A DNA stretch of 64,000 bases from Nocardioides ginsengisegetis (GTDB lineage Bacteria; Actinomycetota; Actinomycetes; Propionibacteriales; Nocardioidaceae): contig NZ_JACGXA010000001.1 of assembly GCF_014138045.1 (NCBI RefSeq), forward strand, positions 2,899,001 through 2,963,000, read 5' to 3'. How positions within the stretch are numbered: position 1 is the first letter of the stretch; the number at the start of each line of letters is the position of its first letter. The position numbers were made by a program, and so were the translations under genes. The notes under the pieces were generated by a model. That model worked only from the letters and a program-made list of their open reading frames with translations, was not told the origin of the DNA and ran no database searches. This document shows positions 1 to 64,000 of the stretch, one piece after another.

Positions 1-499
1 CGGAGGTCGTGACGATCTTGCCGTCCTTGAACGAGACCGTGCCGTCGACGGGGTGGTGGCCGGTCGTCGCGGCCAGGTTGGTCATCGCCTGGGTCAGGGC
101 GGCGGTGTCGACGGCCAGTTCCGGCGCGTGGTCGCCGCCGGCGGTGTAGTAGTCCCACAGGTGGGAGGGGCGCCAGCTCCGCTCGCCGCCGGCCGCTGCG
201 ACGCTGGCGGCGTAGTCGACCCCGAGGCCGATCTGGCTCGGCACGAGCTCGACGGGCTGGCCCCCGACGGTGACCGTGATCGGCGCGTCGACGCGGTCGG
301 CGAGGCCGTCGCGGAGCGTCTGCTCGGCGACCACGGGCCGCAGCCCGCCGACGCGGACACCGGCGATCTCGGCGCCCTGGGGCAGCTTGTTGCCGGCGAA
401 GGCGTACGCCGCGGCGTACCCTCCCGCGACCAACAGGACGAGGACCAGCAGCATGACCAGGACGACCTTGCCGCCCTCGCTCTCGCGCTCCTGGTCCAT
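1..499 (-). CDS. VanW-family protein, N-terminal part (cut by left edge)
   Basis: The gene runs off the left edge; 166 codons are visible from an ATG at 499. The product has a short charged N-terminus, one membrane segment at about residues 11-34, and an extracytoplasmic region containing VELVPSQIGLGVDY. That pattern fits the peptidoglycan-binding domain (PG_binding_4) that precedes the VanW domain in actinobacterial VanW-family envelope proteins. The VanW domain itself would lie outside the window, so the family call rests on the N-terminal part only. The role in the cell wall is inferred. It is the last of a run of minus-strand genes and starts 9 bp after the stop of the small membrane protein upstream. 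Confidence 0.7.
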   Translation of the reverse strand, partial: MDQERESEGGKVVLVMLLVLVLLVAGGYAAAYAFAGNKLPQGAEIAGVRVGGLRPVVAEQTLRDGLADRVDAPITVTVGGQPVELVPSQIGLGVDYAASVAAAGGERSWRPSHLWDYYTAGGDHAPELAVDTAALTQAMTNLAATTGHHPVDGTVSFKDGKIVTTS

Positions 500-508
500 G
501 CCGCAATC

Positions 509-859
509 CTAGGGAGCGGGGTCGTCCGCGACCGGGCGCACGCGCCGGGGGCCGCGGGTCGTGGCGAGGCCGACGAGCAGGACGAAGAGGGCGAACCCGA
601 TGACGACGTACCCCTGGGTGTCGGTGCCGATCGCGTAGTCACCCTCGGGCCGCTGCGGGACCAGGTAGGCCACCATCAGCGCGAAGCCGACCGCGAACGC
701 GAGGCGGCGCCACCAGCCGGGCGGCAGTGCCGCGAGGGCCGCCAGCGTGGCCGCGACGGCGAGCCCGAGGCCCCACCACAGCTCGTGGAGGGCGACCGCG
801 CACAGGCCGGTGGCCGCGCCGACGGCCAGGAGGCCGACCGCGACCGGGAGCTTGACCAT
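509..859 (-). CDS. Small membrane protein, DUF6113-like
   Basis: A 116-residue protein with about four hydrophobic segments and a basic, proline-containing C-terminus. Its ATG overlaps the mshB stop in a TGATG arrangement, so the two are almost certainly translated together. A small protein of this kind (DUF6113) is commonly the neighbour of mshB in actinomycetes, and I base the name mainly on that context and on the length and topology. Its function is unknown. A longer upstream reading in the same frame exists, but it lies entirely inside mshB and is rejected. Confidence 0.7.
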   Translation of the reverse strand: MVKLPVAVGLLAVGAATGLCAVALHELWWGLGLAVAATLAALAALPPGWWRRLAFAVGFALMVAYLVPQRPEGDYAIGTDTQGYVVIGFALFVLLVGLATTRGPRRVRPVADDPAP

Positions 860-1767
860 CACACCCCGGCGAAGAGGTCCGTCTCGAGGCCGTCCTCGCC
901 GACCGGGCCGGGCGTGCCCTTGGCGATCCGGTAGAACTCGATGCCCCAGGCGGTCGTGCCGACGTTGTTGGAGAGCGCGAAGAACGGCCCGTCGACGGCG
1001 ATCTGGGTGGCGTGGGCGGCGAGGGCGGCCATCTTGCGGTCGACGTACTCCTGGGCGTCGACGGCGGCCGAGAGGTCCTCGTCGGGGATCACGAAGAACG
1101 GCATCGGGCCGTCGGGGTCCATGCCCTCGAAGCTCGTGGTGTCGCCGGCGGCGCGGATGGCGCGCAGGCCCTCGCGCATCCGGGACTCCGACATGGCGCC
1201 CCAGTAGATCTTGGCGATGTCCCAGGGCGCGCCGAGGTCCTTGCGGTAGGACGGGATGGCGGCCAGCTGCGCGGCGTACATCGCGACGCGGTGGGCCTGG
1301 ATGTGGTCGGGGTGGCCGTAGCCGCCGAACTGGTCGTAGGTCACCAGCACCTGCGGGCGGACCTCGCGGATCACCGTGACGAGGTGGTCGGCGGCCTCGG
1401 TGAGGTCGGCATGCCAGAAGGCGTTGTCGTGGACGTCGTCGGCAGCGACCGCGTGGCCGTCCTCGTGCCACTTCATGCCGGAGTCGCGGTAGGTGCCGAA
1501 GCCGCCCAGGAAGCGGTGGTCGGTGACGCCGAGCTCCTTCATCGCCGCCTCGAGCTCGCCGCGACGGTGCTCACCGAGCCCGTCCTCCTTGTCGGCGGCG
1601 AGGTGCTCGAGCTCGGGCACGAGGATCTCGCCCATCTCGCCCGCCGTGCAGGTCACGAGCGTCACGTCGCGGCCCTCGGCGACGTACTTCGCCATCGTCG
1701 CGCCCTGGCCGATCGACTCGTCGTCGGGGTGGGCGTGCACGAGCAGGAGGCGGTGGTCGGCGGTCAT
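859..1767 (-). CDS. mshB: N-acetyl-1-D-myo-inositol-2-amino-2-deoxy-alpha-D-glucopyranoside deacetylase
   Basis: This 302-residue enzyme removes the acetyl group from GlcNAc-inositol in mycothiol synthesis, the actinobacterial low-molecular-weight thiol pathway, in the cytoplasm. The LmbE/PIG-L family zinc motif AHPDDE is at residues 12-17, followed by TCTAGEMGE and, later, [12 protein letters not shown], which supplies the second zinc histidine. The length matches the MshB family. The start was placed at the ATG at 1767, directly before the conserved strand that ends in the zinc motif, rather than at a far upstream in-frame ATG that would run through the neighbouring gene. The stop overlaps the next gene by one base. 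Confidence 0.93.
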
Positions 1768-1790
1768 GGTCGCCAGCCTAATGGGCGCGT

Positions 1791-2069
1791 TCAGGGCCGC
1801 TTGATCCGCTTGGGGGCGGTCGGCAGGACCAGCGGGGGCGCCGGCGGGGTGGCCGGGTCGTGGTCGGGGTGGTCGAGCCACCCGTCGTACTCGTCGATCA
1901 GCACGTCGAGGACCAGCTCCGGAGCGTCCGTCGTGACCGCCCACGGGTGGTCCTCGTCGTCGTCCTCGCCCGCCAGCCGTTCGCGGGCGAGGTCGGCCTG
2001 GAAGCCGTCCCGCACCAGCCGCGCCACGACCGCCCGGGCGTCGTCCTCGTCGAAGAAGATGCCGCGCAT
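1791..2069 (-). CDS. Small acidic protein of unknown function
   Basis: A 92-residue protein beginning [15 protein letters not shown] and ending in a proline-rich, basic tail (PKRIKRP). It is strongly acidic in the middle, with a run EDDDEDHPW at about residues 35-43. The start at 2069 overlaps the stop of the NUDIX gene by one base (TGATG), which supports both the start and co-translation. I do not recognise a domain. Its place between mshB and a MutT-like gene gives no firm hint about its job. Confidence 0.7.
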
Positions 2070-2452
2070 CAGGCAAGTATGGCGCGCAGCTCCGGCAGGA
2101 ACGGCAGGTCGGAGTCGAGCCACGGCACGTCGTCGAGCTCGGCGAGGCTGAGCCAGCGGATCAGGTCGTGCTCGGCCGGCGTCGGCTCACCGTCGGCCAG
2201 CGTCGCGCGGGCGACGATCAGCACGTGGGTGTTGGCGATCTTCGCCTCCCCCTCGAGCCAGTGGTCGACGGTGATCGCGCAGCCGAGCTCCTCCTGGATC
2301 TCGCGGACGATCGCCTCCTCCGTGGACTCCCACGGCTCCACCTTCCCGCCCGGGAACTCCCACCGCCCCGCGGCGGACGGGGGCGTGACGCGGCGTGCCG
2401 CGAGCACCCGGTCGTCCCGGATGATCGCGGCACCCACCACGAGTCTCGTCAC
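2069..2452 (-). CDS. MutT-type NUDIX hydrolase
   Basis: A 127-residue NUDIX hydrolase. The complete NUDIX box (G-x5-E-x7-REUxEExG) is at about residues 36-58, from GGKVEPWE to REIQEELG, so the metal-binding glutamates are present. The small size and the opening [21 protein letters not shown] resemble MutT-type (deoxy)nucleoside triphosphate pyrophosphohydrolases, which clean oxidised nucleotides from the pool; exact substrate specificity cannot be read from sequence. A GTG at 2452 was chosen because the upstream reading in this frame is arginine-rich, unconserved in character and runs into the next gene. It is translationally coupled to the small acidic protein downstream. Confidence 0.85.
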
Positions 2453-2465
2453 GCGTGTCCTTGTC

Positions 2466-3830
2466 TCAGTGCGTCGGCGGCGGGGGCGGCGGCGGGTCGT
2501 CGGCCGGCGGGGGCGGCGGGTCGTCGGACGGCGGGGGCGGGGGCGGAGTGCCTCCCCCACCCGTCGGCGGCGCGACGGTCTTGAGCTTCTGCCACGGCGA
2601 CTTGCCGGCGATGTTGCCGCCGCCGGGAGCGACCGTGATCCGCCAGTAGCTGCGGCCGACCTTGGTCGAGACCGCACCGATCGAGTAGCGACCGTCGTTG
2701 CCGGTCGAGCCCTTCTTGATGCTCACCCAGTGCGTGCCCGCCCAGCGCTGGAGCGTGATCCCTGCGTGCCGCGCCGGCAGGATGCGCCCGCGCAACGTGA
2801 AGGAGTGCCCCTTGGTGACCGTGGCGTTCACGAAGCCGCCCGTCACGAAGGGCCGGACCAGGATGGTGAGAAGCCGGCTCGAGGCCTCGTACGCCGTGGT
2901 GCCGGCGTAGGACAGCTTCAGCGCACTGCTGACGAAGGGACGCACCTTGAAGTCGTAGTTGCCGCTCGAGCCCACCTTGGGCCTGGCGACCGTGCCCCAC
3001 TTCTTCTCCGACAGCTTGCGGGACTGGATCTTGAGCTGACCGGCCATCCCCGTGCCCTCGAAGCGCTTGCGCAGCTCGGCGGTCAGGGGCAGGCGCTTGC
3101 CCGCGATGATCGTGATCTTCTTGGGCGTCTTCTTGTCGTTCTCGAACTTGGTGCTCGTCGCGAATGCCTCGAAGTCATAGGTCTTCGAGCTCTTGGCGGT
3201 CTCTACCTGCAGCCCATCCAGGTAGAACGGGTTACCGTCGCAGCCGTAGGCGAAGCCGAGCCACGCACCACTTCCGTCACCACCGTGGGCGGTGATGAAG
3301 CCAGCGATCCCCTGGTTCGCGGCGTCCTGGTCGGCCACACCGTCCGTGTAGTGCCTCCACTGGTACGTCAGTCCTGCCGCGTTGACAACACGCCATCCCT
3401 GTGACGCCTGTGCGGGAACGAAGACCTTGCCACGCCAGACGCCGTCGAGTCCGGGCTGCACGTAGGTGACAACGCCCTGCCCTTGGACCCCGGCGTCCGT
3501 GGAGTAGACGGAGACCCGCAGCGACTTCAGGCTCGTCGGATCCTGCACATGCAGCATGGGCCCGGCAGCGAAGCCGTCAGCGGTCACCCAGCCGACCGAG
3601 CGACTTCCCAAAGGGGCACGTCCTGGCCCCTTCGCAACCTTGAACGCGGGCGGAGACGAGGGTGCCGCGGACGGGTCCAGGCAGTCCTGCGAGGCCAACC
3701 TGAGAGAAGCAGCAGCGAGGTGGTTCCCCTCGACGTTCGTTGGCGCCGTCGCGGACTGCGCCGGAAGCATCAGGAAGGAGGAGGCGACCAGCGCCGAGAC
3801 GCCGGCAGCACTGAGTATGGATCTGCGCAT
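2466..3830 (-). CDS. Secreted repeat protein with proline-rich C-terminal tail
   Basis: A 454-residue exported protein. Residues 1-27 (MRRSILSAAGVSALVASSFL, ending LPAQSA) form a Sec signal peptide. Residues about 30-220 form a globular region with three cysteines (in SQDC, YGCD and nearby) that may bind ligand. Residues about 220-410 contain two repeats of an all-beta, lysine-rich Ig-like type, and the last 40 residues are a proline tail (runs of P separated by SDD and ADD). The tail is typical of wall-spanning linkers but here it is the terminus, with no sorting signal after it. The ATG at 3830 has a GAGGA ribosome site 6 bases upstream. The function is unknown. Confidence 0.75.
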   Translation of the reverse strand: MRRSILSAAGVSALVASSFLMLPAQSATAPTNVEGNHLAAASLRLASQDCLDPSAAPSSPPAFKVAKGPGRAPLGSRSVGWVTADGFAAGPMLHVQDPTSLKSLRVSVYSTDAGVQGQGVVTYVQPGLDGVWRGKVFVPAQASQGWRVVNAAGLTYQWRHYTDGVADQDAANQGIAGFITAHGGDGSGAWLGFAYGCDGNPFYLDGLQVETAKSSKTYDFEAFATSTKFENDKKTPKKITIIAGKRLPLTAELRKRFEGTGMAGQLKIQSRKLSEKKWGTVARPKVGSSGNYDFKVRPFVSSALKLSYAGTTAYEASSRLLTILVRPFVTGGFVNATVTKGHSFTLRGRILPARHAGITLQRWAGTHWVSIKKGSTGNDGRYSIGAVSTKVGRSYWRITVAPGGGNIAGKSPWQKLKTVAPPTGGGGTPPPPPPSDDPPPPPADDPPPPPPPTH

Positions 3831-3847
3831 GTGAGTCCTCGAGACAG

Positions 3848-3872
3848 GAAGGATCTCCCCGATTGATCCTTC
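3848..3872. promoter_or_regulatory. Inverted repeat in the leader of the secreted-protein gene
   Basis: GAAGGATC (3848-3855) is repeated perfectly as GATCCTTC (3865-3872) around a 9-base spacer. It lies 18-42 bases upstream of the minus-strand start at 3830, so it could be a regulator site or a hairpin in the mRNA leader. No binding protein can be named. Confidence 0.4.
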
Positions 3873-3915
3873 GTCGGCGGTCAAGATAACACCGTCGGTC
3901 GGGCCAAGTCGGGGT

Positions 3916-3937
3916 CCTCAACACAGTTAGGTTGAGG
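3916..3937. promoter_or_regulatory. Inverted repeat covering the ribosome site of the 3940 gene
   Basis: CCTCAAC (3916-3922) and GTTGAGG (3931-3937) form a perfect 7-bp inverted repeat with an 8-base loop. The right arm contains the GAGG that would serve as ribosome binding site for the ATG at 3940. A hairpin here would hide the site; alternatively the repeat is an operator. Confidence 0.4.
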
Positions 3938-3939
3938 CC

Positions 3940-4995
3940 ATGCACGGTTCGCAGGACCCCTTGTCCTCAGCGGGCATCCACCTGACCCGTAGCGACGAGA
4001 ACGCCACCGAGATCGATGAGCTTGCTGGTCTGCTGGGTGGCACGGTTGGAGTGGACGCCGTGCTCGACGACCTCAACCGCCAGGGTCACCGAACGTTGGC
4101 GCCGGGACGGGCCGTCACATGGGCGATGACGTGGGACAGGCACGATCGCCGGGATGCGCAGTGGTGGCCACAGGGGGTCACGACGTCGGCTGATGCTTCC
4201 GACACGGAGGACATTCGTGGGCGTCGCGTCGTCGCTGTCAGCTGGTACGCCAAGAACAAGCAGGGGTCGCGGATCAGCTTCATCGACCTCGCCACGCGCC
4301 GCTATCGCCACGTGCTGCTTGTCCAGCCAGTTCGCTCGGCCGACGGGTTGGTGTCACTGGCCCCACTCCGGGTACACGCCGGCGGGATCGTCTGGTGCGG
4401 CGGGTACCTCCACGTGGCGGCTACCGCACAGGGGTTCATGACATGCTGGCTGGACGACCTCCTCCGGGTGCCCGACGAGCACGTCGGAGACCTGTCGACA
4501 CACGGCTACCGCTACGTCCTGCCCGTCCGCTTCGCCTACCAGGCCCACTCGGCCCCCGAGGAAGAGCGGATGCGCTACTCCTTCATGTCCCTGGACCGCG
4601 GCGTGACGCCGCCCGAACTGATCGTCGGTGAGTACGCGAGAGGCGACCAGACAAGGCGTCTGGTTCGGTTCGGGCTCAATCCGCAGTCGCACCTGCTGGT
4701 GGAGGACGAAGATGGAGCGTCACGGCCGCTGGCGGTGAACCCAGAGGGCTTGGCCCAGACCCAGGGCGCGACAGTGGCACGCGGTCGCTACTACCTGACG
4801 GTCTCCCACGGCGCCTCGACGTGGGGATCGGTCTATTCAGGCCTTCCGGGAGCCTTCAGACGTCACCGCTGGGCCGCCCCGATGGGTCCGGAGGACATCG
4901 CCTACTGGCCGTCGACGGACCGACTCTGGTCGGTGACGGAGCACGCCGGACGCCGTTGGGTGTACTCCATGCGCCGCTCCTGGTTCGACAGGTAG
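3940..4995 (+). CDS. Conserved-looking protein of unknown function
   Basis: A 351-residue protein without signal peptide or membrane segment. It has many short beta-strand-like stretches with aromatic residues spaced at intervals (VVAVSWYAK, YLHVAATAQGFM, YRYVLPVRFAY, GRYYLTVSHG, AYWPSTDRLWSVTE), which suggests a beta-propeller-like fold, but I recognise no named family. The ATG at 3940 follows a GAGG site that lies within an inverted repeat. The gene is divergent from the secreted protein at 2466-3830 and convergent with the large secreted protein at 5280-8654. The hairpin at 5036-5061 lies 40 bases after its stop and may serve as its terminator too. Confidence 0.65.
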   Translation: MHGSQDPLSSAGIHLTRSDENATEIDELAGLLGGTVGVDAVLDDLNRQGHRTLAPGRAVTWAMTWDRHDRRDAQWWPQGVTTSADASDTEDIRGRRVVAVSWYAKNKQGSRISFIDLATRRYRHVLLVQPVRSADGLVSLAPLRVHAGGIVWCGGYLHVAATAQGFMTCWLDDLLRVPDEHVGDLSTHGYRYVLPVRFAYQAHSAPEEERMRYSFMSLDRGVTPPELIVGEYARGDQTRRLVRFGLNPQSHLLVEDEDGASRPLAVNPEGLAQTQGATVARGRYYLTVSHGASTWGSVYSGLPGAFRRHRWAAPMGPEDIAYWPSTDRLWSVTEHAGRRWVYSMRRSWFDR

Positions 4996-5035
4996 CTCGT
5001 CAGTCGAGCTTGTCGAGACCCAGAACGCCAAAAAA

Positions 5036-5061
5036 GGCACCACCTCCTCACAGGTGGTGCC
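5036..5061 (-). terminator. Rho-independent terminator, mainly for the minus strand
   Basis: A perfect 10-bp stem, GGCACCACCT (5036-5045) with AGGTGGTGCC (5052-5061), and a 6-base loop. On the minus strand it is followed directly by a run of six T, the classic intrinsic terminator layout. It would end transcription of the secreted-protein gene whose stop is about 220 bases upstream, leaving a long structured 3' region. On the plus strand there is no T-run. Confidence 0.75.
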
Positions 5062-5102
5062 CTTGCGCAGTTGGACCGTTCTGTTGCCCTAGGGTGAGAC
5101 AG

Positions 5103-5218
5103 GCGGTCCGGACCATTCTCGCGCAGCGGCGAACAGAGAATGGCCCGGACCGCGTCTGTGTGTCCCGACTTTGTTGCTTCAGTTGTAGCTAGGGGGTTGC
5201 GGGAGCAGCGCCCCCTGG
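5103..5218 (-). other. Conserved structured 3' region, copy A
   Basis: Two hairpins. The first pairs 5103-5120 with 5136-5153 (18 bp, one mismatch) around a 15-base loop ending GGCGAACA. The second pairs AGGGGG (5191-5196) with CCCCCT (5211-5216) around a loop containing GCGGGAGCAG. The same arrangement occurs at 17555-17667, where stem bases have changed on both sides while the loops stay nearly identical. That is the sign of selection on RNA structure. It lies in the 3' region of the gene ending at 5280; which strand acts is inferred from that position. Confidence 0.6.
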
Positions 5219-5227
5219 GGAGCAAGC

Positions 5228-5256
5228 CCCGGGACAGTCACTCCGACTGTCCCGGG
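5228..5256 (-). terminator. Hairpin directly after the stop of the large secreted-protein gene
   Basis: A perfect 12-bp stem, CCCGGGACAGTC (5228-5239) with GACTGTCCCGGG (5245-5256), loop of 5 bases, about 25 bases past the stop codon. Near-identical hairpins follow the other two family genes at 14709-14743 and 17675-17709. It lacks a T-run, so it may stabilise the mRNA end rather than terminate. Confidence 0.6.
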
Positions 5257-5279
5257 ACCCGCCCGTGAGACCTACTGGG

Positions 5280-8200
5280 TCACTTGACCGCAACAGTCGC
5301 GGTCTTCGCAGCCTTGTTGGTCGACGTGGCCGAAACGGTGGCGTAGTAGAAGTTCTTCTTGTCACCGTTCAGGTCAGCACGCTTGAAGATCGCCTTGCCG
5401 TCGGCGCCCAGCACCTTGGACTTGACGCGCTTGGCAACGCCGTTCTTGACCCGGTAGAGCTTGACAACCGCGTCAGCGCCAGCCTTGCCAGCGTTGACCG
5501 TGATCCTGTCGTAGCCTGCGATCGAGTCGCTGGCCGGGACGTGCTTGGTGAAGATACCCGGGTGGATCGCGACCGGGTCGGCGTTCTTGAAGGAAACCGT
5601 GTCGGTCTTCTCGCCCTGCGGGATGAGGTCACCGGTCGGCGCAGAGTTCTGGCCGTCCTGCTCACGAAGCGTGGCGGTGATCGTCGCGGTGCCAGCCTTG
5701 GCGCCCTGGAAGACGTAGGTCGTCTCGCCCTGCTGGTTGGTGGTGCCGTACGAGTTGCCGTCACCGTCCTGCAGGTCGTCCGGACCGGTGCGGTAGAACG
5801 TCACGTCGAAGCCGGAGAGCGGCTCGCCGTTCTGGTCCACAGCCTTGTAGGTCTCGGTCACCGTGGTGCCAACCGGCTGCGTGTCCGCACCCGTGTGGGT
5901 CAGCGTGTACGTCGAGGCCGCGTAGTCGATCGAGTACCAGTGAACCGTCTCCGACTTGCCGGAGAGGGTCTTCGTACCCGTCTTGCGAACCGCGTCGAAC
6001 TTCGGCGTGGCCGGAACGGCGTCATCCCACGTGTTCGTCGGAGCGTTGTTCCACGTGCCCGTGATGGTCTGGTCGCCGGCAGCGGTAGCAGACAGCTCCA
6101 GGGCCGCGTCCTCGTTCTTCAGCTGCGAAGAAACCGAGGCAGGGTCGTTGTTGTTCCAGTGCGCGGCGGGGGCGTCGTCGCTGATGGCCAGCGGGACACC
6201 ATCCACGAGGTTGCCGAACTGGTCGGTCGCGAACAGGTTGTAGTTCACCGACTCGCTCGTGGGCGCCTTCGGCAGAACCGTGACGGTCTGCGTGTCGTCG
6301 CGCTCGATCTTGACCTCGCCACCGTTCAGCGGGCCCTCGGTCGCGGGCGTGTAGGCGTTGCCAGCGTCGGTGCCGTCGATGCCGTTGGTGAAGTCGACGT
6401 CGAACGTCTTGGTGACGTTGCCGGCCTTCACGGTCACGGTCGCGGTAACGGTGCTGGACGTGTCGAACGCCGCGTCCTTCTCGATAGCGGACACGATGCC
6501 CGTGGTGCCGTCGTCAGCGGTGGTCAGCGTCTGGGAAGCACCCAGGTCCTTCCACTCGCCGAACAGGCCACCCTGAGCGGGCGCCGGGTCGGCAACCAGG
6601 TCGGCCTCGGTCTCAGCGTTGGGGCTGAAGAAACCGTGGTCAACCGTGACGGTCACCGGGTAGTCGGTCAGCGTGACGCCGTCCGAGTTCTTGACGGTGA
6701 TGTCGAGGTCGACGGGGCGTCCGGGAGTGGACGCGTCGTCGATCAGGTTGGCACCGCTGATGGTGATGTCAGCCGCGGAGGTGGGGTTGGCGTTCTTCAG
6801 CCAGTCGATCTGCAGGCTGTCACCCGGGGCGTTGTCGGCGGGGGGCGTGTTGCTCGCCCCGGCGTCGGCAGCGTCACCCGAGGTGGCGGCGTCCAGGTCG
6901 GCGTTGAGCTCGTTCGGCTGAACGGTCTCGCTCGGGTCGGTCAGCGACACGGTGACAACACCATCAGCGTCGGAGACGTCCTTGGCCGAGTTGTTGCTGA
7001 TCCGGGTCGTACCGGCCGGCTGCGTGGCCGAGACGATCGAGTCACCAACGCCCGCGGGAGCGGTCTCGGTGCCCGGGGCGTAGTCGAACGTGATCTCGCG
7101 GCCGCCAAGAGGAGTCTTGTCCTCGAGACGCAGGATCCCGTCGAACGACTTCGTGGAACCGGCGGGCGCCTGAGCGACAGAGCCATCCTTGAAGACGATG
7201 GTGGCGTTACCCATCTTGACCGCCAGCGGAGCCGACTGGAGGTCGCCCGCGGTCTGGCCCGGGTTTCCGTCCTTCTCGACGTAGGTGTTCAGCGTGTAGA
7301 CGCCGGGCACACCGCCGGTGGGCGCGGGGACGGTCGCCTTGCCGTCAGCACCGGTGGCAGCCGTGGAGCCGCTACCTGCGGTCTGCGAGTCGCCACCCGC
7401 GAACGGAACGACAGTCCAGGCGTACTGGACAACCTGACCGGCCTTGGGGGCACCCTGGTTGTCCTTGACCGTGATCGTGACCGGGCTGGCCGCGTACTCG
7501 CCGAAGTCGAGCGCGTTGCCGAGCTCCGAGGGGTTCGCCGTGATGGCGGCCGCAGTGTCGGAGTAGGTCTGAACGGTAACGGACCGCTGGAAGTCCTTGG
7601 CGGCCTGGTAGCCGTCCTCGTCATCCACGTTCACCGTGTAGGTGTAGGTGTTGCCGTCGGCGTCGCCGGCGACGGTGAAGACAGCCTGACCGAGAGCGTT
7701 GGTGTACTCCGTTGCGCCGCCAGTCTGGACAACCTCAGCACCAGCGACAGCCTTGCCGTTCTGGTCGAGCACGGTGACCGTGACGTCAGTGTTCGGGTTG
7801 CTGTTCGGCGGGGCCGGGTTTGCCGCGGTGGCGGTGACCGTGGTGATGGTCTGCTTGTAGACCGTCACACCCTCGTTGTCGTCCGTGTCAGCGTTCGCCT
7901 GGACGACGGCCTGGTCGACCTTGGGGTCGGTGGTGTCGTAGGGGTAGTGCGCGCCGGCCGTGCGGTCGAAGTTGACGATGCCGCTGAAGGTGCGGATGCC
8001 GTTCGCCGGCTTGCCGTACACGCCACCGTTTGCAGCGTTGACCGTCTGCGGGTCGTTGAGACCGTCCTGACGGTCCTGGACCGTGACGTCGTTCGTCAGC
8101 TCGGAGGTCGTACCCGAGATGACACCGAAGTCACCGGTGTGACCGGTGTAGGGCGCCTGGAAGATACCAACGGCAGAACCGGGAGCGTTGGAGATGTCGA

Positions 8201-8654
8201 TGGTGGTCGCGTTCGCGTCCACGATGCCCGAGGCGGTGTCGTCGCCACCCGCAGTGGGGATCTCGCCGCCGGCGTTGTTGAGGGGCTGCGCCGTCACGTT
8301 GACGAGCACACCGTAGAGGTTGACCGGCGGGGTCCACTCGGTCGAGAACACGCCATCGGTGCGCGACACGGTCGCAATCACGACGGGAGTCACGGGGTTG
8401 AGGGGCGAGGTGTACTCGAAGCGCACCTGGGCGACGGAGGCGCCACCGCTGGCCACGAGGTGGACCGAGGTGTTTGCACCGTCGTTGCGGACGCCGAACG
8501 GGGCCTCCGTGTAGAGGGTCGAGTCGGTCGGGGCCGTGAACTGGTCCGTCATCGCGTCGGCCGAGGCCGAGCCGGCGAGCAACGGGAGACCCGTCACTGC
8601 CATAGCGGAAATGGCGGTAGCCGCCAGTCCCCGCTTCATGCCGCTGCTGATCAT
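5280..8654 (-). CDS. Large secreted Ig-like repeat protein with family C-terminal domain
   Basis: An 1124-residue exported protein. The signal peptide covers about residues 1-32 (GLAATAISAMAVTGLPLL, then GSASA). The mature part is a string of beta-rich modules of the bacterial Ig-like/invasin (Big_1) kind. Recognisable cores are TVTVLDQNGKAVAGAEV near 288, VTITVKDNQGAPKAGQVV near 395, LFATDQFGNLVDGVPLAI near 810 and YKAVDQNGEPLSGFDVTF near 935. The last 95 residues, from IHPGIF near 1029, form a lysine-rich domain shared with the products of 14764-17229 and 17730-19472. There is no LPXTG signal. The ATG at 8654 follows GGAAGGA. A surface adhesin or matrix protein is a reasonable inference; the ligand is unknown. 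Confidence 0.8.
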   Translation of the reverse strand: MISSGMKRGLAATAISAMAVTGLPLLAGSASADAMTDQFTAPTDSTLYTEAPFGVRNDGANTSVHLVASGGASVAQVRFEYTSPLNPVTPVVIATVSRTDGVFSTEWTPPVNLYGVLVNVTAQPLNNAGGEIPTAGGDDTASGIVDANATTIDISNAPGSAVGIFQAPYTGHTGDFGVISGTTSELTNDVTVQDRQDGLNDPQTVNAANGGVYGKPANGIRTFSGIVNFDRTAGAHYPYDTTDPKVDQAVVQANADTDDNEGVTVYKQTITTVTATAANPAPPNSNPNTDVTVTVLDQNGKAVAGAEVVQTGGATEYTNALGQAVFTVAGDADGNTYTYTVNVDDEDGYQAAKDFQRSVTVQTYSDTAAAITANPSELGNALDFGEYAASPVTITVKDNQGAPKAGQVVQYAWTVVPFAGGDSQTAGSGSTAATGADGKATVPAPTGGVPGVYTLNTYVEKDGNPGQTAGDLQSAPLAVKMGNATIVFKDGSVAQAPAGSTKSFDGILRLEDKTPLGGREITFDYAPGTETAPAGVGDSIVSATQPAGTTRISNNSAKDVSDADGVVTVSLTDPSETVQPNELNADLDAATSGDAADAGASNTPPADNAPGDSLQIDWLKNANPTSAADITISGANLIDDASTPGRPVDLDITVKNSDGVTLTDYPVTVTVDHGFFSPNAETEADLVADPAPAQGGLFGEWKDLGASQTLTTADDGTTGIVSAIEKDAAFDTSSTVTATVTVKAGNVTKTFDVDFTNGIDGTDAGNAYTPATEGPLNGGEVKIERDDTQTVTVLPKAPTSESVNYNLFATDQFGNLVDGVPLAISDDAPAAHWNNNDPASVSSQLKNEDAALELSATAAGDQTITGTWNNAPTNTWDDAVPATPKFDAVRKTGTKTLSGKSETVHWYSIDYAASTYTLTHTGADTQPVGTTVTETYKAVDQNGEPLSGFDVTFYRTGPDDLQDGDGNSYGTTNQQGETTYVFQGAKAGTATITATLREQDGQNSAPTGDLIPQGEKTDTVSFKNADPVAIHPGIFTKHVPASDSIAGYDRITVNAGKAGADAVVKLYRVKNGVAKRVKSKVLGADGKAIFKRADLNGDKKNFYYATVSATSTNKAAKTATVAVK

Positions 8655-8783
8655 GCTGATTCCTTCCGGAGTGAATATCGGGAGGGAGTCCCCCGCCCGA
8701 CAGGCCTTCCCGAGAGAGGAGGCCCACGTGTGACACCCGGACGCTGATCCCGAGTGCAGGGCAGACGCTAGGGCGGGTCTGCC

Positions 8784-8814
8784 AAAGTGACCGTTGTTGT
8801 TGCAGGTCACATTT
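8784..8814. promoter_or_regulatory. Inverted repeat between divergent genes
   Basis: GTGACC (8787-8792) and GGTCAC (8805-8810) form an inverted repeat with a 12-base spacer, flanked by AAA on the left and, one base further out, TTT on the right. It sits between the large secreted-protein gene (start 8654, minus) and the HTH-protein gene (start 8884, plus). The spacing of about one and a half helical turns suits a dimeric regulator; the adjacent HTH protein is the obvious candidate. Confidence 0.45.
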
Positions 8815-8883
8815 GTTTCTGCAATAAATAGGGCCGGGGGCCGGACGTCCGGCATACGAACATGACTCAGGCGGGGGCCACGA

Positions 8884-10518
8884 GTGAGTGACACGAGCGC
8901 GGCTGCGCCTGTACAGGCGCGCAAGCGAGGCCGGCCGCAGCGGCTGCCGGAGGATCCGAGCCCGATGGGCTCGACCACGATCGGCTGCGACCAGCGCATC
9001 GCTTGGCTGCTCACCTCGGCGCGCCTGCTCAACCCCGACCCCGAGCTCGCCCGCCGCGACGGCTTCATCAAGGCGCTGGCCGACCAGGGCATCAAGATCG
9101 ACAACTCCCGCATCTCCCGCTGGGAGTCCGGCCTGCACCCGGTGTCGGGGCAGGTGGCGGCGACGTACGAGCAGGCGCTGGGGCTCACCGAGGGCTCGCT
9201 GGTGGCGGTGGCGGCGGGACTGCGGCGTACGTTCGGCAACGGGCCCGCGCCCCGCGAGGGTGCGCTGCGCGGCGCCGACCTCACCGACGGCGACATGGAC
9301 CGCCTGCTCGAGCTCATCGACGAGGGCAAGGGGACGGGCGCGCACTGGCTGCGGCTGGTGGGCCAGTTGGGCACCTACGACCGCGTCTACCTGCGCCAGC
9401 AGGAGTGGGCCGCGCTGTCGGCCCGGCTCGTGCAGGAGCTGGCGGTGTCGGTGGGCGTCGGTTTCGTACGGCGCTATGAGGCCGCTGCGGGCCTGATCCG
9501 GCACCCCAACGCGCAGCGCCACCTGACCCGCGCCATCGGCGGGTTCGTGATGAACCCCGACACCCAGGTCGTCGCGCCGGTGCTCAGCCTGCTCACCGAG
9601 ATCGCCGACGAGGCCGCCGGCGACCTCGTGCTGCGGATGCTGACGTCGGAGGACAAGAACCTCCGCAGCGCCGCCTCGTCGGTGGCGGCCGTGAAGGTGT
9701 CGCGCGGGCACTTCGGTGCCCACGCCCTCCCCCAGCTCGAGAGCCACGTGGTCGGCAGCCTGCGCCGCGGTGAGTCGCTCGACGGCCGCCTCGACTCCTT
9801 CGACCTCGCGGTGCAGCTCCCCGACGAGTCGTGGGAGCGGGCGATGGGCGGCCTGCGCAACCGGCGCGCCTTCGATCTCGTGATCGGCTCCCGCAGGGGC
9901 GGCGAGCTGGTGCCGACGCAGCAGACCGCGGCCGTGGTGCAGCGGCTCTCCGCCGCGGTCCAGCGCGACACCCCGACCCACAGCCCTCACGAGAACGACG
10001 CGATGCTGCGCCGCCTGCTCCGCGAGTCGCTGCTCCACGCCCACAAGCCGCGCCGGCACCACGCGGCACTGCTGCTCGCGGCCACGCCGTACGCCCCCGC
10101 CGTGGCCAAGCACTGCCAGGACCTCGCCACCCACAGCAACGACCTGATGGCCGCGCGGGCGCTGACCGTGCTGATGCGGGTCGGGCACCGGATGGGGCGC
10201 TCGCGGGTGCTGCTGCAGTCGCTCGCCGAGACCCGGCCGACGATTCGCGCGCGGGCGCTGGTCAACCTCGGCCTCAACCCCGAGCCGATCAAGCCCGCCG
10301 AGGCGGACGCGCTGCTGGGGCACCTCGACGAGCACTCGCGGCCGGTGGAGCGGCACGCCACGATGTTCGCGCTCGGGATGAACGGCGGCACGACGCTGAA
10401 GAAGCTCGCCAAGAGCGACACCGAGTGGATGGCACGCAGCGCGACGTGGTGGCTCGACCAGGGGCCGGCCCTGCACGACAGCGACGCAGCCCTTGACCAG
10501 ATCGGCGCCCAGACGTAG
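8884..10518 (+). CDS. HTH-domain protein with long alpha-helical C-terminal region
   Basis: A 544-residue protein from a GTG at 8884. Residues about 30-110 form a Cro/C1-like helix-turn-helix (LADQGIKIDNSRISRWESGL holds the recognition helix, RISRWE). The following 430 residues are almost entirely helical, with leucine- and alanine-rich pairs of helices in places resembling HEAT/ARM repeats (for example RARALVNLGLNPEPIKPAEA). There is no recognised ligand domain and no membrane segment. It is divergent from the large secreted-protein gene, with an inverted repeat in the shared upstream region, so it may control that gene, itself, or both. This is inference. Confidence 0.75.
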   Translation: MSDTSAAAPVQARKRGRPQRLPEDPSPMGSTTIGCDQRIAWLLTSARLLNPDPELARRDGFIKALADQGIKIDNSRISRWESGLHPVSGQVAATYEQALGLTEGSLVAVAAGLRRTFGNGPAPREGALRGADLTDGDMDRLLELIDEGKGTGAHWLRLVGQLGTYDRVYLRQQEWAALSARLVQELAVSVGVGFVRRYEAAAGLIRHPNAQRHLTRAIGGFVMNPDTQVVAPVLSLLTEIADEAAGDLVLRMLTSEDKNLRSAASSVAAVKVSRGHFGAHALPQLESHVVGSLRRGESLDGRLDSFDLAVQLPDESWERAMGGLRNRRAFDLVIGSRRGGELVPTQQTAAVVQRLSAAVQRDTPTHSPHENDAMLRRLLRESLLHAHKPRRHHAALLLAATPYAPAVAKHCQDLATHSNDLMAARALTVLMRVGHRMGRSRVLLQSLAETRPTIRARALVNLGLNPEPIKPAEADALLGHLDEHSRPVERHATMFALGMNGGTTLKKLAKSDTEWMARSATWWLDQGPALHDSDAALDQIGAQT

Positions 10519-10520
10519 AC

Positions 10521-10536
10521 TCGAACACATGTTCGA
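10521..10536. promoter_or_regulatory. LexA (SOS) box overlapping the HNH gene start
   Basis: TCGAACACATGTTCGA is a perfect palindromic match to the actinobacterial LexA box (TCGAAC-N4-GTTCGA). Its centre contains the ATG of the DUF222/HNH gene at 10529, so bound LexA would block both promoter exit and translation start. DUF222 (13E12-type) genes are known members of the mycobacterial LexA regulon. Confidence 0.85.
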
Positions 10537-11857
10537 ACAGTTGCGATCCGTGAGCTCCTTCGGGAGCGCGCTCGCGCTGCTCGAGCACGCCGACCTCCCG
10601 ACCTCCGACGAGGCGATCATCGACGAGATCCGGGCGGCCGAGCGCGCCAAGTGCCTCCTCGAGGCCCGTCAGGCGAGGCTTGCCGCCGCCCTCGACCGCT
10701 CCCAGCGACGAGCCCAGGCCGACCGATGCGTCCCGGCCGACCAGCTGGGGCGAGGGATCGCTGAGCAGGTCGCCTTCGCCCGCCGGGAGTCGCCCCACCG
10801 CGGACGCCAGCACCTCTCGCTCGCACGGATCCTGGACGCCGGCGAGCTGCCGCACACCGCGGCCGCCTTCGACGGCGGGCACATCACCGAGTTCCGCGCG
10901 ATGACCATCGCCCGCGAGACCGCCTGCCTCAGCCTCGAGGACCGCCTCGCCGTCGACCGGGCCATCGCCGGCGACCCCGAGGCGCTGGAGGGCTACTCCG
11001 ACCGTGTCGTCCTCGCCGAGCTCCACAAGCTCGTCTGCCGGCTCGACCCGGCGTCCGTGGCCGAGCGCCGCCGTCGGGCCGAGTCCGAGCGCCGCGTGAC
11101 GTTGCGTCCCGCGCCCGACACCATGGCCTACCTGACCGTCCTGCTCCCCGTGGCCCAGGCCGTGGCGGCCTATGCAGCGCTCAAGGCCGCCGCCGACAGC
11201 ACCATCGCGACCGGCGACCCCCGCGGCCGGGGGCAGGTCATGGCCGACACACTCGTCGCCCGTACGACGGGAATCCGCGAGCACTCTCCCGACGGCCAGC
11301 CCGTCGTCCCGGTCGCCCTCGGCGTGACCCTGTCCGCCGAGGCCCTGCTGGGCGGCCACCACGACACCGCCCACCTCGACGGAGTCGGCCCCATCCCGGC
11401 CGGCCTCGCCCGCGACCTGGTCCGCCGAGCGCTGGCCGCGGGTCAGCGGATCTGGCTCAAGCGGCTCTTCACCCGGCCGTTCGACGGTGACCTGGTCGCC
11501 AAGGACGCTCACAGCCGCCTCTTCCCCGAGTCGATGGGCGGCCTGCTCGAGGATCGCGACCAGTTCTGCCGGACGCCCTGGTGCAACGCGCCCATCGCCC
11601 ACCGCGACCACGTCACCGGGCATGCGGTGACCGGCACGACCGAGGTCGACGACGGCCAGGGGCTGTGCCAGCAGTGCAACCACGCCAAGCAGGCCCCCGG
11701 CTGGCGGGCCCGACCACGCCCCGACGAACCCGGCCACACCGTCGAGACCACCACACCCACGGGGCATCGCTACCTGTCCACCGCGCCCCCAGTCCTCCGC
11801 GCCCGACGTGGCGCCTACGTCGAGCAGTGGCCCGGCCACTGGGTGCTCGTCGCCTGA
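10529..11857 (+). CDS. DUF222 / HNH endonuclease-like protein (13E12 type)
   Basis: A 442-residue protein with a helical DUF222 region at about residues 20-330 and a C-terminal HNH-type zinc/nuclease domain. The cysteine pairs are CRTPWC at about 348 and CQQC at about 380, with the motif histidine in HRDHV and the asparagine in CNHAKQ. These families are multi-copy in actinomycete genomes, are often flanking selfish or repair-linked elements, and are usually damage-inducible. The start codon lies inside a LexA box, which fixes the start and predicts SOS induction. The molecular target is not known. Length and domain order are usual for the family and it looks intact. Confidence 0.88.
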   Translation: MFEQLRSVSSFGSALALLEHADLPTSDEAIIDEIRAAERAKCLLEARQARLAAALDRSQRRAQADRCVPADQLGRGIAEQVAFARRESPHRGRQHLSLARILDAGELPHTAAAFDGGHITEFRAMTIARETACLSLEDRLAVDRAIAGDPEALEGYSDRVVLAELHKLVCRLDPASVAERRRRAESERRVTLRPAPDTMAYLTVLLPVAQAVAAYAALKAAADSTIATGDPRGRGQVMADTLVARTTGIREHSPDGQPVVPVALGVTLSAEALLGGHHDTAHLDGVGPIPAGLARDLVRRALAAGQRIWLKRLFTRPFDGDLVAKDAHSRLFPESMGGLLEDRDQFCRTPWCNAPIAHRDHVTGHAVTGTTEVDDGQGLCQQCNHAKQAPGWRARPRPDEPGHTVETTTPTGHRYLSTAPPVLRARRGAYVEQWPGHWVLVA

Positions 11858-11870
11858 CCGCTCCCTGCGC

Positions 11871-13491
11871 CTACGCCAGCCCGTGCTCGAACGCGTAGGC
11901 AGCAGCGGCGGTGCGCGACCCGACGTCCAGCTTGCCGAAGATGTTGGACAGGTGACGGGCGACCGTCTTATCGCTGAGGACCAGCTCCGCGGCGATCTGC
12001 GTGTTGGAGCGACCCGTGGCCACCAGGCGGAGCACCTCCACCTCGCGTGCCGTGAGCCCGCCCGGCAGGGACGCCGGCACCAGGAGCGAGTCGACCTGTT
12101 CGAGCGCCGGTCGGGTGCCGAGCGCCTCGAAGGTACGCCGCGCCACGGTGAGCTCGAGCGACGCCGACGACCCGTCGCCCAGCGCGGCGAGGGCGCGGCC
12201 GATCTCGACGCGCACCCGGGCCACCTCGTAGGGCGCGTCCAGCGACGTCCAGAGCGAGGACGCCTTGCGCAGGTAGGGCAGCGCCCCCGCGGCGTCGCCC
12301 GTGTCCAGGGCAACGCGCCCACGCGCGTAGGCCGCCGCAGCGACCAGGGACGCACAGTCGAAGGACGAGGCGATCGCCTCGAGCTCCTCGACGAGGTCGG
12401 TCGTGGGCTGTTCGCAGGAGCGGAGCACCTCGACGGCGCCGACCAGCAGCCGCGAGCGGGAGACCGGGTCGCCGACCTCGGCGAGCAGACGACGTACGGC
12501 GCCGACCGCGGCGGACTGCCGGCCGCGCGCGACCCACAGCAGCGCGAGCCCGGGCTGGGGCTCGTAGCCGTGGCCGGCGGCTGCCTCGTAGGCGGCCTCG
12601 GCCGCGTCGAGCTCCCCCAGCACCCGGTGGGCGTCGCCGCGCTCAGCGTGGGCGAGACCGCAGGCGGCCTCGTTGCGGGAGGAGACGTAGCGCGGGATGG
12701 CGTGGGCGTACTCCTCGATGGCTTCGCGGTACGCGCCGCGCAGCGCCATGATCTGGCCCCGGTGGACCGCGCACTGCCCGGTGAACGCGACCAGCCCGGG
12801 CTGCGCCTGGCACCACCGGTGCAGCGCCTCGGTCCAGGCGGCCGCGCGGCCCAGGTCACCGACCTCCTGGCAGCCCTCGATCATCACGCAGTAGGCCTCG
12901 CCGGCGAAGATCGCTGACACCTCGCCGGCCGCCACCCCGACCATCGCCTCGTCGAAGAGCGCGAGTCCGGTGCGCACGTCACCGGAGTAGACGGTCACCC
13001 GGCCCATCGCCGCGAGGCCGATTGCCAGGAGGTCCGGGTCGGCGAAGCGCCGCGCCCGCTCGACCATGTCGCCGGCACGCTCGAGGGCACGCGGGAGGTC
13101 GCCGGCGTGGAGCGCCATGAACATCTGTCGCAGGGAGACGTAGCCGCGCTCGACGACGTCCTCCTCGACGGATTCGAGCAGCCGCTCGGCCCGGTCCCCA
13201 GCCGGCGGACAGCTCAGGGTCACCGGTGGTCGCGTGCAGCATCGCCAGCCAGGACGCGGCGCGGGCGGCGGCGGTGGTCCGCCCCTCGTCGAGGTAGCCC
13301 TGGAAGGCGCGCTGGAACCCGCCGACCGCCTCGTCGTGCCGACCGAGCAGCTGGGCGACCGTCGCCAGGTGCAGGGAGTCGTCGGCGTCGAGCGACGACG
13401 GGTCGGCGGCCGACCACGCCTCGAGCGCGGCGATCCAGTCGCCGCGCTCGAAGGTCTCGCGGGCCCGCACGAGGTCATCGACAGTGCCCAT
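11871..13491 (-). pseudogene. LuxR-family regulator with TPR-like region, frameshifted
   Basis: The C-terminal 65 residues are a clear LuxR/GerE helix-turn-helix (GLTAREVEVLRLVATGRSN ... SDKTVARHLSNIFGKL), preceded by about 400 residues of TPR-like helical repeats. The N-terminal 98 residues, beginning MGTVDDLVRARETFERGDW at 13491, are in another frame. The two frames join at a run of four C at 13196-13199: removing one base gives an uninterrupted 539-residue protein with sensible sequence across the join (SAGWDRAERLLESVEED). It is either a real recent mutation or a sequencing error in a homopolymer. It starts 16 bases after the flavoprotein gene, so the two are probably one transcript. Confidence 0.75.
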
Positions 13492-13507
13492 GCCCGGATC
13501 GTAGGGC

Positions 13508-14599
13508 TCAGGCGGTGGCGCTGGTCCGGTTCCGCGACCGGGCCACGATCCGGGCGACGACGTACGCCGCATCTCGGCCGGCCCCCTCCATCAACATGGA
13601 CGTGAAGCCGAACTGGAAGCACAGGCCGACGAAGAAGAGCCCCGGGGCGTCGTCGACCACGCCGCGGTACTCCCGCGGCCAGCCGTCCTCGCCGAAGACC
13701 GGCAACCGGATCCAGTCGAACTTCTGCTGGAAGCCCGTGGCCCAGACGACGTTGCGGACGTCGACCGGCTGCCCGCCGACCGTGGGCTGACCGTCCACCA
13801 CCCCGTCGACGCGCTCGAGCCTGCGGTCGACACCGCGCTGCACGAGGTCGTCGCGCTTGACCCTCAGCATCGGGCCACCGTGGTGGCGGATCTCGCCGGT
13901 GAGCTTGCGACCGATGGGCGTACGACGGGTGAGCACGTGCCGCCAGACCCGGATCATCAGCGGGAACGCGATCCGCGCCCGTCCGGACTCCAGCCGGAAC
14001 GGAATCTGCCCCGGGTCCCGGCCGGCCAGGATCGTCTCGTGCGTCTCGGCCACCTCGTAGGCGATGTCGCAGCCGGAGTGCGAGCCCCCGACGACCAGGA
14101 CCGGGCCGGCCTGGAGCTGGCCGGGACGGCGGTACTCGCTCGAGTGGAGCTGGAGGATGCCGGGGTCGAGGTCGCGGGCGAGGTCGGGGACGTGCGGCGC
14201 GCGCCCGAAGGTGCCGGTCGCGACCACGACGTTGTCGCAGGTGTAGTCACCGTGCGAGGTGGTGACGAGGTAGCCCTCCCCCGCCCGGTCGACGGCCTGG
14301 ACGCGGACCCCGAGACGGACCGGCAGCTCGAAGTGCCGGGCATAGGCCTCGAGATAGTCGGCGACCTGGTCCTTGCCGGGGTAGGACCACGGCTCGGCCG
14401 GGAAGGGCAGGCCGGGCAGCCCGTCGTACTTCGCGGGGCTGTAGAGCCGGAGCGTGTCCCACTGCTGGCGCCAGCCGTCCCCGATGCGGGCGCCGGCGTC
14501 GAGGACGACGCAGTCGCGGCCGTGGCGGGTGAGGTGGTACGCCGTGCTGAGGCCGGCCTGGCCGGCGCCGATGATGACGGTGTCGATGTGGGTGGTCAT
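13508..14599 (-). CDS. FAD/NAD(P)H-dependent oxidoreductase, CzcO-like flavoprotein
   Basis: A 363-residue cytoplasmic flavoprotein of the flavin monooxygenase-related class. The FAD-binding Rossmann motif GAGQAG is at 11-16, a second nucleotide motif GGSHSG (for NADPH) is near 170, and ATG motifs (VVVATGTFGRAP and VVWATGFQQKF) mark the usual strand ends. It is shorter than Baeyer-Villiger monooxygenases and lacks their long C-terminus. Substrate cannot be told; homologues are often annotated for metal resistance or as generic NAD(P)-binding proteins. It is upstream of, and probably co-transcribed with, the frameshifted LuxR regulator. Confidence 0.85.
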   Translation of the reverse strand: MTTHIDTVIIGAGQAGLSTAYHLTRHGRDCVVLDAGARIGDGWRQQWDTLRLYSPAKYDGLPGLPFPAEPWSYPGKDQVADYLEAYARHFELPVRLGVRVQAVDRAGEGYLVTTSHGDYTCDNVVVATGTFGRAPHVPDLARDLDPGILQLHSSEYRRPGQLQAGPVLVVGGSHSGCDIAYEVAETHETILAGRDPGQIPFRLESGRARIAFPLMIRVWRHVLTRRTPIGRKLTGEIRHHGGPMLRVKRDDLVQRGVDRRLERVDGVVDGQPTVGGQPVDVRNVVWATGFQQKFDWIRLPVFGEDGWPREYRGVVDDAPGLFFVGLCFQFGFTSMLMEGAGRDAAYVVARIVARSRNRTSATA

Positions 14600-14708
14600 G
14601 CCTCCGACTGTTGCGCCGGTGGCGTGCCCGGCGCATCGGGCTTGTTGTGCATCCTGCGGGGCTGCTCAGTGGGTGGAATGACCCATGATGACGCCCGTCA
14701 GACGAACA

Positions 14709-14743
14709 GGGCCCGGGGCAGTCACTTCGACTGTCCCGGGCCC
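14709..14743 (-). terminator. Hairpin after the Calx-beta secreted-protein gene
   Basis: A 15-bp stem pairs 14709-14723 with 14729-14743 (one G-T wobble or mismatch) around a 5-base loop, 20 bases past the stop at 14764. It matches the hairpins at 5228-5256 and 17675-17709 in sequence and position. The remaining gap down to the flavoprotein start at 14599 shows nothing else I can name. Confidence 0.6.
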
Positions 14744-14763
14744 CACCCATGAGAACTAACTGG

Positions 14764-17229
14764 TCAGCGAACCTCTGCGGTGCGCGTGACACCACGCAGG
14801 TTGGTGTCGGTAGCCGTCACCACTGCGTAGTAGAAGTTCTTCTTGTCCCCGTTGAGGTCGGCACGCTTGAACTTCGCCTTGCCGTCTTCGCCGAGCACCT
14901 TCGACTTGACGCGCTTGGCGACGCCGTCCTTGACGCGGTAGAGCTTGACCATGGCGTCAGCGCCCGCGTTGGAGCTGTTGACGGTGATCAGGTCGTAGCC
15001 GTCGATCGAGTCGGTCGCAGGCACGTGCTCAGCCTGGATGCCCGGGTGAATCACGGCCGGGTTGGTCGGGCCGGGCGCCTCGTCGTCGTTGACGATCGTG
15101 CCGGTGGCGGAGCCGTCGGTCACCGTGCCGTAGCCGGCAGGCGTCACCGTCACGGTCAGGGTCTCGTCGGACTCCTCGACCGTGTCGGAGAGAACCGGGA
15201 CATCGATGTGACCAGTGGTCTGTCCCGCCGGGATGGTCAGGTCACCCGAGGTGGCCGTGTAGTCGCTGCCGGCCTTGGCAGTGCCGTCCGACGTGGCGTA
15301 GTGCACCGTCACTGCCTGCGAGGACGGGTTCGCCACGGTCACCGGGAACGACAGCGTGGCTCCGCTGTTGCCCTCCGACACCTGGGCGTCACCGACCGAC
15401 ACGGCCGGCTCAGCATCGTCGTTCGTGATGGTGCCGGTCGCGGAGTCGTCACCCAGGGTCCCGTAGCCGGGAGACGTGAGCGTCACGGTCAGGGTCTCGT
15501 CGGGCTCGTTGACCGTGTCGGAGAGGACCGGGACGTCGATGTGACCGGTGGTCTGACCAGCCGGGATCGTGAGGTCACCCGAGGTGGCCGTGTAGTCGCT
15601 GCCGGCCTTGGCGGTGCCGTCCGTGGTGGCGTAGTGCACCGTCACGGGCTGCGAGGACGGGTTGGCGACCGTCACCGGGAACGTCAGCGTGGCGCCGGCG
15701 TTGCCCTCCGAGACCTGGGCGTCACCGATGGAGACGGAGGGCTCGGTGGTGCCGCCACCGCCGCCACCGCCGCCGGCCGGAGTCGGCTCCAGGTCGAACT
15801 CCTTGCCGGAGTTCACGGAGCCGGTGGCCGCGTCGACCTTGCTGATCTTGATGTCGTCGAGGAAGTACTCGCCGTCCATCTGCGCGGACGAGCCGGCACC
15901 GCCGACGATGAAGGCGAGGCCGCCGTCGACCTGGCTGCGGTCAGCCGCGTCCTCGTTCTTCACGATGGTGGCGTCGGGGTGGGCCACGACGTAGTCCTCG
16001 AGCGTGATGCTCTGCTGAGCCTGGTCGCCGTTGACGCCCCAGACGCCGTTGGCGGCGTCCCACGTCTGCCAGGTGCTCTGCGCCGGCGCGCCGTTGTTGG
16101 CGGGGTAGAAGAACAGCGAGGCGTCCGTGGTGCCGTTGCCGTCGTTGTCGACGGAGAGGCGCAGGTAGGCCGGCTGCTGCGGGGTGTTGTTGCCGGTGTT
16201 GGCCCGCGAGTAGGTCGAGTAGGTGAGGGTGCGCAGGTCGCGGACCAGGGTGCCGTCGTACTGCTCGGTGCGGAACAGCTCGACCCGGTCGGGGTTGTCC
16301 GCCGTGCTCAGCGACATCTTGAGGCTGCCGGTGCCCTTGGGCGGAGTGCCCGGCCCGGTGACGAACTGCTGGTCGGACGTCAGGTAGACGGCGTCGTCGT
16401 AGGCCTGGTGGGCCCAGCCCTGGGGGTGGGTCGGGTCGACGGTGAGCTGCGTGGTGCCGCCGTCGGTCTCGGCGTTGGGGCCGAAGTCGAACAGGGTGTC
16501 CTGGCCGTTCTTGCCGACGATGACGCGGTCGACGAAGTACTCGCCGTTGGTCATCGTGTTGGCAGCACCAGAAATCAGCGAGACCGCGCCGCCGTCGTGG
16601 TTGATGTCGAACCGGTTGTTGACCAGGATCGCGGCAGTGTGGGCCGCGTGGTAGTCAGCCAGGCTGATCTCGCCGGTGCCGGAGTCGCCGTCCACGTTCA
16701 TCAGCCCGTCCACGACGTTCCAGTTCTGCCACTCGCCGTTGACGACGGGCTGCTGGGACGGGTTGTTTCCGGGGAAGAAGAACAGGCTGTGCCTGTCGCC
16801 TGTCGTGGCGGCGTTGCCGTCGTCGTCGACGGTGAGGCGCAAGTAGGTGGGCTGGCGGTCGGCGCCGCCGGACGTGCTGCGCGCGAACGTGGAGTACTCC
16901 AGGCGCGTGATGTCGCCCAGGTTGGTGTTGTCGTAGTCGTCGGTGCGGTAGAGCTCGGTCTGCACGTCGTACTGACCGATGGTCATCTTGTGGCTGCCCG
17001 TGCCGTACGGCGCGTGCTGCGGGCCGGTCACGTCCGACTGCTCCGGGACGGTGTAGTCGCCGGTGGGCGTGTCCTCGTAGGCCTGGGTGTACCAGTGGGC
17101 ACCATCGCGGACGATGATGGGCGCCGGCGCGGGCCCCGGGTTGGCGTGGGCACCGGTCGTGCCGATCCCGACAATGAGCATGGACCCGACAGCAAGCATG
17201 CTGATGCGGCCCCCGTGAGCTAGAGACAT
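14764..17229 (-). CDS. Secreted modular protein with two Calx-beta domains and family C-terminal domain
   Basis: An 821-residue exported protein. Signal peptide about 1-29 (ISMLAVGSMLIVGIGTTG, then AHA). Two related modules follow at about 32-255 and 260-485; each has a tyrosine-rich start (HWYTQAYED, HQAYDDAVY), a LYRT or LFRT motif, LRLTVD or LRLSVD, FFPGNN or FYPANN, and ends GEYFVDRVIVG or GEYFLDDIKIS. An eight-glycine linker leads to two Calx-beta domains (496-606 and 607-717), which commonly bind calcium in extracellular matrix proteins. Residues about 723-821 are the shared family C-terminal domain. The ATG at 17229 follows AGGGG. Its closest relative is the gene at 17730-19472, which lacks the Calx-beta pair. 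Confidence 0.8.
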   Translation of the reverse strand: MSLAHGGRISMLAVGSMLIVGIGTTGAHANPGPAPAPIIVRDGAHWYTQAYEDTPTGDYTVPEQSDVTGPQHAPYGTGSHKMTIGQYDVQTELYRTDDYDNTNLGDITRLEYSTFARSTSGGADRQPTYLRLTVDDDGNAATTGDRHSLFFFPGNNPSQQPVVNGEWQNWNVVDGLMNVDGDSGTGEISLADYHAAHTAAILVNNRFDINHDGGAVSLISGAANTMTNGEYFVDRVIVGKNGQDTLFDFGPNAETDGGTTQLTVDPTHPQGWAHQAYDDAVYLTSDQQFVTGPGTPPKGTGSLKMSLSTADNPDRVELFRTEQYDGTLVRDLRTLTYSTYSRANTGNNTPQQPAYLRLSVDNDGNGTTDASLFFYPANNGAPAQSTWQTWDAANGVWGVNGDQAQQSITLEDYVVAHPDATIVKNEDAADRSQVDGGLAFIVGGAGSSAQMDGEYFLDDIKISKVDAATGSVNSGKEFDLEPTPAGGGGGGGGTTEPSVSIGDAQVSEGNAGATLTFPVTVANPSSQPVTVHYATTDGTAKAGSDYTATSGDLTIPAGQTTGHIDVPVLSDTVNEPDETLTVTLTSPGYGTLGDDSATGTITNDDAEPAVSVGDAQVSEGNSGATLSFPVTVANPSSQAVTVHYATSDGTAKAGSDYTATSGDLTIPAGQTTGHIDVPVLSDTVEESDETLTVTVTPAGYGTVTDGSATGTIVNDDEAPGPTNPAVIHPGIQAEHVPATDSIDGYDLITVNSSNAGADAMVKLYRVKDGVAKRVKSKVLGEDGKAKFKRADLNGDKKNFYYAVVTATDTNLRGVTRTAEVR
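15079..15744 (-). repeat. Tandem 333-bp repeat encoding the two Calx-beta domains
   Basis: Two direct copies of exactly 333 bases (15412-15744 and 15079-15411) each encode 111 residues. Long stretches are near identical at DNA level, for example the part encoding DGTAKAGSDYTATSGDLTI in both. The copies are in frame and end to end, which points to a recent duplication. The sister gene has no such segment at the same place. Confidence 0.85.
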
Positions 17230-17430
17230 CTTTTCCCCTGTGTATGTGTGTGCACGGAAAATGGCATCAGGCTGCACACACGTACCCGAGACCCCCGGTT
17301 TGAGAAATCACCCCCCGGCCCTCGCGACAGTAGTTGCCCGCGTCCACTATTCCGAGACTTCTTGTGACATTTCCGGGCGCAGGACCACCTCAGGCGTAAG
17401 AAACACCCCTCCGGGTGAGACCAGACCGAT
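17230..17430 (-). promoter_or_regulatory. Conserved upstream region of the secreted-protein gene
   Basis: Two blocks resemble the region upstream of the sister gene at 17730-19472: 17246-17310 (like 19492-19555) close to the start, and 17368-17410 (like 19616-19657) about 140-180 bases upstream. The distal block holds a small CACCC/GGGTG hairpin that on the minus strand is followed by TTTCTT. Conservation outside coding sequence suggests a shared promoter or leader; no -10/-35 pair is clear enough to name. Confidence 0.45.
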
Positions 17431-17457
17431 GGGTCTGGGGCCAGTCGGCGGCCCGCG

Positions 17458-17514
17458 GGGCTGGCGCGCCAGCCCAGAAAATGCCACAGAGCGCCACCCG
17501 GCAAGGTGGCGCTC
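17458..17514 (-). terminator. Two hairpins ending the 17730-19472 transcript
   Basis: Stem GAGCGCCACC (17489-17498) with GGTGGCGCTC (17505-17514), loop of 6 bases, is perfect. On the minus strand it is followed by TGTGGCATTTTC and then an 18-base perfect palindrome (17458-17475). Its place about 215 bases past the stop mirrors the terminator at 5036-5061 of the first family gene, so it probably ends this transcript. Confidence 0.55.
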
Positions 17515-17554
17515 CTGATGCCGTCGGACCGCACGAGGGTCCTGCCAGACACAG

Positions 17555-17667
17555 GCGGTGCGGGCCGTTCCCGCGCTGCGGCGAACAGAGAACGGCCCGC
17601 ACCGCGTCTGGGTGTCCCGACTTCTTGCTTCAGCTGTGACCAGGGGATCGCGGGAGCAGTCCCCTGG
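17555..17667 (-). other. Conserved structured 3' region, copy B
   Basis: Stem 17555-17572 pairs with 17588-17605 (18 bp, one mismatch) around a 15-base loop that differs at one position from copy A at 5121-5135. A second stem pairs 17640-17647 with 17660-17667 around a loop with GCGGGAGCAG, also as in copy A. Paired changes relative to copy A include CG to GC and AT to GC in the first stem and GC to AT in the second. It lies past the stop of the gene ending at 17730. Confidence 0.6.
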
Positions 17668-17674
17668 GGGAGCC

Positions 17675-17709
17675 GGTCCCGGGACAGTCACTGGGACTGC
17701 CCCGGGACC
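17675..17709 (-). terminator. Hairpin directly after the 17730-19472 gene
   Basis: A 15-bp stem, 17675-17689 with 17695-17709, contains one A-C mismatch and a 5-base loop. It is about 20 bases past the stop and is the third member of the hairpin set at 5228-5256 and 14709-14743. There is no T-run. Confidence 0.6.
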
Positions 17710-17729
17710 CGCCCGTGAGCACTACGTGG

Positions 17730-19472
17730 TCACTTGACGGCGATGGTGGCCGTGCGACCCTTCAGGTTGGTGGCGGTCTCCGACACCTTGGCGAAGTAGT
17801 AGTTCTTCTCGCTGCCGTTCAGGTCGGCACGCTTGAAGATCACCTTGCCGTCGGCGCCGAGCACCTTCGACTTGACCTTCTTCGCCACGCCGTCCTTCAC
17901 GCGGTAGAGCGACACCACGGCGTCCGCACCGGCGGAACCAGCGTTGACCGTGATCCGGTCATAGCCGGCGATCGAGTCGCTCGCGGGCACGTGCACAGCC
18001 TTGATGGCCGGGTGGACGACAACCGGCGGGGTCGTCGCAGTCGGCTCGAGGTCGAACGCCTTGCCGGAGTCGACGGAGCCGCTGGCCGCGTCGACCTTGC
18101 TGATCGTGATGTCGTCGAGGAAGTACTCGCCGTTCATCTGGGTGGCCGCACCGGCACCGCCGACGATGAACGCAACGCCGCCGTCGACCTGGCTGGTGTC
18201 AGACGTGTCCTCGTTCTTGACGATGGTCGCGTCGGGGTGGGCCACGGCGTACTGGTTGAGCGTGATGCTCTGCTGCGCGTCGTCACCGTTGACGCCCCAG
18301 ACGCCGGTGCCGGCGTGCCAGGCCTGCCAGGTGCTCTGCTCGACGGCCCCGTTGTTGGCCGGGTAGTAGAAGAGCGAGGCGTCCGTGGTGCCGTCGCCGT
18401 CGTTGTCGACGGAGAGGCGCAGGTAGGCCGGCTGCTGCGGGGTGGCGTTGCCCTGGTTGGCCCGCGAGTACGTCGAGTAGTCGATGGTGCGCAGGTCGCG
18501 GACCAGGGTGCCGTCGTACTGCTCCGTGCGGAACAGCTCGACGCGGCCCGCGTTGTCGGCCGTGCTCAGCGACATCTTCAGGCTGCCGTCGCCGACGGGC
18601 GGGGTGCCCGGCCCGGCGACGAACTGCTGGTCGGAGCTCAGGTAGTTCGCGTCGTCGTAGGCCTGACTGTGCCAGCCCTGCGCGTGGCCGGGGTCGACGG
18701 TGAGCTGCGACGTGCCGCCGTCGGTCTCGGCGTTGGGGCCGAAGTCGAACAGGGTGTCCTGGTGGTCGTTGCCGACGATGACGCGGTCGACGAAGTACTC
18801 ACCGCGGGTCATCGTGTTGGAGTCACCGGAGATCAGCGAGACCGCGCCGCCGTCGTGGCCGGCGTCGAACCGGTTGTTGGCGAGCACGGCGTTGGGGTGG
18901 GCCGCGGCGTAGGCCGCGAGGCTGATCTGACCGGCGCCGGAGTCACCGTCGACGTTCATCAGACCGTCGGTGACGTTCCAGTCCTGCCACACGCCGTTGA
19001 CGACGGTCCCGTTGTTGGCCGGGAAGAAGAAGAGGCTGGTGTCGGCGCCGCCGGTGCCGTCGCTGTCGACGGTGAGGCGCAGGTACGTCGGCTGGCGGTC
19101 GGCGCCGCCGGCCGTCGTGGTGCGCGCGAACGTGGAGTACTCGAGCCGGGTGAGGTTGCCCAGGTTGACGCCGTCGTAGAGGTCCGTGCGGTAGAGCTCG
19201 GTCTGCACCTCGAACTGGCCGACGGCCATCTGGTGGCTGCCGGTGCCGAACGACGCGCGCTGCGGACCGGTGACGTCGGACTGCTCCGGGACGGTGTAGG
19301 CGCCGTTGGTGGTGTCCTCGTACGCCTGCGTGTACCAGTCGGCGCCGTGGCGGACGACCATGGAATCGGGGCTGGGAGTGCCGTCCGCGAAAGCGCCGGT
19401 CGCCCCGATCCCCACGATGAGCAATGAACCGACAGCAAGCATGCTGATGCGGGCCCCATGAATGTTGAACAT
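17730..19472 (-). CDS. Secreted modular protein with family C-terminal domain
   Basis: A 580-residue exported protein. Signal peptide about 1-30 (ISMLAVGSLLIVGIGATG, then AFA). It has two related modules at about 35-255 and 260-475 with the same landmarks as the product of 14764-17229 (DWYTQAYED, LYRTDLYDG, FFFPANN, GEYFVDRVIVG; then SQAYDDANY, LFRTEQYDG, FYYPANN, GEYFLDDITIS). The family C-terminal domain follows at about 483-580 (VHPAIKAVHVPASDSIAGYD to the end). The two genes are closely similar along their length except for the Calx-beta insertion, so one is a duplicate of the other. The start at 19472 follows a purine-rich AGAGAGAAAA. Cell-surface location is inferred; no anchoring motif is visible. 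Confidence 0.8.
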   Translation of the reverse strand: MFNIHGARISMLAVGSLLIVGIGATGAFADGTPSPDSMVVRHGADWYTQAYEDTTNGAYTVPEQSDVTGPQRASFGTGSHQMAVGQFEVQTELYRTDLYDGVNLGNLTRLEYSTFARTTTAGGADRQPTYLRLTVDSDGTGGADTSLFFFPANNGTVVNGVWQDWNVTDGLMNVDGDSGAGQISLAAYAAAHPNAVLANNRFDAGHDGGAVSLISGDSNTMTRGEYFVDRVIVGNDHQDTLFDFGPNAETDGGTSQLTVDPGHAQGWHSQAYDDANYLSSDQQFVAGPGTPPVGDGSLKMSLSTADNAGRVELFRTEQYDGTLVRDLRTIDYSTYSRANQGNATPQQPAYLRLSVDNDGDGTTDASLFYYPANNGAVEQSTWQAWHAGTGVWGVNGDDAQQSITLNQYAVAHPDATIVKNEDTSDTSQVDGGVAFIVGGAGAATQMNGEYFLDDITISKVDAASGSVDSGKAFDLEPTATTPPVVVHPAIKAVHVPASDSIAGYDRITVNAGSAGADAVVSLYRVKDGVAKKVKSKVLGADGKVIFKRADLNGSEKNYYFAKVSETATNLKGRTATIAVK

Positions 19473-19660
19473 GTATTTTCTCTCTGAGATGAGTGTGCGC
19501 ACAGAAAAGTGCCATCGGAGTCGCACCCGCACCCGATGACCCCCGCGTTGAGTCCCCATCCCGCGGTCTAGACAAGGTTAAGGGCCCAGACCGCCGGCCC
19601 CGACCACATGCAGGCCATTTCCGCGCGAAAACCTCCCCCAACCGAAAAATCACCCCTTGG
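19473..19660 (-). promoter_or_regulatory. Conserved upstream region of the second sister gene
   Basis: It carries the counterparts of the two blocks described for 17230-17430 at nearly the same distances from the start (19492-19555 and 19616-19657). The distal block contains CACCCC/GGGGTG (centred near 19656), which on the minus strand is followed by ATTTTT, so it could also end transcription coming from the thioesterase gene. The remainder up to 19733 holds only a 10-base direct repeat at 19721-19740. Confidence 0.45.
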
Positions 19661-19733
19661 GGTGGAGGTTCGGCCAACGACGTCCGAGGCATCCGGGGTC
19701 TCGGCAAGCTCGACCAGCGGATGTCAGCGGATG

Positions 19734-20537
19734 TCAGCGGGGCTGGCGCGCCAACTGCCTGCTCTGCGCGACGAGGCGTCCGGCGGAGTCCCAGACCTCG
19801 CAGTCCTCCTCGAACATCCCGCCGGCCATGTTGCGGGTGGCGTGGCGGACCTTGAGCCAGCCCGGGGCCGGCTTGGCGCGGACGTGCGCGGTCAGCTCGA
19901 GGGTCGGGGCCCAGCCGGGCATGCCGAGGTCGAAGGTGACGGGCGGCAGGGCGTCGACGATGGCGAGCAGCAGGATCGGGTCGGGGTCGCGGCCGTCGGC
20001 GAGGCGGAACCAGGCGCTCATCACGCCCTCGCCGCTGGGCTGACCGACGGCCCAGCCGATGTTGGCGGGGTGGAAGCGGATGTCGAAGCGCTCCATGATC
20101 GGCGCCATCCGGCGTACGTCCTCGGGCGCGAGGGTGGTGGGGACGCAGTCGTCGGGGGCGGGCATGTCGGGCTCGACGGCGGTGGTGCGGACGTCGTCGG
20201 CGCCGAGGTCGAGGTCGCCGTACGTCGCGAGCGCGGTGATCCGCACGTCGTCGCCCTGGCGCAGGTCGGCGGCCGCGGTGGCGACGCTGCCGCCGTCACG
20301 ACGTACGTCGATCGCCACCTGCGCGGGTCCGGGCCGCGACGCGGACAGGTAGTAGGCGCTGATCGACAGCGGGTCGGGCTTGCCGGGCAGCGCGGCGCGC
20401 AGGGCGTTGCCGAGGACGGCCAGCAGGTAGCCGCCGTTGACGCCGCCCCCGACCACCCAGCCGGCGTTGAGGTCGGCCGAGTACAGCCCGTCGGACTCGC
20501 GGGTGACGTCGATGTGGCTGTCGAACTCGTGGCCCAT
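19734..20537 (-). CDS. Thioesterase family protein (TesB-like double hotdog)
   Basis: A 267-residue protein of the acyl-CoA thioesterase type with two hotdog folds. NGGYLLAVLGNALRAAL near 33-49 is the first hotdog helix, and AIVDALPPVTFD near 184 holds the second. It presumably hydrolyses acyl-CoA thioesters in the cytoplasm; chain-length preference cannot be predicted. The ATG at 20537 (MGHEFDSHIDV) was chosen because the residues before it are arginine-rich and unlike the family. It is divergent from the lipoprotein gene at 20594, with 56 bases between the starts. Confidence 0.8.
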   Translation of the reverse strand: MGHEFDSHIDVTRESDGLYSADLNAGWVVGGGVNGGYLLAVLGNALRAALPGKPDPLSISAYYLSASRPGPAQVAIDVRRDGGSVATAAADLRQGDDVRITALATYGDLDLGADDVRTTAVEPDMPAPDDCVPTTLAPEDVRRMAPIMERFDIRFHPANIGWAVGQPSGEGVMSAWFRLADGRDPDPILLLAIVDALPPVTFDLGMPGWAPTLELTAHVRAKPAPGWLKVRHATRNMAGGMFEEDCEVWDSAGRLVAQSRQLARQPR

Positions 20538-20593
20538 GCGGCGACAGTACGGGCCGTGGTTTGGGCGCCGGAAGGACAGGGGAGATACGCCAC

Positions 20594-21166
20594 ATGCACT
20601 CGCGCCTCTCGGGCCTCGCGCTCGCACTGACCCTGTCCACCACCGCCCTCGCCAGCGGCTGCGAGTCCGACCCTGCACCGGCGGCGGAGCCGACCACCTC
20701 CTCCCCCTCGGCCGCCGCGGGACCCGCGGTGGTCATGCCGACCGGGGCCGGCGTCTTCACGTCGTGCGTGATCCTCAGCGAGGGCGATGGGGACTACCTG
20801 TGGAGCGGCACGCAGTTCCGTGCCAAGGGCGACGCAACCCTGGACTCGGCGGGTCCGCACCTGATCACCAACGCCAGCGTCGTGGGCAGCTGGGTCGCGG
20901 AGGACGCCAAGGACGACGGGATCATCGTGGCCTGGAAGCGTGCGGGGAAGTTCCTCGACATGCTCGGCCCGCTCACCCCGGCGAAGGGGGCCTCGCTGAC
21001 GGCCGGCACGACGTACCGACTGGTGCTGCGCCTGCGCCCCATCGTCGAGGCGCCGCAGTCGACCATCAACGGCTTCGACGTGACGTGGTCGACCGACGAC
21101 GGCCAGGGCGACACCCTGACCGACCCCACGGTCATCAAGCTCGCGCACAGCCAGCGCGACTGCTGA
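20594..21166 (+). CDS. Lipoprotein of unknown function
   Basis: A 190-residue exported lipoprotein: signal sequence with lipobox LASGC, lipid-modified cysteine at residue 23, then a serine/alanine/proline linker to about residue 50. The globular domain (FTSCVILSEGDGDYLWSG onward) looks all-beta and contains no family motif I know. A second cysteine is the last residue. The ATG at 20594 follows AGGGGAGA, a good ribosome site. It is upstream of a DUF202 membrane-protein gene by 22 bases. Confidence 0.75.
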   Translation: MHSRLSGLALALTLSTTALASGCESDPAPAAEPTTSSPSAAAGPAVVMPTGAGVFTSCVILSEGDGDYLWSGTQFRAKGDATLDSAGPHLITNASVVGSWVAEDAKDDGIIVAWKRAGKFLDMLGPLTPAKGASLTAGTTYRLVLRLRPIVEAPQSTINGFDVTWSTDDGQGDTLTDPTVIKLAHSQRDC

Positions 21167-21188
21167 GCCGGGCCCTAGTCTGGGGCGC

Positions 21189-21551
21189 GTGACGCAACGC
21201 CGCCCGACGTGGGTCTACGACGCCGGACAGGAGCCCGACCCGCGCTTCAGCCTCGCGAACGAGCGGACCTTCCTCGCCTGGATACGTACGGCGCTCGCCG
21301 TCCTCGCCGGCGCGGTCGCCCTGCACTCGCTGGGCGTGCCGGAGTCCGACTGGCTGCGCACGACCGTGGTCGTGGTGCTGGTGCTGTTCGCGGGCGGGAT
21401 GACCGCATTGGCCTACCGGCGCTGGGCGCGGGTGGAGCGGGCGATGCGGACCCGCACGCCGCTGCCGTCGTTCGGGCTCGGGCTGGCGATGACCGGCGCG
21501 ATCGTCCTGGTCTCGGTGCTGCTGGCGGTGGCGCTGGCGGTCAGCAGCTAG
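21189..21551 (+). CDS. DUF202 (YidH-type) membrane protein
   Basis: A 120-residue protein with the DUF202 signature at the N-terminus (DPRFSLANERTFLAWIRTAL) and three membrane helices at about 30-48, 55-75 and 95-118. These proteins occur widely in bacterial inner membranes; their function is not established. DUF202 genes often come in pairs, but only one is present here. It starts at a GTG (21189). Its stop overlaps the stop of the convergent SnoaL-like gene. Confidence 0.88.
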   Translation: MTQRRPTWVYDAGQEPDPRFSLANERTFLAWIRTALAVLAGAVALHSLGVPESDWLRTTVVVVLVLFAGGMTALAYRRWARVERAMRTRTPLPSFGLGLAMTGAIVLVSVLLAVALAVSS

Positions 21552-21931
21552 GTCAGGGGAAGGATCCCCGAGCAGACGATCCGGAGCCACGAGATCCGAC
21601 CGTCGGTCACTTCGTAGTACGCGTGCTGCTCGCACACGTGGGGGCCTTCGGGGAGCGTGAGGCGCATCCGGTAGGTCACGCTGTGGCGGTGGGCCACCTC
21701 GGCGGTCCGGACGTCCTCGAGAGAGTCGAAGGTCTTCTCCGGGCTGAACCACGTGCCCAGAAGGATCTCGTCGACGAACGCCTCGGCCGACCCCGCCTCC
21801 CAGGCCCGGCCCGGCGTCACTCCCCGGAAGTCCAGGTCGGGCGCCAGCACCTCCAGCACGGCGTCGCGATCCTTGGCCACGAGGGCACGCGCGAACGCCG
21901 TACCCGCCTTCTCCTCCGCCGTCACCGTCAT
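21548..21931 (-). CDS. SnoaL/NTF2-like protein
   Basis: A 127-residue protein with the cone-shaped NTF2 fold pattern: N-terminal helices (EEKAGTAFARALVAKDRDAV) followed by LAPDLDFRGVTPGRAW and the late strands HAYYEVTDGRISWLRI. Family members include polyketide cyclases, isomerases and non-enzymatic binding proteins, so no reaction can be assigned. The start at 21931 (MTVTAEEKAG) is preferred over an ATG 12 codons upstream because the extra residues are not part of the fold. It is tail to tail with the DUF202 gene, overlapping by 4 bases. Confidence 0.75.
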   Translation of the reverse strand: MTVTAEEKAGTAFARALVAKDRDAVLEVLAPDLDFRGVTPGRAWEAGSAEAFVDEILLGTWFSPEKTFDSLEDVRTAEVAHRHSVTYRMRLTLPEGPHVCEQHAYYEVTDGRISWLRIVCSGILPLT

Positions 21932-21990
21932 CGCACCAGCGTCCTCGCCCGGAGCGCGTCGCGCCACCGCCCGGACGGGTCAGATGACGG

Positions 21991-22986
21991 CTAGTGGTTC
22001 TTGAGGTACTTCAGGATGACCGCGGCCTGGGCGCGGGCGCCGGCGGCGTTGGGGTGGGCCGGGACACCGACGGCCGGGTCGTTGACGGAGGGGCCGTAGA
22101 TCTCGCCGTACCGCACCGTGGGCAGCTGGCAGAAGTCGTGGCCGAGCGTGGGCGTGAACGTGTTGACGAACTCCGCGCCGCCCTCGGCCGCCGCCTGCTT
22201 GACCATCGCGTTGAGCTCGATGAACTTCGCGTGGATGTAGGCCATGTCCTCGTCGGTGGCCGGGACGGTCGGGTAGCAGCCGTGGTCGGGCACCAGCGAG
22301 AGGTAGTCGATCGCGAGGATCCGGGCCTTCGGCGAGATCCGGTGGATCGCCCGGAATGCCGCGACCAGCTTGGGCTCGCTCTCCTGGATCCGCTCGGAGA
22401 GCCGGTCGTGGCCGCCGGCGGTGTACTTCGCCTTGCAGCCGCCGAGCGGCGGCTCGGAGCCGATGATCGGGACCGGGTTGTCCGGCAGGCTCGGCACCGT
22501 GCCGTCGGGCAGCGGGTTGGCGACGGGGAGCGCGTTGAGGCAGTCCATGCCGGCGCCGGCGATGCCCGCGTCGTTGCCGCCGATGCCGACGGTGACCAGG
22601 TCGGTCTGCTTCGTCAGGCGGTTGAACTGGGGCGGGTTCTGGCCGCCGGCCGGGAGGTCCTGCGGCGCCGTGAAGTCGTCGGTCGTGGCCGAGCCGCAGG
22701 TCGCGTCCTTGATCGGCACGCCCAGGGTCGCGGCGATGATCTTGGGGTAGTTGTGGTGCGACTGCGCGCAGTCGATCGGCGCGTAGGTGTCGTCGGGCGT
22801 GCCGTCGGAGTTGGCGAAGACGACGTCGGCGGACCAGGAGTCACCGAGGGCGACGTACTGCTTGTACGCCGGCGCGGTGGCCGCTGTGGTGGTGGTCGCG
22901 CGGGTCTGCGGCGCCGGCGCGGCGTGCGCGGGCACGAGGGGCAACGACAGGGCGGCGACGGCGACGACGGCCAGCAGCGACTTCAT
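21991..22986 (-). CDS. Secreted SGNH/GDSL hydrolase
   Basis: A 331-residue exported esterase/lipase-type enzyme. Signal peptide about 1-22 (MKSLLAVVAVAALSLPLVPA, then HA). The blocks of the SGNH family are present: GDSW with nucleophile Ser50, the oxyanion glycine, GGND near 137, and the C-terminal HPN at about 313 that supplies the catalytic histidine. Six or more cysteines suggest disulphides, as in the Streptomyces lipase-type members. It probably acts outside the cell on lipid or polysaccharide esters. Confidence 0.87.
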   Translation of the reverse strand: MKSLLAVVAVAALSLPLVPAHAAPAPQTRATTTTAATAPAYKQYVALGDSWSADVVFANSDGTPDDTYAPIDCAQSHHNYPKIIAATLGVPIKDATCGSATTDDFTAPQDLPAGGQNPPQFNRLTKQTDLVTVGIGGNDAGIAGAGMDCLNALPVANPLPDGTVPSLPDNPVPIIGSEPPLGGCKAKYTAGGHDRLSERIQESEPKLVAAFRAIHRISPKARILAIDYLSLVPDHGCYPTVPATDEDMAYIHAKFIELNAMVKQAAAEGGAEFVNTFTPTLGHDFCQLPTVRYGEIYGPSVNDPAVGVPAHPNAAGARAQAAVILKYLKNH

Positions 22987-23016
22987 GGCGTGACAACGCG
23001 CCGGCCGGGGCGTTGG

Positions 23017-23118
23017 TTACGCGACGGCTCCCTCGGTGGGAGCACGATGGTGGGCCCTGCAACCAGCCAGCAGCGCGACGAGCACGAGCAGCGCGACACC
23101 CGAGACCGGAAGCTCCAA
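23017..23118 (-). CDS. Possible 33-residue membrane peptide
   Basis: A short reading frame from a TTG at 23118 gives MELPVSGVALLVLVALLAGC and ends RAPTEGAVA. It consists of one hydrophobic segment and a short polar tail. There is no clear ribosome site and the start codon is weak, so this may not be a gene. It lies in the gap between the SGNH hydrolase and the FAD-dehydrogenase genes. Confidence 0.25.
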   Translation of the reverse strand: MELPVSGVALLVLVALLAGCRAHHRAPTEGAVA

Positions 23119-23229
23119 GACCCACCACCCCCGTGCGCCAGATCGTGCTACCGCGGGCGGCTCGTTGTCAGCGGTCGTGACCGAGTCGTGACCTGACAGG
23201 GGGCTGCTCCGGCGTACTTACCGGGCACT

Positions 23230-23294
23230 CCCGGACGTTCTGGAGGGTTGCAACCCTCCAGAACGTCCGGGATCGCCGGTCCACCGGCGATCCC
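23230..23294 (-). terminator. Two perfect hairpins downstream of the FAD-dehydrogenase gene
   Basis: A 42-base perfect palindrome (21-bp arms 23230-23250 and 23251-23271, no loop bases left over) is next to a second hairpin, 23269-23280 with 23283-23294 (12 bp, 2-base loop). The two overlap by 3 bases, so they could be alternative folds. Their position just past a stop codon suggests termination, although no T-run follows. Confidence 0.5.
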
Positions 23295-23314
23295 GCCCGG
23301 CGATCCCGGAAGGA

Positions 23315-24967
23315 CTATCCGCAGGCAGCCGCCGCCGCCCGCCCGGCGGTCCGCCCGGAGAACAGGCAGCCACCGAGGAACGTGCCCTCGAGGGCGTTGT
23401 AGCCGTGCATGCCCCCGCCGCCGAAGCCGTTGACCTCGCCGGCGGCGTACAGGCCGGGGAGGGGCTCGCCGGAGGAGGTCAGGCAGCGCCCGGAGAGGTC
23501 GGTCTCGAGGCCGCCGAGGGTCTTGCGGGTCAGGATGTTGAGGCGTACGGCGATGAGCGGGCCGGCCTTGGGGTCCAGCATCTTGTGCGGCGTGGCCACC
23601 CGGATCAGCTTGTCGCCGCGGTAGTTGCGGGCGCCGTGCATGGCGGTGATCTGGGCGTCCTTGCCGTAGGGGTTGTCGATCTCGCGGTCGCGCTTCTCGA
23701 TCAGCGAGCGCAGCGACTCCTCCGAGATCAGGCCCGGCTCCCCCACCCGGTTCATGCCGGCGACGAGCTCGGCGACGGTGTCGGCGACGACGAAGTCCTC
23801 GCCGTGCTGCTTGAACGCCTCGATCGGCCCGGGGGCGCCGGGGCGGACGCGGGACAGCAGCAGCTTGATGTCCTTGCCGGTGATGTCGGGGTTCTGCTCG
23901 GAGCCCGACAGCGCGAACTCCTTCTCGATGATCTTCTGGGTCAGCACGAACCACGAGTAGTCGTGCCCGGTCGTGCGCAGGTGGGCGAGGGTGCCGAGGG
24001 TGTCGAAGCCCGGGAAGTACGGCGCGGGCAGCCGCTTGCCGGTCGCGTCCAGCCACAGCGACGACGGCCCGGGCAGGATCCGGATGCCGTGGTTGTCCCA
24101 GATCGGGTCCCAGTTGCGCAGCCCCTCGACGTAGTGCCACATCCGGTCGGGGTTGATCACCCGGGCGCCGGCCGCCTCGGTGATGGCGATCATCCGGCCG
24201 TCGACGTGGGCGGGGACGCCCGCGACCATGGTCTTCGGCGGCGCGCCCAGCCGGGCCGGCCAGGACTTGCGGACCAGGTCGTGGTTGCCGCCGATGCCGC
24301 CGCTGGTCACGATCACGGCCTGCCCGCGCAGCTCGAAGTCGTCGGTCTCGACCCGGCTGCTGGCCTTGCCGCGCTCGATGTCGGAGGGCTCCAGCACCCG
24401 ACCGCGTACGCCCACCACCGCGCCCGACTCGACCACCAGCTCGTCGACCCGGTGCCGGAAGCAGAAGACGATCCGGCCGGCGTCGGCGTGCTCACGGACC
24501 CGCCGCTCGAACGGCGCGACCACCCCGGGGCCGGTGCCCCAGGTCAGGTGGAACCGCGGGACGGAGTTGCCGTGGCCCTCGGCCCGGCCGTCGCCCCGCT
24601 CGGCCCAGCCCACGACGGGGAAGATCCGGTGCCCCATCTGGTGCAGCCAGGAGCGCTTCTCGCCGGCCGCGAAGTCGACGTACGCCTCGGCCCACTGGCG
24701 CGGCCAGTGGTCCTCGTCGCGGTCGAACTGCGCGCTGCCCATCCAGTCCTGGAGGGCGAGCGCGTGGGAGTCCTTGATGCCCATCCGGCGCTGCTCGGGG
24801 CTGTCGACGAGGAAGAGCCCGCCGAGGCTCCAGAACGCCTGCCCGCCGAGCGACTGCTCCGGCTCCTGGTCGAGCAGCAGCACGCTGCGACCCGCGTCAG
24901 CCGCCTCCGCGGCAGCGGTGAGGCCGGCGAGGCCGGCTCCGACGACGATGACATCGGCGCTCTTCAT
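23315..24967 (-). CDS. FAD-binding dehydrogenase (fumarate reductase / ketosteroid dehydrogenase fold)
   Basis: A 550-residue flavoprotein. The N-terminal FAD motif GAGLAG is at residues 10-15, followed by DAGRSVLLLDQE; the C-terminal part has GGLETD, LPGLYAAGEVNGFGGGGMHG and GTFLGGCLFSGRTAG, typical of the FAD_binding_2 group that includes fumarate reductase flavoproteins and 3-ketosteroid delta1-dehydrogenases. Proteins of this length and order are usually annotated simply as FAD-binding dehydrogenase; the substrate is unknown. The start at 24967 is the ATG directly before the Rossmann strand. No partner subunit is next to it, so it is probably a stand-alone enzyme. Confidence 0.85.
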   Translation of the reverse strand: MKSADVIVVGAGLAGLTAAAEAADAGRSVLLLDQEPEQSLGGQAFWSLGGLFLVDSPEQRRMGIKDSHALALQDWMGSAQFDRDEDHWPRQWAEAYVDFAAGEKRSWLHQMGHRIFPVVGWAERGDGRAEGHGNSVPRFHLTWGTGPGVVAPFERRVREHADAGRIVFCFRHRVDELVVESGAVVGVRGRVLEPSDIERGKASSRVETDDFELRGQAVIVTSGGIGGNHDLVRKSWPARLGAPPKTMVAGVPAHVDGRMIAITEAAGARVINPDRMWHYVEGLRNWDPIWDNHGIRILPGPSSLWLDATGKRLPAPYFPGFDTLGTLAHLRTTGHDYSWFVLTQKIIEKEFALSGSEQNPDITGKDIKLLLSRVRPGAPGPIEAFKQHGEDFVVADTVAELVAGMNRVGEPGLISEESLRSLIEKRDREIDNPYGKDAQITAMHGARNYRGDKLIRVATPHKMLDPKAGPLIAVRLNILTRKTLGGLETDLSGRCLTSSGEPLPGLYAAGEVNGFGGGGMHGYNALEGTFLGGCLFSGRTAGRAAAAACG

Positions 24968-25006
24968 GGGAACAGGTTCTATCAGCGTTCGGGGCCGCTC
25001 ACGTCC

Positions 25007-27580
25007 TCACCCCGAGGTTGCCCGCATGGCGATCTCCAGCGCCGCGTCGACCGACTCGGACCGGCCGGCCCGGACGTAGAGGTCCCACATGCCGCCGAGC
25101 CGGTCGCGGCCGGCCGTCATCGGGCTGTGCGCGAGCCATCGGGCGAGCTCATCGTCGGCGTCCCGCACGTCGTAGAGACGGGCGACGGCGGCCGTGTGCG
25201 CCCCCAGCACCAGCGCGGCGACGTCGTCGATCGCGAGGGCCGCGAGCAGGCGGGCGTAGCCGTCCAGCAGGTCGGCGGTCAGGATCTCCTCTCCCACCTG
25301 GCGGGCGAGCTCGACCAGCTCGCGGAGGAGGGTCCTGGCCTCCCCGACCCGACCGAGCTCGAGCAGCGGCTCGACCATGTCGAGCCGGGCCTCGAGCTCG
25401 GTGCGCTGGTCCCCGCGCTGTCGGGTCAGCGTCACGACCTCGGCGAGCCGGTCGAGGGCCTGCTCGGGCTCGCCGGCCCGCACGTGCAGGTCCGCCCGGC
25501 GGCCGAGCACCCACGAGAGCCGCAGCCGGTCGTCGGCGCGGCGGGCGAGCGCGATGCTCTCGTCCAGCAGGGCCCGGCAGCGCTCGTGGTCGTCGGTGTG
25601 GAAGCGCTCCAGGAGGTGCAGCGCCTCGGCCGTCCGGCGGTCGTCGCCCAGGCGTCGGCTCATCTCCAGGGCCCGGGTCACCATCCCCTCGTCGACGCCC
25701 ATGCCCAGCGCACCGAGCACCGCGGCCAGGTCCGGGCTGTCCTCGTCGCCGGCCAGCTCGACGGCCCGGCGCAGCCACTCGTCCGGGTCCGGCTCGGGGT
25801 CGGGGAGCCGCCAGAGCTCGCGCAGCATCGCGGCCAGGTGGACGCCCAGCGCCGCCAGGTCCGGCGGCGGGGGCACCGCCGCGCCCGGCCGGAGCGTCCA
25901 CGCGAGCGCCTCGCGGATGTTCGGGTAGTCGGTGCGCAGCTGGCAGCGGGCATCGACGTCGCCGGCGGTGTGCAGGCGGGCGGTGAGCCGCGCGACGAGC
26001 TCGGCGCAGTACGCCGCGTGCGCCCGGCGTACGTCGTCCTCCTCGCCCGAGTCGGCCAGCAGCTCGAGGGCCACGTCGCGGACGGTGGCCAGCAGCACGA
26101 CCCTGGGCTGGCGGTCACTGTCCTCGCCGAGCACGACGAGCGCGGCGTCGGCGAGCTCGGCGACCGCGTCGAAGGGGTCCTGCCCGTCGGCGGCGACGGC
26201 CTGGACCCCGTCGAATCCGGCGCCCTCCACGAAGACCGCCAGGCGGCGGAACACCCGTTGCAGGTGGGGCTCGAGCAGGTCGTGGCTCCAGGCGATGGTG
26301 TCGCGGATCGTCCTGTGTCGGGCCGGCCGGTCTGCCGCGTTGTCGCCCAGCGCGGTCGAGCTGCGGAGCTGGACCAGCAGCGCACCGGGGCTGAGCAGCC
26401 GGGTCCGGGCGGCGGCGAGCTCGACCGCCAGCGGCAGCCCGTCGAGGCGCCGGCACAGCTCGACCACGTCGTCGACGTAGCGCTGGTCCAGGACCAGGTC
26501 GGGGCGGACCAGCCGCGCCTGCTGGAGGAACAGCTCGACCGCCTCCGGCCCGGGCAGCGGCTCGACCGAGCGGACCGACTCGCCGCGCAGGTGCAGGGGA
26601 CGCCGGGACGTCACCACGACGACCAGGCCGCGGACGGAGTCGAGCAGGTCGGCCACGACCGCGTCGGCCGTCGGGAGGTGCTCGAGGTTGTCCAGGACCA
26701 GCACGAGGCGCTGGTCGCCGAGATGGTCCAGGACGCTGTCGCGTCCGGCCACGTCCCCGCCCAGGCCCAGCGCCTCGGCGATGGCGGTCCAGATCCGTGC
26801 CGGGTCGGTGACCGCCGCGCACGGCACGAAGTAGACCCCGCCCGGGAACGTGTCGCCGAGCGAGGCCGCGAGCGCGGTGGCGAGCCGGGTCTTCCCGGCA
26901 CCGCCGAGGCCCGTCAGGGTGACCAGCCGGGCCCGCCCGGAGGACACGAGGTCGAGGAGGTCGGCGAGCTCGCGGTCGCGACCGACCAGGGGCGTGGTCT
27001 CGGCCGGGAGCCGGCTCACCGCGCCGAGGCTCTTGAGCGGCGGGAAGGCCTCGTCGAGACCCGGCCCCGTGAGCTGGTGCAGGTGCTCGGGTGCGGCGAG
27101 GTCCCGGAAGCGGTGCCAGCCCAGGTCGGTGGTGCCGAGTCCGTCGGGCAGCGGACCGAGCAGCTGCCGAGTCACGTCGGTGAGGACGACCTGTCCACCG
27201 TGGGCGGCCGCGGCCACACGGGCGGCCCGGTGGACGTCGAGGCCGACGTAGGCGTCGGCGTGCCGCGCCGGGTCGCCGCTGTGGATGCCCATCCGGACCC
27301 GGACCACGGCCCCGCCCGGCCACTCGTGGGCCGCGAGCGCGCGCTGCCCCGCGGCCGCGGCGAGCACGGCGGAGCGGGCCGTCGCGAAGACGACGTAGAA
27401 GCTGTCGCCCTCGGTGCCGAGCTCGTTGCCGCCGTACGTCGTCCACGCCTCGCGGAGGATCCGGCGCTGGGCGTCGAGGACCTCGGCGTACGACTCGCCG
27501 GCGCGGCTGAGCAGCGCGGTCGAGCCCTCGATGTCGGAGAACAGCAGCGACACCGTCCCGGAGGGCAGCTCGACGTCCAT
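25007..27580 (-). CDS. Class III adenylate/guanylate cyclase fused to AAA-type ATPase and helical repeats
   Basis: An 857-residue cytoplasmic signalling protein. Residues about 8-170 form a class III cyclase domain with both metal aspartates, Asp16 (FSDIEGST) and Asp59 (GDSFYVVF). Residues about 195-460 are an NTPase like those of LuxR/SARP-type STAND regulators, with Walker A GLGGAGKT at 224-231 and Walker B-like [11 protein letters not shown] near 300. The remaining 400 residues are TPR-like helices; there is no DNA-binding domain. It would make cyclic nucleotide under control of the STAND module, but the signal is unknown. It is divergent from the histidine-kinase gene, with 49 bases between starts. 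Confidence 0.87.
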
Positions 27581-27629
27581 GCTGCATTGTGCGCGAGACA
27601 TCCACCTCCGGGGGTCCCGCTGGGCCACA

Positions 27630-30170
<2,541 letters not shown>

Positions 30171-30177
30171 GGCCGGC

Positions 30178-31665
30178 TCACCCCACGACCTGGTCCCCGG
30201 AGATCAGGTAGCCGTCGCCGTCCCGCGCCAGCTCGATGCGGCGGGTCTCGGTCTGGGAGCTGCCATCGGTCGTGTAGGTGATCGTGGCGTCCACGGCGCC
30301 ACCCGGGGCGGGGGCGACGTCGACGGAGACCTCGTCGATGGTGTCCCAGAAGCCCGCGTAGTCGCCGTACGAGGTGCGGCTCTGGTAGTCGCGGGACAAC
30401 ATCGACCACCCGGCCTCCGTGTCGTCGGGCAGGACGCCGTAGTAGTCCTCGACGAACGCGGTCCTGCTCCCCGAAGCCGGGGCCGGGGAAGGGGCGGAGG
30501 AGGTCTCGTCGCTCTGGGACAGGCTCGACGACGTGCCCGTGGACGTGCGCGTGGACGTGTCCGGGGACCTGTCCGCGGACGTCGTGCCAGAGGATCCCGC
30601 CGTCGGGCCGCCAGCGGTGTCGCTGCCGTTGCCGTCGTTGAGCAGGAGGTAGCCACCCCCGAGCGCCGCCACCAGCAGCAGGACGGCCAGGCCGACCAGC
30701 AGCGCACGGCGACTCCCCTGACTGTCCTGGCTGTCCGGGCCGGACGGCACGGGAGCCGGCGCGACGTACGCCTCCTGCGGTGTGGGGGTGGGATCGGGAG
30801 CGGACTCGGGCAGCACCGACGTCGCGGCGGCCACGGGGACCGAGGCACGGGTGCCGCTGTCGTCGTGGTCACGATGGATGCGGTGCAGCGCCTGGGCCAC
30901 TTCGCTCATGGACCAGCGCGCGTCGGGGTCCGGGTCCAGCATCCGCTGGAGCGGGCCGGCGAGCGCCCCGGGGTCCTCGGCCGCTCGCACCTCCCCCGAG
31001 GTGATCTCGGTGAGCATGGCGAGGTGGTTGGCCTGCTCGGGGAAGGGTGGACGCCCCTCGACCGCGGCGTACAGCGTGGCGCCGAGCGCCCAGACGTCGT
31101 CGGCGGGCGTCGGCTCGAGCCCGCGGGCGAGCTGGGGCGAGAAGTACGCCGGGGTGCCGGACACCAGGCCCGAGTGGGTCAGGACCGCGTCGCCGGTCGT
31201 GCGGGAGATGCCGAAGTCGGAGATCTTCGCGTGGTCGTCATCGGTGACGAGGATGTTGCTGGGCTTCACGTCGCGGTGCACCGTGCCGCGGGCGTGCGCA
31301 GCGGCCAGACCGTCGGCCACCTGGGCGCCCAGGCCGGCGGCCCGCCCCGGCGCGAGGCGGCCGTCGGCCATGATCTGCGCGAGAGTGCGGCCGGGGACGT
31401 ACTCCATCACCAGCCAGATGTGGTCCCCCTCCTCGATCACGTCGTACACCGACACCACGTTGGGGTGGTTGAGCGGCGCGGAGGAGCGCGCCTCACGCAT
31501 CGCCCGGGCCAGGTCGGGGGTGGCCTCCCCCGGCATCAGGCCGACCTGCTTGGCGGCCACCACGCGGCTCAGGACGACGTCACGGCACAGCCAGACGCTG
31601 CCCATCCCGCCACGGCCCACCTCACGCTCGACCTCATAGCGGCCGGCGATGGTCTCGGGTGACAT
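30178..31665 (-). CDS. Serine/threonine protein kinase, membrane anchored
   Basis: A 495-residue Hanks-type kinase. The kinase domain is about 8-265: glycine loop GRGGMGSVW, ATP lysine Lys39, catalytic HRDVKPSN with Asp132, and DFG at 150-152. A proline- and serine-rich linker leads to one membrane helix at about 320-343. The outer part is serine/threonine-rich (about 350-400) and ends in a roughly 90-residue domain with tyrosine and tryptophan residues (FVEDYYGVLPDD ... DGYLISGDQVVG). PASTA repeats are absent, so this is not a PknB-type wall sensor. The outer domain resembles small lumazine-like or NTF2-like stress sensors only loosely. Confidence 0.9.
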   Translation of the reverse strand: MSPETIAGRYEVEREVGRGGMGSVWLCRDVVLSRVVAAKQVGLMPGEATPDLARAMREARSSAPLNHPNVVSVYDVIEEGDHIWLVMEYVPGRTLAQIMADGRLAPGRAAGLGAQVADGLAAAHARGTVHRDVKPSNILVTDDDHAKISDFGISRTTGDAVLTHSGLVSGTPAYFSPQLARGLEPTPADDVWALGATLYAAVEGRPPFPEQANHLAMLTEITSGEVRAAEDPGALAGPLQRMLDPDPDARWSMSEVAQALHRIHRDHDDSGTRASVPVAAATSVLPESAPDPTPTPQEAYVAPAPVPSGPDSQDSQGSRRALLVGLAVLLLVAALGGGYLLLNDGNGSDTAGGPTAGSSGTTSADRSPDTSTRTSTGTSSSLSQSDETSSAPSPAPASGSRTAFVEDYYGVLPDDTEAGWSMLSRDYQSRTSYGDYAGFWDTIDEVSVDVAPAPGGAVDATITYTTDGSSQTETRRIELARDGDGYLISGDQVVG

Positions 31666-31743
31666 GTCGCCCCTCTCGTCGGTTCTCCGGGTTTGTTACC
31701 CAAAGCGAGCGAGAGTACGCAATGCGGCCGGGACCCGGCCAGC

Positions 31744-32790
31744 TCAGAGGCCGCTCCACCACTCCGTCGTCGGCAGGTCCCCGCCGACGTCGAACCGCTC
31801 TCCCGGCCGCGGCTGCGCGAGGCGTACGCCGGCCTCGGCGGCCTCCCGGCGCGCCCAGTCGGCCGGGGCTGCCCAGGTGTGGAAGGCCAGGTCGAAGGTG
31901 GCCCAGTGGATCGGCAGCATCACGTCGCCACGCAGCTCGACGTGGGTCCGGACCGCCTCGGCGGGGTCCATGTGGACGTCGGGCCAGCGGACGTCGTACG
32001 CCCCGATGGGCAGCACCGTCAGGTCGACCGGACCGCGCTGGCGGCCGAGCTCGGCGAAGGCCGGGGTGTAGCCGGTGTCGCCGCCGAAGAAGACGCGGCG
32101 GTCGCCTGCCTCGACCAGCCAGGACGACCAGAGCGTGAGGTTGGAGCGGAACAAGCGGCCCGAGAAGTGCCGGGCCTCCGTGCAGGAGAGCACCAGGCCG
32201 TCGAGGTCGACCGACTCCTCCCAGTCGAGCTCGAGGATGCGGTCGTCGGGCACGCCCCAGGACCGCAGGTGCTCGCCGACACCGAGCGGGACGACGAACG
32301 GCACGTCCTGGGTCCGGGTCAGCCGGTCGATGGTCGCGGTGTCGAGGTGGTCGTAGTGGTCGTGGGAGATCAGCACCGCGTCGAGGCGGGGCAGGTCGTC
32401 GATGCTCGCCGGGACGGGGTGGCTGCGGCGCGGCCCGACCGTCGCGGACGGCGAGACTCGCTCGCTCCAGACCGGGTCGGTCAGCACCCAGCGCCCGCCC
32501 ACCTCGAGCAGCACCGTCGAGTGGCCCAGCCAGGTGGCGGCGCAGTCGGCCGCCTGCTCGGCCCAGCGCGGGGCGACCAGCGGGACGGCGCCGGCCGGCT
32601 TGCCGACGTTGCCCTTCGTGGCGAACTCCCGCGCGATCGACCCGCGGCCGCCCGACTCGACCACCCGGGCCGGCTCACGGTTGTGGAAGACCCCGTCGTA
32701 GTGGTGCGGGGAGTCGTAGCTGTCCCGGCCGCCGGCGCCGAACGAGCGGCGCAGTCCGACCAGGGCGCGAGGCGTCAGCGTGGGCAGCAC
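31744..32790 (-). CDS. MBL-fold metal-dependent hydrolase
   Basis: A 348-residue metallo-beta-lactamase-fold protein of the UlaG / NAPE-phospholipase D-like type. The metal motif SHDHYDHLD is near 142-150; GGDT near 240 and PIHWATFDLAFH near 300 supply the remaining ligands. The N-terminal 90 residues with GHSTVLLEVGG and TDPVWSERVSP are standard for this subgroup. It should be a soluble hydrolase acting on an ester or phosphodiester; the substrate is not known. No signal peptide is seen. It is separate from its neighbours. Confidence 0.87.
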   Translation of the reverse strand: MLPTLTPRALVGLRRSFGAGGRDSYDSPHHYDGVFHNREPARVVESGGRGSIAREFATKGNVGKPAGAVPLVAPRWAEQAADCAATWLGHSTVLLEVGGRWVLTDPVWSERVSPSATVGPRRSHPVPASIDDLPRLDAVLISHDHYDHLDTATIDRLTRTQDVPFVVPLGVGEHLRSWGVPDDRILELDWEESVDLDGLVLSCTEARHFSGRLFRSNLTLWSSWLVEAGDRRVFFGGDTGYTPAFAELGRQRGPVDLTVLPIGAYDVRWPDVHMDPAEAVRTHVELRGDVMLPIHWATFDLAFHTWAAPADWARREAAEAGVRLAQPRPGERFDVGGDLPTTEWWSGL

Positions 32791-32830
32791 GGGTCCATTC
32801 TGACCCGTGGACCCTGAGCCGGCACCCGAC

Positions 32831-33280
32831 TCACGCGGGTCCGTCCCACGACCAGTGCGGCAGCGGGACGTCCTCGGGGACGTCGTCGGGGGTGTCCGGG
32901 TGGGCCGCCATCAGGTCGGTGCCCCACCGGAAGTAGGCCAGGAGCGTGTCGTGCAGCGGGCCATCGTCGCCGAAGCCGGCGTCGTGGAGCGCCGCCGCGA
33001 AGCACGCCACCGCCCGCTCGTCGAGGTCGTGGTGCTCGCCGTTGCCGGCGTGGAGCCGCAGCACGTGGCTGTGGTCGGCCATCGCGCCGGTGTAGGCCGC
33101 CGGCCCGCCGAGCGCCTCGGCCCAGTACGTCGCCAGCCGCTCGAGGTGGTCGGGGTGCTGTCCCGGGTGGCCGAACGGGTGGCTCGCGACCGGGTCGGCC
33201 AGGCACCTCTCGTGCCAGGCGTGGGCGAGCCGCAGCAGGCCGTCGTACCCGCCCGCGGCCTCGTAGATCGTCGGCTCCAT
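32831..33280 (-). CDS. Truncated haemoglobin, group II-like
   Basis: A 149-residue globin. TIYEAAGGYDGLLRLAHAWHERCLADP at the start, HPFGHPGQHPDHLERLATYWAEALGG in the middle with the proximal histidine candidate in GEHHDLDERAV near 85, and the C-terminal DTLLAYFRWGT helix fit the group II truncated globin pattern. Members bind oxygen or nitric oxide in the cytoplasm. The start at 33280 is preferred over longer readings that are low-complexity. The gene is divergent from the GlsB-type membrane-protein gene at 33347. Confidence 0.8.
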   Translation of the reverse strand: MEPTIYEAAGGYDGLLRLAHAWHERCLADPVASHPFGHPGQHPDHLERLATYWAEALGGPAAYTGAMADHSHVLRLHAGNGEHHDLDERAVACFAAALHDAGFGDDGPLHDTLLAYFRWGTDLMAAHPDTPDDVPEDVPLPHWSWDGPA

Positions 33281-33346
33281 GGACCGATGCTGGGGGACGT
33301 CCTGCGCGCCGGGCAAGGGCTGGGCGGAGGGGCGTAGGTTGACCGC

Positions 33347-33607
33347 ATGATCGGTTTCCTCATCGCCGGCCTCATCATCGGGGCCCTCGCTCGACTCATC
33401 AAGCCGGGCAAGCAGAACCTCGGCATCCTCGCCACCCTCGGGCTCGGCCTCGTCGGCTCGCTCATCGGCGGCCTGATCGCCTCGGCACTCGGCACCGGCT
33501 CCATCTGGGAGCTCAACGTCCTCGGCTTCGTCCTCGCCGTGATCGCGGCCGTGCTGCTCATCGGCGTCGCGGAGGGAGTCGCGGGCAAGAACCGCACCCG
33601 CGCCTGA
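33347..33607 (+). CDS. GlsB/YeaQ/YmgE-family membrane protein
   Basis: An 86-residue protein with three hydrophobic segments and the glycine pattern typical of the transglycosylase-associated (GlsB/YeaQ/YmgE) family: FLIAGLIIGALARLIKPG, then LATLGLGLVGSLIGGLIAS. Family members are membrane proteins linked with stress responses in several bacteria; the molecular role is not settled. The length is usual. The gene ends 8 bases before the convergent lipoprotein gene. Confidence 0.88.
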   Translation: MIGFLIAGLIIGALARLIKPGKQNLGILATLGLGLVGSLIGGLIASALGTGSIWELNVLGFVLAVIAAVLLIGVAEGVAGKNRTRA

Positions 33608-33615
33608 CGCCGTCG

Positions 33616-34212
33616 TCAGGCCCTCGGCGGCCGGCTCGGCTCGAGGACCGGCAGACCTGACCGGGCGGCGCTGCGGCCGGTCTTGTGCAGGTAGACGTCG
33701 AGCGCCGCCTCGCCGAACGGCTCCCCCAGGCCGCACCCGCGCTCGATGTCGGGGAAGGCGGCGAGCAGCGAGGGGGCGGCCAGCACGCCGTCGTACGCCG
33801 CCTGGCCGTGCGCGATGACCCAGCTCCGGAAGTCCGTGAAGAGGTCGTCGCCCAGCCCGAGGCCCGGGAGGCACAGCGCATCGGCCTGCTGTGCCACGTC
33901 ACGGGTGTAGAGGGTCCGGCTGACCCGGACCAGCGTGCGGTGGAAGTCGGCCACATCCCCGGCGTCCAGTCCCGCCAGCGCCCGCTTCAACGCGTGCGCC
34001 TGGCGACGGTCGCCGTCGGTCGCCCCGCCGGAGCAGGAGCGCTCCACCAGCCGCCAGAAGTCGGCGTCCTTGCCACCCGTCGTGGCGCAGTACGGCGGGA
34101 GGGCGGCCTTGCCCCGCTCCGTCCCGCCCTCGGGCTGGACGGTCCCGCAGGCCGAGGCCGCGAGGAGAACGAGGGAGCCCAGCAGGGCCGCGGCGCGAAT
34201 CCGAGTGTTCAC
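33616..34212 (-). CDS. Lipoprotein with DUF4240-like domain
   Basis: A 198-residue exported lipoprotein. The lipobox LAASAC places the modified cysteine at residue 22. From about residue 50 the sequence (DADFWRLVERSC, then LDAGDVADFHRTLVRVSRTLY and FTDFRSWVIAHGQAAYDGVL) follows the DUF4240 pattern, which is usually found in cytoplasmic proteins, so secretion is somewhat unusual. No enzymatic motif is visible. The family function is unknown. Confidence 0.75.
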   Translation of the reverse strand: MNTRIRAAALLGSLVLLAASACGTVQPEGGTERGKAALPPYCATTGGKDADFWRLVERSCSGGATDGDRRQAHALKRALAGLDAGDVADFHRTLVRVSRTLYTRDVAQQADALCLPGLGLGDDLFTDFRSWVIAHGQAAYDGVLAAPSLLAAFPDIERGCGLGEPFGEAALDVYLHKTGRSAARSGLPVLEPSRPPRA

Positions 34213-34315
34213 GGGCGCAGTATGGCTGCCACGGCGCCGTACTCGTAGCCGGGACAGCGCGCTGTCCCGCGCTTACTCTGGGACCGACTCAGCGGCGATA
34301 CGGGGAGGAGTCGGG

Positions 34316-34702
34316 ATGACGTCATCGCTCCAGGCCGTCGTCGTCGACTGCCGCAACCCGCAGGCACAGGCGGCCTTCTGGGCCAAGGTCCTGGGCCGAA
34401 CGTCGGTCGAGCGCAACACCGACGAGTACCTCGTCAGCGATCCCGCCCGCCAGGCCACGCCGCTCTACTTCATGAAGGTGCCCGAGCCCCGGGTCGGCAA
34501 GAACCGGCTCCACCTCGACCTGGTCACCGAGGGTGCCCTCGACGACGAGGTCAGCCGGCTCATGGCGCTCGGCGCCCACTTCGTGGAGGTCCGGCAGGAC
34601 CCGGCGACCCTCGACAACCCCGACACCTGGGCCGTCCTCGAGGACCCCGAGGGCAACGTGTTCTGCGCGGCCAGCTCCTCCACCGTCACCGGCTGGGCCT
34701 GA
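34316..34702 (+). CDS. VOC-family (glyoxalase-like) protein
   Basis: A 128-residue protein with the glyoxalase/bleomycin-resistance fold: QAVVVDCRNPQAQAAFWAKVLG at the start, LYFMKVPEPRVGKNRLHLDL in the middle, and DNPDTWAVLEDPEGNVFCA at the end, which carries the usual terminal metal-site glutamate region. Single-domain members act as dimers; the substrate cannot be predicted. The ATG at 34316 is preceded by GGGGAGGAG, a strong ribosome site. Confidence 0.85.
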   Translation: MTSSLQAVVVDCRNPQAQAAFWAKVLGRTSVERNTDEYLVSDPARQATPLYFMKVPEPRVGKNRLHLDLVTEGALDDEVSRLMALGAHFVEVRQDPATLDNPDTWAVLEDPEGNVFCAASSSTVTGWA

Positions 34703-34710
34703 CCGAGGCG

Positions 34711-34920
34711 CTACGCCGCCGTGCGCGTCCGCAGCGGCAGCAGGTGAGCCTTGCCCTCGCGCTCGGCGACCATGCGGGTCGCCTCGAGGTCGTACTGCTG
34801 CGCCAGCTCGACGGCGCGGGCGAGGTCACCGTCACCGGCGGCGCGGTTGACGCCCTCCACGAAGGAGGCGTGCAGGACGTTGAGGTCGTCGATCAGGCGG
34901 GTGGGAGTCATCGTGCTCAT
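34711..34920 (-). CDS. Small helical protein of unknown function
   Basis: A 69-residue protein, largely helical (RLIDDLNVLHASFVEGVNRA, ARAVELAQQYDLEATRMVAE) with a basic C-terminal tail. No domain is recognised. The codon use and spacing, 8 bases from the convergent VOC gene, support it as a real gene. The 160-base region upstream up to 35080 shows no further gene. Confidence 0.6.
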   Translation of the reverse strand: MSTMTPTRLIDDLNVLHASFVEGVNRAAGDGDLARAVELAQQYDLEATRMVAEREGKAHLLPLRTRTAA

Positions 34921-35080
34921 GCCGTGCTCAACGAGCGAGGCGCCCGCAGGCTTCCCCGAAATCTGTGTTTGTGACCGGAATCAACACATCCGGGGGTCGT
35001 CCGCCCCTGGAGCCCGGCGCCGACCCGGACCCGTTCAGTAGGGTGCGATCCCATCCACAAGCACGCTGACGGGGGCCCCG

Positions 35081-35725
35081 ATGGCAGTACGTGTCGACCT
35101 CAACATCTCGCTCGACGGGTTCGCCAGCACGACGGACCAGACGCCGGAGAACCCCTTCGGCGACGACTGGCCGCGGCTGGTCAGCGCCTACACGGCGACC
35201 AGGACCTTCCGCGAACGCGTCCTGCACGACACCTCGGGCGAGGGAACGACGGGGGTGGACGATGCCTACGCGCAGGCGTACTTCGCCGAGCTCGGCGCGG
35301 AGATCATGGGTGCGGGGATGTTCGGCCTGCACAACTTCCCCGACGACCCGGACTGGCGCGGCTGGTGGGGCGACGAGCCGCCGTTCGGGTTCCCGGTGTT
35401 CGTGCTCACGCACGGCGCGCCCCGGCCGCCGATCGAGATGGCGGGAGGCACGACCTTCCACTTCCTGTCCGCGACCCCGCAGGAGGCACTGGACCGCGCA
35501 CTTGAGGTCGCCGACGGCAAGGACGTGCGGGTGGGCGGTGGACCGACCGTCGTGCGCGACTTCCTGAAGGCCGGGCTCGTCGACCACCTCCACGTCGCGA
35601 TCGCGCCGATCATCCTCGGCAGCGGCATCCGCCTGTGGGACGACCTGCGCGGCCTGGAGTCGACGTACGACGTCACCGCCGAGACGGCCGAGAGCGGCAC
35701 CGTCCACCTGACCTTCCGGCGGTAG
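35081..35725 (+). CDS. Dihydrofolate reductase-family (RibD C-terminal-like) protein
   Basis: A 214-residue protein of the RibD C-terminal / DHFR-like fold: VRVDLNISLDGFAST at the N-terminus, FPVFVLTHGAPRPP, then the NADPH-binding glycine stretch KDVRVGGGPTVVRDFLKAGL near 150, and HVAIAPIILGSGIRLW. Such stand-alone members are annotated as dihydrofolate reductase family proteins, but their substrates are generally unknown; this is not folA itself, as folate-binding residues are not evident. It is convergent with ychF. Confidence 0.85.
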   Translation: MAVRVDLNISLDGFASTTDQTPENPFGDDWPRLVSAYTATRTFRERVLHDTSGEGTTGVDDAYAQAYFAELGAEIMGAGMFGLHNFPDDPDWRGWWGDEPPFGFPVFVLTHGAPRPPIEMAGGTTFHFLSATPQEALDRALEVADGKDVRVGGGPTVVRDFLKAGLVDHLHVAIAPIILGSGIRLWDDLRGLESTYDVTAETAESGTVHLTFRR

Positions 35726-35748
35726 GCCGGAGCCGGTCAGACGTTGAA

Positions 35749-36825
35749 TCAGACGTTGAAGCGGAACTCCACGACGTCGCCGTCGGCCATGACGTAGTCC
35801 TTGCCCTCCATGCGCACCTTGCCGGCCTCCTTGGCCTTCTGCATGGTGCCGGCGGCCATCAGGTCGTCGAAGGAGACGATCTCGGCCTTGATGAAGCCGC
35901 GCTGGAAGTCGGTGTGGATCACGCCGGCGGCCTCGGGAGCGGTCGCGCCCTGGGGGATCGTCCAGGCGCGGGTCTCCTTGGGACCGGCGGTCAGGTAGGT
36001 CTGCAGGCCGAGGGTGTCGAAGCCGACGCGGGCCAGGACGTCGAGGCCCGGCTCGGTGACGCCCATCTCGGCGAGCATCTCGCGGGCCTCGTCCTCGTCG
36101 CCGAGCTCGACGAGCTCGGACTCGAACTTCGCGTCGAGGAAGATCGCCTCGGACGGCGCGACGATCTCGCGCATCCGGTCCTTGAGGGCCTCGTCGGCGA
36201 GCTCGTCGGCGTCGCAGTTGAAGACGTAGATGAACGGCTTGGCGGTCAGCAGCGACAGCTCTCGGATCAGCGCGCGGTCGACCTTCGTCGCGATGATCGG
36301 GGTGCCGGCCTCGAGGTGGCCGAGCGCCTCCTTGGCGGCCTCGAGGTTGGCGACGACGGCCTTGTTGCCGCGCGCCTCCTTCTCCAGGCGCGGGATGGCC
36401 TTCTCGACCGTCTGGAGGTCCGCGAGGATCAGCTCGGTCTGGATCGTGGAGATGTCGTTGGCGGGGTTGACCTCGCCGTCGACGTGGGTGACGTCCTCGT
36501 CGCGGAAGACCCGCGTCACCTGGCAGATCGCCGAGGACTCGCGGATGTGGGAGAGGAACTTGTTGCCCAGGCCCTCACCCTGCGAGGCGCCCGCGACGAT
36601 GCCGGCGATGTCGACGAACTCGACGGTGGCGGGCAGGACCTTCGCGGACCCGAACACCTCCGCGAGCTGCGGGAGCCGCTCGTCCGGCACACCCACGACA
36701 CCGACGTTCGGCTCGATGGTGGCGAACGGGTAGTTCGCCGCGAGGACGTCGTTCTTGGTCAGGGCGTTGAAGAGGGTCGACTTGCCCGCGTTCGGAAGTC
36801 CGACGATGCCGATGGTGAGTGCCAC
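35749..36825 (-). CDS. ychF: Ribosome-associated GTPase/ATPase YchF
   Basis: A 358-residue OBG-family P-loop protein. Walker A GLPNAGKST is at 9-17, switch region NYPFATIEPNVGVV follows, G3 DIAGIV near 70 and the NKxE-position residues differ as usual for YchF, which prefers ATP. A helical insert and the C-terminal TGS domain (GPKETRAWTIPQGATAPEAAGVIHTDFQRGFI) complete the family layout. It binds ribosomes and acts in translation and stress responses. Length and order are normal. It is convergent with the DHFR-like gene and separated by 45 bases from the DksA-like gene, same strand. Confidence 0.95.
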   Translation of the reverse strand: MALTIGIVGLPNAGKSTLFNALTKNDVLAANYPFATIEPNVGVVGVPDERLPQLAEVFGSAKVLPATVEFVDIAGIVAGASQGEGLGNKFLSHIRESSAICQVTRVFRDEDVTHVDGEVNPANDISTIQTELILADLQTVEKAIPRLEKEARGNKAVVANLEAAKEALGHLEAGTPIIATKVDRALIRELSLLTAKPFIYVFNCDADELADEALKDRMREIVAPSEAIFLDAKFESELVELGDEDEAREMLAEMGVTEPGLDVLARVGFDTLGLQTYLTAGPKETRAWTIPQGATAPEAAGVIHTDFQRGFIKAEIVSFDDLMAAGTMQKAKEAGKVRMEGKDYVMADGDVVEFRFNV

Positions 36826-36870
36826 GGGCGGCGAGTCTACGAGTGCGTACGCCGCCCCGACGAATCACAC

Positions 36871-37197
36871 TCAGCGTCTGGCGGCGTCCTCGACGCAGAG
36901 CGTCGCCCAGGGGAGCGCCTCGAGGCGCTCCTCGCCGATCGGCCCACCACAGACGTCGCAGGTGCCGCGGCTCCCGTCCTCGATCTTGACCAGGGCACGT
37001 TCGACGTCGACCATCGTCAACTGCAGCTGGTCGTGGACGGCGACCTGCGAGAGCCGGTCGACGGCCATCGAGGTCCCCTCGCCGACGCGCTTGCCGAAGG
37101 AGATCTCACCCCGGTCTCCCGGCAGGGCCGTGAGCTGGGCCATCTCCCGCTCGAGATCGGCCTTCTTCTCGAGCAGGGTCGTGCGGGCGGTGTCCAT
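36871..37197 (-). CDS. TraR/DksA-family zinc-finger protein
   Basis: A 108-residue DksA/TraR-type protein: a coiled-coil of two helices (residues about 5-75, TTLLEKKADLEREMAQL ... HDQLQLTMVDVERALVKI) and a C-terminal zinc finger, CDVCGGPIGEERLEALPWATLC. The usual fourth cysteine is replaced (CVED), so the finger has only three cysteines. Family members bind the RNA polymerase secondary channel; actinobacterial forms are poorly characterised. The start at 37197 is an ATG 46 bases from the divergent desulfurase-like gene. Confidence 0.85.
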   Translation of the reverse strand: MDTARTTLLEKKADLEREMAQLTALPGDRGEISFGKRVGEGTSMAVDRLSQVAVHDQLQLTMVDVERALVKIEDGSRGTCDVCGGPIGEERLEALPWATLCVEDAARR

Positions 37198-37243
37198 CCC
37201 TCCAGTCTCCTTCCTGCCACCAAAGGTCTGACACGCTGGCCGG

Positions 37244-38455
37244 GTGCCCGCCGCAACGTTGGACCTCGCCCGCGTCCGCTCCGCCTTCCCCTCCCTCGAC
37301 CTCGGCGTCGCGCACTTCGACGGTCCGGGTGGGTCGCAGGTGCCCACTCCGGTCGCCGAGGCCGTCGCCGCCGCGATGACGGCGGGCCTGTGCCAACGCG
37401 GCTCCGCCAGCGAGACCGAGCGGCGCACCGACGCGGTCGTCACCGAGGCCCGGTCGGCCATCGCCGACCTGCTGGGCGGCGAGCCCGGTGGGGTCGTGTT
37501 CGGCCGCTCGATGACCCAGCTGACCTTCGACCTCGCCCGCACCCTGTCCCGGGCCTGGGGCCCGGGCGACGAGGTCGTCGTGACCCGGCTCGACCACGAC
37601 GCCAACATCCGGCCCTGGGTGCTCGCCGCCGAGCGCGCCGGCGCCACCGTGCGGTGGCTCGACTTCGACCCCGAGACCGCCGAGCTCGACGACATCGAGT
37701 CCGTGCTCTCCACCCGCACCCGCCTCGTCGCGGTGACCGCCGCGTCCAACCTGTTCGGCACCCGCCCCGACGTCCGCGCGATCGCGGACGCCGCCCACGA
37801 GGTCGATGCGCTCGTCCACGTCGACGGCGTCCACCTGGCCCCGCACGCCCCCGTCGACCTGAACGGCCTGGGCGCGGACTTCCTGGCCTGCTCCCCCTAC
37901 AAGTTCTTCGGACCGCACCTCGGCACGCTGACGGCCTCCCCGCGGCTGCTCGACACGCTGCACCCCGACAAGCTCCTCCCCTCCAGCGACGCGGTGCCGG
38001 AGCGCTTCGAGCTCGGCACGCTCCCCTACGAGCTGCTCGCCGGTGTCACGGCCGCCGTCGACTTCATCGCCGGGCTGGTCCCGGGTGAGGGCCCGCGCCG
38101 CGACCGCATCCTCGTGTCGATGCACGCCGTGGAGGCGGCGGAGGCCGCGCTGCTGACCCGCCTGCTCGACGGGCTGACCGCCCTCGACGGCGTGACCGTC
38201 CACGGCCGCCCCGGACGGCGTACGCCGACCGCGCTGTTCTCCGTCGACGGGCTCGCCGGCCGGGAGGTGCACGCCAAGCTCGCCGCGATCGGCGTCAACG
38301 CCCCCGCGAGCACCTTCTACGCGATCGAGGCCTCCCGTCGGGCCGGCCTGGGCGACGAGGGCGCGGTCCGCGCCGGGATCGCGCCCTACACCTCCCCCGA
38401 CGACGTCGACCGGCTGCTCGAGGGCGTGGCCGGGCTGGTCGGTGGCGCCCGTTAG
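37244..38455 (+). CDS. Cysteine desulfurase-like protein (class V aminotransferase fold)
   Basis: A 403-residue PLP enzyme of the cysteine desulfurase-like group (TIGR01976 type). FGRSMTQLTFDLARTL, LDHDANIRPWVLAAERAG and VHVDGVHLAPHAPVDLNGLGADFLACSPYKFFGPHLG contain the PLP-aspartate region and the lysine that would form the Schiff base (SPYKFFG near 220). The conserved sulfur-carrying cysteine loop is not evident, so desulfurase activity is uncertain. A GTG at 37244 is the start; it is close to the divergent DksA-like gene. The xthA gene follows 9 bases after its stop, so the two may be co-transcribed. Confidence 0.85.
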   Translation: MPAATLDLARVRSAFPSLDLGVAHFDGPGGSQVPTPVAEAVAAAMTAGLCQRGSASETERRTDAVVTEARSAIADLLGGEPGGVVFGRSMTQLTFDLARTLSRAWGPGDEVVVTRLDHDANIRPWVLAAERAGATVRWLDFDPETAELDDIESVLSTRTRLVAVTAASNLFGTRPDVRAIADAAHEVDALVHVDGVHLAPHAPVDLNGLGADFLACSPYKFFGPHLGTLTASPRLLDTLHPDKLLPSSDAVPERFELGTLPYELLAGVTAAVDFIAGLVPGEGPRRDRILVSMHAVEAAEAALLTRLLDGLTALDGVTVHGRPGRRTPTALFSVDGLAGREVHAKLAAIGVNAPASTFYAIEASRRAGLGDEGAVRAGIAPYTSPDDVDRLLEGVAGLVGGAR

Positions 38456-38464
38456 CGTGGCGCC

Positions 38465-39232
38465 GTGCGCATCGCGACCTGGAACGTCAACTCCCTCCGC
38501 TCCCGCATCGACCGGGTCGAGGCGTTCCTGGAGCGCCACGACGTCGACGTCCTGGCCCTGCAGGAGACCAAGGCCCGCGAGGACCAGCTGCCGCTGATGG
38601 GCCTGCAGGCGCGGGGCTACGACGTCGCCGCGGCCGGCACCAACCAGTGGAACGGCGTGGCGATCATCAGCCGGGTCGGCCTCGAGGACGTGCAGGTCGG
38701 CTTCGACGGGATGCCCGGCTTCGGCGACCCCGTGGCCGCGGAGGCGCGGGCGATCGGGGCGGTGTGCGGCGGCGTACACCTCTGGAGCCTCTACGTCCCC
38801 AACGGCCGCAAGGTCGAGGACCCCCACTACGTCTACAAGCTCGACTGGCTGGCGCGGCTGCGCGAGGCGGCCGGGAAGTGGCTCGGCGAGGACTGCGCGC
38901 TGGTCGGCGACTGGAACATCGCCCCCACGGACGACGACGTCTTCGACATCAAGCAGTTCGAGAAGTCGACGCACGTGACGCCGCCGGAGCGGGCGGCCTT
39001 CCAGGCGTTCCTCGACGACGGCTACGCCGAGGTCACCCGCGCGCACGCCCCGGGCTACACCTACTGGGACTACTACCGCCAGCGCTTCGAGCGCGACCGC
39101 GGCCTCAAGATCGACTTCGTGCTGGGCTCGCCGTCGCTGGCCGCCCGCGTGACGGGCGCCTTCATCGACCGCGAGGAGCGGGCCGGCACCGGCGCCTCGG
39201 ACCACGCCCCGGTGGTCGTCGACCTCTCCTGA
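38465..39232 (+). CDS. xthA: Exodeoxyribonuclease III
   Basis: A 255-residue AP endonuclease / 3'-exonuclease of base-excision repair. It has TWNVNSLRSR at the start (metal site), LALQETKARE near 37, SLYVPNGR, VGDWNIAPTDDDVFD near 152, LKIDFVLGS and the C-terminal SDHAPVVVDL, all of the ExoIII/APE family active-site blocks. A GTG at 38465 opens the gene. It probably belongs to one transcript with the upstream desulfurase-like gene and perhaps rmuC downstream. Confidence 0.93.
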   Translation: MRIATWNVNSLRSRIDRVEAFLERHDVDVLALQETKAREDQLPLMGLQARGYDVAAAGTNQWNGVAIISRVGLEDVQVGFDGMPGFGDPVAAEARAIGAVCGGVHLWSLYVPNGRKVEDPHYVYKLDWLARLREAAGKWLGEDCALVGDWNIAPTDDDVFDIKQFEKSTHVTPPERAAFQAFLDDGYAEVTRAHAPGYTYWDYYRQRFERDRGLKIDFVLGSPSLAARVTGAFIDREERAGTGASDHAPVVVDLS

Positions 39233-39282
39233 CAAGCACTGCCTGACGAGTTCTGTCGGTGGTCTCGTCCATGCTCGTGGGC

Positions 39283-40398
39283 ATGGAGATGCTGATGTTG
39301 TTCCTGGTGCTGCTCGTCGGGCTCTCGCTCGGCGCCGTCCTCGGCGTGCTGTGGGTGCGCTCGCGCGAGTCCCACGTCCAGGGCATCGGCCAGGGGATGG
39401 TCGACCAGGCCGAGGTGATGCAGGGCCTCGACCGGCTCCAGGACACCATGCGCGACCTCGAGCACAACCGGGTCGCCTGGCAGGGCCAGTTCAGCCAGCA
39501 GGTCAACGACATCCGGCACTCCACCGACACGCTGCGCCGCGAGACCCAGTCGCTGTCGACGGCGCTCCGCAAGCCGCAGGTCCGCGGCCGCTGGGGCGAG
39601 CTCCACCTCCGTCGCGCCGTGGAGCTGGCCGGGCTCGTCGACCGCTGCGACTTCTCCGAGCAGGTCCGCCTCGACGACGGCGCCCGCCGCCCCGACCTGG
39701 TGGTCCAGCTGGTCGGCGACCGGCAGGTCGTGGTCGACGCCAAGGTGCCGCTCGACGCCTACCTCGACGCCACCTCGACCGACGACGAGGACGAGAAGGC
39801 CGCCCACCTCCGTCGCCACGCCCAGCAGCTCCGCACCCACGTCGACGGGCTCTCCTCGAAGCAATACTGGCGCTCCCTGCGCGAGACCCCCGAGTTCGTG
39901 GTCCTCTTCGTGCCGGCCGAGTCGTTCCTCGCCGCCGCGCTCGAGACCGACGCCTCCCTGATCGAGTACGCCGCCGAGCGGCAGGTCGTGCTCGCCACCC
40001 CCACCACGCTGATCGCCCTGCTGCGCACCGTCGCCCACGGCTGGACCCACGAGGCGCTGGCCGAGCAGGCAGCCGAGATCCACCAGCTCGGCCGCGAGCT
40101 GCACGAGCGGCTGTCCGGCTTCGGCAGCCACCTGGACAACGTCGGCCGCTCGCTCAACGCCGCCGTCGGGCACTACAACCACGCCGTCGGCTCCCTCGAG
40201 GCGCGGGTGCTGGTCTCCGCTCGTCGGTTCAACGACCTGTCGGTGACCGACGAGCGGCTGGCCTCACCGCGCCAGGTCGAGTCCACGACCCGCTCGCTGG
40301 GCCGCCTCACGCCGGCCGACGGCCCCGTCGAACTTCACCCCGTGGACCGGCGCGCCGCCCCGGACGAGGACGAGGACAGTCCTACCTTGGCCCTGTGA
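39283..40398 (+). CDS. rmuC: DNA recombination protein RmuC homologue
   Basis: A 371-residue protein with an N-terminal membrane helix (about 4-25), a coiled-coil (about 35-95) and the RmuC core: [42 protein letters not shown] (PD-(D/E)XK-like DxK), EFVVLFVPAESFLAAAL and LATPTTLIALLRTVAHGW. RmuC proteins are nuclease-like and limit certain chromosome inversions in E. coli. ATG codons at 39271, 39283 and 39289 and a GTG at 39259 are all in frame; 39283 is chosen as the one leading straight into the membrane helix. It overlaps the next gene by 4 bases (GTGA). Confidence 0.9.
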   Translation: MEMLMLFLVLLVGLSLGAVLGVLWVRSRESHVQGIGQGMVDQAEVMQGLDRLQDTMRDLEHNRVAWQGQFSQQVNDIRHSTDTLRRETQSLSTALRKPQVRGRWGELHLRRAVELAGLVDRCDFSEQVRLDDGARRPDLVVQLVGDRQVVVDAKVPLDAYLDATSTDDEDEKAAHLRRHAQQLRTHVDGLSSKQYWRSLRETPEFVVLFVPAESFLAAALETDASLIEYAAERQVVLATPTTLIALLRTVAHGWTHEALAEQAAEIHQLGRELHERLSGFGSHLDNVGRSLNAAVGHYNHAVGSLEARVLVSARRFNDLSVTDERLASPRQVESTTRSLGRLTPADGPVELHPVDRRAAPDEDEDSPTLAL

Positions 40399-40817
40399 GC
40401 CAGAGTCGAACCCTCTGGGAGGAGGGGCGCGAGCCGGGCCGTGCGGTCGTCGCCCTGGGGCTGGCGGTCGCCCTGACCGTGGTCGTCGTCGACGTCGGCA
40501 TGGTCGGACGGGTCAGCCTGTTCTTCGACCTGTGCTTCGTCGCCCTGTGCATCGGGCTGGCCCTCGCCGTCCGTCCGACCGACTTCTTCACCGTCGGCGT
40601 GCTGCCGCCGATGCTCATGGTGGCGATCTTCACGCTGCTGGCCTTCACCCGGCCCGACGCGATCGCCCACCCCGACGACGGCGTCGTCCAGGCCGTCGTG
40701 TCCGGCCTCTCGCGGCACAGCGCGGCCCTGCTCGTCGGCTACGGCCTCTGCCTCGGCGTGCTCGCCGTGCGTCAGCGGATCAGCCGCCAGGTCGACAGCA
40801 CGACCGGCGGGCGCTGA
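40395..40817 (+). CDS. DUF6542-like membrane protein
   Basis: A 140-residue protein with four hydrophobic segments (about 18-37, 43-60, 65-85 and 107-127) and a short basic C-terminus. Length and topology, and its place after rmuC, fit DUF6542. Its GTG start overlaps the rmuC stop, so it is translationally coupled to it. The function is unknown. It ends 3 bases before the convergent Sua5/YciO gene. Confidence 0.75.
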   Translation: MSQSRTLWEEGREPGRAVVALGLAVALTVVVVDVGMVGRVSLFFDLCFVALCIGLALAVRPTDFFTVGVLPPMLMVAIFTLLAFTRPDAIAHPDDGVVQAVVSGLSRHSAALLVGYGLCLGVLAVRQRISRQVDSTTGGR

Positions 40818-40820
40818 GCC

Positions 40821-41441
40821 TCACTCGAAGCGCGACGGGTCCCCGGCACCCACGCGGAGCACCTCCGGGGCGCCCTCGGACCAGTCCACGACGGTGGTCG
40901 GCTCGGCCGGGGTCTCCCCCGCCTCGATGACGAGGTCGACCACGTGGTCGAGCTCCTCCTTGATCTCCCAGCCCAGCGTCCGCGGCTCGGTCTCCCCGGG
41001 CAGGATCAGGGTGCTGGTCAGCATCGGCTCGCCGAGCTCCTCGAGCAGCGCCTGGTCCAGGACGTGGTCGGGGATCCGGACGCCCACCGTGCGCTTCTTC
41101 GGGTGCATGAGCCGGCGCGGCACCTCGCCCGTGGCAGGGAGAATGAAGGTGTAGGGGCCGGGCGTCGCGGCCTTGATCGCCCGGAAGGCCGAGTTGTCGA
41201 CGTGCACGAACTGCCCGAGCTGTGCGAAGTCGCGGCACATCAACGTGAAGTGGTGCTTGTCGTCGAGCCCCCGGATCCGCAGGATCCGGTCGCGGCCGTC
41301 GCGGTTGCCGAGCTGGCAGCCGAGCGCGTAGCCGGAGTCCGTCGGGTAGGCGATCAGCGCGTCGTCCCGCAGCGCCTCGACGACCTGGGTCAGGAGCCGG
41401 GGCTGGGGGTTGTCCGGATGGAGGTCCACGAAGCGCGCCAC
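40821..41441 (-). CDS. Sua5/YciO/YrdC-family protein
   Basis: A 206-residue protein of the L-threonylcarbamoyladenylate synthase superfamily. The motif YPTDSGYALGCQ near 32-43 and KHHFTLMCRDFAQLGQFVHV, then PGPYTFILPAT and KRTVGVRIPDH, follow the family, closest to the YciO branch. The catalytic family makes the t6A precursor from threonine, bicarbonate and ATP; for YciO-type members the cellular role is less clear. The window has no other copy, so whether this is the TsaC/Sua5 of the genome cannot be said. Confidence 0.85.
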   Translation of the reverse strand: MARFVDLHPDNPQPRLLTQVVEALRDDALIAYPTDSGYALGCQLGNRDGRDRILRIRGLDDKHHFTLMCRDFAQLGQFVHVDNSAFRAIKAATPGPYTFILPATGEVPRRLMHPKKRTVGVRIPDHVLDQALLEELGEPMLTSTLILPGETEPRTLGWEIKEELDHVVDLVIEAGETPAEPTTVVDWSEGAPEVLRVGAGDPSRFE

Positions 41442-41529
41442 CCGGCGGAGTCTAGGCGGGTGGGAGCCTCTGACGGGACTGACACGGGATTCACAGGCGG
41501 GTCGCAGGCCCGGCTCCTATCCATGGACC

Positions 41530-42486
41530 ATGACGCACGACGCGGACCGCAAGGTCACCTACGTCCTCCCGGTCCACAACGAGGACGGCAACCTCCCGCT
41601 CTTCCACCAGCGGCTGGTGGCGGCCACCGAGGAGCGTCCGGACCTGCGGTGGGAGTTCGTGTACGTCGACGACGGCAGCACCGACGACTCCCTGGAGCAC
41701 CTCCTCGAGCTGCGGCACGCGGACCCGCGGGTGACGGTGCTGTCCCTCTCGCGCAACTTCGGTCACCAGGTGGCGGTCACAGCGGGCCTGGACACCGCCA
41801 CCGATGCCGACGCGGTGATCGTGATGGACACCGACCTGCAGGACCCGCCGGAGGTCAGCGTCGAGATGGTGCGGATCTGGGAGAAGGGCGTCGACGTCGT
41901 CTACGCCCAGCGCCGCAGCCGCCGGGACACCACCTTCAAGCGGGCCACCGCCTGGGCGTTCTACTGGCTGCTGGACCGGCTCGCCTCGACCCGGATCCCC
42001 CGCAACACCGGCGACTTCCGGCTCATGGGCCGGGCGGTGGTGGCCGAGGTGGTCCGCTACCGCGAGCACGACCGCTTCCTGCGCGGGATCGTCGCCCACG
42101 TCGGCTTCCGCCAGGAGGCACTGCTCTTCGACCGCGACGAGCGGCACGCGGGCACCAGCGGCTACCCGCTCCGCCGGATGATCGCCTTCGCGAGCGCCGG
42201 CATCCTCGGCTTCTCCACCGTGCCGCTGCGGATGATCTCCCGGCTCGGCTACGCCCTGTCCGCGCTGAGCGCGGCGGGTGCGGCGTACGTGCTGTGGGTG
42301 CGCCTGTTCGTGCCCGAGTCGACGGTGCCGGGCTGGGCGTTCCTCGGCGTCGCGCTGTTCCTGCTGAGCGGGCTGCAGCTGATCATGATGGGCGTCATCG
42401 GCAGCTACGTCGGCCGGACCTACGTCGAGACGCAGAACCGGCCGCTCTACTCGCTGGCCCTCACCGCGCGGGGCGAGTCGCCCTGA
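41530..42486 (+). CDS. Polyprenyl-phosphate glycosyltransferase, family 2
   Basis: A 318-residue GT2 enzyme of the GtrB/DPM1-like type. The cytoplasmic catalytic domain has VLPVHNEDGNLP at the start, VDDGSTDDS near 49, MDTDLQDPP near 100 (the DxD metal site) and RNTGDFRLMG; two membrane helices at about 220-300 (FASAGILGFSTVPLRMISRLG; LGVALFLLSGLQLIMMGVIGSYV) anchor it. Such enzymes attach a sugar from a nucleotide donor to undecaprenyl phosphate for wall or teichoic modification. The ATG at 41530 is chosen by reading frame; an ATG at 41523 is in another frame. Confidence 0.88.
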   Translation: MTHDADRKVTYVLPVHNEDGNLPLFHQRLVAATEERPDLRWEFVYVDDGSTDDSLEHLLELRHADPRVTVLSLSRNFGHQVAVTAGLDTATDADAVIVMDTDLQDPPEVSVEMVRIWEKGVDVVYAQRRSRRDTTFKRATAWAFYWLLDRLASTRIPRNTGDFRLMGRAVVAEVVRYREHDRFLRGIVAHVGFRQEALLFDRDERHAGTSGYPLRRMIAFASAGILGFSTVPLRMISRLGYALSALSAAGAAYVLWVRLFVPESTVPGWAFLGVALFLLSGLQLIMMGVIGSYVGRTYVETQNRPLYSLALTARGESP

Positions 42487-42489
42487 GCC

Positions 42490-43488
42490 TCAGGACCGCC
42501 CGGCGGCCTTGAGGTCGCGGCGCAGCTCCTTGGGGAGCGCGAAGATCAGCGACTCCTCGGCGCTGTGCACGGCCTGCGCGTCGGGATAGCCGCGCTCGGA
42601 GAGGAACGCGAGCACGCCCTCGACGAGGTCCTCCGGCACGCTCGCACCCGACGTGACGCTGACGGTCCGGACGCCCTCGAGCCAGGCCTCGTCGATCTCG
42701 GAGGCATCGTCGACGCGGTAGGACGCCTTCGCGCCGGCCTCGAGCGCGACCTCGACGAGCCGCACCGAGTTGGAGGAGTTGCCGGAGCCGACCACGATCA
42801 CCAGGTCGGTGTCCGGGGAGATCTCCTTGACCGCGAGCTGGCGGTTCTGGGTGGCGTAGCAGATGTCGTCGCTCGGCGGGTCGAGCAGCAGCGGGAAGCG
42901 CTCGCGGATCGCGTCGACGGTCGCCATCGTCTCGTCGACCGACAGCGTGGTCTGGGAGAGCCAGGCGACCTTGGCCGGGTCGCGGACGACGATGCCGGCC
43001 ACGTCGTCGGGGCTCTGCACGAGCTGGATGTGCTCGGGCGCCTCACCGGCGGTGCCCTCGACCTCCTCGTGGCCCTCGTGACCGATGAGCAGGATGTCGT
43101 AGTCGTCGGCCGCGAACCGCTTGGCCTCGTGGTGGACCTTGGTCACCAGCGGGCAGGTCGCGTCGATCGTCTTGAGCTCGCGCTCGGCGGCCTCGGCGTG
43201 CACCAGCGGCGAGACGCCGTGGGCGGAGAACACCACGGTCTGGCCCTCGGGCACCTCGTCGAGCTCCTCGACGAAGATCGCGCCGCGGGACTCGAGGTTC
43301 TGCACGACGTGCTTGTTGTGCACGATCTGCTTGCGGACGTAGACGGGGGCGCCGTAGAGGTCCAGCGCCTTCTCGACGGTCACGACGGCGCGGTCGACGC
43401 CGGCGCAGTAGCCGCGCGGCGCCGCCAGCAGGACGGCCTTGGCCTCGTCCGGGGACAGGATCGGCGGGGTGCCCAGGTCGGTGCTCAT
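42490..43488 (-). CDS. ispH: 4-hydroxy-3-methylbut-2-enyl diphosphate reductase
   Basis: A 332-residue iron-sulfur enzyme, the last step of the MEP isoprenoid pathway, reducing HMBPP to IPP and DMAPP. The three cluster cysteines are at Cys28 (RGYCAGV), Cys112 (DATCPLV) and Cys210 ([10 protein letters not shown]), and substrate histidines are in VHNKHVV and SAHGVS. The C-terminal [16 protein letters not shown] is normal. The start at 43488 is used because residues further upstream are unlike the family. It is convergent with the glycosyltransferase and divergent from xseA (46 bases between starts). Confidence 0.96.
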
Positions 43489-43534
43489 GCGGGCCAGTCT
43501 AGGTCTGTCCCCCCTGTGCCCTAATCTCGCGGCC

Positions 43535-44761
43535 ATGGCCCTCGAGACCTCTCCCCAGGCACCCGCCCCGGTGCGGCAGGTCGCCAACGCGATCGCCGGC
43601 TGGGTCGACCGCCTCGGGCCGATCTGGGTCGAGGGGCAGATCGCACAGGTCAGCCGCCGGCCGGGCATGCAGACGGTCTTCATGACGCTGCGCGACGCGG
43701 TCGCCGACATCTCGATCCCGGTCACGTGCTCGCGGATGCTCTTCGACGGCCTCAACCCGCCGCTGGTGGAGGGCGCGAGCGTGGTCGTGCACGCCAAGCC
43801 GTCCTACTACGCCAACCGCGGCACGCTCTCCCTGCAGGCCCGCGAGATCCGGATGGTCGGCCTCGGCGAGCTGCTCGCCCGCCTCGAGCGGCGCCGCCAG
43901 CTGCTGGCCGCCGAGGGCCTCTTCGCCGCGGAGCTCAAGCGGAGCCTCCCCTTCCTGCCCGGCTGCGTCGGGCTCGTCACCGCACCCAACTCCGCGGCCG
44001 AGCGCGACGTCCAGGAGATCGCCCGCCGCCGCTGGCCGGCCGTCGGCTTCGACGTGGCGTACGCCGCGATGCAGGGCCCCCGCGCCGCGGCCGAGGTGAT
44101 CGAGGCGCTCCAGCGGCTCGACCGCAAGCCCGAGGTCGAGGTGATCGTCATCGCCCGCGGCGGCGGCTCGGTCGAGGACCTGCTGCCCTTCTCCGACGAG
44201 GCGCTGATCCGGGCCGTCCACGCCGTCCGCACGCCCGTCGTGTCGGCGATCGGCCACGAGCCGGACACCCCGCTCCTCGACCTGGTCGCCGACGTGCGGG
44301 CCGCCACCCCCACCGACGCCGCCAAGATGGTCGTGCCCGACGTCGCCGAGGAGCTCCGCAACGTCCGGGCCGCCCGCGACCGGATCCGCGCCTCCGTCAC
44401 CGGCTGGCTCGCGCGGGAGCAGGCCGGCCTCGACGCGCTCCGCTCGCGCCCCGCCCTGGCCGACCCTCGCAACCTGCTCACCGCCCGCGAGGAGGAGGTC
44501 GACGCGCTGCTCGCCCGCGCGCGTCGGACCCTCCGGCACGCCCTGGACCGGGCCGGCGACGACATCCACCACCAGCGCGCCCGGGCCCGGGCGCTCTCAC
44601 CGCTGGCCACCCTCCAGCGCGGCTACGCCGTCCTCCAGGACGCCGACGGCCACGTCGTCACCTCGGTCGACGCGGTCGCCGCGAAGGCGAAGGTCACCGT
44701 CCGGGTGGCCGACGGCCGCATCCATGCCACCACCACCGCCATCGAGCGCGAGGAGTCCTGA
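43535..44761 (+). CDS. xseA: Exodeoxyribonuclease VII large subunit
   Basis: A 408-residue subunit. The N-terminal OB-fold ([31 protein letters not shown]) binds single-stranded DNA; the catalytic part has [40 protein letters not shown] and [19 protein letters not shown], the family core. A long coiled-coil (about 285-370) precedes the C-terminal [16 protein letters not shown] segment. The stop and the xseB start share bases (TGATG), so the subunits are made together. ExoVII degrades single-stranded DNA in repair. Confidence 0.95.
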
Positions 44762-44982
44762 TGAGCCCGAAGACCACCCCGTCCGAGACGGAGCCCGAGC
44801 TGTCCTACGAGGCGGCCCGCGAGGAGCTCATCGACGTCGTACGCCGCCTCGAGGTGGGCGGCACGACGCTGGAGGAGTCGCTGGCGCTGTGGGAGCGCGG
44901 CGAGAAGCTCGCCACGGTGTGCCAGGACTGGCTCGACGGCGCGCGCAAGCGACTCGACGCCGCGGCCGGCGACGAGGACTGA
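44761..44982 (+). CDS. xseB: Exodeoxyribonuclease VII small subunit
   Basis: A 73-residue helical protein with LSYEAAREELIDVVRRLEVG, then LEESLALWERGEKLATVCQDWLDGARKRL, the two-helix pattern of XseB, which coats the coiled-coil of XseA. The coding region overlaps xseA by one base. The gene ends 1 base before the convergent DUF4245 gene. Confidence 0.95.
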   Translation: MSPKTTPSETEPELSYEAAREELIDVVRRLEVGGTTLEESLALWERGEKLATVCQDWLDGARKRLDAAAGDED

Positions 44983-44983
44983 G

Positions 44984-45550
44984 TCAGCCCTTCACGGGCT
45001 TGGTCGTCAGGGAGGCGACGACGGTCCTGAGCTCCTCCGGCGACGCCGAGCCGTAGACCAGCACCGAGATCCGGCCGACCTCCGCGGCGTACGCGTGGTC
45101 ACCACCGCTGTCGGTGAACGACTCCCACGTCGACCCGACGTCGCTGGTGATCGACACGTCCTTGCCCTGCGTGGGGTCGGCGTCGACGTAGCGCTGGACG
45201 AGCTCCTGGATCGAGGCGTCCTCCTGGTGGAGGCCGACGAACAGCCCGTCGGACGTGCTCATCGCCAGGTCCAGGACCGGCCGGTCGCCGGGCAGGAACG
45301 TGCGGTCCTTGACGTACCAGCCGGAGGGCAGGCTCGCCGGGTAGACCGGCTTGACCCCGGACTGCTGGATCTCGCCGACCAGCGCGAGGTAGTCGATGTG
45401 CTCGGGCTCGTAGCTCGGCGTCGTGCGAAACGCGCCGCGGAAGACGACGACACCCCCCACGACCAGGAGCAGCACGAGGATCGCCCCGATCAGGCCGCCG
45501 GTGGACCGCTGGTAGCGACCGGGCCGACCGGTGCCTGACGCTTCGCTCAC
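44984..45550 (-). CDS. DUF4245-family membrane-anchored protein
   Basis: A 188-residue protein with a short cytoplasmic tail, one membrane helix at about 19-41 (LIGAILVLLLVVGGVVVF) and an outer domain with YLALVGEIQQSGVKPVYPASLPSGWYVKDRTFL typical of DUF4245. Members occur next to xseAB in many actinomycetes, as here. The role is unknown. It starts at GTG 45550. Confidence 0.87.
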   Translation of the reverse strand: MSEASGTGRPGRYQRSTGGLIGAILVLLLVVGGVVVFRGAFRTTPSYEPEHIDYLALVGEIQQSGVKPVYPASLPSGWYVKDRTFLPGDRPVLDLAMSTSDGLFVGLHQEDASIQELVQRYVDADPTQGKDVSITSDVGSTWESFTDSGGDHAYAAEVGRISVLVYGSASPEELRTVVASLTTKPVKG

Positions 45551-45584
45551 GACCCCATTTCAACAGGTGCCCTAGATTGCGCCC

Positions 45585-46832
45585 GTGCCGCCCCTCGCCG
45601 ACCTCGTCCCGATCGCGGCGCTCCTGGTCCTGCTGGCCACGGCCTACCGGCACCCCTCGGGACGCGTCGAGGCGCTGATCGCGGTGGCCATGTCCGCGGT
45701 CACGCTGGCGAGCGGGACGCTGTCGCTCGACGAGGCGTGGGCAACCGTGTGCTACCTCGGACCGGTGGTGGCGTTCCTGGCCACGATCCTCGTCGTGGCC
45801 GACGTCTGTGCCCGGGCCGGGCTCTTCCGCGCCGCCGCCCAGGTCGTCCGCGACGGCAGCCGCGGGCGCAGCGTGCGCCTGCTCGGCGGCGTCTTCGTGC
45901 TGGCCGCCGCGGTGACGGCCGTGCTGAGCCTCGATGCGACCGTCGTGCTGCTCACCCCGGTCGTGGTCGGCGCTGCGGCGGGCCTGGGCACCTCGACCCG
46001 GCCGGGTGCCTATGCATGCCTGCGGATGGCCAACTCGGCCTCCCTGCTGCTGCCGGTCTCCAACCTGACCAACCTGCTGGCGATGCCGCACCTCGGCCTC
46101 ACCTTCGGCGGCTTCGCCCTGGTCATGGCGCCGGTGCTGGCGGCCGTCCTGGTCGTGGAGTACGCCGTCCTCCGCATCGCCTTCCGCCGGGACCTCGCAG
46201 CCCGCCCGGCCCCGCACGAGGGCTCCGCGCCGAGCCACGACGTGGCGCTGCCGCGGGTCCCGCTCGTCGTGGTCGCCCTGATGCTGGTCGGCTTCGCGGC
46301 CCTGTCGCCACTGGGCGTCGAGCCGTTCTGGGTGTCCGGCGTCGCTGCCGTCGTGCTGGCGCTGTGGGCCCGCCGGTCCGGCCTGCAGACCGTCCGGGAC
46401 GCCGTGCACGCCGCCCACCCGTCGTTCGCGCTCTTCGTGCTCGGCCTCGGGGTCGTCGTCGCGGCGCTCTCGAGCGGGTTCCTCGGCGACCGGGTGGCCG
46501 ACCTGCTGCCCGACTCCACGTCGTACGGCGCCCTCCTGGTCATCGCCGTGGTCGCCACGGTGCTCGCCAACCTGCTCACCAACCTGTCGGCCACGCTGCT
46601 GGTCGTGCCGCTCCTGGCGCCGCTGGGCGCGCCGGCCGTGCTGGCTGCGCTGCTCGGCCTGAACATCGGCTCCGGCCTGACCTACACCGGCTCGCTGGCC
46701 AACCTGCTGTGGCGCCGGGCCCTGGTGCGGCTCGGGGAGCCGCCGAGCCTGGGCGAGTTCCACCGGCTCTCGCTGGTCGCCACGCCGCTGACCCTCGTGG
46801 CCGCCGTGAGCATGCTGGCCCTGGTCACCTGA
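45585..46832 (+). CDS. ArsB/NhaD-type ion transporter (SLC13-like permease)
   Basis: A 415-residue membrane protein with about eleven helices. It has the two halves of the ion transporter superfamily: ATVVLLTPVVVGAAAG and LRMANSASLLLPVSNLTNLL in the first half, LLTNLSATLLVVPLLAPLG and IGSGLTYTGSLANLLWRR in the second, with the helix-breaking asparagines. It resembles ArsB, the arsenite efflux permease, but no arsR or arsC is nearby, so the substrate is uncertain. It starts at a GTG (45585), divergent from the DUF4245 gene. Confidence 0.82.
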   Translation: MPPLADLVPIAALLVLLATAYRHPSGRVEALIAVAMSAVTLASGTLSLDEAWATVCYLGPVVAFLATILVVADVCARAGLFRAAAQVVRDGSRGRSVRLLGGVFVLAAAVTAVLSLDATVVLLTPVVVGAAAGLGTSTRPGAYACLRMANSASLLLPVSNLTNLLAMPHLGLTFGGFALVMAPVLAAVLVVEYAVLRIAFRRDLAARPAPHEGSAPSHDVALPRVPLVVVALMLVGFAALSPLGVEPFWVSGVAAVVLALWARRSGLQTVRDAVHAAHPSFALFVLGLGVVVAALSSGFLGDRVADLLPDSTSYGALLVIAVVATVLANLLTNLSATLLVVPLLAPLGAPAVLAALLGLNIGSGLTYTGSLANLLWRRALVRLGEPPSLGEFHRLSLVATPLTLVAAVSMLALVT

Positions 46833-46842
46833 CGCGCAGTTG

Positions 46843-46877
46843 CGGACCACATGGTCCGATCGAGCCGCAGATGCGGC
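46843..46877. promoter_or_regulatory. Two palindromes upstream of the molybdate operon
   Basis: CGGACC-ACAT-GGTCCG (46843-46858) and GCCGCA-GA-TGCGGC (46864-46877) are both perfect inverted repeats, lying 12-46 bases before the ATG at 46889. The first has the shape of a dimeric regulator site. The operon's own HTH-TOBE protein is a likely binder, but the sites have not been matched to a known ModE consensus. Confidence 0.5.
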
Positions 46878-46888
46878 ATGATTCGCGC

Positions 46889-47284
46889 ATGACCACCTAC
46901 CGGGTTGCGGAAGCAGCCGAGCTGCTCGGCGTCAGCGACGACACCGTCCGTCGCTGGGTCGACGCCGGCCGGCTGCCGACCGACACCGTCGAGGGCAGGA
47001 CGGTGATCCCGGGGGTCGACCTGGCCGCCCTGGCCGAGTCCCTGGCCGACCACCCCGACCGCGAGCGCACCCGCGCCTCGGCCGTCAGCGCCCGCAACCG
47101 GCTGTCCGGGATCGTCACCCGCGTCGTGAAGGACACCGTCATGGCCCAGGTCGAGATGATCTGCGGCCCCTACCGGATGGTCTCGCTGATGAGCACCGAG
47201 GCCGCCGACGAGCTCGGCCTCGAGCCCGGGGTGCGAGCCATCGCCTCCGTCAAGTCAACCAACGTCGTCGTGGAGCGCCCGTGA
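46889..47284 (+). CDS. HTH-TOBE (molybdate-binding) regulator
   Basis: A 131-residue protein. The N-terminal MerR/excisionase-like helix-turn-helix (YRVAEAAELLGVSDDTVRRWVDAGRLP) is followed by a single TOBE/molbindin domain from about residue 65 (ARNRLSGIVTRVVKDTVMAQVEM ... VRAIASVKSTNVVVE), which binds molybdate or tungstate in Mop/ModE proteins. It heads the modABC genes and overlaps modA by 4 bases (GTGA). The compact HTH plus one TOBE architecture is common in actinomycetes and unlike the larger E. coli ModE. It probably represses the operon when molybdate is ample. Confidence 0.85.
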   Translation: MTTYRVAEAAELLGVSDDTVRRWVDAGRLPTDTVEGRTVIPGVDLAALAESLADHPDRERTRASAVSARNRLSGIVTRVVKDTVMAQVEMICGPYRMVSLMSTEAADELGLEPGVRAIASVKSTNVVVERP

Positions 47285-48027
47285 AGAAGCACATCGCCGC
47301 CCTGTCCCTCCTCACCCTGCTCGCGCCGCTCGCGGCGTGCGGCGGCAACGACAGCGGGGACACCACGATCACCGTGCTCGCCGCGTCGTCGCTCACCGAG
47401 ACCTTCACCCAGCTGGCCGACCAGTTCGAGAAGGACCACCCGGGCGTGACGGTCAAGCTCAGCTTCGACTCCAGCGCGACCCTCGCCCAGCAGGCCGTCG
47501 ACGGCGCGCCCGGCGACGTCCTGGCGACCGCCGACACCGGCACCATGGACACCGCCCGGGACGCGCTCGCGAGCGACCCGAAGGTCTTCGCCACCAACAC
47601 GATGGTGCTGGTCACCCCCGCCGACAACCCGGCCGGCATCACCGGCTTCCAGGACATCGAACAGGGCGGCGTCACCTACGTCGTGTGCGTGCCGACCGCC
47701 CCCTGCGGCAAGGTCGCGGCCGCCCTCCTCGACGACAACGGCGTGCAGGCGAAGCCCGCGAGCCAGGAGGTCGACGTCAAGTCGGTGCTGGCCAAGGTCA
47801 CCAGCGACGAGGCCGACGCCGGATTCGTCTACACCACCGACGCCCAGGCCGCCCGCGACGCCGTCGAGACGTTCGAGATCCCCCAGTCGGCCGACGAGCC
47901 CACGTCCTACCCGATCGCCACGCTCGACCAGTCGAAGGAGTCCGACCTCGCCCAGCAGTTCGTCGACCTGGTGACGTCCGCCGACGGGCAGGCCGTCTTC
48001 ACCGCGGCCGGCTTCGGGACCCCGTGA
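47281..48027 (+). CDS. modA: Molybdate ABC transporter, substrate-binding lipoprotein
   Basis: A 248-residue lipoprotein (lipobox LAAC, Cys20) with the ModA fold: ITVLAASSLTETFTQLADQFEKDHP at the N-terminus is the oxyanion-binding serine region, and LVTPADNPAGITGFQDI, CVPTAPCGKVA and DAGFVYTTDA are later landmarks. It binds molybdate or tungstate outside the membrane. The GTG start overlaps the regulator stop. Two cysteines (residues near 139 and 144) may form a disulphide. Confidence 0.93.
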   Translation: MKKHIAALSLLTLLAPLAACGGNDSGDTTITVLAASSLTETFTQLADQFEKDHPGVTVKLSFDSSATLAQQAVDGAPGDVLATADTGTMDTARDALASDPKVFATNTMVLVTPADNPAGITGFQDIEQGGVTYVVCVPTAPCGKVAAALLDDNGVQAKPASQEVDVKSVLAKVTSDEADAGFVYTTDAQAARDAVETFEIPQSADEPTSYPIATLDQSKESDLAQQFVDLVTSADGQAVFTAAGFGTP

Positions 48028-48034
48028 CGACCCC

Positions 48035-48828
48035 GTGACCAGGTCCGCCCGTCCGCTCGGACGCCCGCCCCTCGTCCTGGTCGTCCCGGGCACGGTGGCG
48101 GCCGCCCTGCTGGTGCTGCCGCTCATCACCCTCGTCCTGGACACCCCGTGGGGCAGCTTCTGGGACGAGGTCCGCACCCAGGCGGTCCGCGACGCCCTGC
48201 GGATCACCGCGCTCGCCTCGGCGGTCACGGTCGTCGCGTGCCTGGTCCTCGGCACGCCGCTGGCCTGGCTGCTCGCCCGCGTCGACTTCCCCGGGCGGAG
48301 CGTGCTGCGGGCGGCGGTCGCCGTACCCCTCGTGCTGCCGCCGGTCGTGGCCGGCGTGGCGCTGGTGACCGCCCTGGGCCGCCACGGCGTGGTCGGCGCG
48401 CTGCTCCGCGACGCCGGGCTGACCATCCCCTACACGACGACGGCGGTCGTCATCGCGCACACGTTCGTCTCGATGCCGTTCTACGTCCTCAGCGTCGAGG
48501 GCGCGCTCCGCGCGGGCGGCGAGCAGTACGACGTCGTCGCGGCGACCCTGGGCGCCGACCGGTGGACGACCTTCCGCCGGGTCACGCTGCCGCTCGCGAT
48601 GCCGGGCGTGATGGCCGGCGCGATGCTGGCCTGGGCGCGGTCGCTGGGCGAGTTCGGGGCCACCATCACCTTCGCCGGCAACTACCCCGGCACCACCCAG
48701 ACCATGCCGTCACTGATCTACGGCGCCCTCCAGGCCGACCCGCAGGTCGCGCGCACGCTGAGCATGGTGCTGCTCGTCGTGTCGCTGGCGATCCTCGCCG
48801 CCCTCCGCAACCGATGGCTGACGACACC

Positions 48829-48832
<4 letters not shown>
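48035..48832 (+). CDS. modB: Molybdate ABC transporter, permease
   Basis: A 265-residue integral membrane protein with about six helices. The EAA loop that contacts the ATPase is AATLGADRWTTFRRVTLPLAMPGVMAG near 170-200, and LARSLGEFG-like ARSLGEFGATITFAGN is the usual molybdate-permease signature. It starts at GTG 48035, 7 bases after modA, and its stop overlaps the modC start. Confidence 0.93.
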
Positions 48833-49806
<974 letters not shown>

Positions 49807-49822
49807 CCGTTACCATCACGCC

Positions 49823-50839
49823 ATGACCGAGAGCCGCAGTCCGTCCTCCTCCGCTCCCGACCGCAACCTGGCCCTCGAGCTGGTCCGCGTCACCGAGGCC
49901 GCCGCCATGGCCGCCGGCCGCTGGGTCGGACGGGGCGACAAGAACGGCGCCGACGCCGTGGCCGTCAACGCGATGCGCGTGATGATCTCCAGCATCGGCA
50001 TGGACGGCGTGGTCGTGATCGGCGAGGGCGAGAAGGACAACGCCCCGATGCTCTACAACGGTGAGCGGGTCGGCGACGGCACCGGTCCCGAGTGCGACGT
50101 CGCGGTCGACCCGATCGACGGCACCACCCTGACTGCCAAGGGCATGAGCAACGCCGTGGCCGTCCTCGCCGTCGCGCCGCGCGGCTCGATGTACGACCCC
50201 TCCGCCGTGTTCTACATGGAGAAGCTGGTGACCGGCCCGGAGGCGGCCGACGTGGTCGACATCCGCAACTCGGTCGCCGAGAACATCCACCAGGTCGCGA
50301 AGGCCAAGGGCTCGAGCCCCTCCGACGTGACCGTGGTGCTGCTCGACCGGCCCCGCCACCAGCACCTGGCCGAGGAGATCCGCGCCACCGGTGCCCGGAT
50401 CAAGTTCATCGTCGACGGCGACGTGGCCGGCGCCATCTCCGCGGCCCGTCCCGACAGCGGCGTCGACCTGCTGCTCGGCATCGGCGGCACCCCCGAGGGG
50501 ATCATCGCCGCCTGCGCCATGAAGAGCCTCGGCGGCGTGATCCAGGGCCGCCTGTGGCCGCAGGACGACACCGAGCGGCAGAAGGCCCTCGACGCCGGGC
50601 ACAACCTCGACCCCGACTTCGTGCTCTCGACCGACGACCTCGTCACCGGCGACGACTGCTTCTTCGTGGCCACCGGCATCACCGACGGCGACCTGATGCG
50701 CGGGGTGCGCTACCGCGCGGGCGGCTGCACCACCGAGTCCCTGGTGATGCGCTCGCGCAGCGGCACGATCCGCAAGATCAGCTCCGAGCACCAGCTCTCG
50801 AAGCTACGCAGTTTCGCTGCGATCGACTTCGAGGGCTGA
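49823..50839 (+). CDS. glpX: Fructose-1,6-bisphosphatase, class II
   Basis: A 338-residue GlpX-type phosphatase of gluconeogenesis. [30 protein letters not shown] near 95 (metal site), [17 protein letters not shown] and [20 protein letters not shown] are the family blocks. Actinomycetes commonly use this class as their only FBPase. It starts 16 bases after modC, though it is likely to have its own promoter. Its 3' end overlaps the convergent esterase gene by 36 bases. Confidence 0.95.
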
Positions 50840-51640
50840 GCCCAGCGCCTGCCGCCGCAGCGCGGTGGTGACGTGGTCGATGACCCGCGGGTCGACCGCC
50901 ATCCCGACGTGGGAGGCGGTGACCTCGACGGGCACGGCGAGCGGGTCGACGCAGGCCCGCCAGTCGACGATGCCGTCGCGGCGGCTGTAGATCGCGGTGA
51001 AGCCGACCCCCAGCGGGACCGGTGACCGGCTCTCGTCGAAGCTCTGGCGCGCGCACGACCCGGCGACGCACTCCTCCGACATGAGCCCGGGCACCCCGGC
51101 CCGGCTGAGCCGGACGAGGACGTCGAGGCTCGCGGTCAGCGAGATGTGGTGGGCGGCCGGGGCCAGCATCGGGCTGCCGAGGGTGACGATCCCGGACACG
51201 AGGTCGGGACGGCGTACGGCGAGCCCGCGCGCGAGCATCCCGCCCAGGCTGTGCCCGACGATCTGGACGCGGGTCCCCCGGCGGATCACGATCGACTCCA
51301 GCCGGGACTCGAGCTGGGCCGCGGCGTTGAGCGTGCAGCCGATGTTGGCGTGGATGTGGGACCGGTAGGTCCGGAAGCCCTGGGCCCTCAGCGAGCGGTG
51401 CATCAGGCTGAGCGTGCCGTCGCCGGCCATGAAGCCCGGCACCAGGATCACCGGATCGCTGACGCGGGAGCTCGCGCGGGCGGCGTAGGGCGTGGCCCGG
51501 CGGGTGCGGGCGTCCCCCACGGCCCGGAGGGCGAAGCGGCCGGCCTCGGTCACCAGGCTGCCCTCGCGGAGGACCGCAGCCGGGTGTGGCCTCTCGAACC
51601 CCTCGGGGCGGAGGAAGCTGGCCAGTGTGGAGGACCTCAC
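50804..51640 (-). CDS. Alpha/beta hydrolase, lipase-type
   Basis: A 278-residue alpha/beta-hydrolase. [17 protein letters not shown] gives the oxyanion region, [15 protein letters not shown] near 132 the nucleophile elbow (Ser134 by count), and [19 protein letters not shown] and [16 protein letters not shown] the Asp and His regions. It resembles the lipase/esterase group that acts on acyl esters; there is no signal peptide. Its end overlaps glpX on the other strand. Confidence 0.85.
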
Positions 51641-51728
51641 ATGCCCACGGTACGGCCGAGAACCGCCGAATCCTCGTCAATGACGGACAGATCACGTCCG
51701 TTTCCTCACTATTTGATTGACTTGAGGT

Positions 51729-52626
51729 ATGCCTCCGCGTGTGTCCGACGAGCTGCTCGCCCCGCTGCCGTCCGGGATCGAGCTCTGCTACCAGACCTTC
51801 GGCGACCCGTCGGGTCGTCCGCTGCTGCTCGTGATGGGGCTCGGCGGGCCGATGAACTGGTGGGACTCCGACCTGTGCCGGATGCTCGCCGAGGCGGGGT
51901 TCTACGTCATCCGCTACGACAACCGCGACACCGGCCGGTCCAGCCGGATCGGTGTGCGGGTCAAGCGGTCCACGATCGTCCGGGCCTTCACGGGAGGTCG
52001 CGTGCGGGCGCCGTACAGCATCCCGGACCTGGCCGACGACGCCTTCGGGCTGCTCGACCACCTCGGCCTCGAGGCCGCCCACGTGGTGGGCGTGTCGATG
52101 GGCGGGATGATCGCCCAGACCATGGCGATCACCCAGCAGCGGCGGGTGCTGAGCCTGACGAGCATCATGTCCACCACCGGCAAGCGCAGCGTCGGGTGGC
52201 AGCACCCATCACTGCTGCCGACCCTGATCGGGTCCCGCGGGCCGGGGCTGGAGAACTACGTCCGGTCCAGCCGCCGGGTGTGGCGACTGATCGGCTCGCC
52301 GGGCTACCCGCAGAGCGACGCCGAGCTCCGGGCCAAGGCCGAGGAGACGTTCGCACGGGGCGTCTCGGCCAGCGGCGTGATGCGCCAGATGCTGGCCGTC
52401 CTGACCCAGCCCAACCGGTCGCTGCGCCTGCGCGCACTGCGCGTGCCGACCCTGGTGATCCACGGGCTGGACGACAAGATGGTGCACGTCTCCGGTGGCC
52501 GCGCGACTGCCGCGGCCATCCCGGGGGCCGAGCTGCTGCTCATCCCCGGGATGGGCCACGACATGCCGCCGGCGCTCTTCGAGAGCTACGTCCAGGCGAT
52601 CTCCCGCACGGCCGACCGGGCGCGGG

Positions 52627-52637
<11 letters not shown>
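51729..52637 (+). CDS. Alpha/beta-fold hydrolase
   Basis: A 302-residue alpha/beta-hydrolase of the prolyl-aminopeptidase/epoxide-hydrolase-like type. GIELCYQTFGDPSGRPLLLVMGLGGPMNWWD at the start, GVSMGGMIAQTMAI near 125 with the nucleophile serine, and LVIHGLDDKMVHVSGGRATAAAIPGAELLLIPGMGHDMPP with the Asp and His. No membrane segment. The ATG at 51729 follows GAGG. It is convergent with the ABC ATPase gene, overlapping by 11 bases. Confidence 0.87.
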
Positions 52638-53709
<1,072 letters not shown>

Positions 53710-53839
53710 GTTGGTTCTTCTCCTTCACCGGCAGGTACGTGCCGGACGATCCGTAGTGAAGTGACGCGCCTCACACTAGGGGTTGGCGCGGGATGGGCCT
53801 AGGCCCGTCTCGACAGCGGGCACCTCCCGTCCTGACGGG

Positions 53840-54874
53840 TCATCCGCGCGCCCCGACGGCGGGGCTGCGCACCGAGCCGCCCGGCGCGAGCGGCATCGGC
53901 AGCCGAACGGTCCCGACGTCGGCCCAGCCGGGGTCGACCAGGGCCTGCACGGCGCGGGCACCGAGCTCGTTGAAGGGCAGCGCCACCGACACCACCCGCG
54001 GACGCAGCCAGGTGGCCAGCTCGCTGCCGTCGAAGGAGACGACCGAGACGTCGCGGGGCACGTGGAGGCCGTTGCCCGCCAGGGCCTGGTAGGTGCCCAT
54101 GGCGATCCGGTCGTTGAGGCACAGCAGCCCGGCGGGTCGCGCGCCCCGGCGCAGCCAGGCGTCGACGGCGTCGTAGGCGTCCTCCACACCCCAGTGGCAC
54201 GGGACGACGCTGGTCACGCTGCGGCCGGCCTCGGCCAGCCGCGCCCGGATGCCCTCCAGCCGGCCCGGACCGGCCAGGGCGTTGGGCGTCGGGTCCTCGC
54301 CGATCACGTGGATCTCGCCCGTGACGCCGGCGTCGAGGAGCACCCCGGCGGCGGTCCGGCCGCCGGCGTACTCGTCGGGGAGCACCGCGGGGATGTTGGT
54401 CGTCGGATCGACGCAGTTGAGCAGGACGGTGCGCAGCCGCTTGAGCTCGGCCGGCACCCGCACCTCGAGGCTCGTCAGCGTCGCGTAGACGATGCCGTCG
54501 ACCTGCCGGTCGAGCATCTCCTCGATCAGCAGGTGCTCCAGCGCGGGGTCACCCTGGGTCTCGCCGATGACGAGCAGGTGCTCGCTCGCGCGGGCCGCGG
54601 CGCTCGCACCGGCGAGCATCTGGCTGGCGAAGTGACCGCTCGCGACGAAGTCGGAGATCACCCCGAAGGTGCTGGTGGTCCGGGTGCGAAGACTGCGGGC
54701 GTTGCGGTTGGGCCGGTAGCCGAGGTGGGCCACCGCTTCGCGCACCCGGCGCTCGGCATCGGCGGAGATCCGCATCTCCGCCGACCTCCCGTTGAGGATG
54801 TACGACGCGGTCGTGGTCGAGACGCCGGCCCGCTCGGCGACGTCGGTCAGCGTCACCTTCTTCGTCGTCACCAT
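53840..54874 (-). CDS. LacI-family transcriptional regulator
   Basis: A 344-residue regulator. The N-terminal HTH (VTLTDVAERAGVSTTTASYILNGR) and hinge (RISADAERRVREAVAHLGYRPNRNARSLR) are typical. The ligand domain has FGVISDFVASGHFASQML, HVIGEDPTPNALAGPGRLEG and LLCLNDRIAMGTYQALAG, as in sugar-binding LacI proteins. The start at 54874 is chosen because the residues immediately after it begin the HTH. It is divergent from the solute-binding protein gene. It most likely represses that operon until an alpha-galactoside or its product binds. Confidence 0.92.
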   Translation of the reverse strand: MVTTKKVTLTDVAERAGVSTTTASYILNGRSAEMRISADAERRVREAVAHLGYRPNRNARSLRTRTTSTFGVISDFVASGHFASQMLAGASAAARASEHLLVIGETQGDPALEHLLIEEMLDRQVDGIVYATLTSLEVRVPAELKRLRTVLLNCVDPTTNIPAVLPDEYAGGRTAAGVLLDAGVTGEIHVIGEDPTPNALAGPGRLEGIRARLAEAGRSVTSVVPCHWGVEDAYDAVDAWLRRGARPAGLLCLNDRIAMGTYQALAGNGLHVPRDVSVVSFDGSELATWLRPRVVSVALPFNELGARAVQALVDPGWADVGTVRLPMPLAPGGSVRSPAVGARG

Positions 54875-54911
54875 CCCGCCCCCTCTTCCCGTCCGCGTTT
54901 CAAATCGTTGC

Positions 54912-54961
54912 TTGACAGTGACGTGCGCCACAGAACATGATCCTGCTGATTCGATTCAGCA
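54912..54961 (+). promoter_or_regulatory. Promoter with overlapping LacI-type operator
   Basis: TTGACA (54912-54917) and CATGAT (54936-54941) are spaced by 18 bases, close to the housekeeping sigma consensus. An 18-base palindrome with arms TGCTGA (54944-54949) and TCAGCA (54956-54961) lies just after the -10, at the transcription start, where a LacI protein would block initiation. It reads towards the solute-binding protein gene at 55042. Confidence 0.7.
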
Positions 54962-55041
54962 TGTGTCGGGGGTCACAGTAGCCCCGCTGGCACCCTCCGA
55001 GTCAACCAAGTGCCACTCGCCGTCAAACCTGAGGAGAAACG

Positions 55042-56343
55042 ATGCGAGTACGAGGTCGTACCGCCCTGATGGCGGCCGTTGCCGCCGCGTCCATGTCCCT
55101 CACCGTCACCGCATGCGGTGGCGGTGGGAGCTCGTCCGACAGCAAGACCGTCACCATCTGGAGCAGCGTCGACCAGCCCGTCCAGGACGGCCTGCTCAAG
55201 GCTCTGGAGGCCAAGATCAAGGCCGGCGGGGACGACATCACGATCAAGTGGGAGAAGGTTGAGAACATCAACCAGCTGATCATCACGAAGATCCAGTCGG
55301 GCGACACCCCCGACATCGCACTCGTACCGCAGCCGGGCGTGGTCTCGCAGATGAACCAGCTCGGCGCCGTCAAGGCCCTCGACGACGCCGTGGACATGAG
55401 CTCGCTGCAGTCGAGCATGATGCCCGGCACGCTCGAGTCCGGGACGATCGACGGCAAGCTCTACGGCCTGCTCGTCAGCGCCAACGTCAAGGGCCTGGTC
55501 TTCTACAACAAGAAGGACTGGGACAAGAAGGGCTACGACGCGTCCACGGTCACCGACTTCGCCAGCCTCGAGGCGCTGGCCGACAAGATGAAGTCCAAGG
55601 GCGACACCCCGTGGTGCTTCGGCATCGAGTCCGACACCGCCACCGGCTGGCCTGCCACCGACTGGCTCGAGACGCTGGTCATGAAGCAGTCCGGCGCCGA
55701 CGTCTACAACCAGTGGGTCTCCCACGACATCGCCTTCGACGACGCTGCGGTCAAGTCTGCGGGCCAGGAGATGGAGAAGCTCCTCTTCGGCGACGGCAGC
55801 GTGCTCGGCGGCATCAAGTCGGCCACCAGCACCAACTTCGGTGAGGCGGGCACGCCCATGTTCGACAGCCCGTCCAAGTGCGAGATGCTCGTCCAGGGCT
55901 CCTTCATCACCGGCTTCTTCCCGAAGCCCGTGGTCGCCGACCTCGACGCCAACGTCGGTGTCTTCGGCTTCCCGCCCGCCACCGCCGGTGGCGAGAACCC
56001 CGTCGAGGGTGGTGGCGACCTGCTCACCATGCTCAACGACAGCGCCAACGTGAAGAAGGTCGTGGGCTACCTGTCGGAGACCGACATCGGCAACGACGCG
56101 GCCCCGAACAGCTCGTTCTTCTCGCCGCACAAGGACTTCGACACCAGCCTCTACCCCAACCAGGTCACCAAGGACGAGGCCGACTACGCCTACAACGCCT
56201 CGACGTTCCTCTTCGACGGGTCGGACTCCATGCCCGCCGAGGTCGGCACGGGCTCCTTCTGGAAGGAGATGACCGCGTGGATCAGCGGTGACGAGGACCT
56301 GGACACGGCCCTGAAGAACATCCAGGACAGCTGGCCCAGCTAG
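55042..56343 (+). CDS. Sugar ABC transporter, solute-binding lipoprotein
   Basis: A 433-residue lipoprotein (lipobox VTAC, Cys25) of the UgpB/MalE-like CUT1 type. The start of the mature part (TVTIWSSVDQPVQDGLLKAL) and DTPDIALVPQPGVVSQMNQLGAVKAL are typical, with several tryptophans and tyrosines for sugar stacking. Together with the GH36 enzyme, the ligand is probably an alpha-galactoside (melibiose, raffinose or related). The ATG at 55042 follows GAGGAG. A stable hairpin follows the gene. Confidence 0.88.
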   Translation: MRVRGRTALMAAVAAASMSLTVTACGGGGSSSDSKTVTIWSSVDQPVQDGLLKALEAKIKAGGDDITIKWEKVENINQLIITKIQSGDTPDIALVPQPGVVSQMNQLGAVKALDDAVDMSSLQSSMMPGTLESGTIDGKLYGLLVSANVKGLVFYNKKDWDKKGYDASTVTDFASLEALADKMKSKGDTPWCFGIESDTATGWPATDWLETLVMKQSGADVYNQWVSHDIAFDDAAVKSAGQEMEKLLFGDGSVLGGIKSATSTNFGEAGTPMFDSPSKCEMLVQGSFITGFFPKPVVADLDANVGVFGFPPATAGGENPVEGGGDLLTMLNDSANVKKVVGYLSETDIGNDAAPNSSFFSPHKDFDTSLYPNQVTKDEADYAYNASTFLFDGSDSMPAEVGTGSFWKEMTAWISGDEDLDTALKNIQDSWPS

Positions 56344-56360
56344 CCGTCCGGGCCCGAGCA

Positions 56361-56402
56361 GCACCCGGGGGCGCGGGCAACCACCGCCCGCGCCCCCGGT
56401 GC
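56361..56402 (+). terminator. Hairpin between binding-protein and permease genes
   Basis: Left arm 56361-56378 pairs with right arm 56386-56402, a 17-bp stem with a single bulged base. There is no T-run. Its place within the operon suggests that it limits read-through or protects the upstream mRNA, so that more binding protein than permease is made. Confidence 0.6.
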
Positions 56403-56458
56403 ACTCGGGTTCTCCGTCGTCCCTCAACCCCGTCACGACCCAAGGAGGTCGGCACACC

Positions 56459-57442
56459 ATGGGCGGTAAAGCGGTCATTGCCCTGTTGACGGTCATCGCC
56501 GGTATCGGCGGCGCGATCATCGTCTTCTGGTTGCTCAACAAGCTTGCGGAGATCCTGCCAGGCAGGTGGGAGGACCGGATCAAGCCCTACCTCTACATCC
56601 TCCCGGCCTTCGGCGCGATCGTGCTCTACCTCGTCTACCCGGCGGTGCTGACGGTCATCAACAGCTTCAAGGACAACTTCAGCCGCGAGTACGTCGGCTT
56701 CAAGAACTACAGCGCCCTGTTCCAGGACCACAACTTCCGGGACACGCTGTTCAACACCGTCCTGTGGATCCTGATCGTCCCGGCGATCACCGTCATCCTC
56801 GGCCTGCTGGTCGCGGTCCTCGCCGACCGCCTCAAGCCGACCGGCGAGAAGGTCACCAAGACCGTCATCTTCCTGCCGATGGCGATCAGCATGATCGGCG
56901 CGGCGACCATCTGGCGCTTCGTCTACGTCTCCAACCCCAAGGGCACGGCCCAGACCGGACTGCTCAACGCCTTCGTCGGCACCCTGGGCTCCGACCCCGT
57001 CCAGTGGCTGCAGAAGCAGAACTTCCACCTCAACAGCCTGCTGCTGATGGTGATCCTGGTCTGGCTCCAGGTCGGGTTCTCCATGGTGCTGCTCTCCGCG
57101 GCGGTCAAGGGCGTCCCCGTCGACACCCTCGAGGCTGCCCGCATCGACGGCGCCAACGAGCGCCAGATCTTCTGGCGGGTCGTGCTCCCGCAGATCAAGG
57201 GCACGGTCATCACGGTGTTCATCACCGTGACCATCGGCGTGATGAAGATCTTCGACATCGTCTACGTCAACACCAACGGAAACTTCAACACCAACGTGCT
57301 GGGCAACGAGTTCTACAACCAGATCAGCACCTTCATCAACTACGGCAAGGCGTCGGCGATCGTGGTGATCCTCATGGTCGCGGTCGTCCCGATCATGTGG
57401 TACCAGGTGCGCAACTTCCGGGCCGAGGAGGCGAACGGATGA
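56459..57442 (+). CDS. Sugar ABC transporter permease (MalF-like)
   Basis: A 327-residue permease with about seven helices. The EAA motif that binds the ATPase is DTLEAARIDGANERQIFWRVVLPQIKG near 221-247. Early residues PYLYILPAFGAIVLYLVYPAVLTVINSF are typical of the first transmembrane part of MalF/UgpA. An excellent AAGGAGGT ribosome site (56442-56448) precedes the ATG. It overlaps the next gene by 4 bases. Confidence 0.92.
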   Translation: MGGKAVIALLTVIAGIGGAIIVFWLLNKLAEILPGRWEDRIKPYLYILPAFGAIVLYLVYPAVLTVINSFKDNFSREYVGFKNYSALFQDHNFRDTLFNTVLWILIVPAITVILGLLVAVLADRLKPTGEKVTKTVIFLPMAISMIGAATIWRFVYVSNPKGTAQTGLLNAFVGTLGSDPVQWLQKQNFHLNSLLLMVILVWLQVGFSMVLLSAAVKGVPVDTLEAARIDGANERQIFWRVVLPQIKGTVITVFITVTIGVMKIFDIVYVNTNGNFNTNVLGNEFYNQISTFINYGKASAIVVILMVAVVPIMWYQVRNFRAEEANG

Positions 57443-58356
57443 CCGACACAGCCGCAACTCCCGCCACGGCGACGCCCACGGGGCAGCCGCGCCGGGCCGC
57501 CACGCACGTCGACGCCAACCCGGCCAAGGCCGGGTGGTTCGCCAAGATCGTCCTGACCGTCCTGTGCGTGCTCTGGATGGTCCCGATCCTGGGCACCTTC
57601 GTCACGTCGTTCCGGACCATCGACGACGTGAACAAGTCCGGGTGGTGGCACTTCTTCACGCCGACCGGGTTCACCGACGCGACGATCGACAACTACCACC
57701 ACGCCCTGTCCGGCAAGGGCATGGGAGACGCGTTCATCAACAGCCTCGCGATCACCCTGCCGGCGACATTCATCCCGATCCTGGTGGCCGCGGTCGCGGC
57801 GTACGCCTTCACGTTCATGGAGTTCAAGGGCCGGGACTTCCTGTTCCTGATGATCGTGAGCCTGCTCGTCGTGCCCAACTACGTCGCGTTCATCCCGATC
57901 ACCAAGATCTACCGGGACGTCGGCATCAACGGCACGTTCGCGGCGGTGTGGCTGGCCCACATCGGGTTCGGCATGTCGCTGGCGATCTACATCCTGCGCA
58001 ACTACATGGCGACCCTGCCCAAGACCGTCATCGAGTCGGCGAAGATCGACGGCGCCAGCCACTTCCAGACGTTCTACAAGCTGGTGCTGCCGATGTCGGT
58101 GCCCGCGCTCGCGTCGTTCGCGATCTTCCAGTTCCTCTGGGTCTGGAACGACCTGCTCGTGGCCCTGGTGTTCCTCGGCCCCGGCGACAAGGAGCCGGTC
58201 ACGGTCAACCTGACCCACTTCAAGACCCAGCTCGGACAGGGCTGGGAGCTCACGACCGCCGGCGGCTTCCTCACGATGCTGCTGCCGATCATCGTGTTCC
58301 TGGCGCTGCAGCGGTTCTTCGTCCGCGGCCTGACCGCGGGCGCGGTCAAGGGCTGA
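57439..58356 (+). CDS. Sugar ABC transporter permease (MalG-like)
   Basis: A 305-residue permease with six helices and a 35-residue cytoplasmic N-terminus rich in Ala, Thr and Pro. The EAA motif is TVIESAKIDGASHFQTFYKLVLPMSVPALAS near 195-225. The C-terminal ALQRFFVRGLTAGAVKG is the usual UgpE/MalG ending. It overlaps the upstream permease gene (ATGA), so the two subunits are made together. A strong terminator follows. Confidence 0.92.
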   Translation: MTDTAATPATATPTGQPRRAATHVDANPAKAGWFAKIVLTVLCVLWMVPILGTFVTSFRTIDDVNKSGWWHFFTPTGFTDATIDNYHHALSGKGMGDAFINSLAITLPATFIPILVAAVAAYAFTFMEFKGRDFLFLMIVSLLVVPNYVAFIPITKIYRDVGINGTFAAVWLAHIGFGMSLAIYILRNYMATLPKTVIESAKIDGASHFQTFYKLVLPMSVPALASFAIFQFLWVWNDLLVALVFLGPGDKEPVTVNLTHFKTQLGQGWELTTAGGFLTMLLPIIVFLALQRFFVRGLTAGAVKG

Positions 58357-58380
58357 GCCCAGGACCATCGAGTCACACCT

Positions 58381-58414
58381 CGAACGCCCGGGCAGCCCAC
58401 TGCCCGGGCGTTCG
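58381..58414 (+). terminator. Intrinsic terminator after the permease genes
   Basis: A perfect 15-bp stem, CGAACGCCCGGGCAG (58381-58395) with its complement at 58400-58414, and a 4-base loop, followed by CGTTTC. It ends the transporter transcript, or reduces read-through into the alpha-galactosidase gene. Confidence 0.75.
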
Positions 58415-58428
58415 CGTTTCCACCCATC

Positions 58429-58463
58429 CCCCACCCTGCCCCCCACCCTGCCCCCACCCTGCC
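58429..58463 (+). repeat. Three short tandem repeats before the alpha-galactosidase gene
   Basis: The 11-12-base unit CCCCACCCTGCC occurs three times in a row just upstream of the AAGGAG ribosome site at 58465-58470. It is a simple tandem repeat in the leader of the next gene; copy-number change could affect spacing. Confidence 0.7.
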
Positions 58464-58479
58464 CAAGGAGTGCGTCCGC

Positions 58480-60612
58480 ATGCTCTTCCCCCTCGGGAAC
58501 CCCTCCACCCCCGGCCCCCGCACCTGCGTCGAGATCGACACGTCGGGTGAGGGGATGCCGCGCGTGCTGTGGACCGGCCCCGCCGCCGACGGCAGCGCCC
58601 GACCCGGCGGGTTCCCCGTCGTGGCCAACGGTCCGGGCATGCCCCTGCTCGGGGAGCAGTCCCACGGCCGCCTGACCCGGCCGCACCTGCGCGGGCACCG
58701 GCTCGACCCGGCCGTCGCCTCGGCCGGCCGCTCGTGGACCACCCACTTCGAGCCGGTCTCGGTCGAGGCCGTGGGGGACGTCCTCGCGGTCCACGCCACC
58801 GACAAGGACGCCGGCCTCGAGGTCCTGCTGGAGCTCGAGTCGGTCGCCGGCGGCTCCCTGCGCGGCCGCTGCACCGTGACCAACACGGCCACCCACGCCT
58901 ACGTCGTCGACGGCCTGGAGGTCGTCCTGCCCGTCGAGGACCACCTCGTGGAGGCGCTCGACTTCACCGGCCGTCACGAACGCGAGCGCAGCCCCCAGCG
59001 GCACACCGTGACCGACGGCCTCTGGCTGCGCGAGGGCCGCGGCGGACGGCCCGGCCTGGACGCCGCCACGATGGTGGTGCTCGGCACCCCCGGCTTCTCC
59101 GGACCGCAGGGGTCGGTGCTCGGCTGCCACGTCGCGTGGAGCGGCAACTACGTGCTCCGCGTCGAGCGGGACGCCGCCACCGGCACCACGATCGGCGGCG
59201 GCGAGCTGCTGATGCCCGGTGAGGTCGTGCTGGCCGAGGGCGGCCACTACACCAGCCCGTGGGTGTTCTTCGGCGCCGCCGACGACGGCCTCGACGGGCT
59301 GGCCGCCAGCTGGCACACCTGGCAGCGCTCGCTGGCCGCGCACCCCGCGCACCAGCCCGTGGTGCTCAACGTGTGGGAGGCGGTCTTCTTCGACCACGAC
59401 CTGCACCGGCTCAGCGGCATCGCCGACCGGGCCGCGCGGGTCGGGGTCGAGCGCTTCGTGCTCGACGACGGCTGGTTCCGGCACCGCCGCGACGACACCG
59501 CCGGGCTCGGCGACTGGTGGGTCGACGACGCGGTCTGGCCCGACGGGCTCGACCCGCTCATCGACCACGTGCGCGAGCTGGGCATGGAGTTCGGCCTGTG
59601 GTTCGAGCCGGAGATGGTCAACCCCGACTCCGACCTGTTCCGCGAGCACCCCGACTGGATCCTGTCCGCCGGGCCGCACCGGGCCCCGCGCGAGCACCGC
59701 TACCAGCAGGTGCTCGACCTGACGCGGCCCGAGGTCTTCGACTTCCTGTTCGAGCGGGTGTCCGCGATCCTCTCGGCCCACCCGATCGACTACGTGAAGT
59801 GGGACCACAACCGCGACCTCCTGGAGGCCGGCACGGGTCAGCGGGGCGGGGCACCCGCCGCCCACGAGCAGGCCCTGGCCTTCCACCGCCTCCTCGATGC
59901 GCTCGCCGAGGCCCACCCCGAGGTGGCCTGGGAGTCCTGCGCGTCCGGCGGCGGCCGGATCGACCTGAGCGTGCTCGAGCGGGTCCAACGGGTGTGGACG
60001 TCCGACATGACCGACGCCCTGGCCCGCCAGCAGATCCAGCGCTGGTCGACCCAGCTGGTGGCCCCCGAGTACCTCGGCGCCCACGTCTCCTCCCCCGTCT
60101 CGCACACCACCGGCCGCACCCTCGACCTCGACTTCCGGTGCGCCACCGGGCTGTTCGGCGCCTTCGGCATCGAGTGGGACCTCACGCAGGCCTCCGAGGA
60201 GGACCTCGACCGGCTGGCCGACTGGATCACCCTGCACCAGCGCCTGCGGCCCCTGCTGCACACGGGCCGCGTCGTGCGTCCCGAGTCCTCCGACCCGGCC
60301 GTGCTGCTGCACGGTGTGGTCGCTGCGGACCGCTCCGCCGCCCTGGTCGCCCACGTGCAGCTCGACGAGTCGACCCACAACCGCGGCGTCGCCGTGCGCG
60401 TGCCCGGGCTGGACCCGGAGGCGTCGTACCGGCTGTCGTGGGAGGGCCCGGTGACGCTGCGCCACGTCAGCATGTCGGCGGCGCTCCCCCAGGAGGGGCC
60501 GACGGCGGGGGTCGAGGTCAGCGGTCAGGTGCTGGTGGCGCGCGGGTTCTGGATGCCGCGCCGGATGCCGCAGACGGTGACGCTGGTGACGGTGGAGCGC
60601 ACCGGTCAGTGA
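58480..60612 (+). CDS. Alpha-galactosidase, GH36
   Basis: A 710-residue glycoside hydrolase family 36 enzyme with an N-terminal beta-sandwich (about 1-270), a TIM barrel (about 280-600) and a C-terminal beta domain. The catalytic nucleophile is the Asp in YVKWDHNRD near 428, and the general acid the Asp in TSDMTDA near 510; ESCASGGGRIDL and WFEPEMVNPDSDL are further family signatures. There is no signal peptide, so it would act in the cytoplasm on sugars brought in by the ABC transporter. It releases galactose from melibiose, raffinose or similar. The 58480 ATG has an AAGGAG site 9 bases upstream. Confidence 0.93.
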   Translation: MLFPLGNPSTPGPRTCVEIDTSGEGMPRVLWTGPAADGSARPGGFPVVANGPGMPLLGEQSHGRLTRPHLRGHRLDPAVASAGRSWTTHFEPVSVEAVGDVLAVHATDKDAGLEVLLELESVAGGSLRGRCTVTNTATHAYVVDGLEVVLPVEDHLVEALDFTGRHERERSPQRHTVTDGLWLREGRGGRPGLDAATMVVLGTPGFSGPQGSVLGCHVAWSGNYVLRVERDAATGTTIGGGELLMPGEVVLAEGGHYTSPWVFFGAADDGLDGLAASWHTWQRSLAAHPAHQPVVLNVWEAVFFDHDLHRLSGIADRAARVGVERFVLDDGWFRHRRDDTAGLGDWWVDDAVWPDGLDPLIDHVRELGMEFGLWFEPEMVNPDSDLFREHPDWILSAGPHRAPREHRYQQVLDLTRPEVFDFLFERVSAILSAHPIDYVKWDHNRDLLEAGTGQRGGAPAAHEQALAFHRLLDALAEAHPEVAWESCASGGGRIDLSVLERVQRVWTSDMTDALARQQIQRWSTQLVAPEYLGAHVSSPVSHTTGRTLDLDFRCATGLFGAFGIEWDLTQASEEDLDRLADWITLHQRLRPLLHTGRVVRPESSDPAVLLHGVVAADRSAALVAHVQLDESTHNRGVAVRVPGLDPEASYRLSWEGPVTLRHVSMSAALPQEGPTAGVEVSGQVLVARGFWMPRRMPQTVTLVTVERTGQ

Positions 60613-61241
60613 CCGGGGCGCAGGGCCTTCCGGGAGCCGCCGGGGAGGTGCTTGCGCTCGACCGAGACGCCACCCCAGACGGCGATCCCGCGGATCCGGA
60701 CGGTCGGCGAGGTCTCGTCGAGCTCGGGCGCGACCAGTCCGGACGGACCGGTGTAGCCGCCCATGATGCCGGTGCCCTCGACGACCACGTTGGTGTGCGG
60801 GTTGACCAGGATCGAGGCACCGCCCATGAAGGCGTTGACGGTCACGACGACCTCGGATGCCGCGAACTTGGCCTGCCGCATGTCGAGGTTGGCGCCGCCC
60901 ATCAGGGCGATGACCGTCAGGTGCTGAGGGACCACCCAGACGCCCTTGCGGTCCACGCCGCTCATGATCGCGAGGTGGCGCTCCTGGACCGGCCCGACCA
61001 CCACCGGTGAGGACACTGTCGACCGCGGCGTGACCTGCGGGCCGTCCTGGTGGGCGGGCAGGTCGAAGGTGATCGGCACGAGGTCGGCGTAGGTCTTCGC
61101 GGCGTACGTCGCCTCCAGGCGCTGCTCGAGCTCGTCGAGGTCGATCCGCCCGTCACCGGCCGCCTGGCGCAGCACCTCCGCGACCTGGTGACGCTCCGCG
61201 TCGGAGATCCGCATGCGCGCCGGATCGAGCTCTCCTGCCAT
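60606..61241 (-). CDS. DUF1707 / LiaF-like domain protein
   Basis: A 211-residue protein. The N-terminal 60 residues (MRISDAERHQVAEVLRQAAGDGRIDLDELEQRLEATYAAKTYADL) are the DUF1707 (SHOCT-like) domain; after a linker, the part with VIALMGGANLDMRQAKFAASEVVVTVNAFMGGASILV resembles the LiaF-type C-terminal beta-helix. The function is unknown in actinomycetes. It has no membrane segment. It is convergent with the alpha-galactosidase gene, overlapping by 7 bases. Confidence 0.88.
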   Translation of the reverse strand: MAGELDPARMRISDAERHQVAEVLRQAAGDGRIDLDELEQRLEATYAAKTYADLVPITFDLPAHQDGPQVTPRSTVSSPVVVGPVQERHLAIMSGVDRKGVWVVPQHLTVIALMGGANLDMRQAKFAASEVVVTVNAFMGGASILVNPHTNVVVEGTGIMGGYTGPSGLVAPELDETSPTVRIRGIAVWGGVSVERKHLPGGSRKALRPGH

Positions 61242-61294
61242 GCGACACAGCCTAGTTCGGGCTGGTTCGGCGTCTGCGACTAATCTGGCTGTCC

Positions 61295-62983
<1,689 letters not shown>

Positions 62984-62986
62984 GCG

Positions 62987-63075
62987 CGAGAGGGCACTCC
63001 GCGGCACTCCCACAAGCGTGAGGGGGCACTCCGCGCCACTCCCGCGCGGGAGTGGTGCCTCCGATCGCCCTCTCG
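62987..63075 (+). terminator. Long hairpin structure after the fumarase gene
   Basis: Outer arms CGAGAGGGC (62987-62995) and GCCCTCTCG (63067-63075) enclose a perfect palindrome of 20 bases (63036-63055). Two direct copies of a GGGCACTCCGCG-like unit (near 62993 and 63023) are inside. It is probably a complex terminator. The rest of the gap to 63121 shows nothing else. Confidence 0.5.
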
Positions 63076-63121
63076 GGGCCCCCTGACTGCCCAGGAGTGC
63101 CTTCTCGGCGAGGATGGGGGC

Positions 63122-63799
63122 ATGGAGTACGTCGAGATCGCCCGTGCCGAGTCCGAGCGTGGCGAGCTGGTGCTCCGCGAGCGCCGTGAGGAGGGCGCCC
63201 CGACCTCGCTGGAGCTGCGCGCCAACGGCGTCTTCGTGATGGACACCGTCGAGACGAGCAGCGAGCGGGCCCTGGCGACGGCGGCGCTGGCGCTGGTCGA
63301 GGACCCGCGGGCGGTCGTCGTGGGCGGGCTGGGGCTCGGCTACACGATGCACGAGGTGCTGGCCGACTCCCGCGTGGAGAAGTGCGCGGTCGTCGAGATC
63401 GAGCAGTCGCTCGTCGACTGGATGCGTGACGGCACGGTCCCCCACGGCCCCACGCTGCTGGCCGACCAGCGGGTCGTGCTCGTGGTCGCGGACGTGGCGG
63501 CGGCGATCGCCGAGGCTCCCGACGACAGCTACGACCTGGTGCTGCTCGACGTCGACAACGGCCCGGGCTACCTCGTCCACGACAGCAACGCGGCGGTCTA
63601 CCGCGCCCCGTTCCTGGAGCACGTGCGGCGGGTGCTGCGACCGGGCGGCGTCCTGGTCATCTGGTCGGCGGACCGGTCCGAGGATCTCGAGGCCGCGCTG
63701 CGTGAGGTCTTCGGGAACGCCGACACCACGTCGTACGACGTCCTGCTGCAGGAGCGCGACGAGCAGTACTGGCTGCACACCGCCCGCGCCGAGGGCTGA
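63122..63799 (+). CDS. Spermidine synthase-like protein (methyltransferase fold)
   Basis: A 225-residue Rossmann-fold protein resembling the catalytic part of spermidine/spermine synthases. VVVGGLGLGYTMHEVL near 66 is the glycine-rich motif, VVEIEQSLVDW the acidic-loop residue, DSYDLVLLDVDNGP near 140 the catalytic region. It is shorter than SpeE and lacks the N-terminal beta domain, which is common in stand-alone actinobacterial members whose substrates are unknown. The ATG at 63122 is 3 bases after a GATGGGGG stretch. Confidence 0.82.
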   Translation: MEYVEIARAESERGELVLRERREEGAPTSLELRANGVFVMDTVETSSERALATAALALVEDPRAVVVGGLGLGYTMHEVLADSRVEKCAVVEIEQSLVDWMRDGTVPHGPTLLADQRVVLVVADVAAAIAEAPDDSYDLVLLDVDNGPGYLVHDSNAAVYRAPFLEHVRRVLRPGGVLVIWSADRSEDLEAALREVFGNADTTSYDVLLQERDEQYWLHTARAEG

Positions 63800-63805
63800 G
63801 CCGCC

Positions 63806-64000
63806 TCAGTCGGAGCCGGGGGCGCTCGCCGGGATCGGGTCGGGCGGCGGCGGAGGCCTGACCTCCTCGTGCGCGCGCTCGCGCACGGCCCGCCGGATCT
63901 GCTCGAGGTTGTTGCGCAGCGCGTCGGAGACGAGCTCGTCCATGCGGGGGTCCGCGAGCATCTCGATGAGCACCCGCATCACGGTGTCGGTGACCTCCGA
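63806..64000 (-). CDS. Unidentified protein, C-terminal 64 residues (cut by right edge)
   Basis: The reading frame is open from the right edge to a TGA at 63806-63808. The visible part is helical at first (VTDTVMRVLIEMLADPRMDELV, LRNNLEQIRRAVRERAH) and ends in a proline-rich tail (PPPPPDPIPASAPGSD). No family can be named from this. It is convergent with the spermidine-synthase-like gene. Confidence 0.6.
   Translation of the reverse strand, partial: SEVTDTVMRVLIEMLADPRMDELVSDALRNNLEQIRRAVRERAHEEVRPPPPPDPIPASAPGSD

Follow-up and report, generated by a model that had tools for sequence, protein, structure and literature searches.

The locus analysed here raises the question of what a conserved RNA hairpin does behind the stop codon of a secreted-protein gene. 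The window, a stretch of 64,000 nucleotides from Nocardioides ginsengisegetis, contains two regions for which an original prediction had proposed a structured 3′ RNA, with three candidate functions: a stability element, a small RNA released from the 3′ end, or a protein-binding site. These proposals proved not specific enough, and the property to which our analyses point, complementarity between the hairpin loop and the start codons of the same gene, was not among them.

Both copies are present where they were predicted, past the gene stops at 5103-5218 and 17555-17667. Because they follow the stops of minus-strand open reading frames (5280-9374 and 17730-19559), the RNA is that of the minus strand; the loops of the two copies agree in the way that had been described, and the strand quoted in the prediction was the plus strand. 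Read from the stop codon on the minus strand, copy 1 consists of hairpin H1, hairpin H2, a linker that ends in a 17-nt flank, hairpin H3, a 19-nt flank, a spacer and hairpin H4. H1 (5228-5256) lies right after the stop codon and has GGAGUGA in its loop region, and H2 (5191-5216) carries UCCC in its loop and is kept mainly in near relatives. The core hairpin, H3 (5103-5153), has an 18-bp stem with one G-U pair and a 15-nt loop, in which the octamer GCCGCUGC occupies 5123-5130; it scores 110.3 bits with R1, our covariance model of the H3 core, which was built from 31 copies. Its conserved flanks lie at 5154-5170 (5′) and 5084-5102 (3′). H4 (5036-5061) resembles an intrinsic terminator and is followed by a T run (5035-5030), and with H1 it accounts for the post-stop hairpin and outer terminator of the prediction. 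In copy 2, also on the minus strand, we identified H1 (17676-17708), H2 (17641-17666), H3 (17555-17605) with its loop altered to GCCGCAGC, and an H4-like hairpin (17491-17512).

The gene preceding copy 1 (5280-8654, minus strand; the listed open reading frame reaches 9374) encodes a secreted beta-repeat protein with Big_1 domains and probably starts at the ATG at 8654. The gene preceding copy 2 (17730-19472, minus strand) has its likely ATG at 19472. A DNA search of the same genome found three places: the two copies, and H1 alone (14711-14741, minus strand) behind a third gene. This gene (14764-17277, minus strand) encodes Calx-beta domains and the same C-terminal domain, and has kept H1, with neither H3 nor the start site described below. 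The mycothiol gene mshB lies near the H3 locus in this genome.

The folding energies of the two copies correspond to z-scores of -6.3 and -7.3, and none of 200 dinucleotide shuffles was as low. The two-sided stem changes that had been claimed are seen in the pairwise alignment, with C-G replaced by G-C and A-U by G-C in the first stem and G-C by A-U in the second. Of the two hairpins proposed as conserved, only H3 is so on a wide scale; the H2 loop is kept only in the closest relatives and in some other genomes. Covariation among H3 copies supports selection on an RNA fold, which was also part of the prediction. We collected 55 copies (50 distinct), in which several stem pairs change on both sides, with pair types that include G-C/A-U, U-A/C-G/A-U, C-G/G-C/U-A and A-U/U-A/G-C, and distant copies bear compensatory changes. 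In an alignment not fitted to the structure (A2), 5 of 22 H3 pairs have two-sided changes, where shuffling gives 1.4 on average and none of 500 shuffles reaches the observed number; the number of further pair types in this alignment was not striking, as 42 of 500 shuffles were as high. Under a tree-based null, applied to the right-strand rows of an alignment that had been fitted to the structure (A6), covariation at E<0.05 is seen for 6 of 22 pairs, and for one pair in the all-pairs test. For 29 of 38 distinct H3 stems, the sense strand also gives the stabler fold (Wilcoxon p 0.0003, relatedness ignored), and the 105 nt upstream of H3 have no such bias (16 versus 21). The constant parts of the hairpin are the stem pairs CG, GC, CG, GC and GC together with most of the loop G[C/U]CGCUG. 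The U run of an intrinsic terminator was not seen after H3 in the 31 copies inspected by eye.

Covariance-model searches of related genomes recovered many further copies. R1 matched 44 of 215 Nocardioides genomes, and a plain DNA search matched 39 of 215. Two of the R1 matches (G085 and G129) resemble, by eye, coding DNA without the loop and were dropped, leaving H3 in 42 of the 215 genomes. The family scan matched 40 of 294 genomes in 5 of 26 genera (36 genomes in Nocardioides, one in each of four other genera), and the order scan 30 of 391 genomes, two of them outside the family; both tallies still contain the two dropped genomes. These last two, from another family (G463 and G486), were rejected as chance, one being a terminator-like hairpin without the loop and the other a match inside a reading frame. 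Because the scans scored 11 to 20 candidates per genome under stricter filters, they may have missed weak copies. An exact-pattern search of named genomes returned 18 stretches, all from Nocardioides, N. kribbensis DSM 16314 (L154) among them. H3 does not behave as a REP-like or mobile repeat, being found at a single place in 38 of the 42 genomes and having no match in viral contigs or in plasmid and phage collections.

The motif had been described as matching nothing known, and no Rfam family matches H3. At the gathering score, the only Rfam match in the window is an msiK RNA (RF01747) at 53714-53772 on the minus strand (60.4 bits), away from H3. In five relatives, two Rfam matches were found at E<=1, both below gathering; one of them, Acido-Lenti-1 in the UTR of locus L036 (21.1 bits against 37, E 0.47), lies outside H3 on the opposite strand and was taken as a chance match. 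In the open-licence literature on Nocardioides and RNA regulation, no title among the matches listed concerned such an RNA. We conclude that the H3 RNA is real, conserved and structured, and absent from the sources searched.

As predicted, the element lies downstream of genes and is not a riboswitch preceding one: for 52 of the 55 copies, the stop codon of a surface-type gene lies at most about 190 nt ahead. The next downstream gene, assigned by a guess from codon composition, is convergent in 29 cases, in the same direction in 25 and absent in one. Since the next gene has either orientation, H3 goes with the gene that precedes it. Its principal partner is a secreted protein, whose length is in most cases about 1,050-1,130 residues and which often has Big_1 domains. 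The predicted association with genes that share a C-terminal domain was confirmed for 47 of the 52 upstream open reading frames; the other 5 end in a coiled coil (assigned by eye; 33 C-terminal sequences were aligned). All five coiled-coil genes have the start site, so the C-terminal domain is not the determinant. A Pfam search named no family in this C-terminal part of the N. ginsengisegetis proteins, and structure prediction gave a weak, mainly beta model of this domain (mean pLDDT 61.6). Three of the 55 copies are outside the upstream-gene and start counts. One (L089:6364) sits some 470 nt after a surface gene. The others are H3-like hairpins, with gene labels given by eye from the protein ends: L083:3577-3667 (minus strand) follows a HEAT-like gene near a surface-protein gene and has the hexamer TANNNT at 6 nt, and L088:4454-4505 (minus strand) follows a cyclase-like gene with a surface-protein gene nearby.

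Inspection of the sequences revealed that the loop G[C/U]CGCUGC is complementary to nucleotides +8 to +15 (codons 3-5, GCAGCGGC) of the same gene, a relationship noticed only at that stage. The sequence GCAGCGGC is the reverse complement of loop GCCGCUGC, and loop GUCGCUGC pairs with it through one G-U. For copy 1, the start site is at 8640-8647 on the minus strand. The usual start of the partner gene is ATG AAC AGC AGC GGC ATC AAG (MNSSGIK). The start is known for 47 of the element-bearing genes; loop and start match at all eight positions in 45 of these, 42 of them with Watson-Crick pairs throughout; the two exceptions are the truncated gene L087:8806 (6/8) and L089:6716 (7/8). At L095, where the locus begins just before the ATG, the site is at +8. 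No start was read for five of the 52 upstream genes (L004, L082, L084, L085 and L096), of which L004, the gene of copy 2, was considered separately from the 47. The complement of the loop was absent upstream of the ATG in 9 starts, the actual site being downstream of it. We predict that the site is moderately open, with unpaired probabilities of 0.11-0.60 in 18 genes.

The start pattern itself tracks the hairpin. It occurs in 36 of 209 genomes, 35 of which carry H3, and the contig of the 36th ends 39 nt past the pattern. Seven of the 42 H3 genomes lack the exact pattern (G073, G081, G141, G182, G197, G223 and G228), and CAGCGGC is retained in their starts despite neighbouring differences, except in the truncated gene of G141. 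Within the family, paralogues included, 48 of 53 starts have GCAGCGGC among their first 24 nt, compared with a single one of 1199 24-nt windows taken further along these genes; CAGCGGC occurs near 1 of 39 starts in the window that have a Shine-Dalgarno sequence and an ATG. Of 48 unrelated genes, 3 reach at least 7 Watson-Crick loop-start pairs and 7 reach at least 8 pairs when a single G-U is allowed, so a single gene proves nothing. The counts are also not independent, because the species are related. The weight of the case rests on conservation and on synonymous constraint.

That constraint is strongest for serine. In 44 element-bearing starts, every serine within codons 1-6 is encoded by AGC (89/89), whereas AGC accounts for 11 of 168 serines in codons 7-40 and for 158 of 578 in codons 41-200. 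Glycine in codons 1-6 is always GGC (43/43), and at codon 9 it is GGA in 20, GGT in 9, GGG in 8 and GGC in 4; the glycine evidence is weak because GGC is the commonest codon elsewhere too (581/799 in codons 41-200). The arginine of codon 8 is also rather constant (CGG in 37/41). The octamer is kept where the residues have changed, to MTRSG (L083 and L098) or MNRSG (L202), and where codons have been inserted, with sites at +11 and +14.

Several genomes contain paralogues without a strong R1 match. Three of these (L158b, L163 and L166) have a short hairpin with an unrelated stem, the loop GUCGCUGC and a retained start site. In L173, there is a match of 9 Watson-Crick pairs in which both partners differ from the usual pair at one position, and the loop base at the changed position can also join the stem; L159 has the site, with a loop that matches in a shifted register. 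Loop and site are both missing from L156a, L156b, L162, L164 and L165, and likewise from L157, whose start (L157/L205) is less certain. The loop is present and the site absent in L171/L217, L172/L218 and the truncated L087:8806, while L161/L177 has the near-site GCAGCGGG and no loop. Taken together, 63 family genes scored by hand (the 47, the copy 2 gene, the third N. ginsengisegetis gene and 14 paralogues) comprise 50 with both loop and site, 9 with neither, 3 with the loop only and 1 with the site only (Fisher p 9e-8, relatedness not corrected for). None of the 14 paralogues passes a strict automatic loop-start test; at least 8 pairs are found under a looser test in L158b, L159, L163, L166 and L173, and in L161 away from the conserved site. 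The starts of L160 and L167-L170 were not found or fetched, and these genes are outside the table; L160 has the loop in a 14-bp hairpin. The 3′ ends of L160 (genome G090) and L171-L173 have hairpins of 14-19 bp that differ in sequence and share the loop motif GCCGCUG. Copy 2 of N. ginsengisegetis fits this pattern: the gene to which the C-terminal segment and UTR belong has a different start, which has no complementary site, and the loop is mutated.

A second complementarity concerns H1. Its loop region GGAGUGA (5238-5244, minus strand) is complementary to UCACUCC in the leader (8668-8674, minus strand), upstream of the Shine-Dalgarno sequence, and under the looser test this match, not that of H3, is the longest for copy 1. 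The H1-leader match, scored as GAGUGA together with UCACUC, is present in 8 of 35 genes (L017-L024, near relatives), discordant in 2 and lacking on both sides in 25. Sequence comparison makes it a possible second contact between tail and leader.

Based on these sequence comparisons, we propose that H3 is a cis-encoded 3′ UTR element whose loop pairs with the start codons of its own gene and controls translation, a reading that we regard as reasonably probable. The long stem would display the loop for pairing with coding positions +8 to +15, which fall within the initiation footprint. Pairing might hinder initiation within the region that the 30S subunit must occupy, and the paired tail and start could form an RNase III substrate. 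The two mRNA ends would meet in the cell, within one molecule or between molecules, and lower translation would provide feedback on the mRNA itself. A 3′ fragment, if released, might in addition target tandem paralogues in which the site is retained.

Pairing with the start explains neither the invariant stem letters and flanks nor the opposite-strand motif TANNNT. In 33 of 55 copies (24 of the 46 distinct flanks), this hexamer ends 6-8 nt short of the stem on the plus strand, and the 70-nt flanks, one of which is shortened by a contig end, contain it nowhere else; in copy 1 it is TAGGGT (5090-5095, plus strand), 7 nt from the H3 stem. It looks like a -10 box that would place a transcription start at the base of H3. 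Alternatively, then, three RNAs may form a switch, in which the tail loop binds the start and an antisense RNA initiated at TANNNT serves as a decoy that frees it. The decoy loop would be identical to the start site, and one near-palindromic hairpin would keep tail, start and decoy in step. On what the sequences offer, we regard such a switch as possible, though unlikely.

Conservation around H3 bears on a further explanation, that H3 is a site for an RNA-binding protein, a decay barrier or a processing element, with its start complementarity incidental or meant for another RNA. In 15 species, mean identity is 100% in the 5′ flank, 99.5% in H3 and 95% in the 3′ flank, and falls to 61% in the remaining upstream UTR and 51% in the DNA beyond. 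The near-invariance of the two flanks (5154-5170 and 5084-5102) in these species is left unexplained by start pairing. The stem letters CGG/CCG and both flanks are conserved beyond what display of a loop needs, which speaks for this explanation, and the 7-nt matches in 3 of 48 unrelated genes indicate that such complementarity can arise incidentally. However, this explanation fails to predict the exclusive use of AGC for the serines of the site, the survival of the site under amino-acid change, or the joint absence of loop and site in paralogues, and we consider it improbable.

We find it doubtful that the active RNA is a plus-strand antisense small RNA started by TANNNT at the base of H3. The fixed position of the hexamer argues for this, but the sense strand folds better in most distinct stems, the hexamer is absent from 22 of 55 copies (copy 2 included; one absence is a contig end), and no -35 box or U-run terminator was seen by eye on the plus strand. 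Moreover, the antisense loop equals the start site and is not its complement. Still less probable is a 3′ UTR-derived small RNA that acts mainly in trans on unrelated targets. The strong conservation of the flanks would suit such an RNA, and there are precedents, such as s-SodF of Streptomyces coelicolor, which is derived from the sodF 3′ UTR (PMC3919588) and, in the account given in PMC9438474, targets sodN; like s-SodF, the H3 RNA is an actinobacterial 3′ UTR RNA, but s-SodF targets a different gene. In the N. ginsengisegetis genome, however, AGGA-ATG-GCAGCGGC has 5 matches, one of which is the surface gene itself, against 12 for the reversed control, and H3 keeps to a single gene family and, in 38 of 42 genomes, to a single place. 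Finally, that these are ordinary terminator or stability hairpins copied along with a C-terminal coding segment is highly improbable: H1 and H4 look terminator-like and the C-terminal 110 residues before the two N. ginsengisegetis copies are 69% identical, but H3 is 99.5% identical across the 15 species where the last 330 nt of the upstream coding sequence average 47% (protein 30%), a pattern that disfavours such copying, and H3 is kept after genes with coiled-coil C-termini.

Pairing between the H3 loop and the start of its own mRNA, the reading that we prefer, has a parallel in icaR of Staphylococcus aureus. As described in PMC3868564 and PMC5502269, the icaR 3′ UTR motif UCCCCUG base-pairs with the Shine-Dalgarno region of the mRNA that carries it, which hampers initiation and yields an RNase III substrate; PMC3868564 terms the case a singular example. 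Like the icaR motif, that of H3 lies in a 3′ UTR and complements the start region of its own mRNA. Unlike the icaR motif, it would be directed at codons 3-5 and not at the Shine-Dalgarno sequence, and it is a long covarying hairpin of the Nocardioidaceae with a synonymously constrained target. OppZ and CarZ of Vibrio cholerae are described in PMC9438474 as autoregulatory small RNAs derived from 3′ UTRs, OppZ being released by RNase E, dependent on Hfq and active within an operon; our proposal similarly has an RNA from the 3′ end of an mRNA act on its own transcript.

Pairing between tail and start in bacterial mRNAs rests on few examples, and we know of no case with covariation across a genus. 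Because loop and target are fixed in dozens of species, with synonymous constraint, the proposal is testable by comparative and simple mutational work. If it is true, the large secreted proteins of the Nocardioidaceae would have a structured regulatory RNA of their own.
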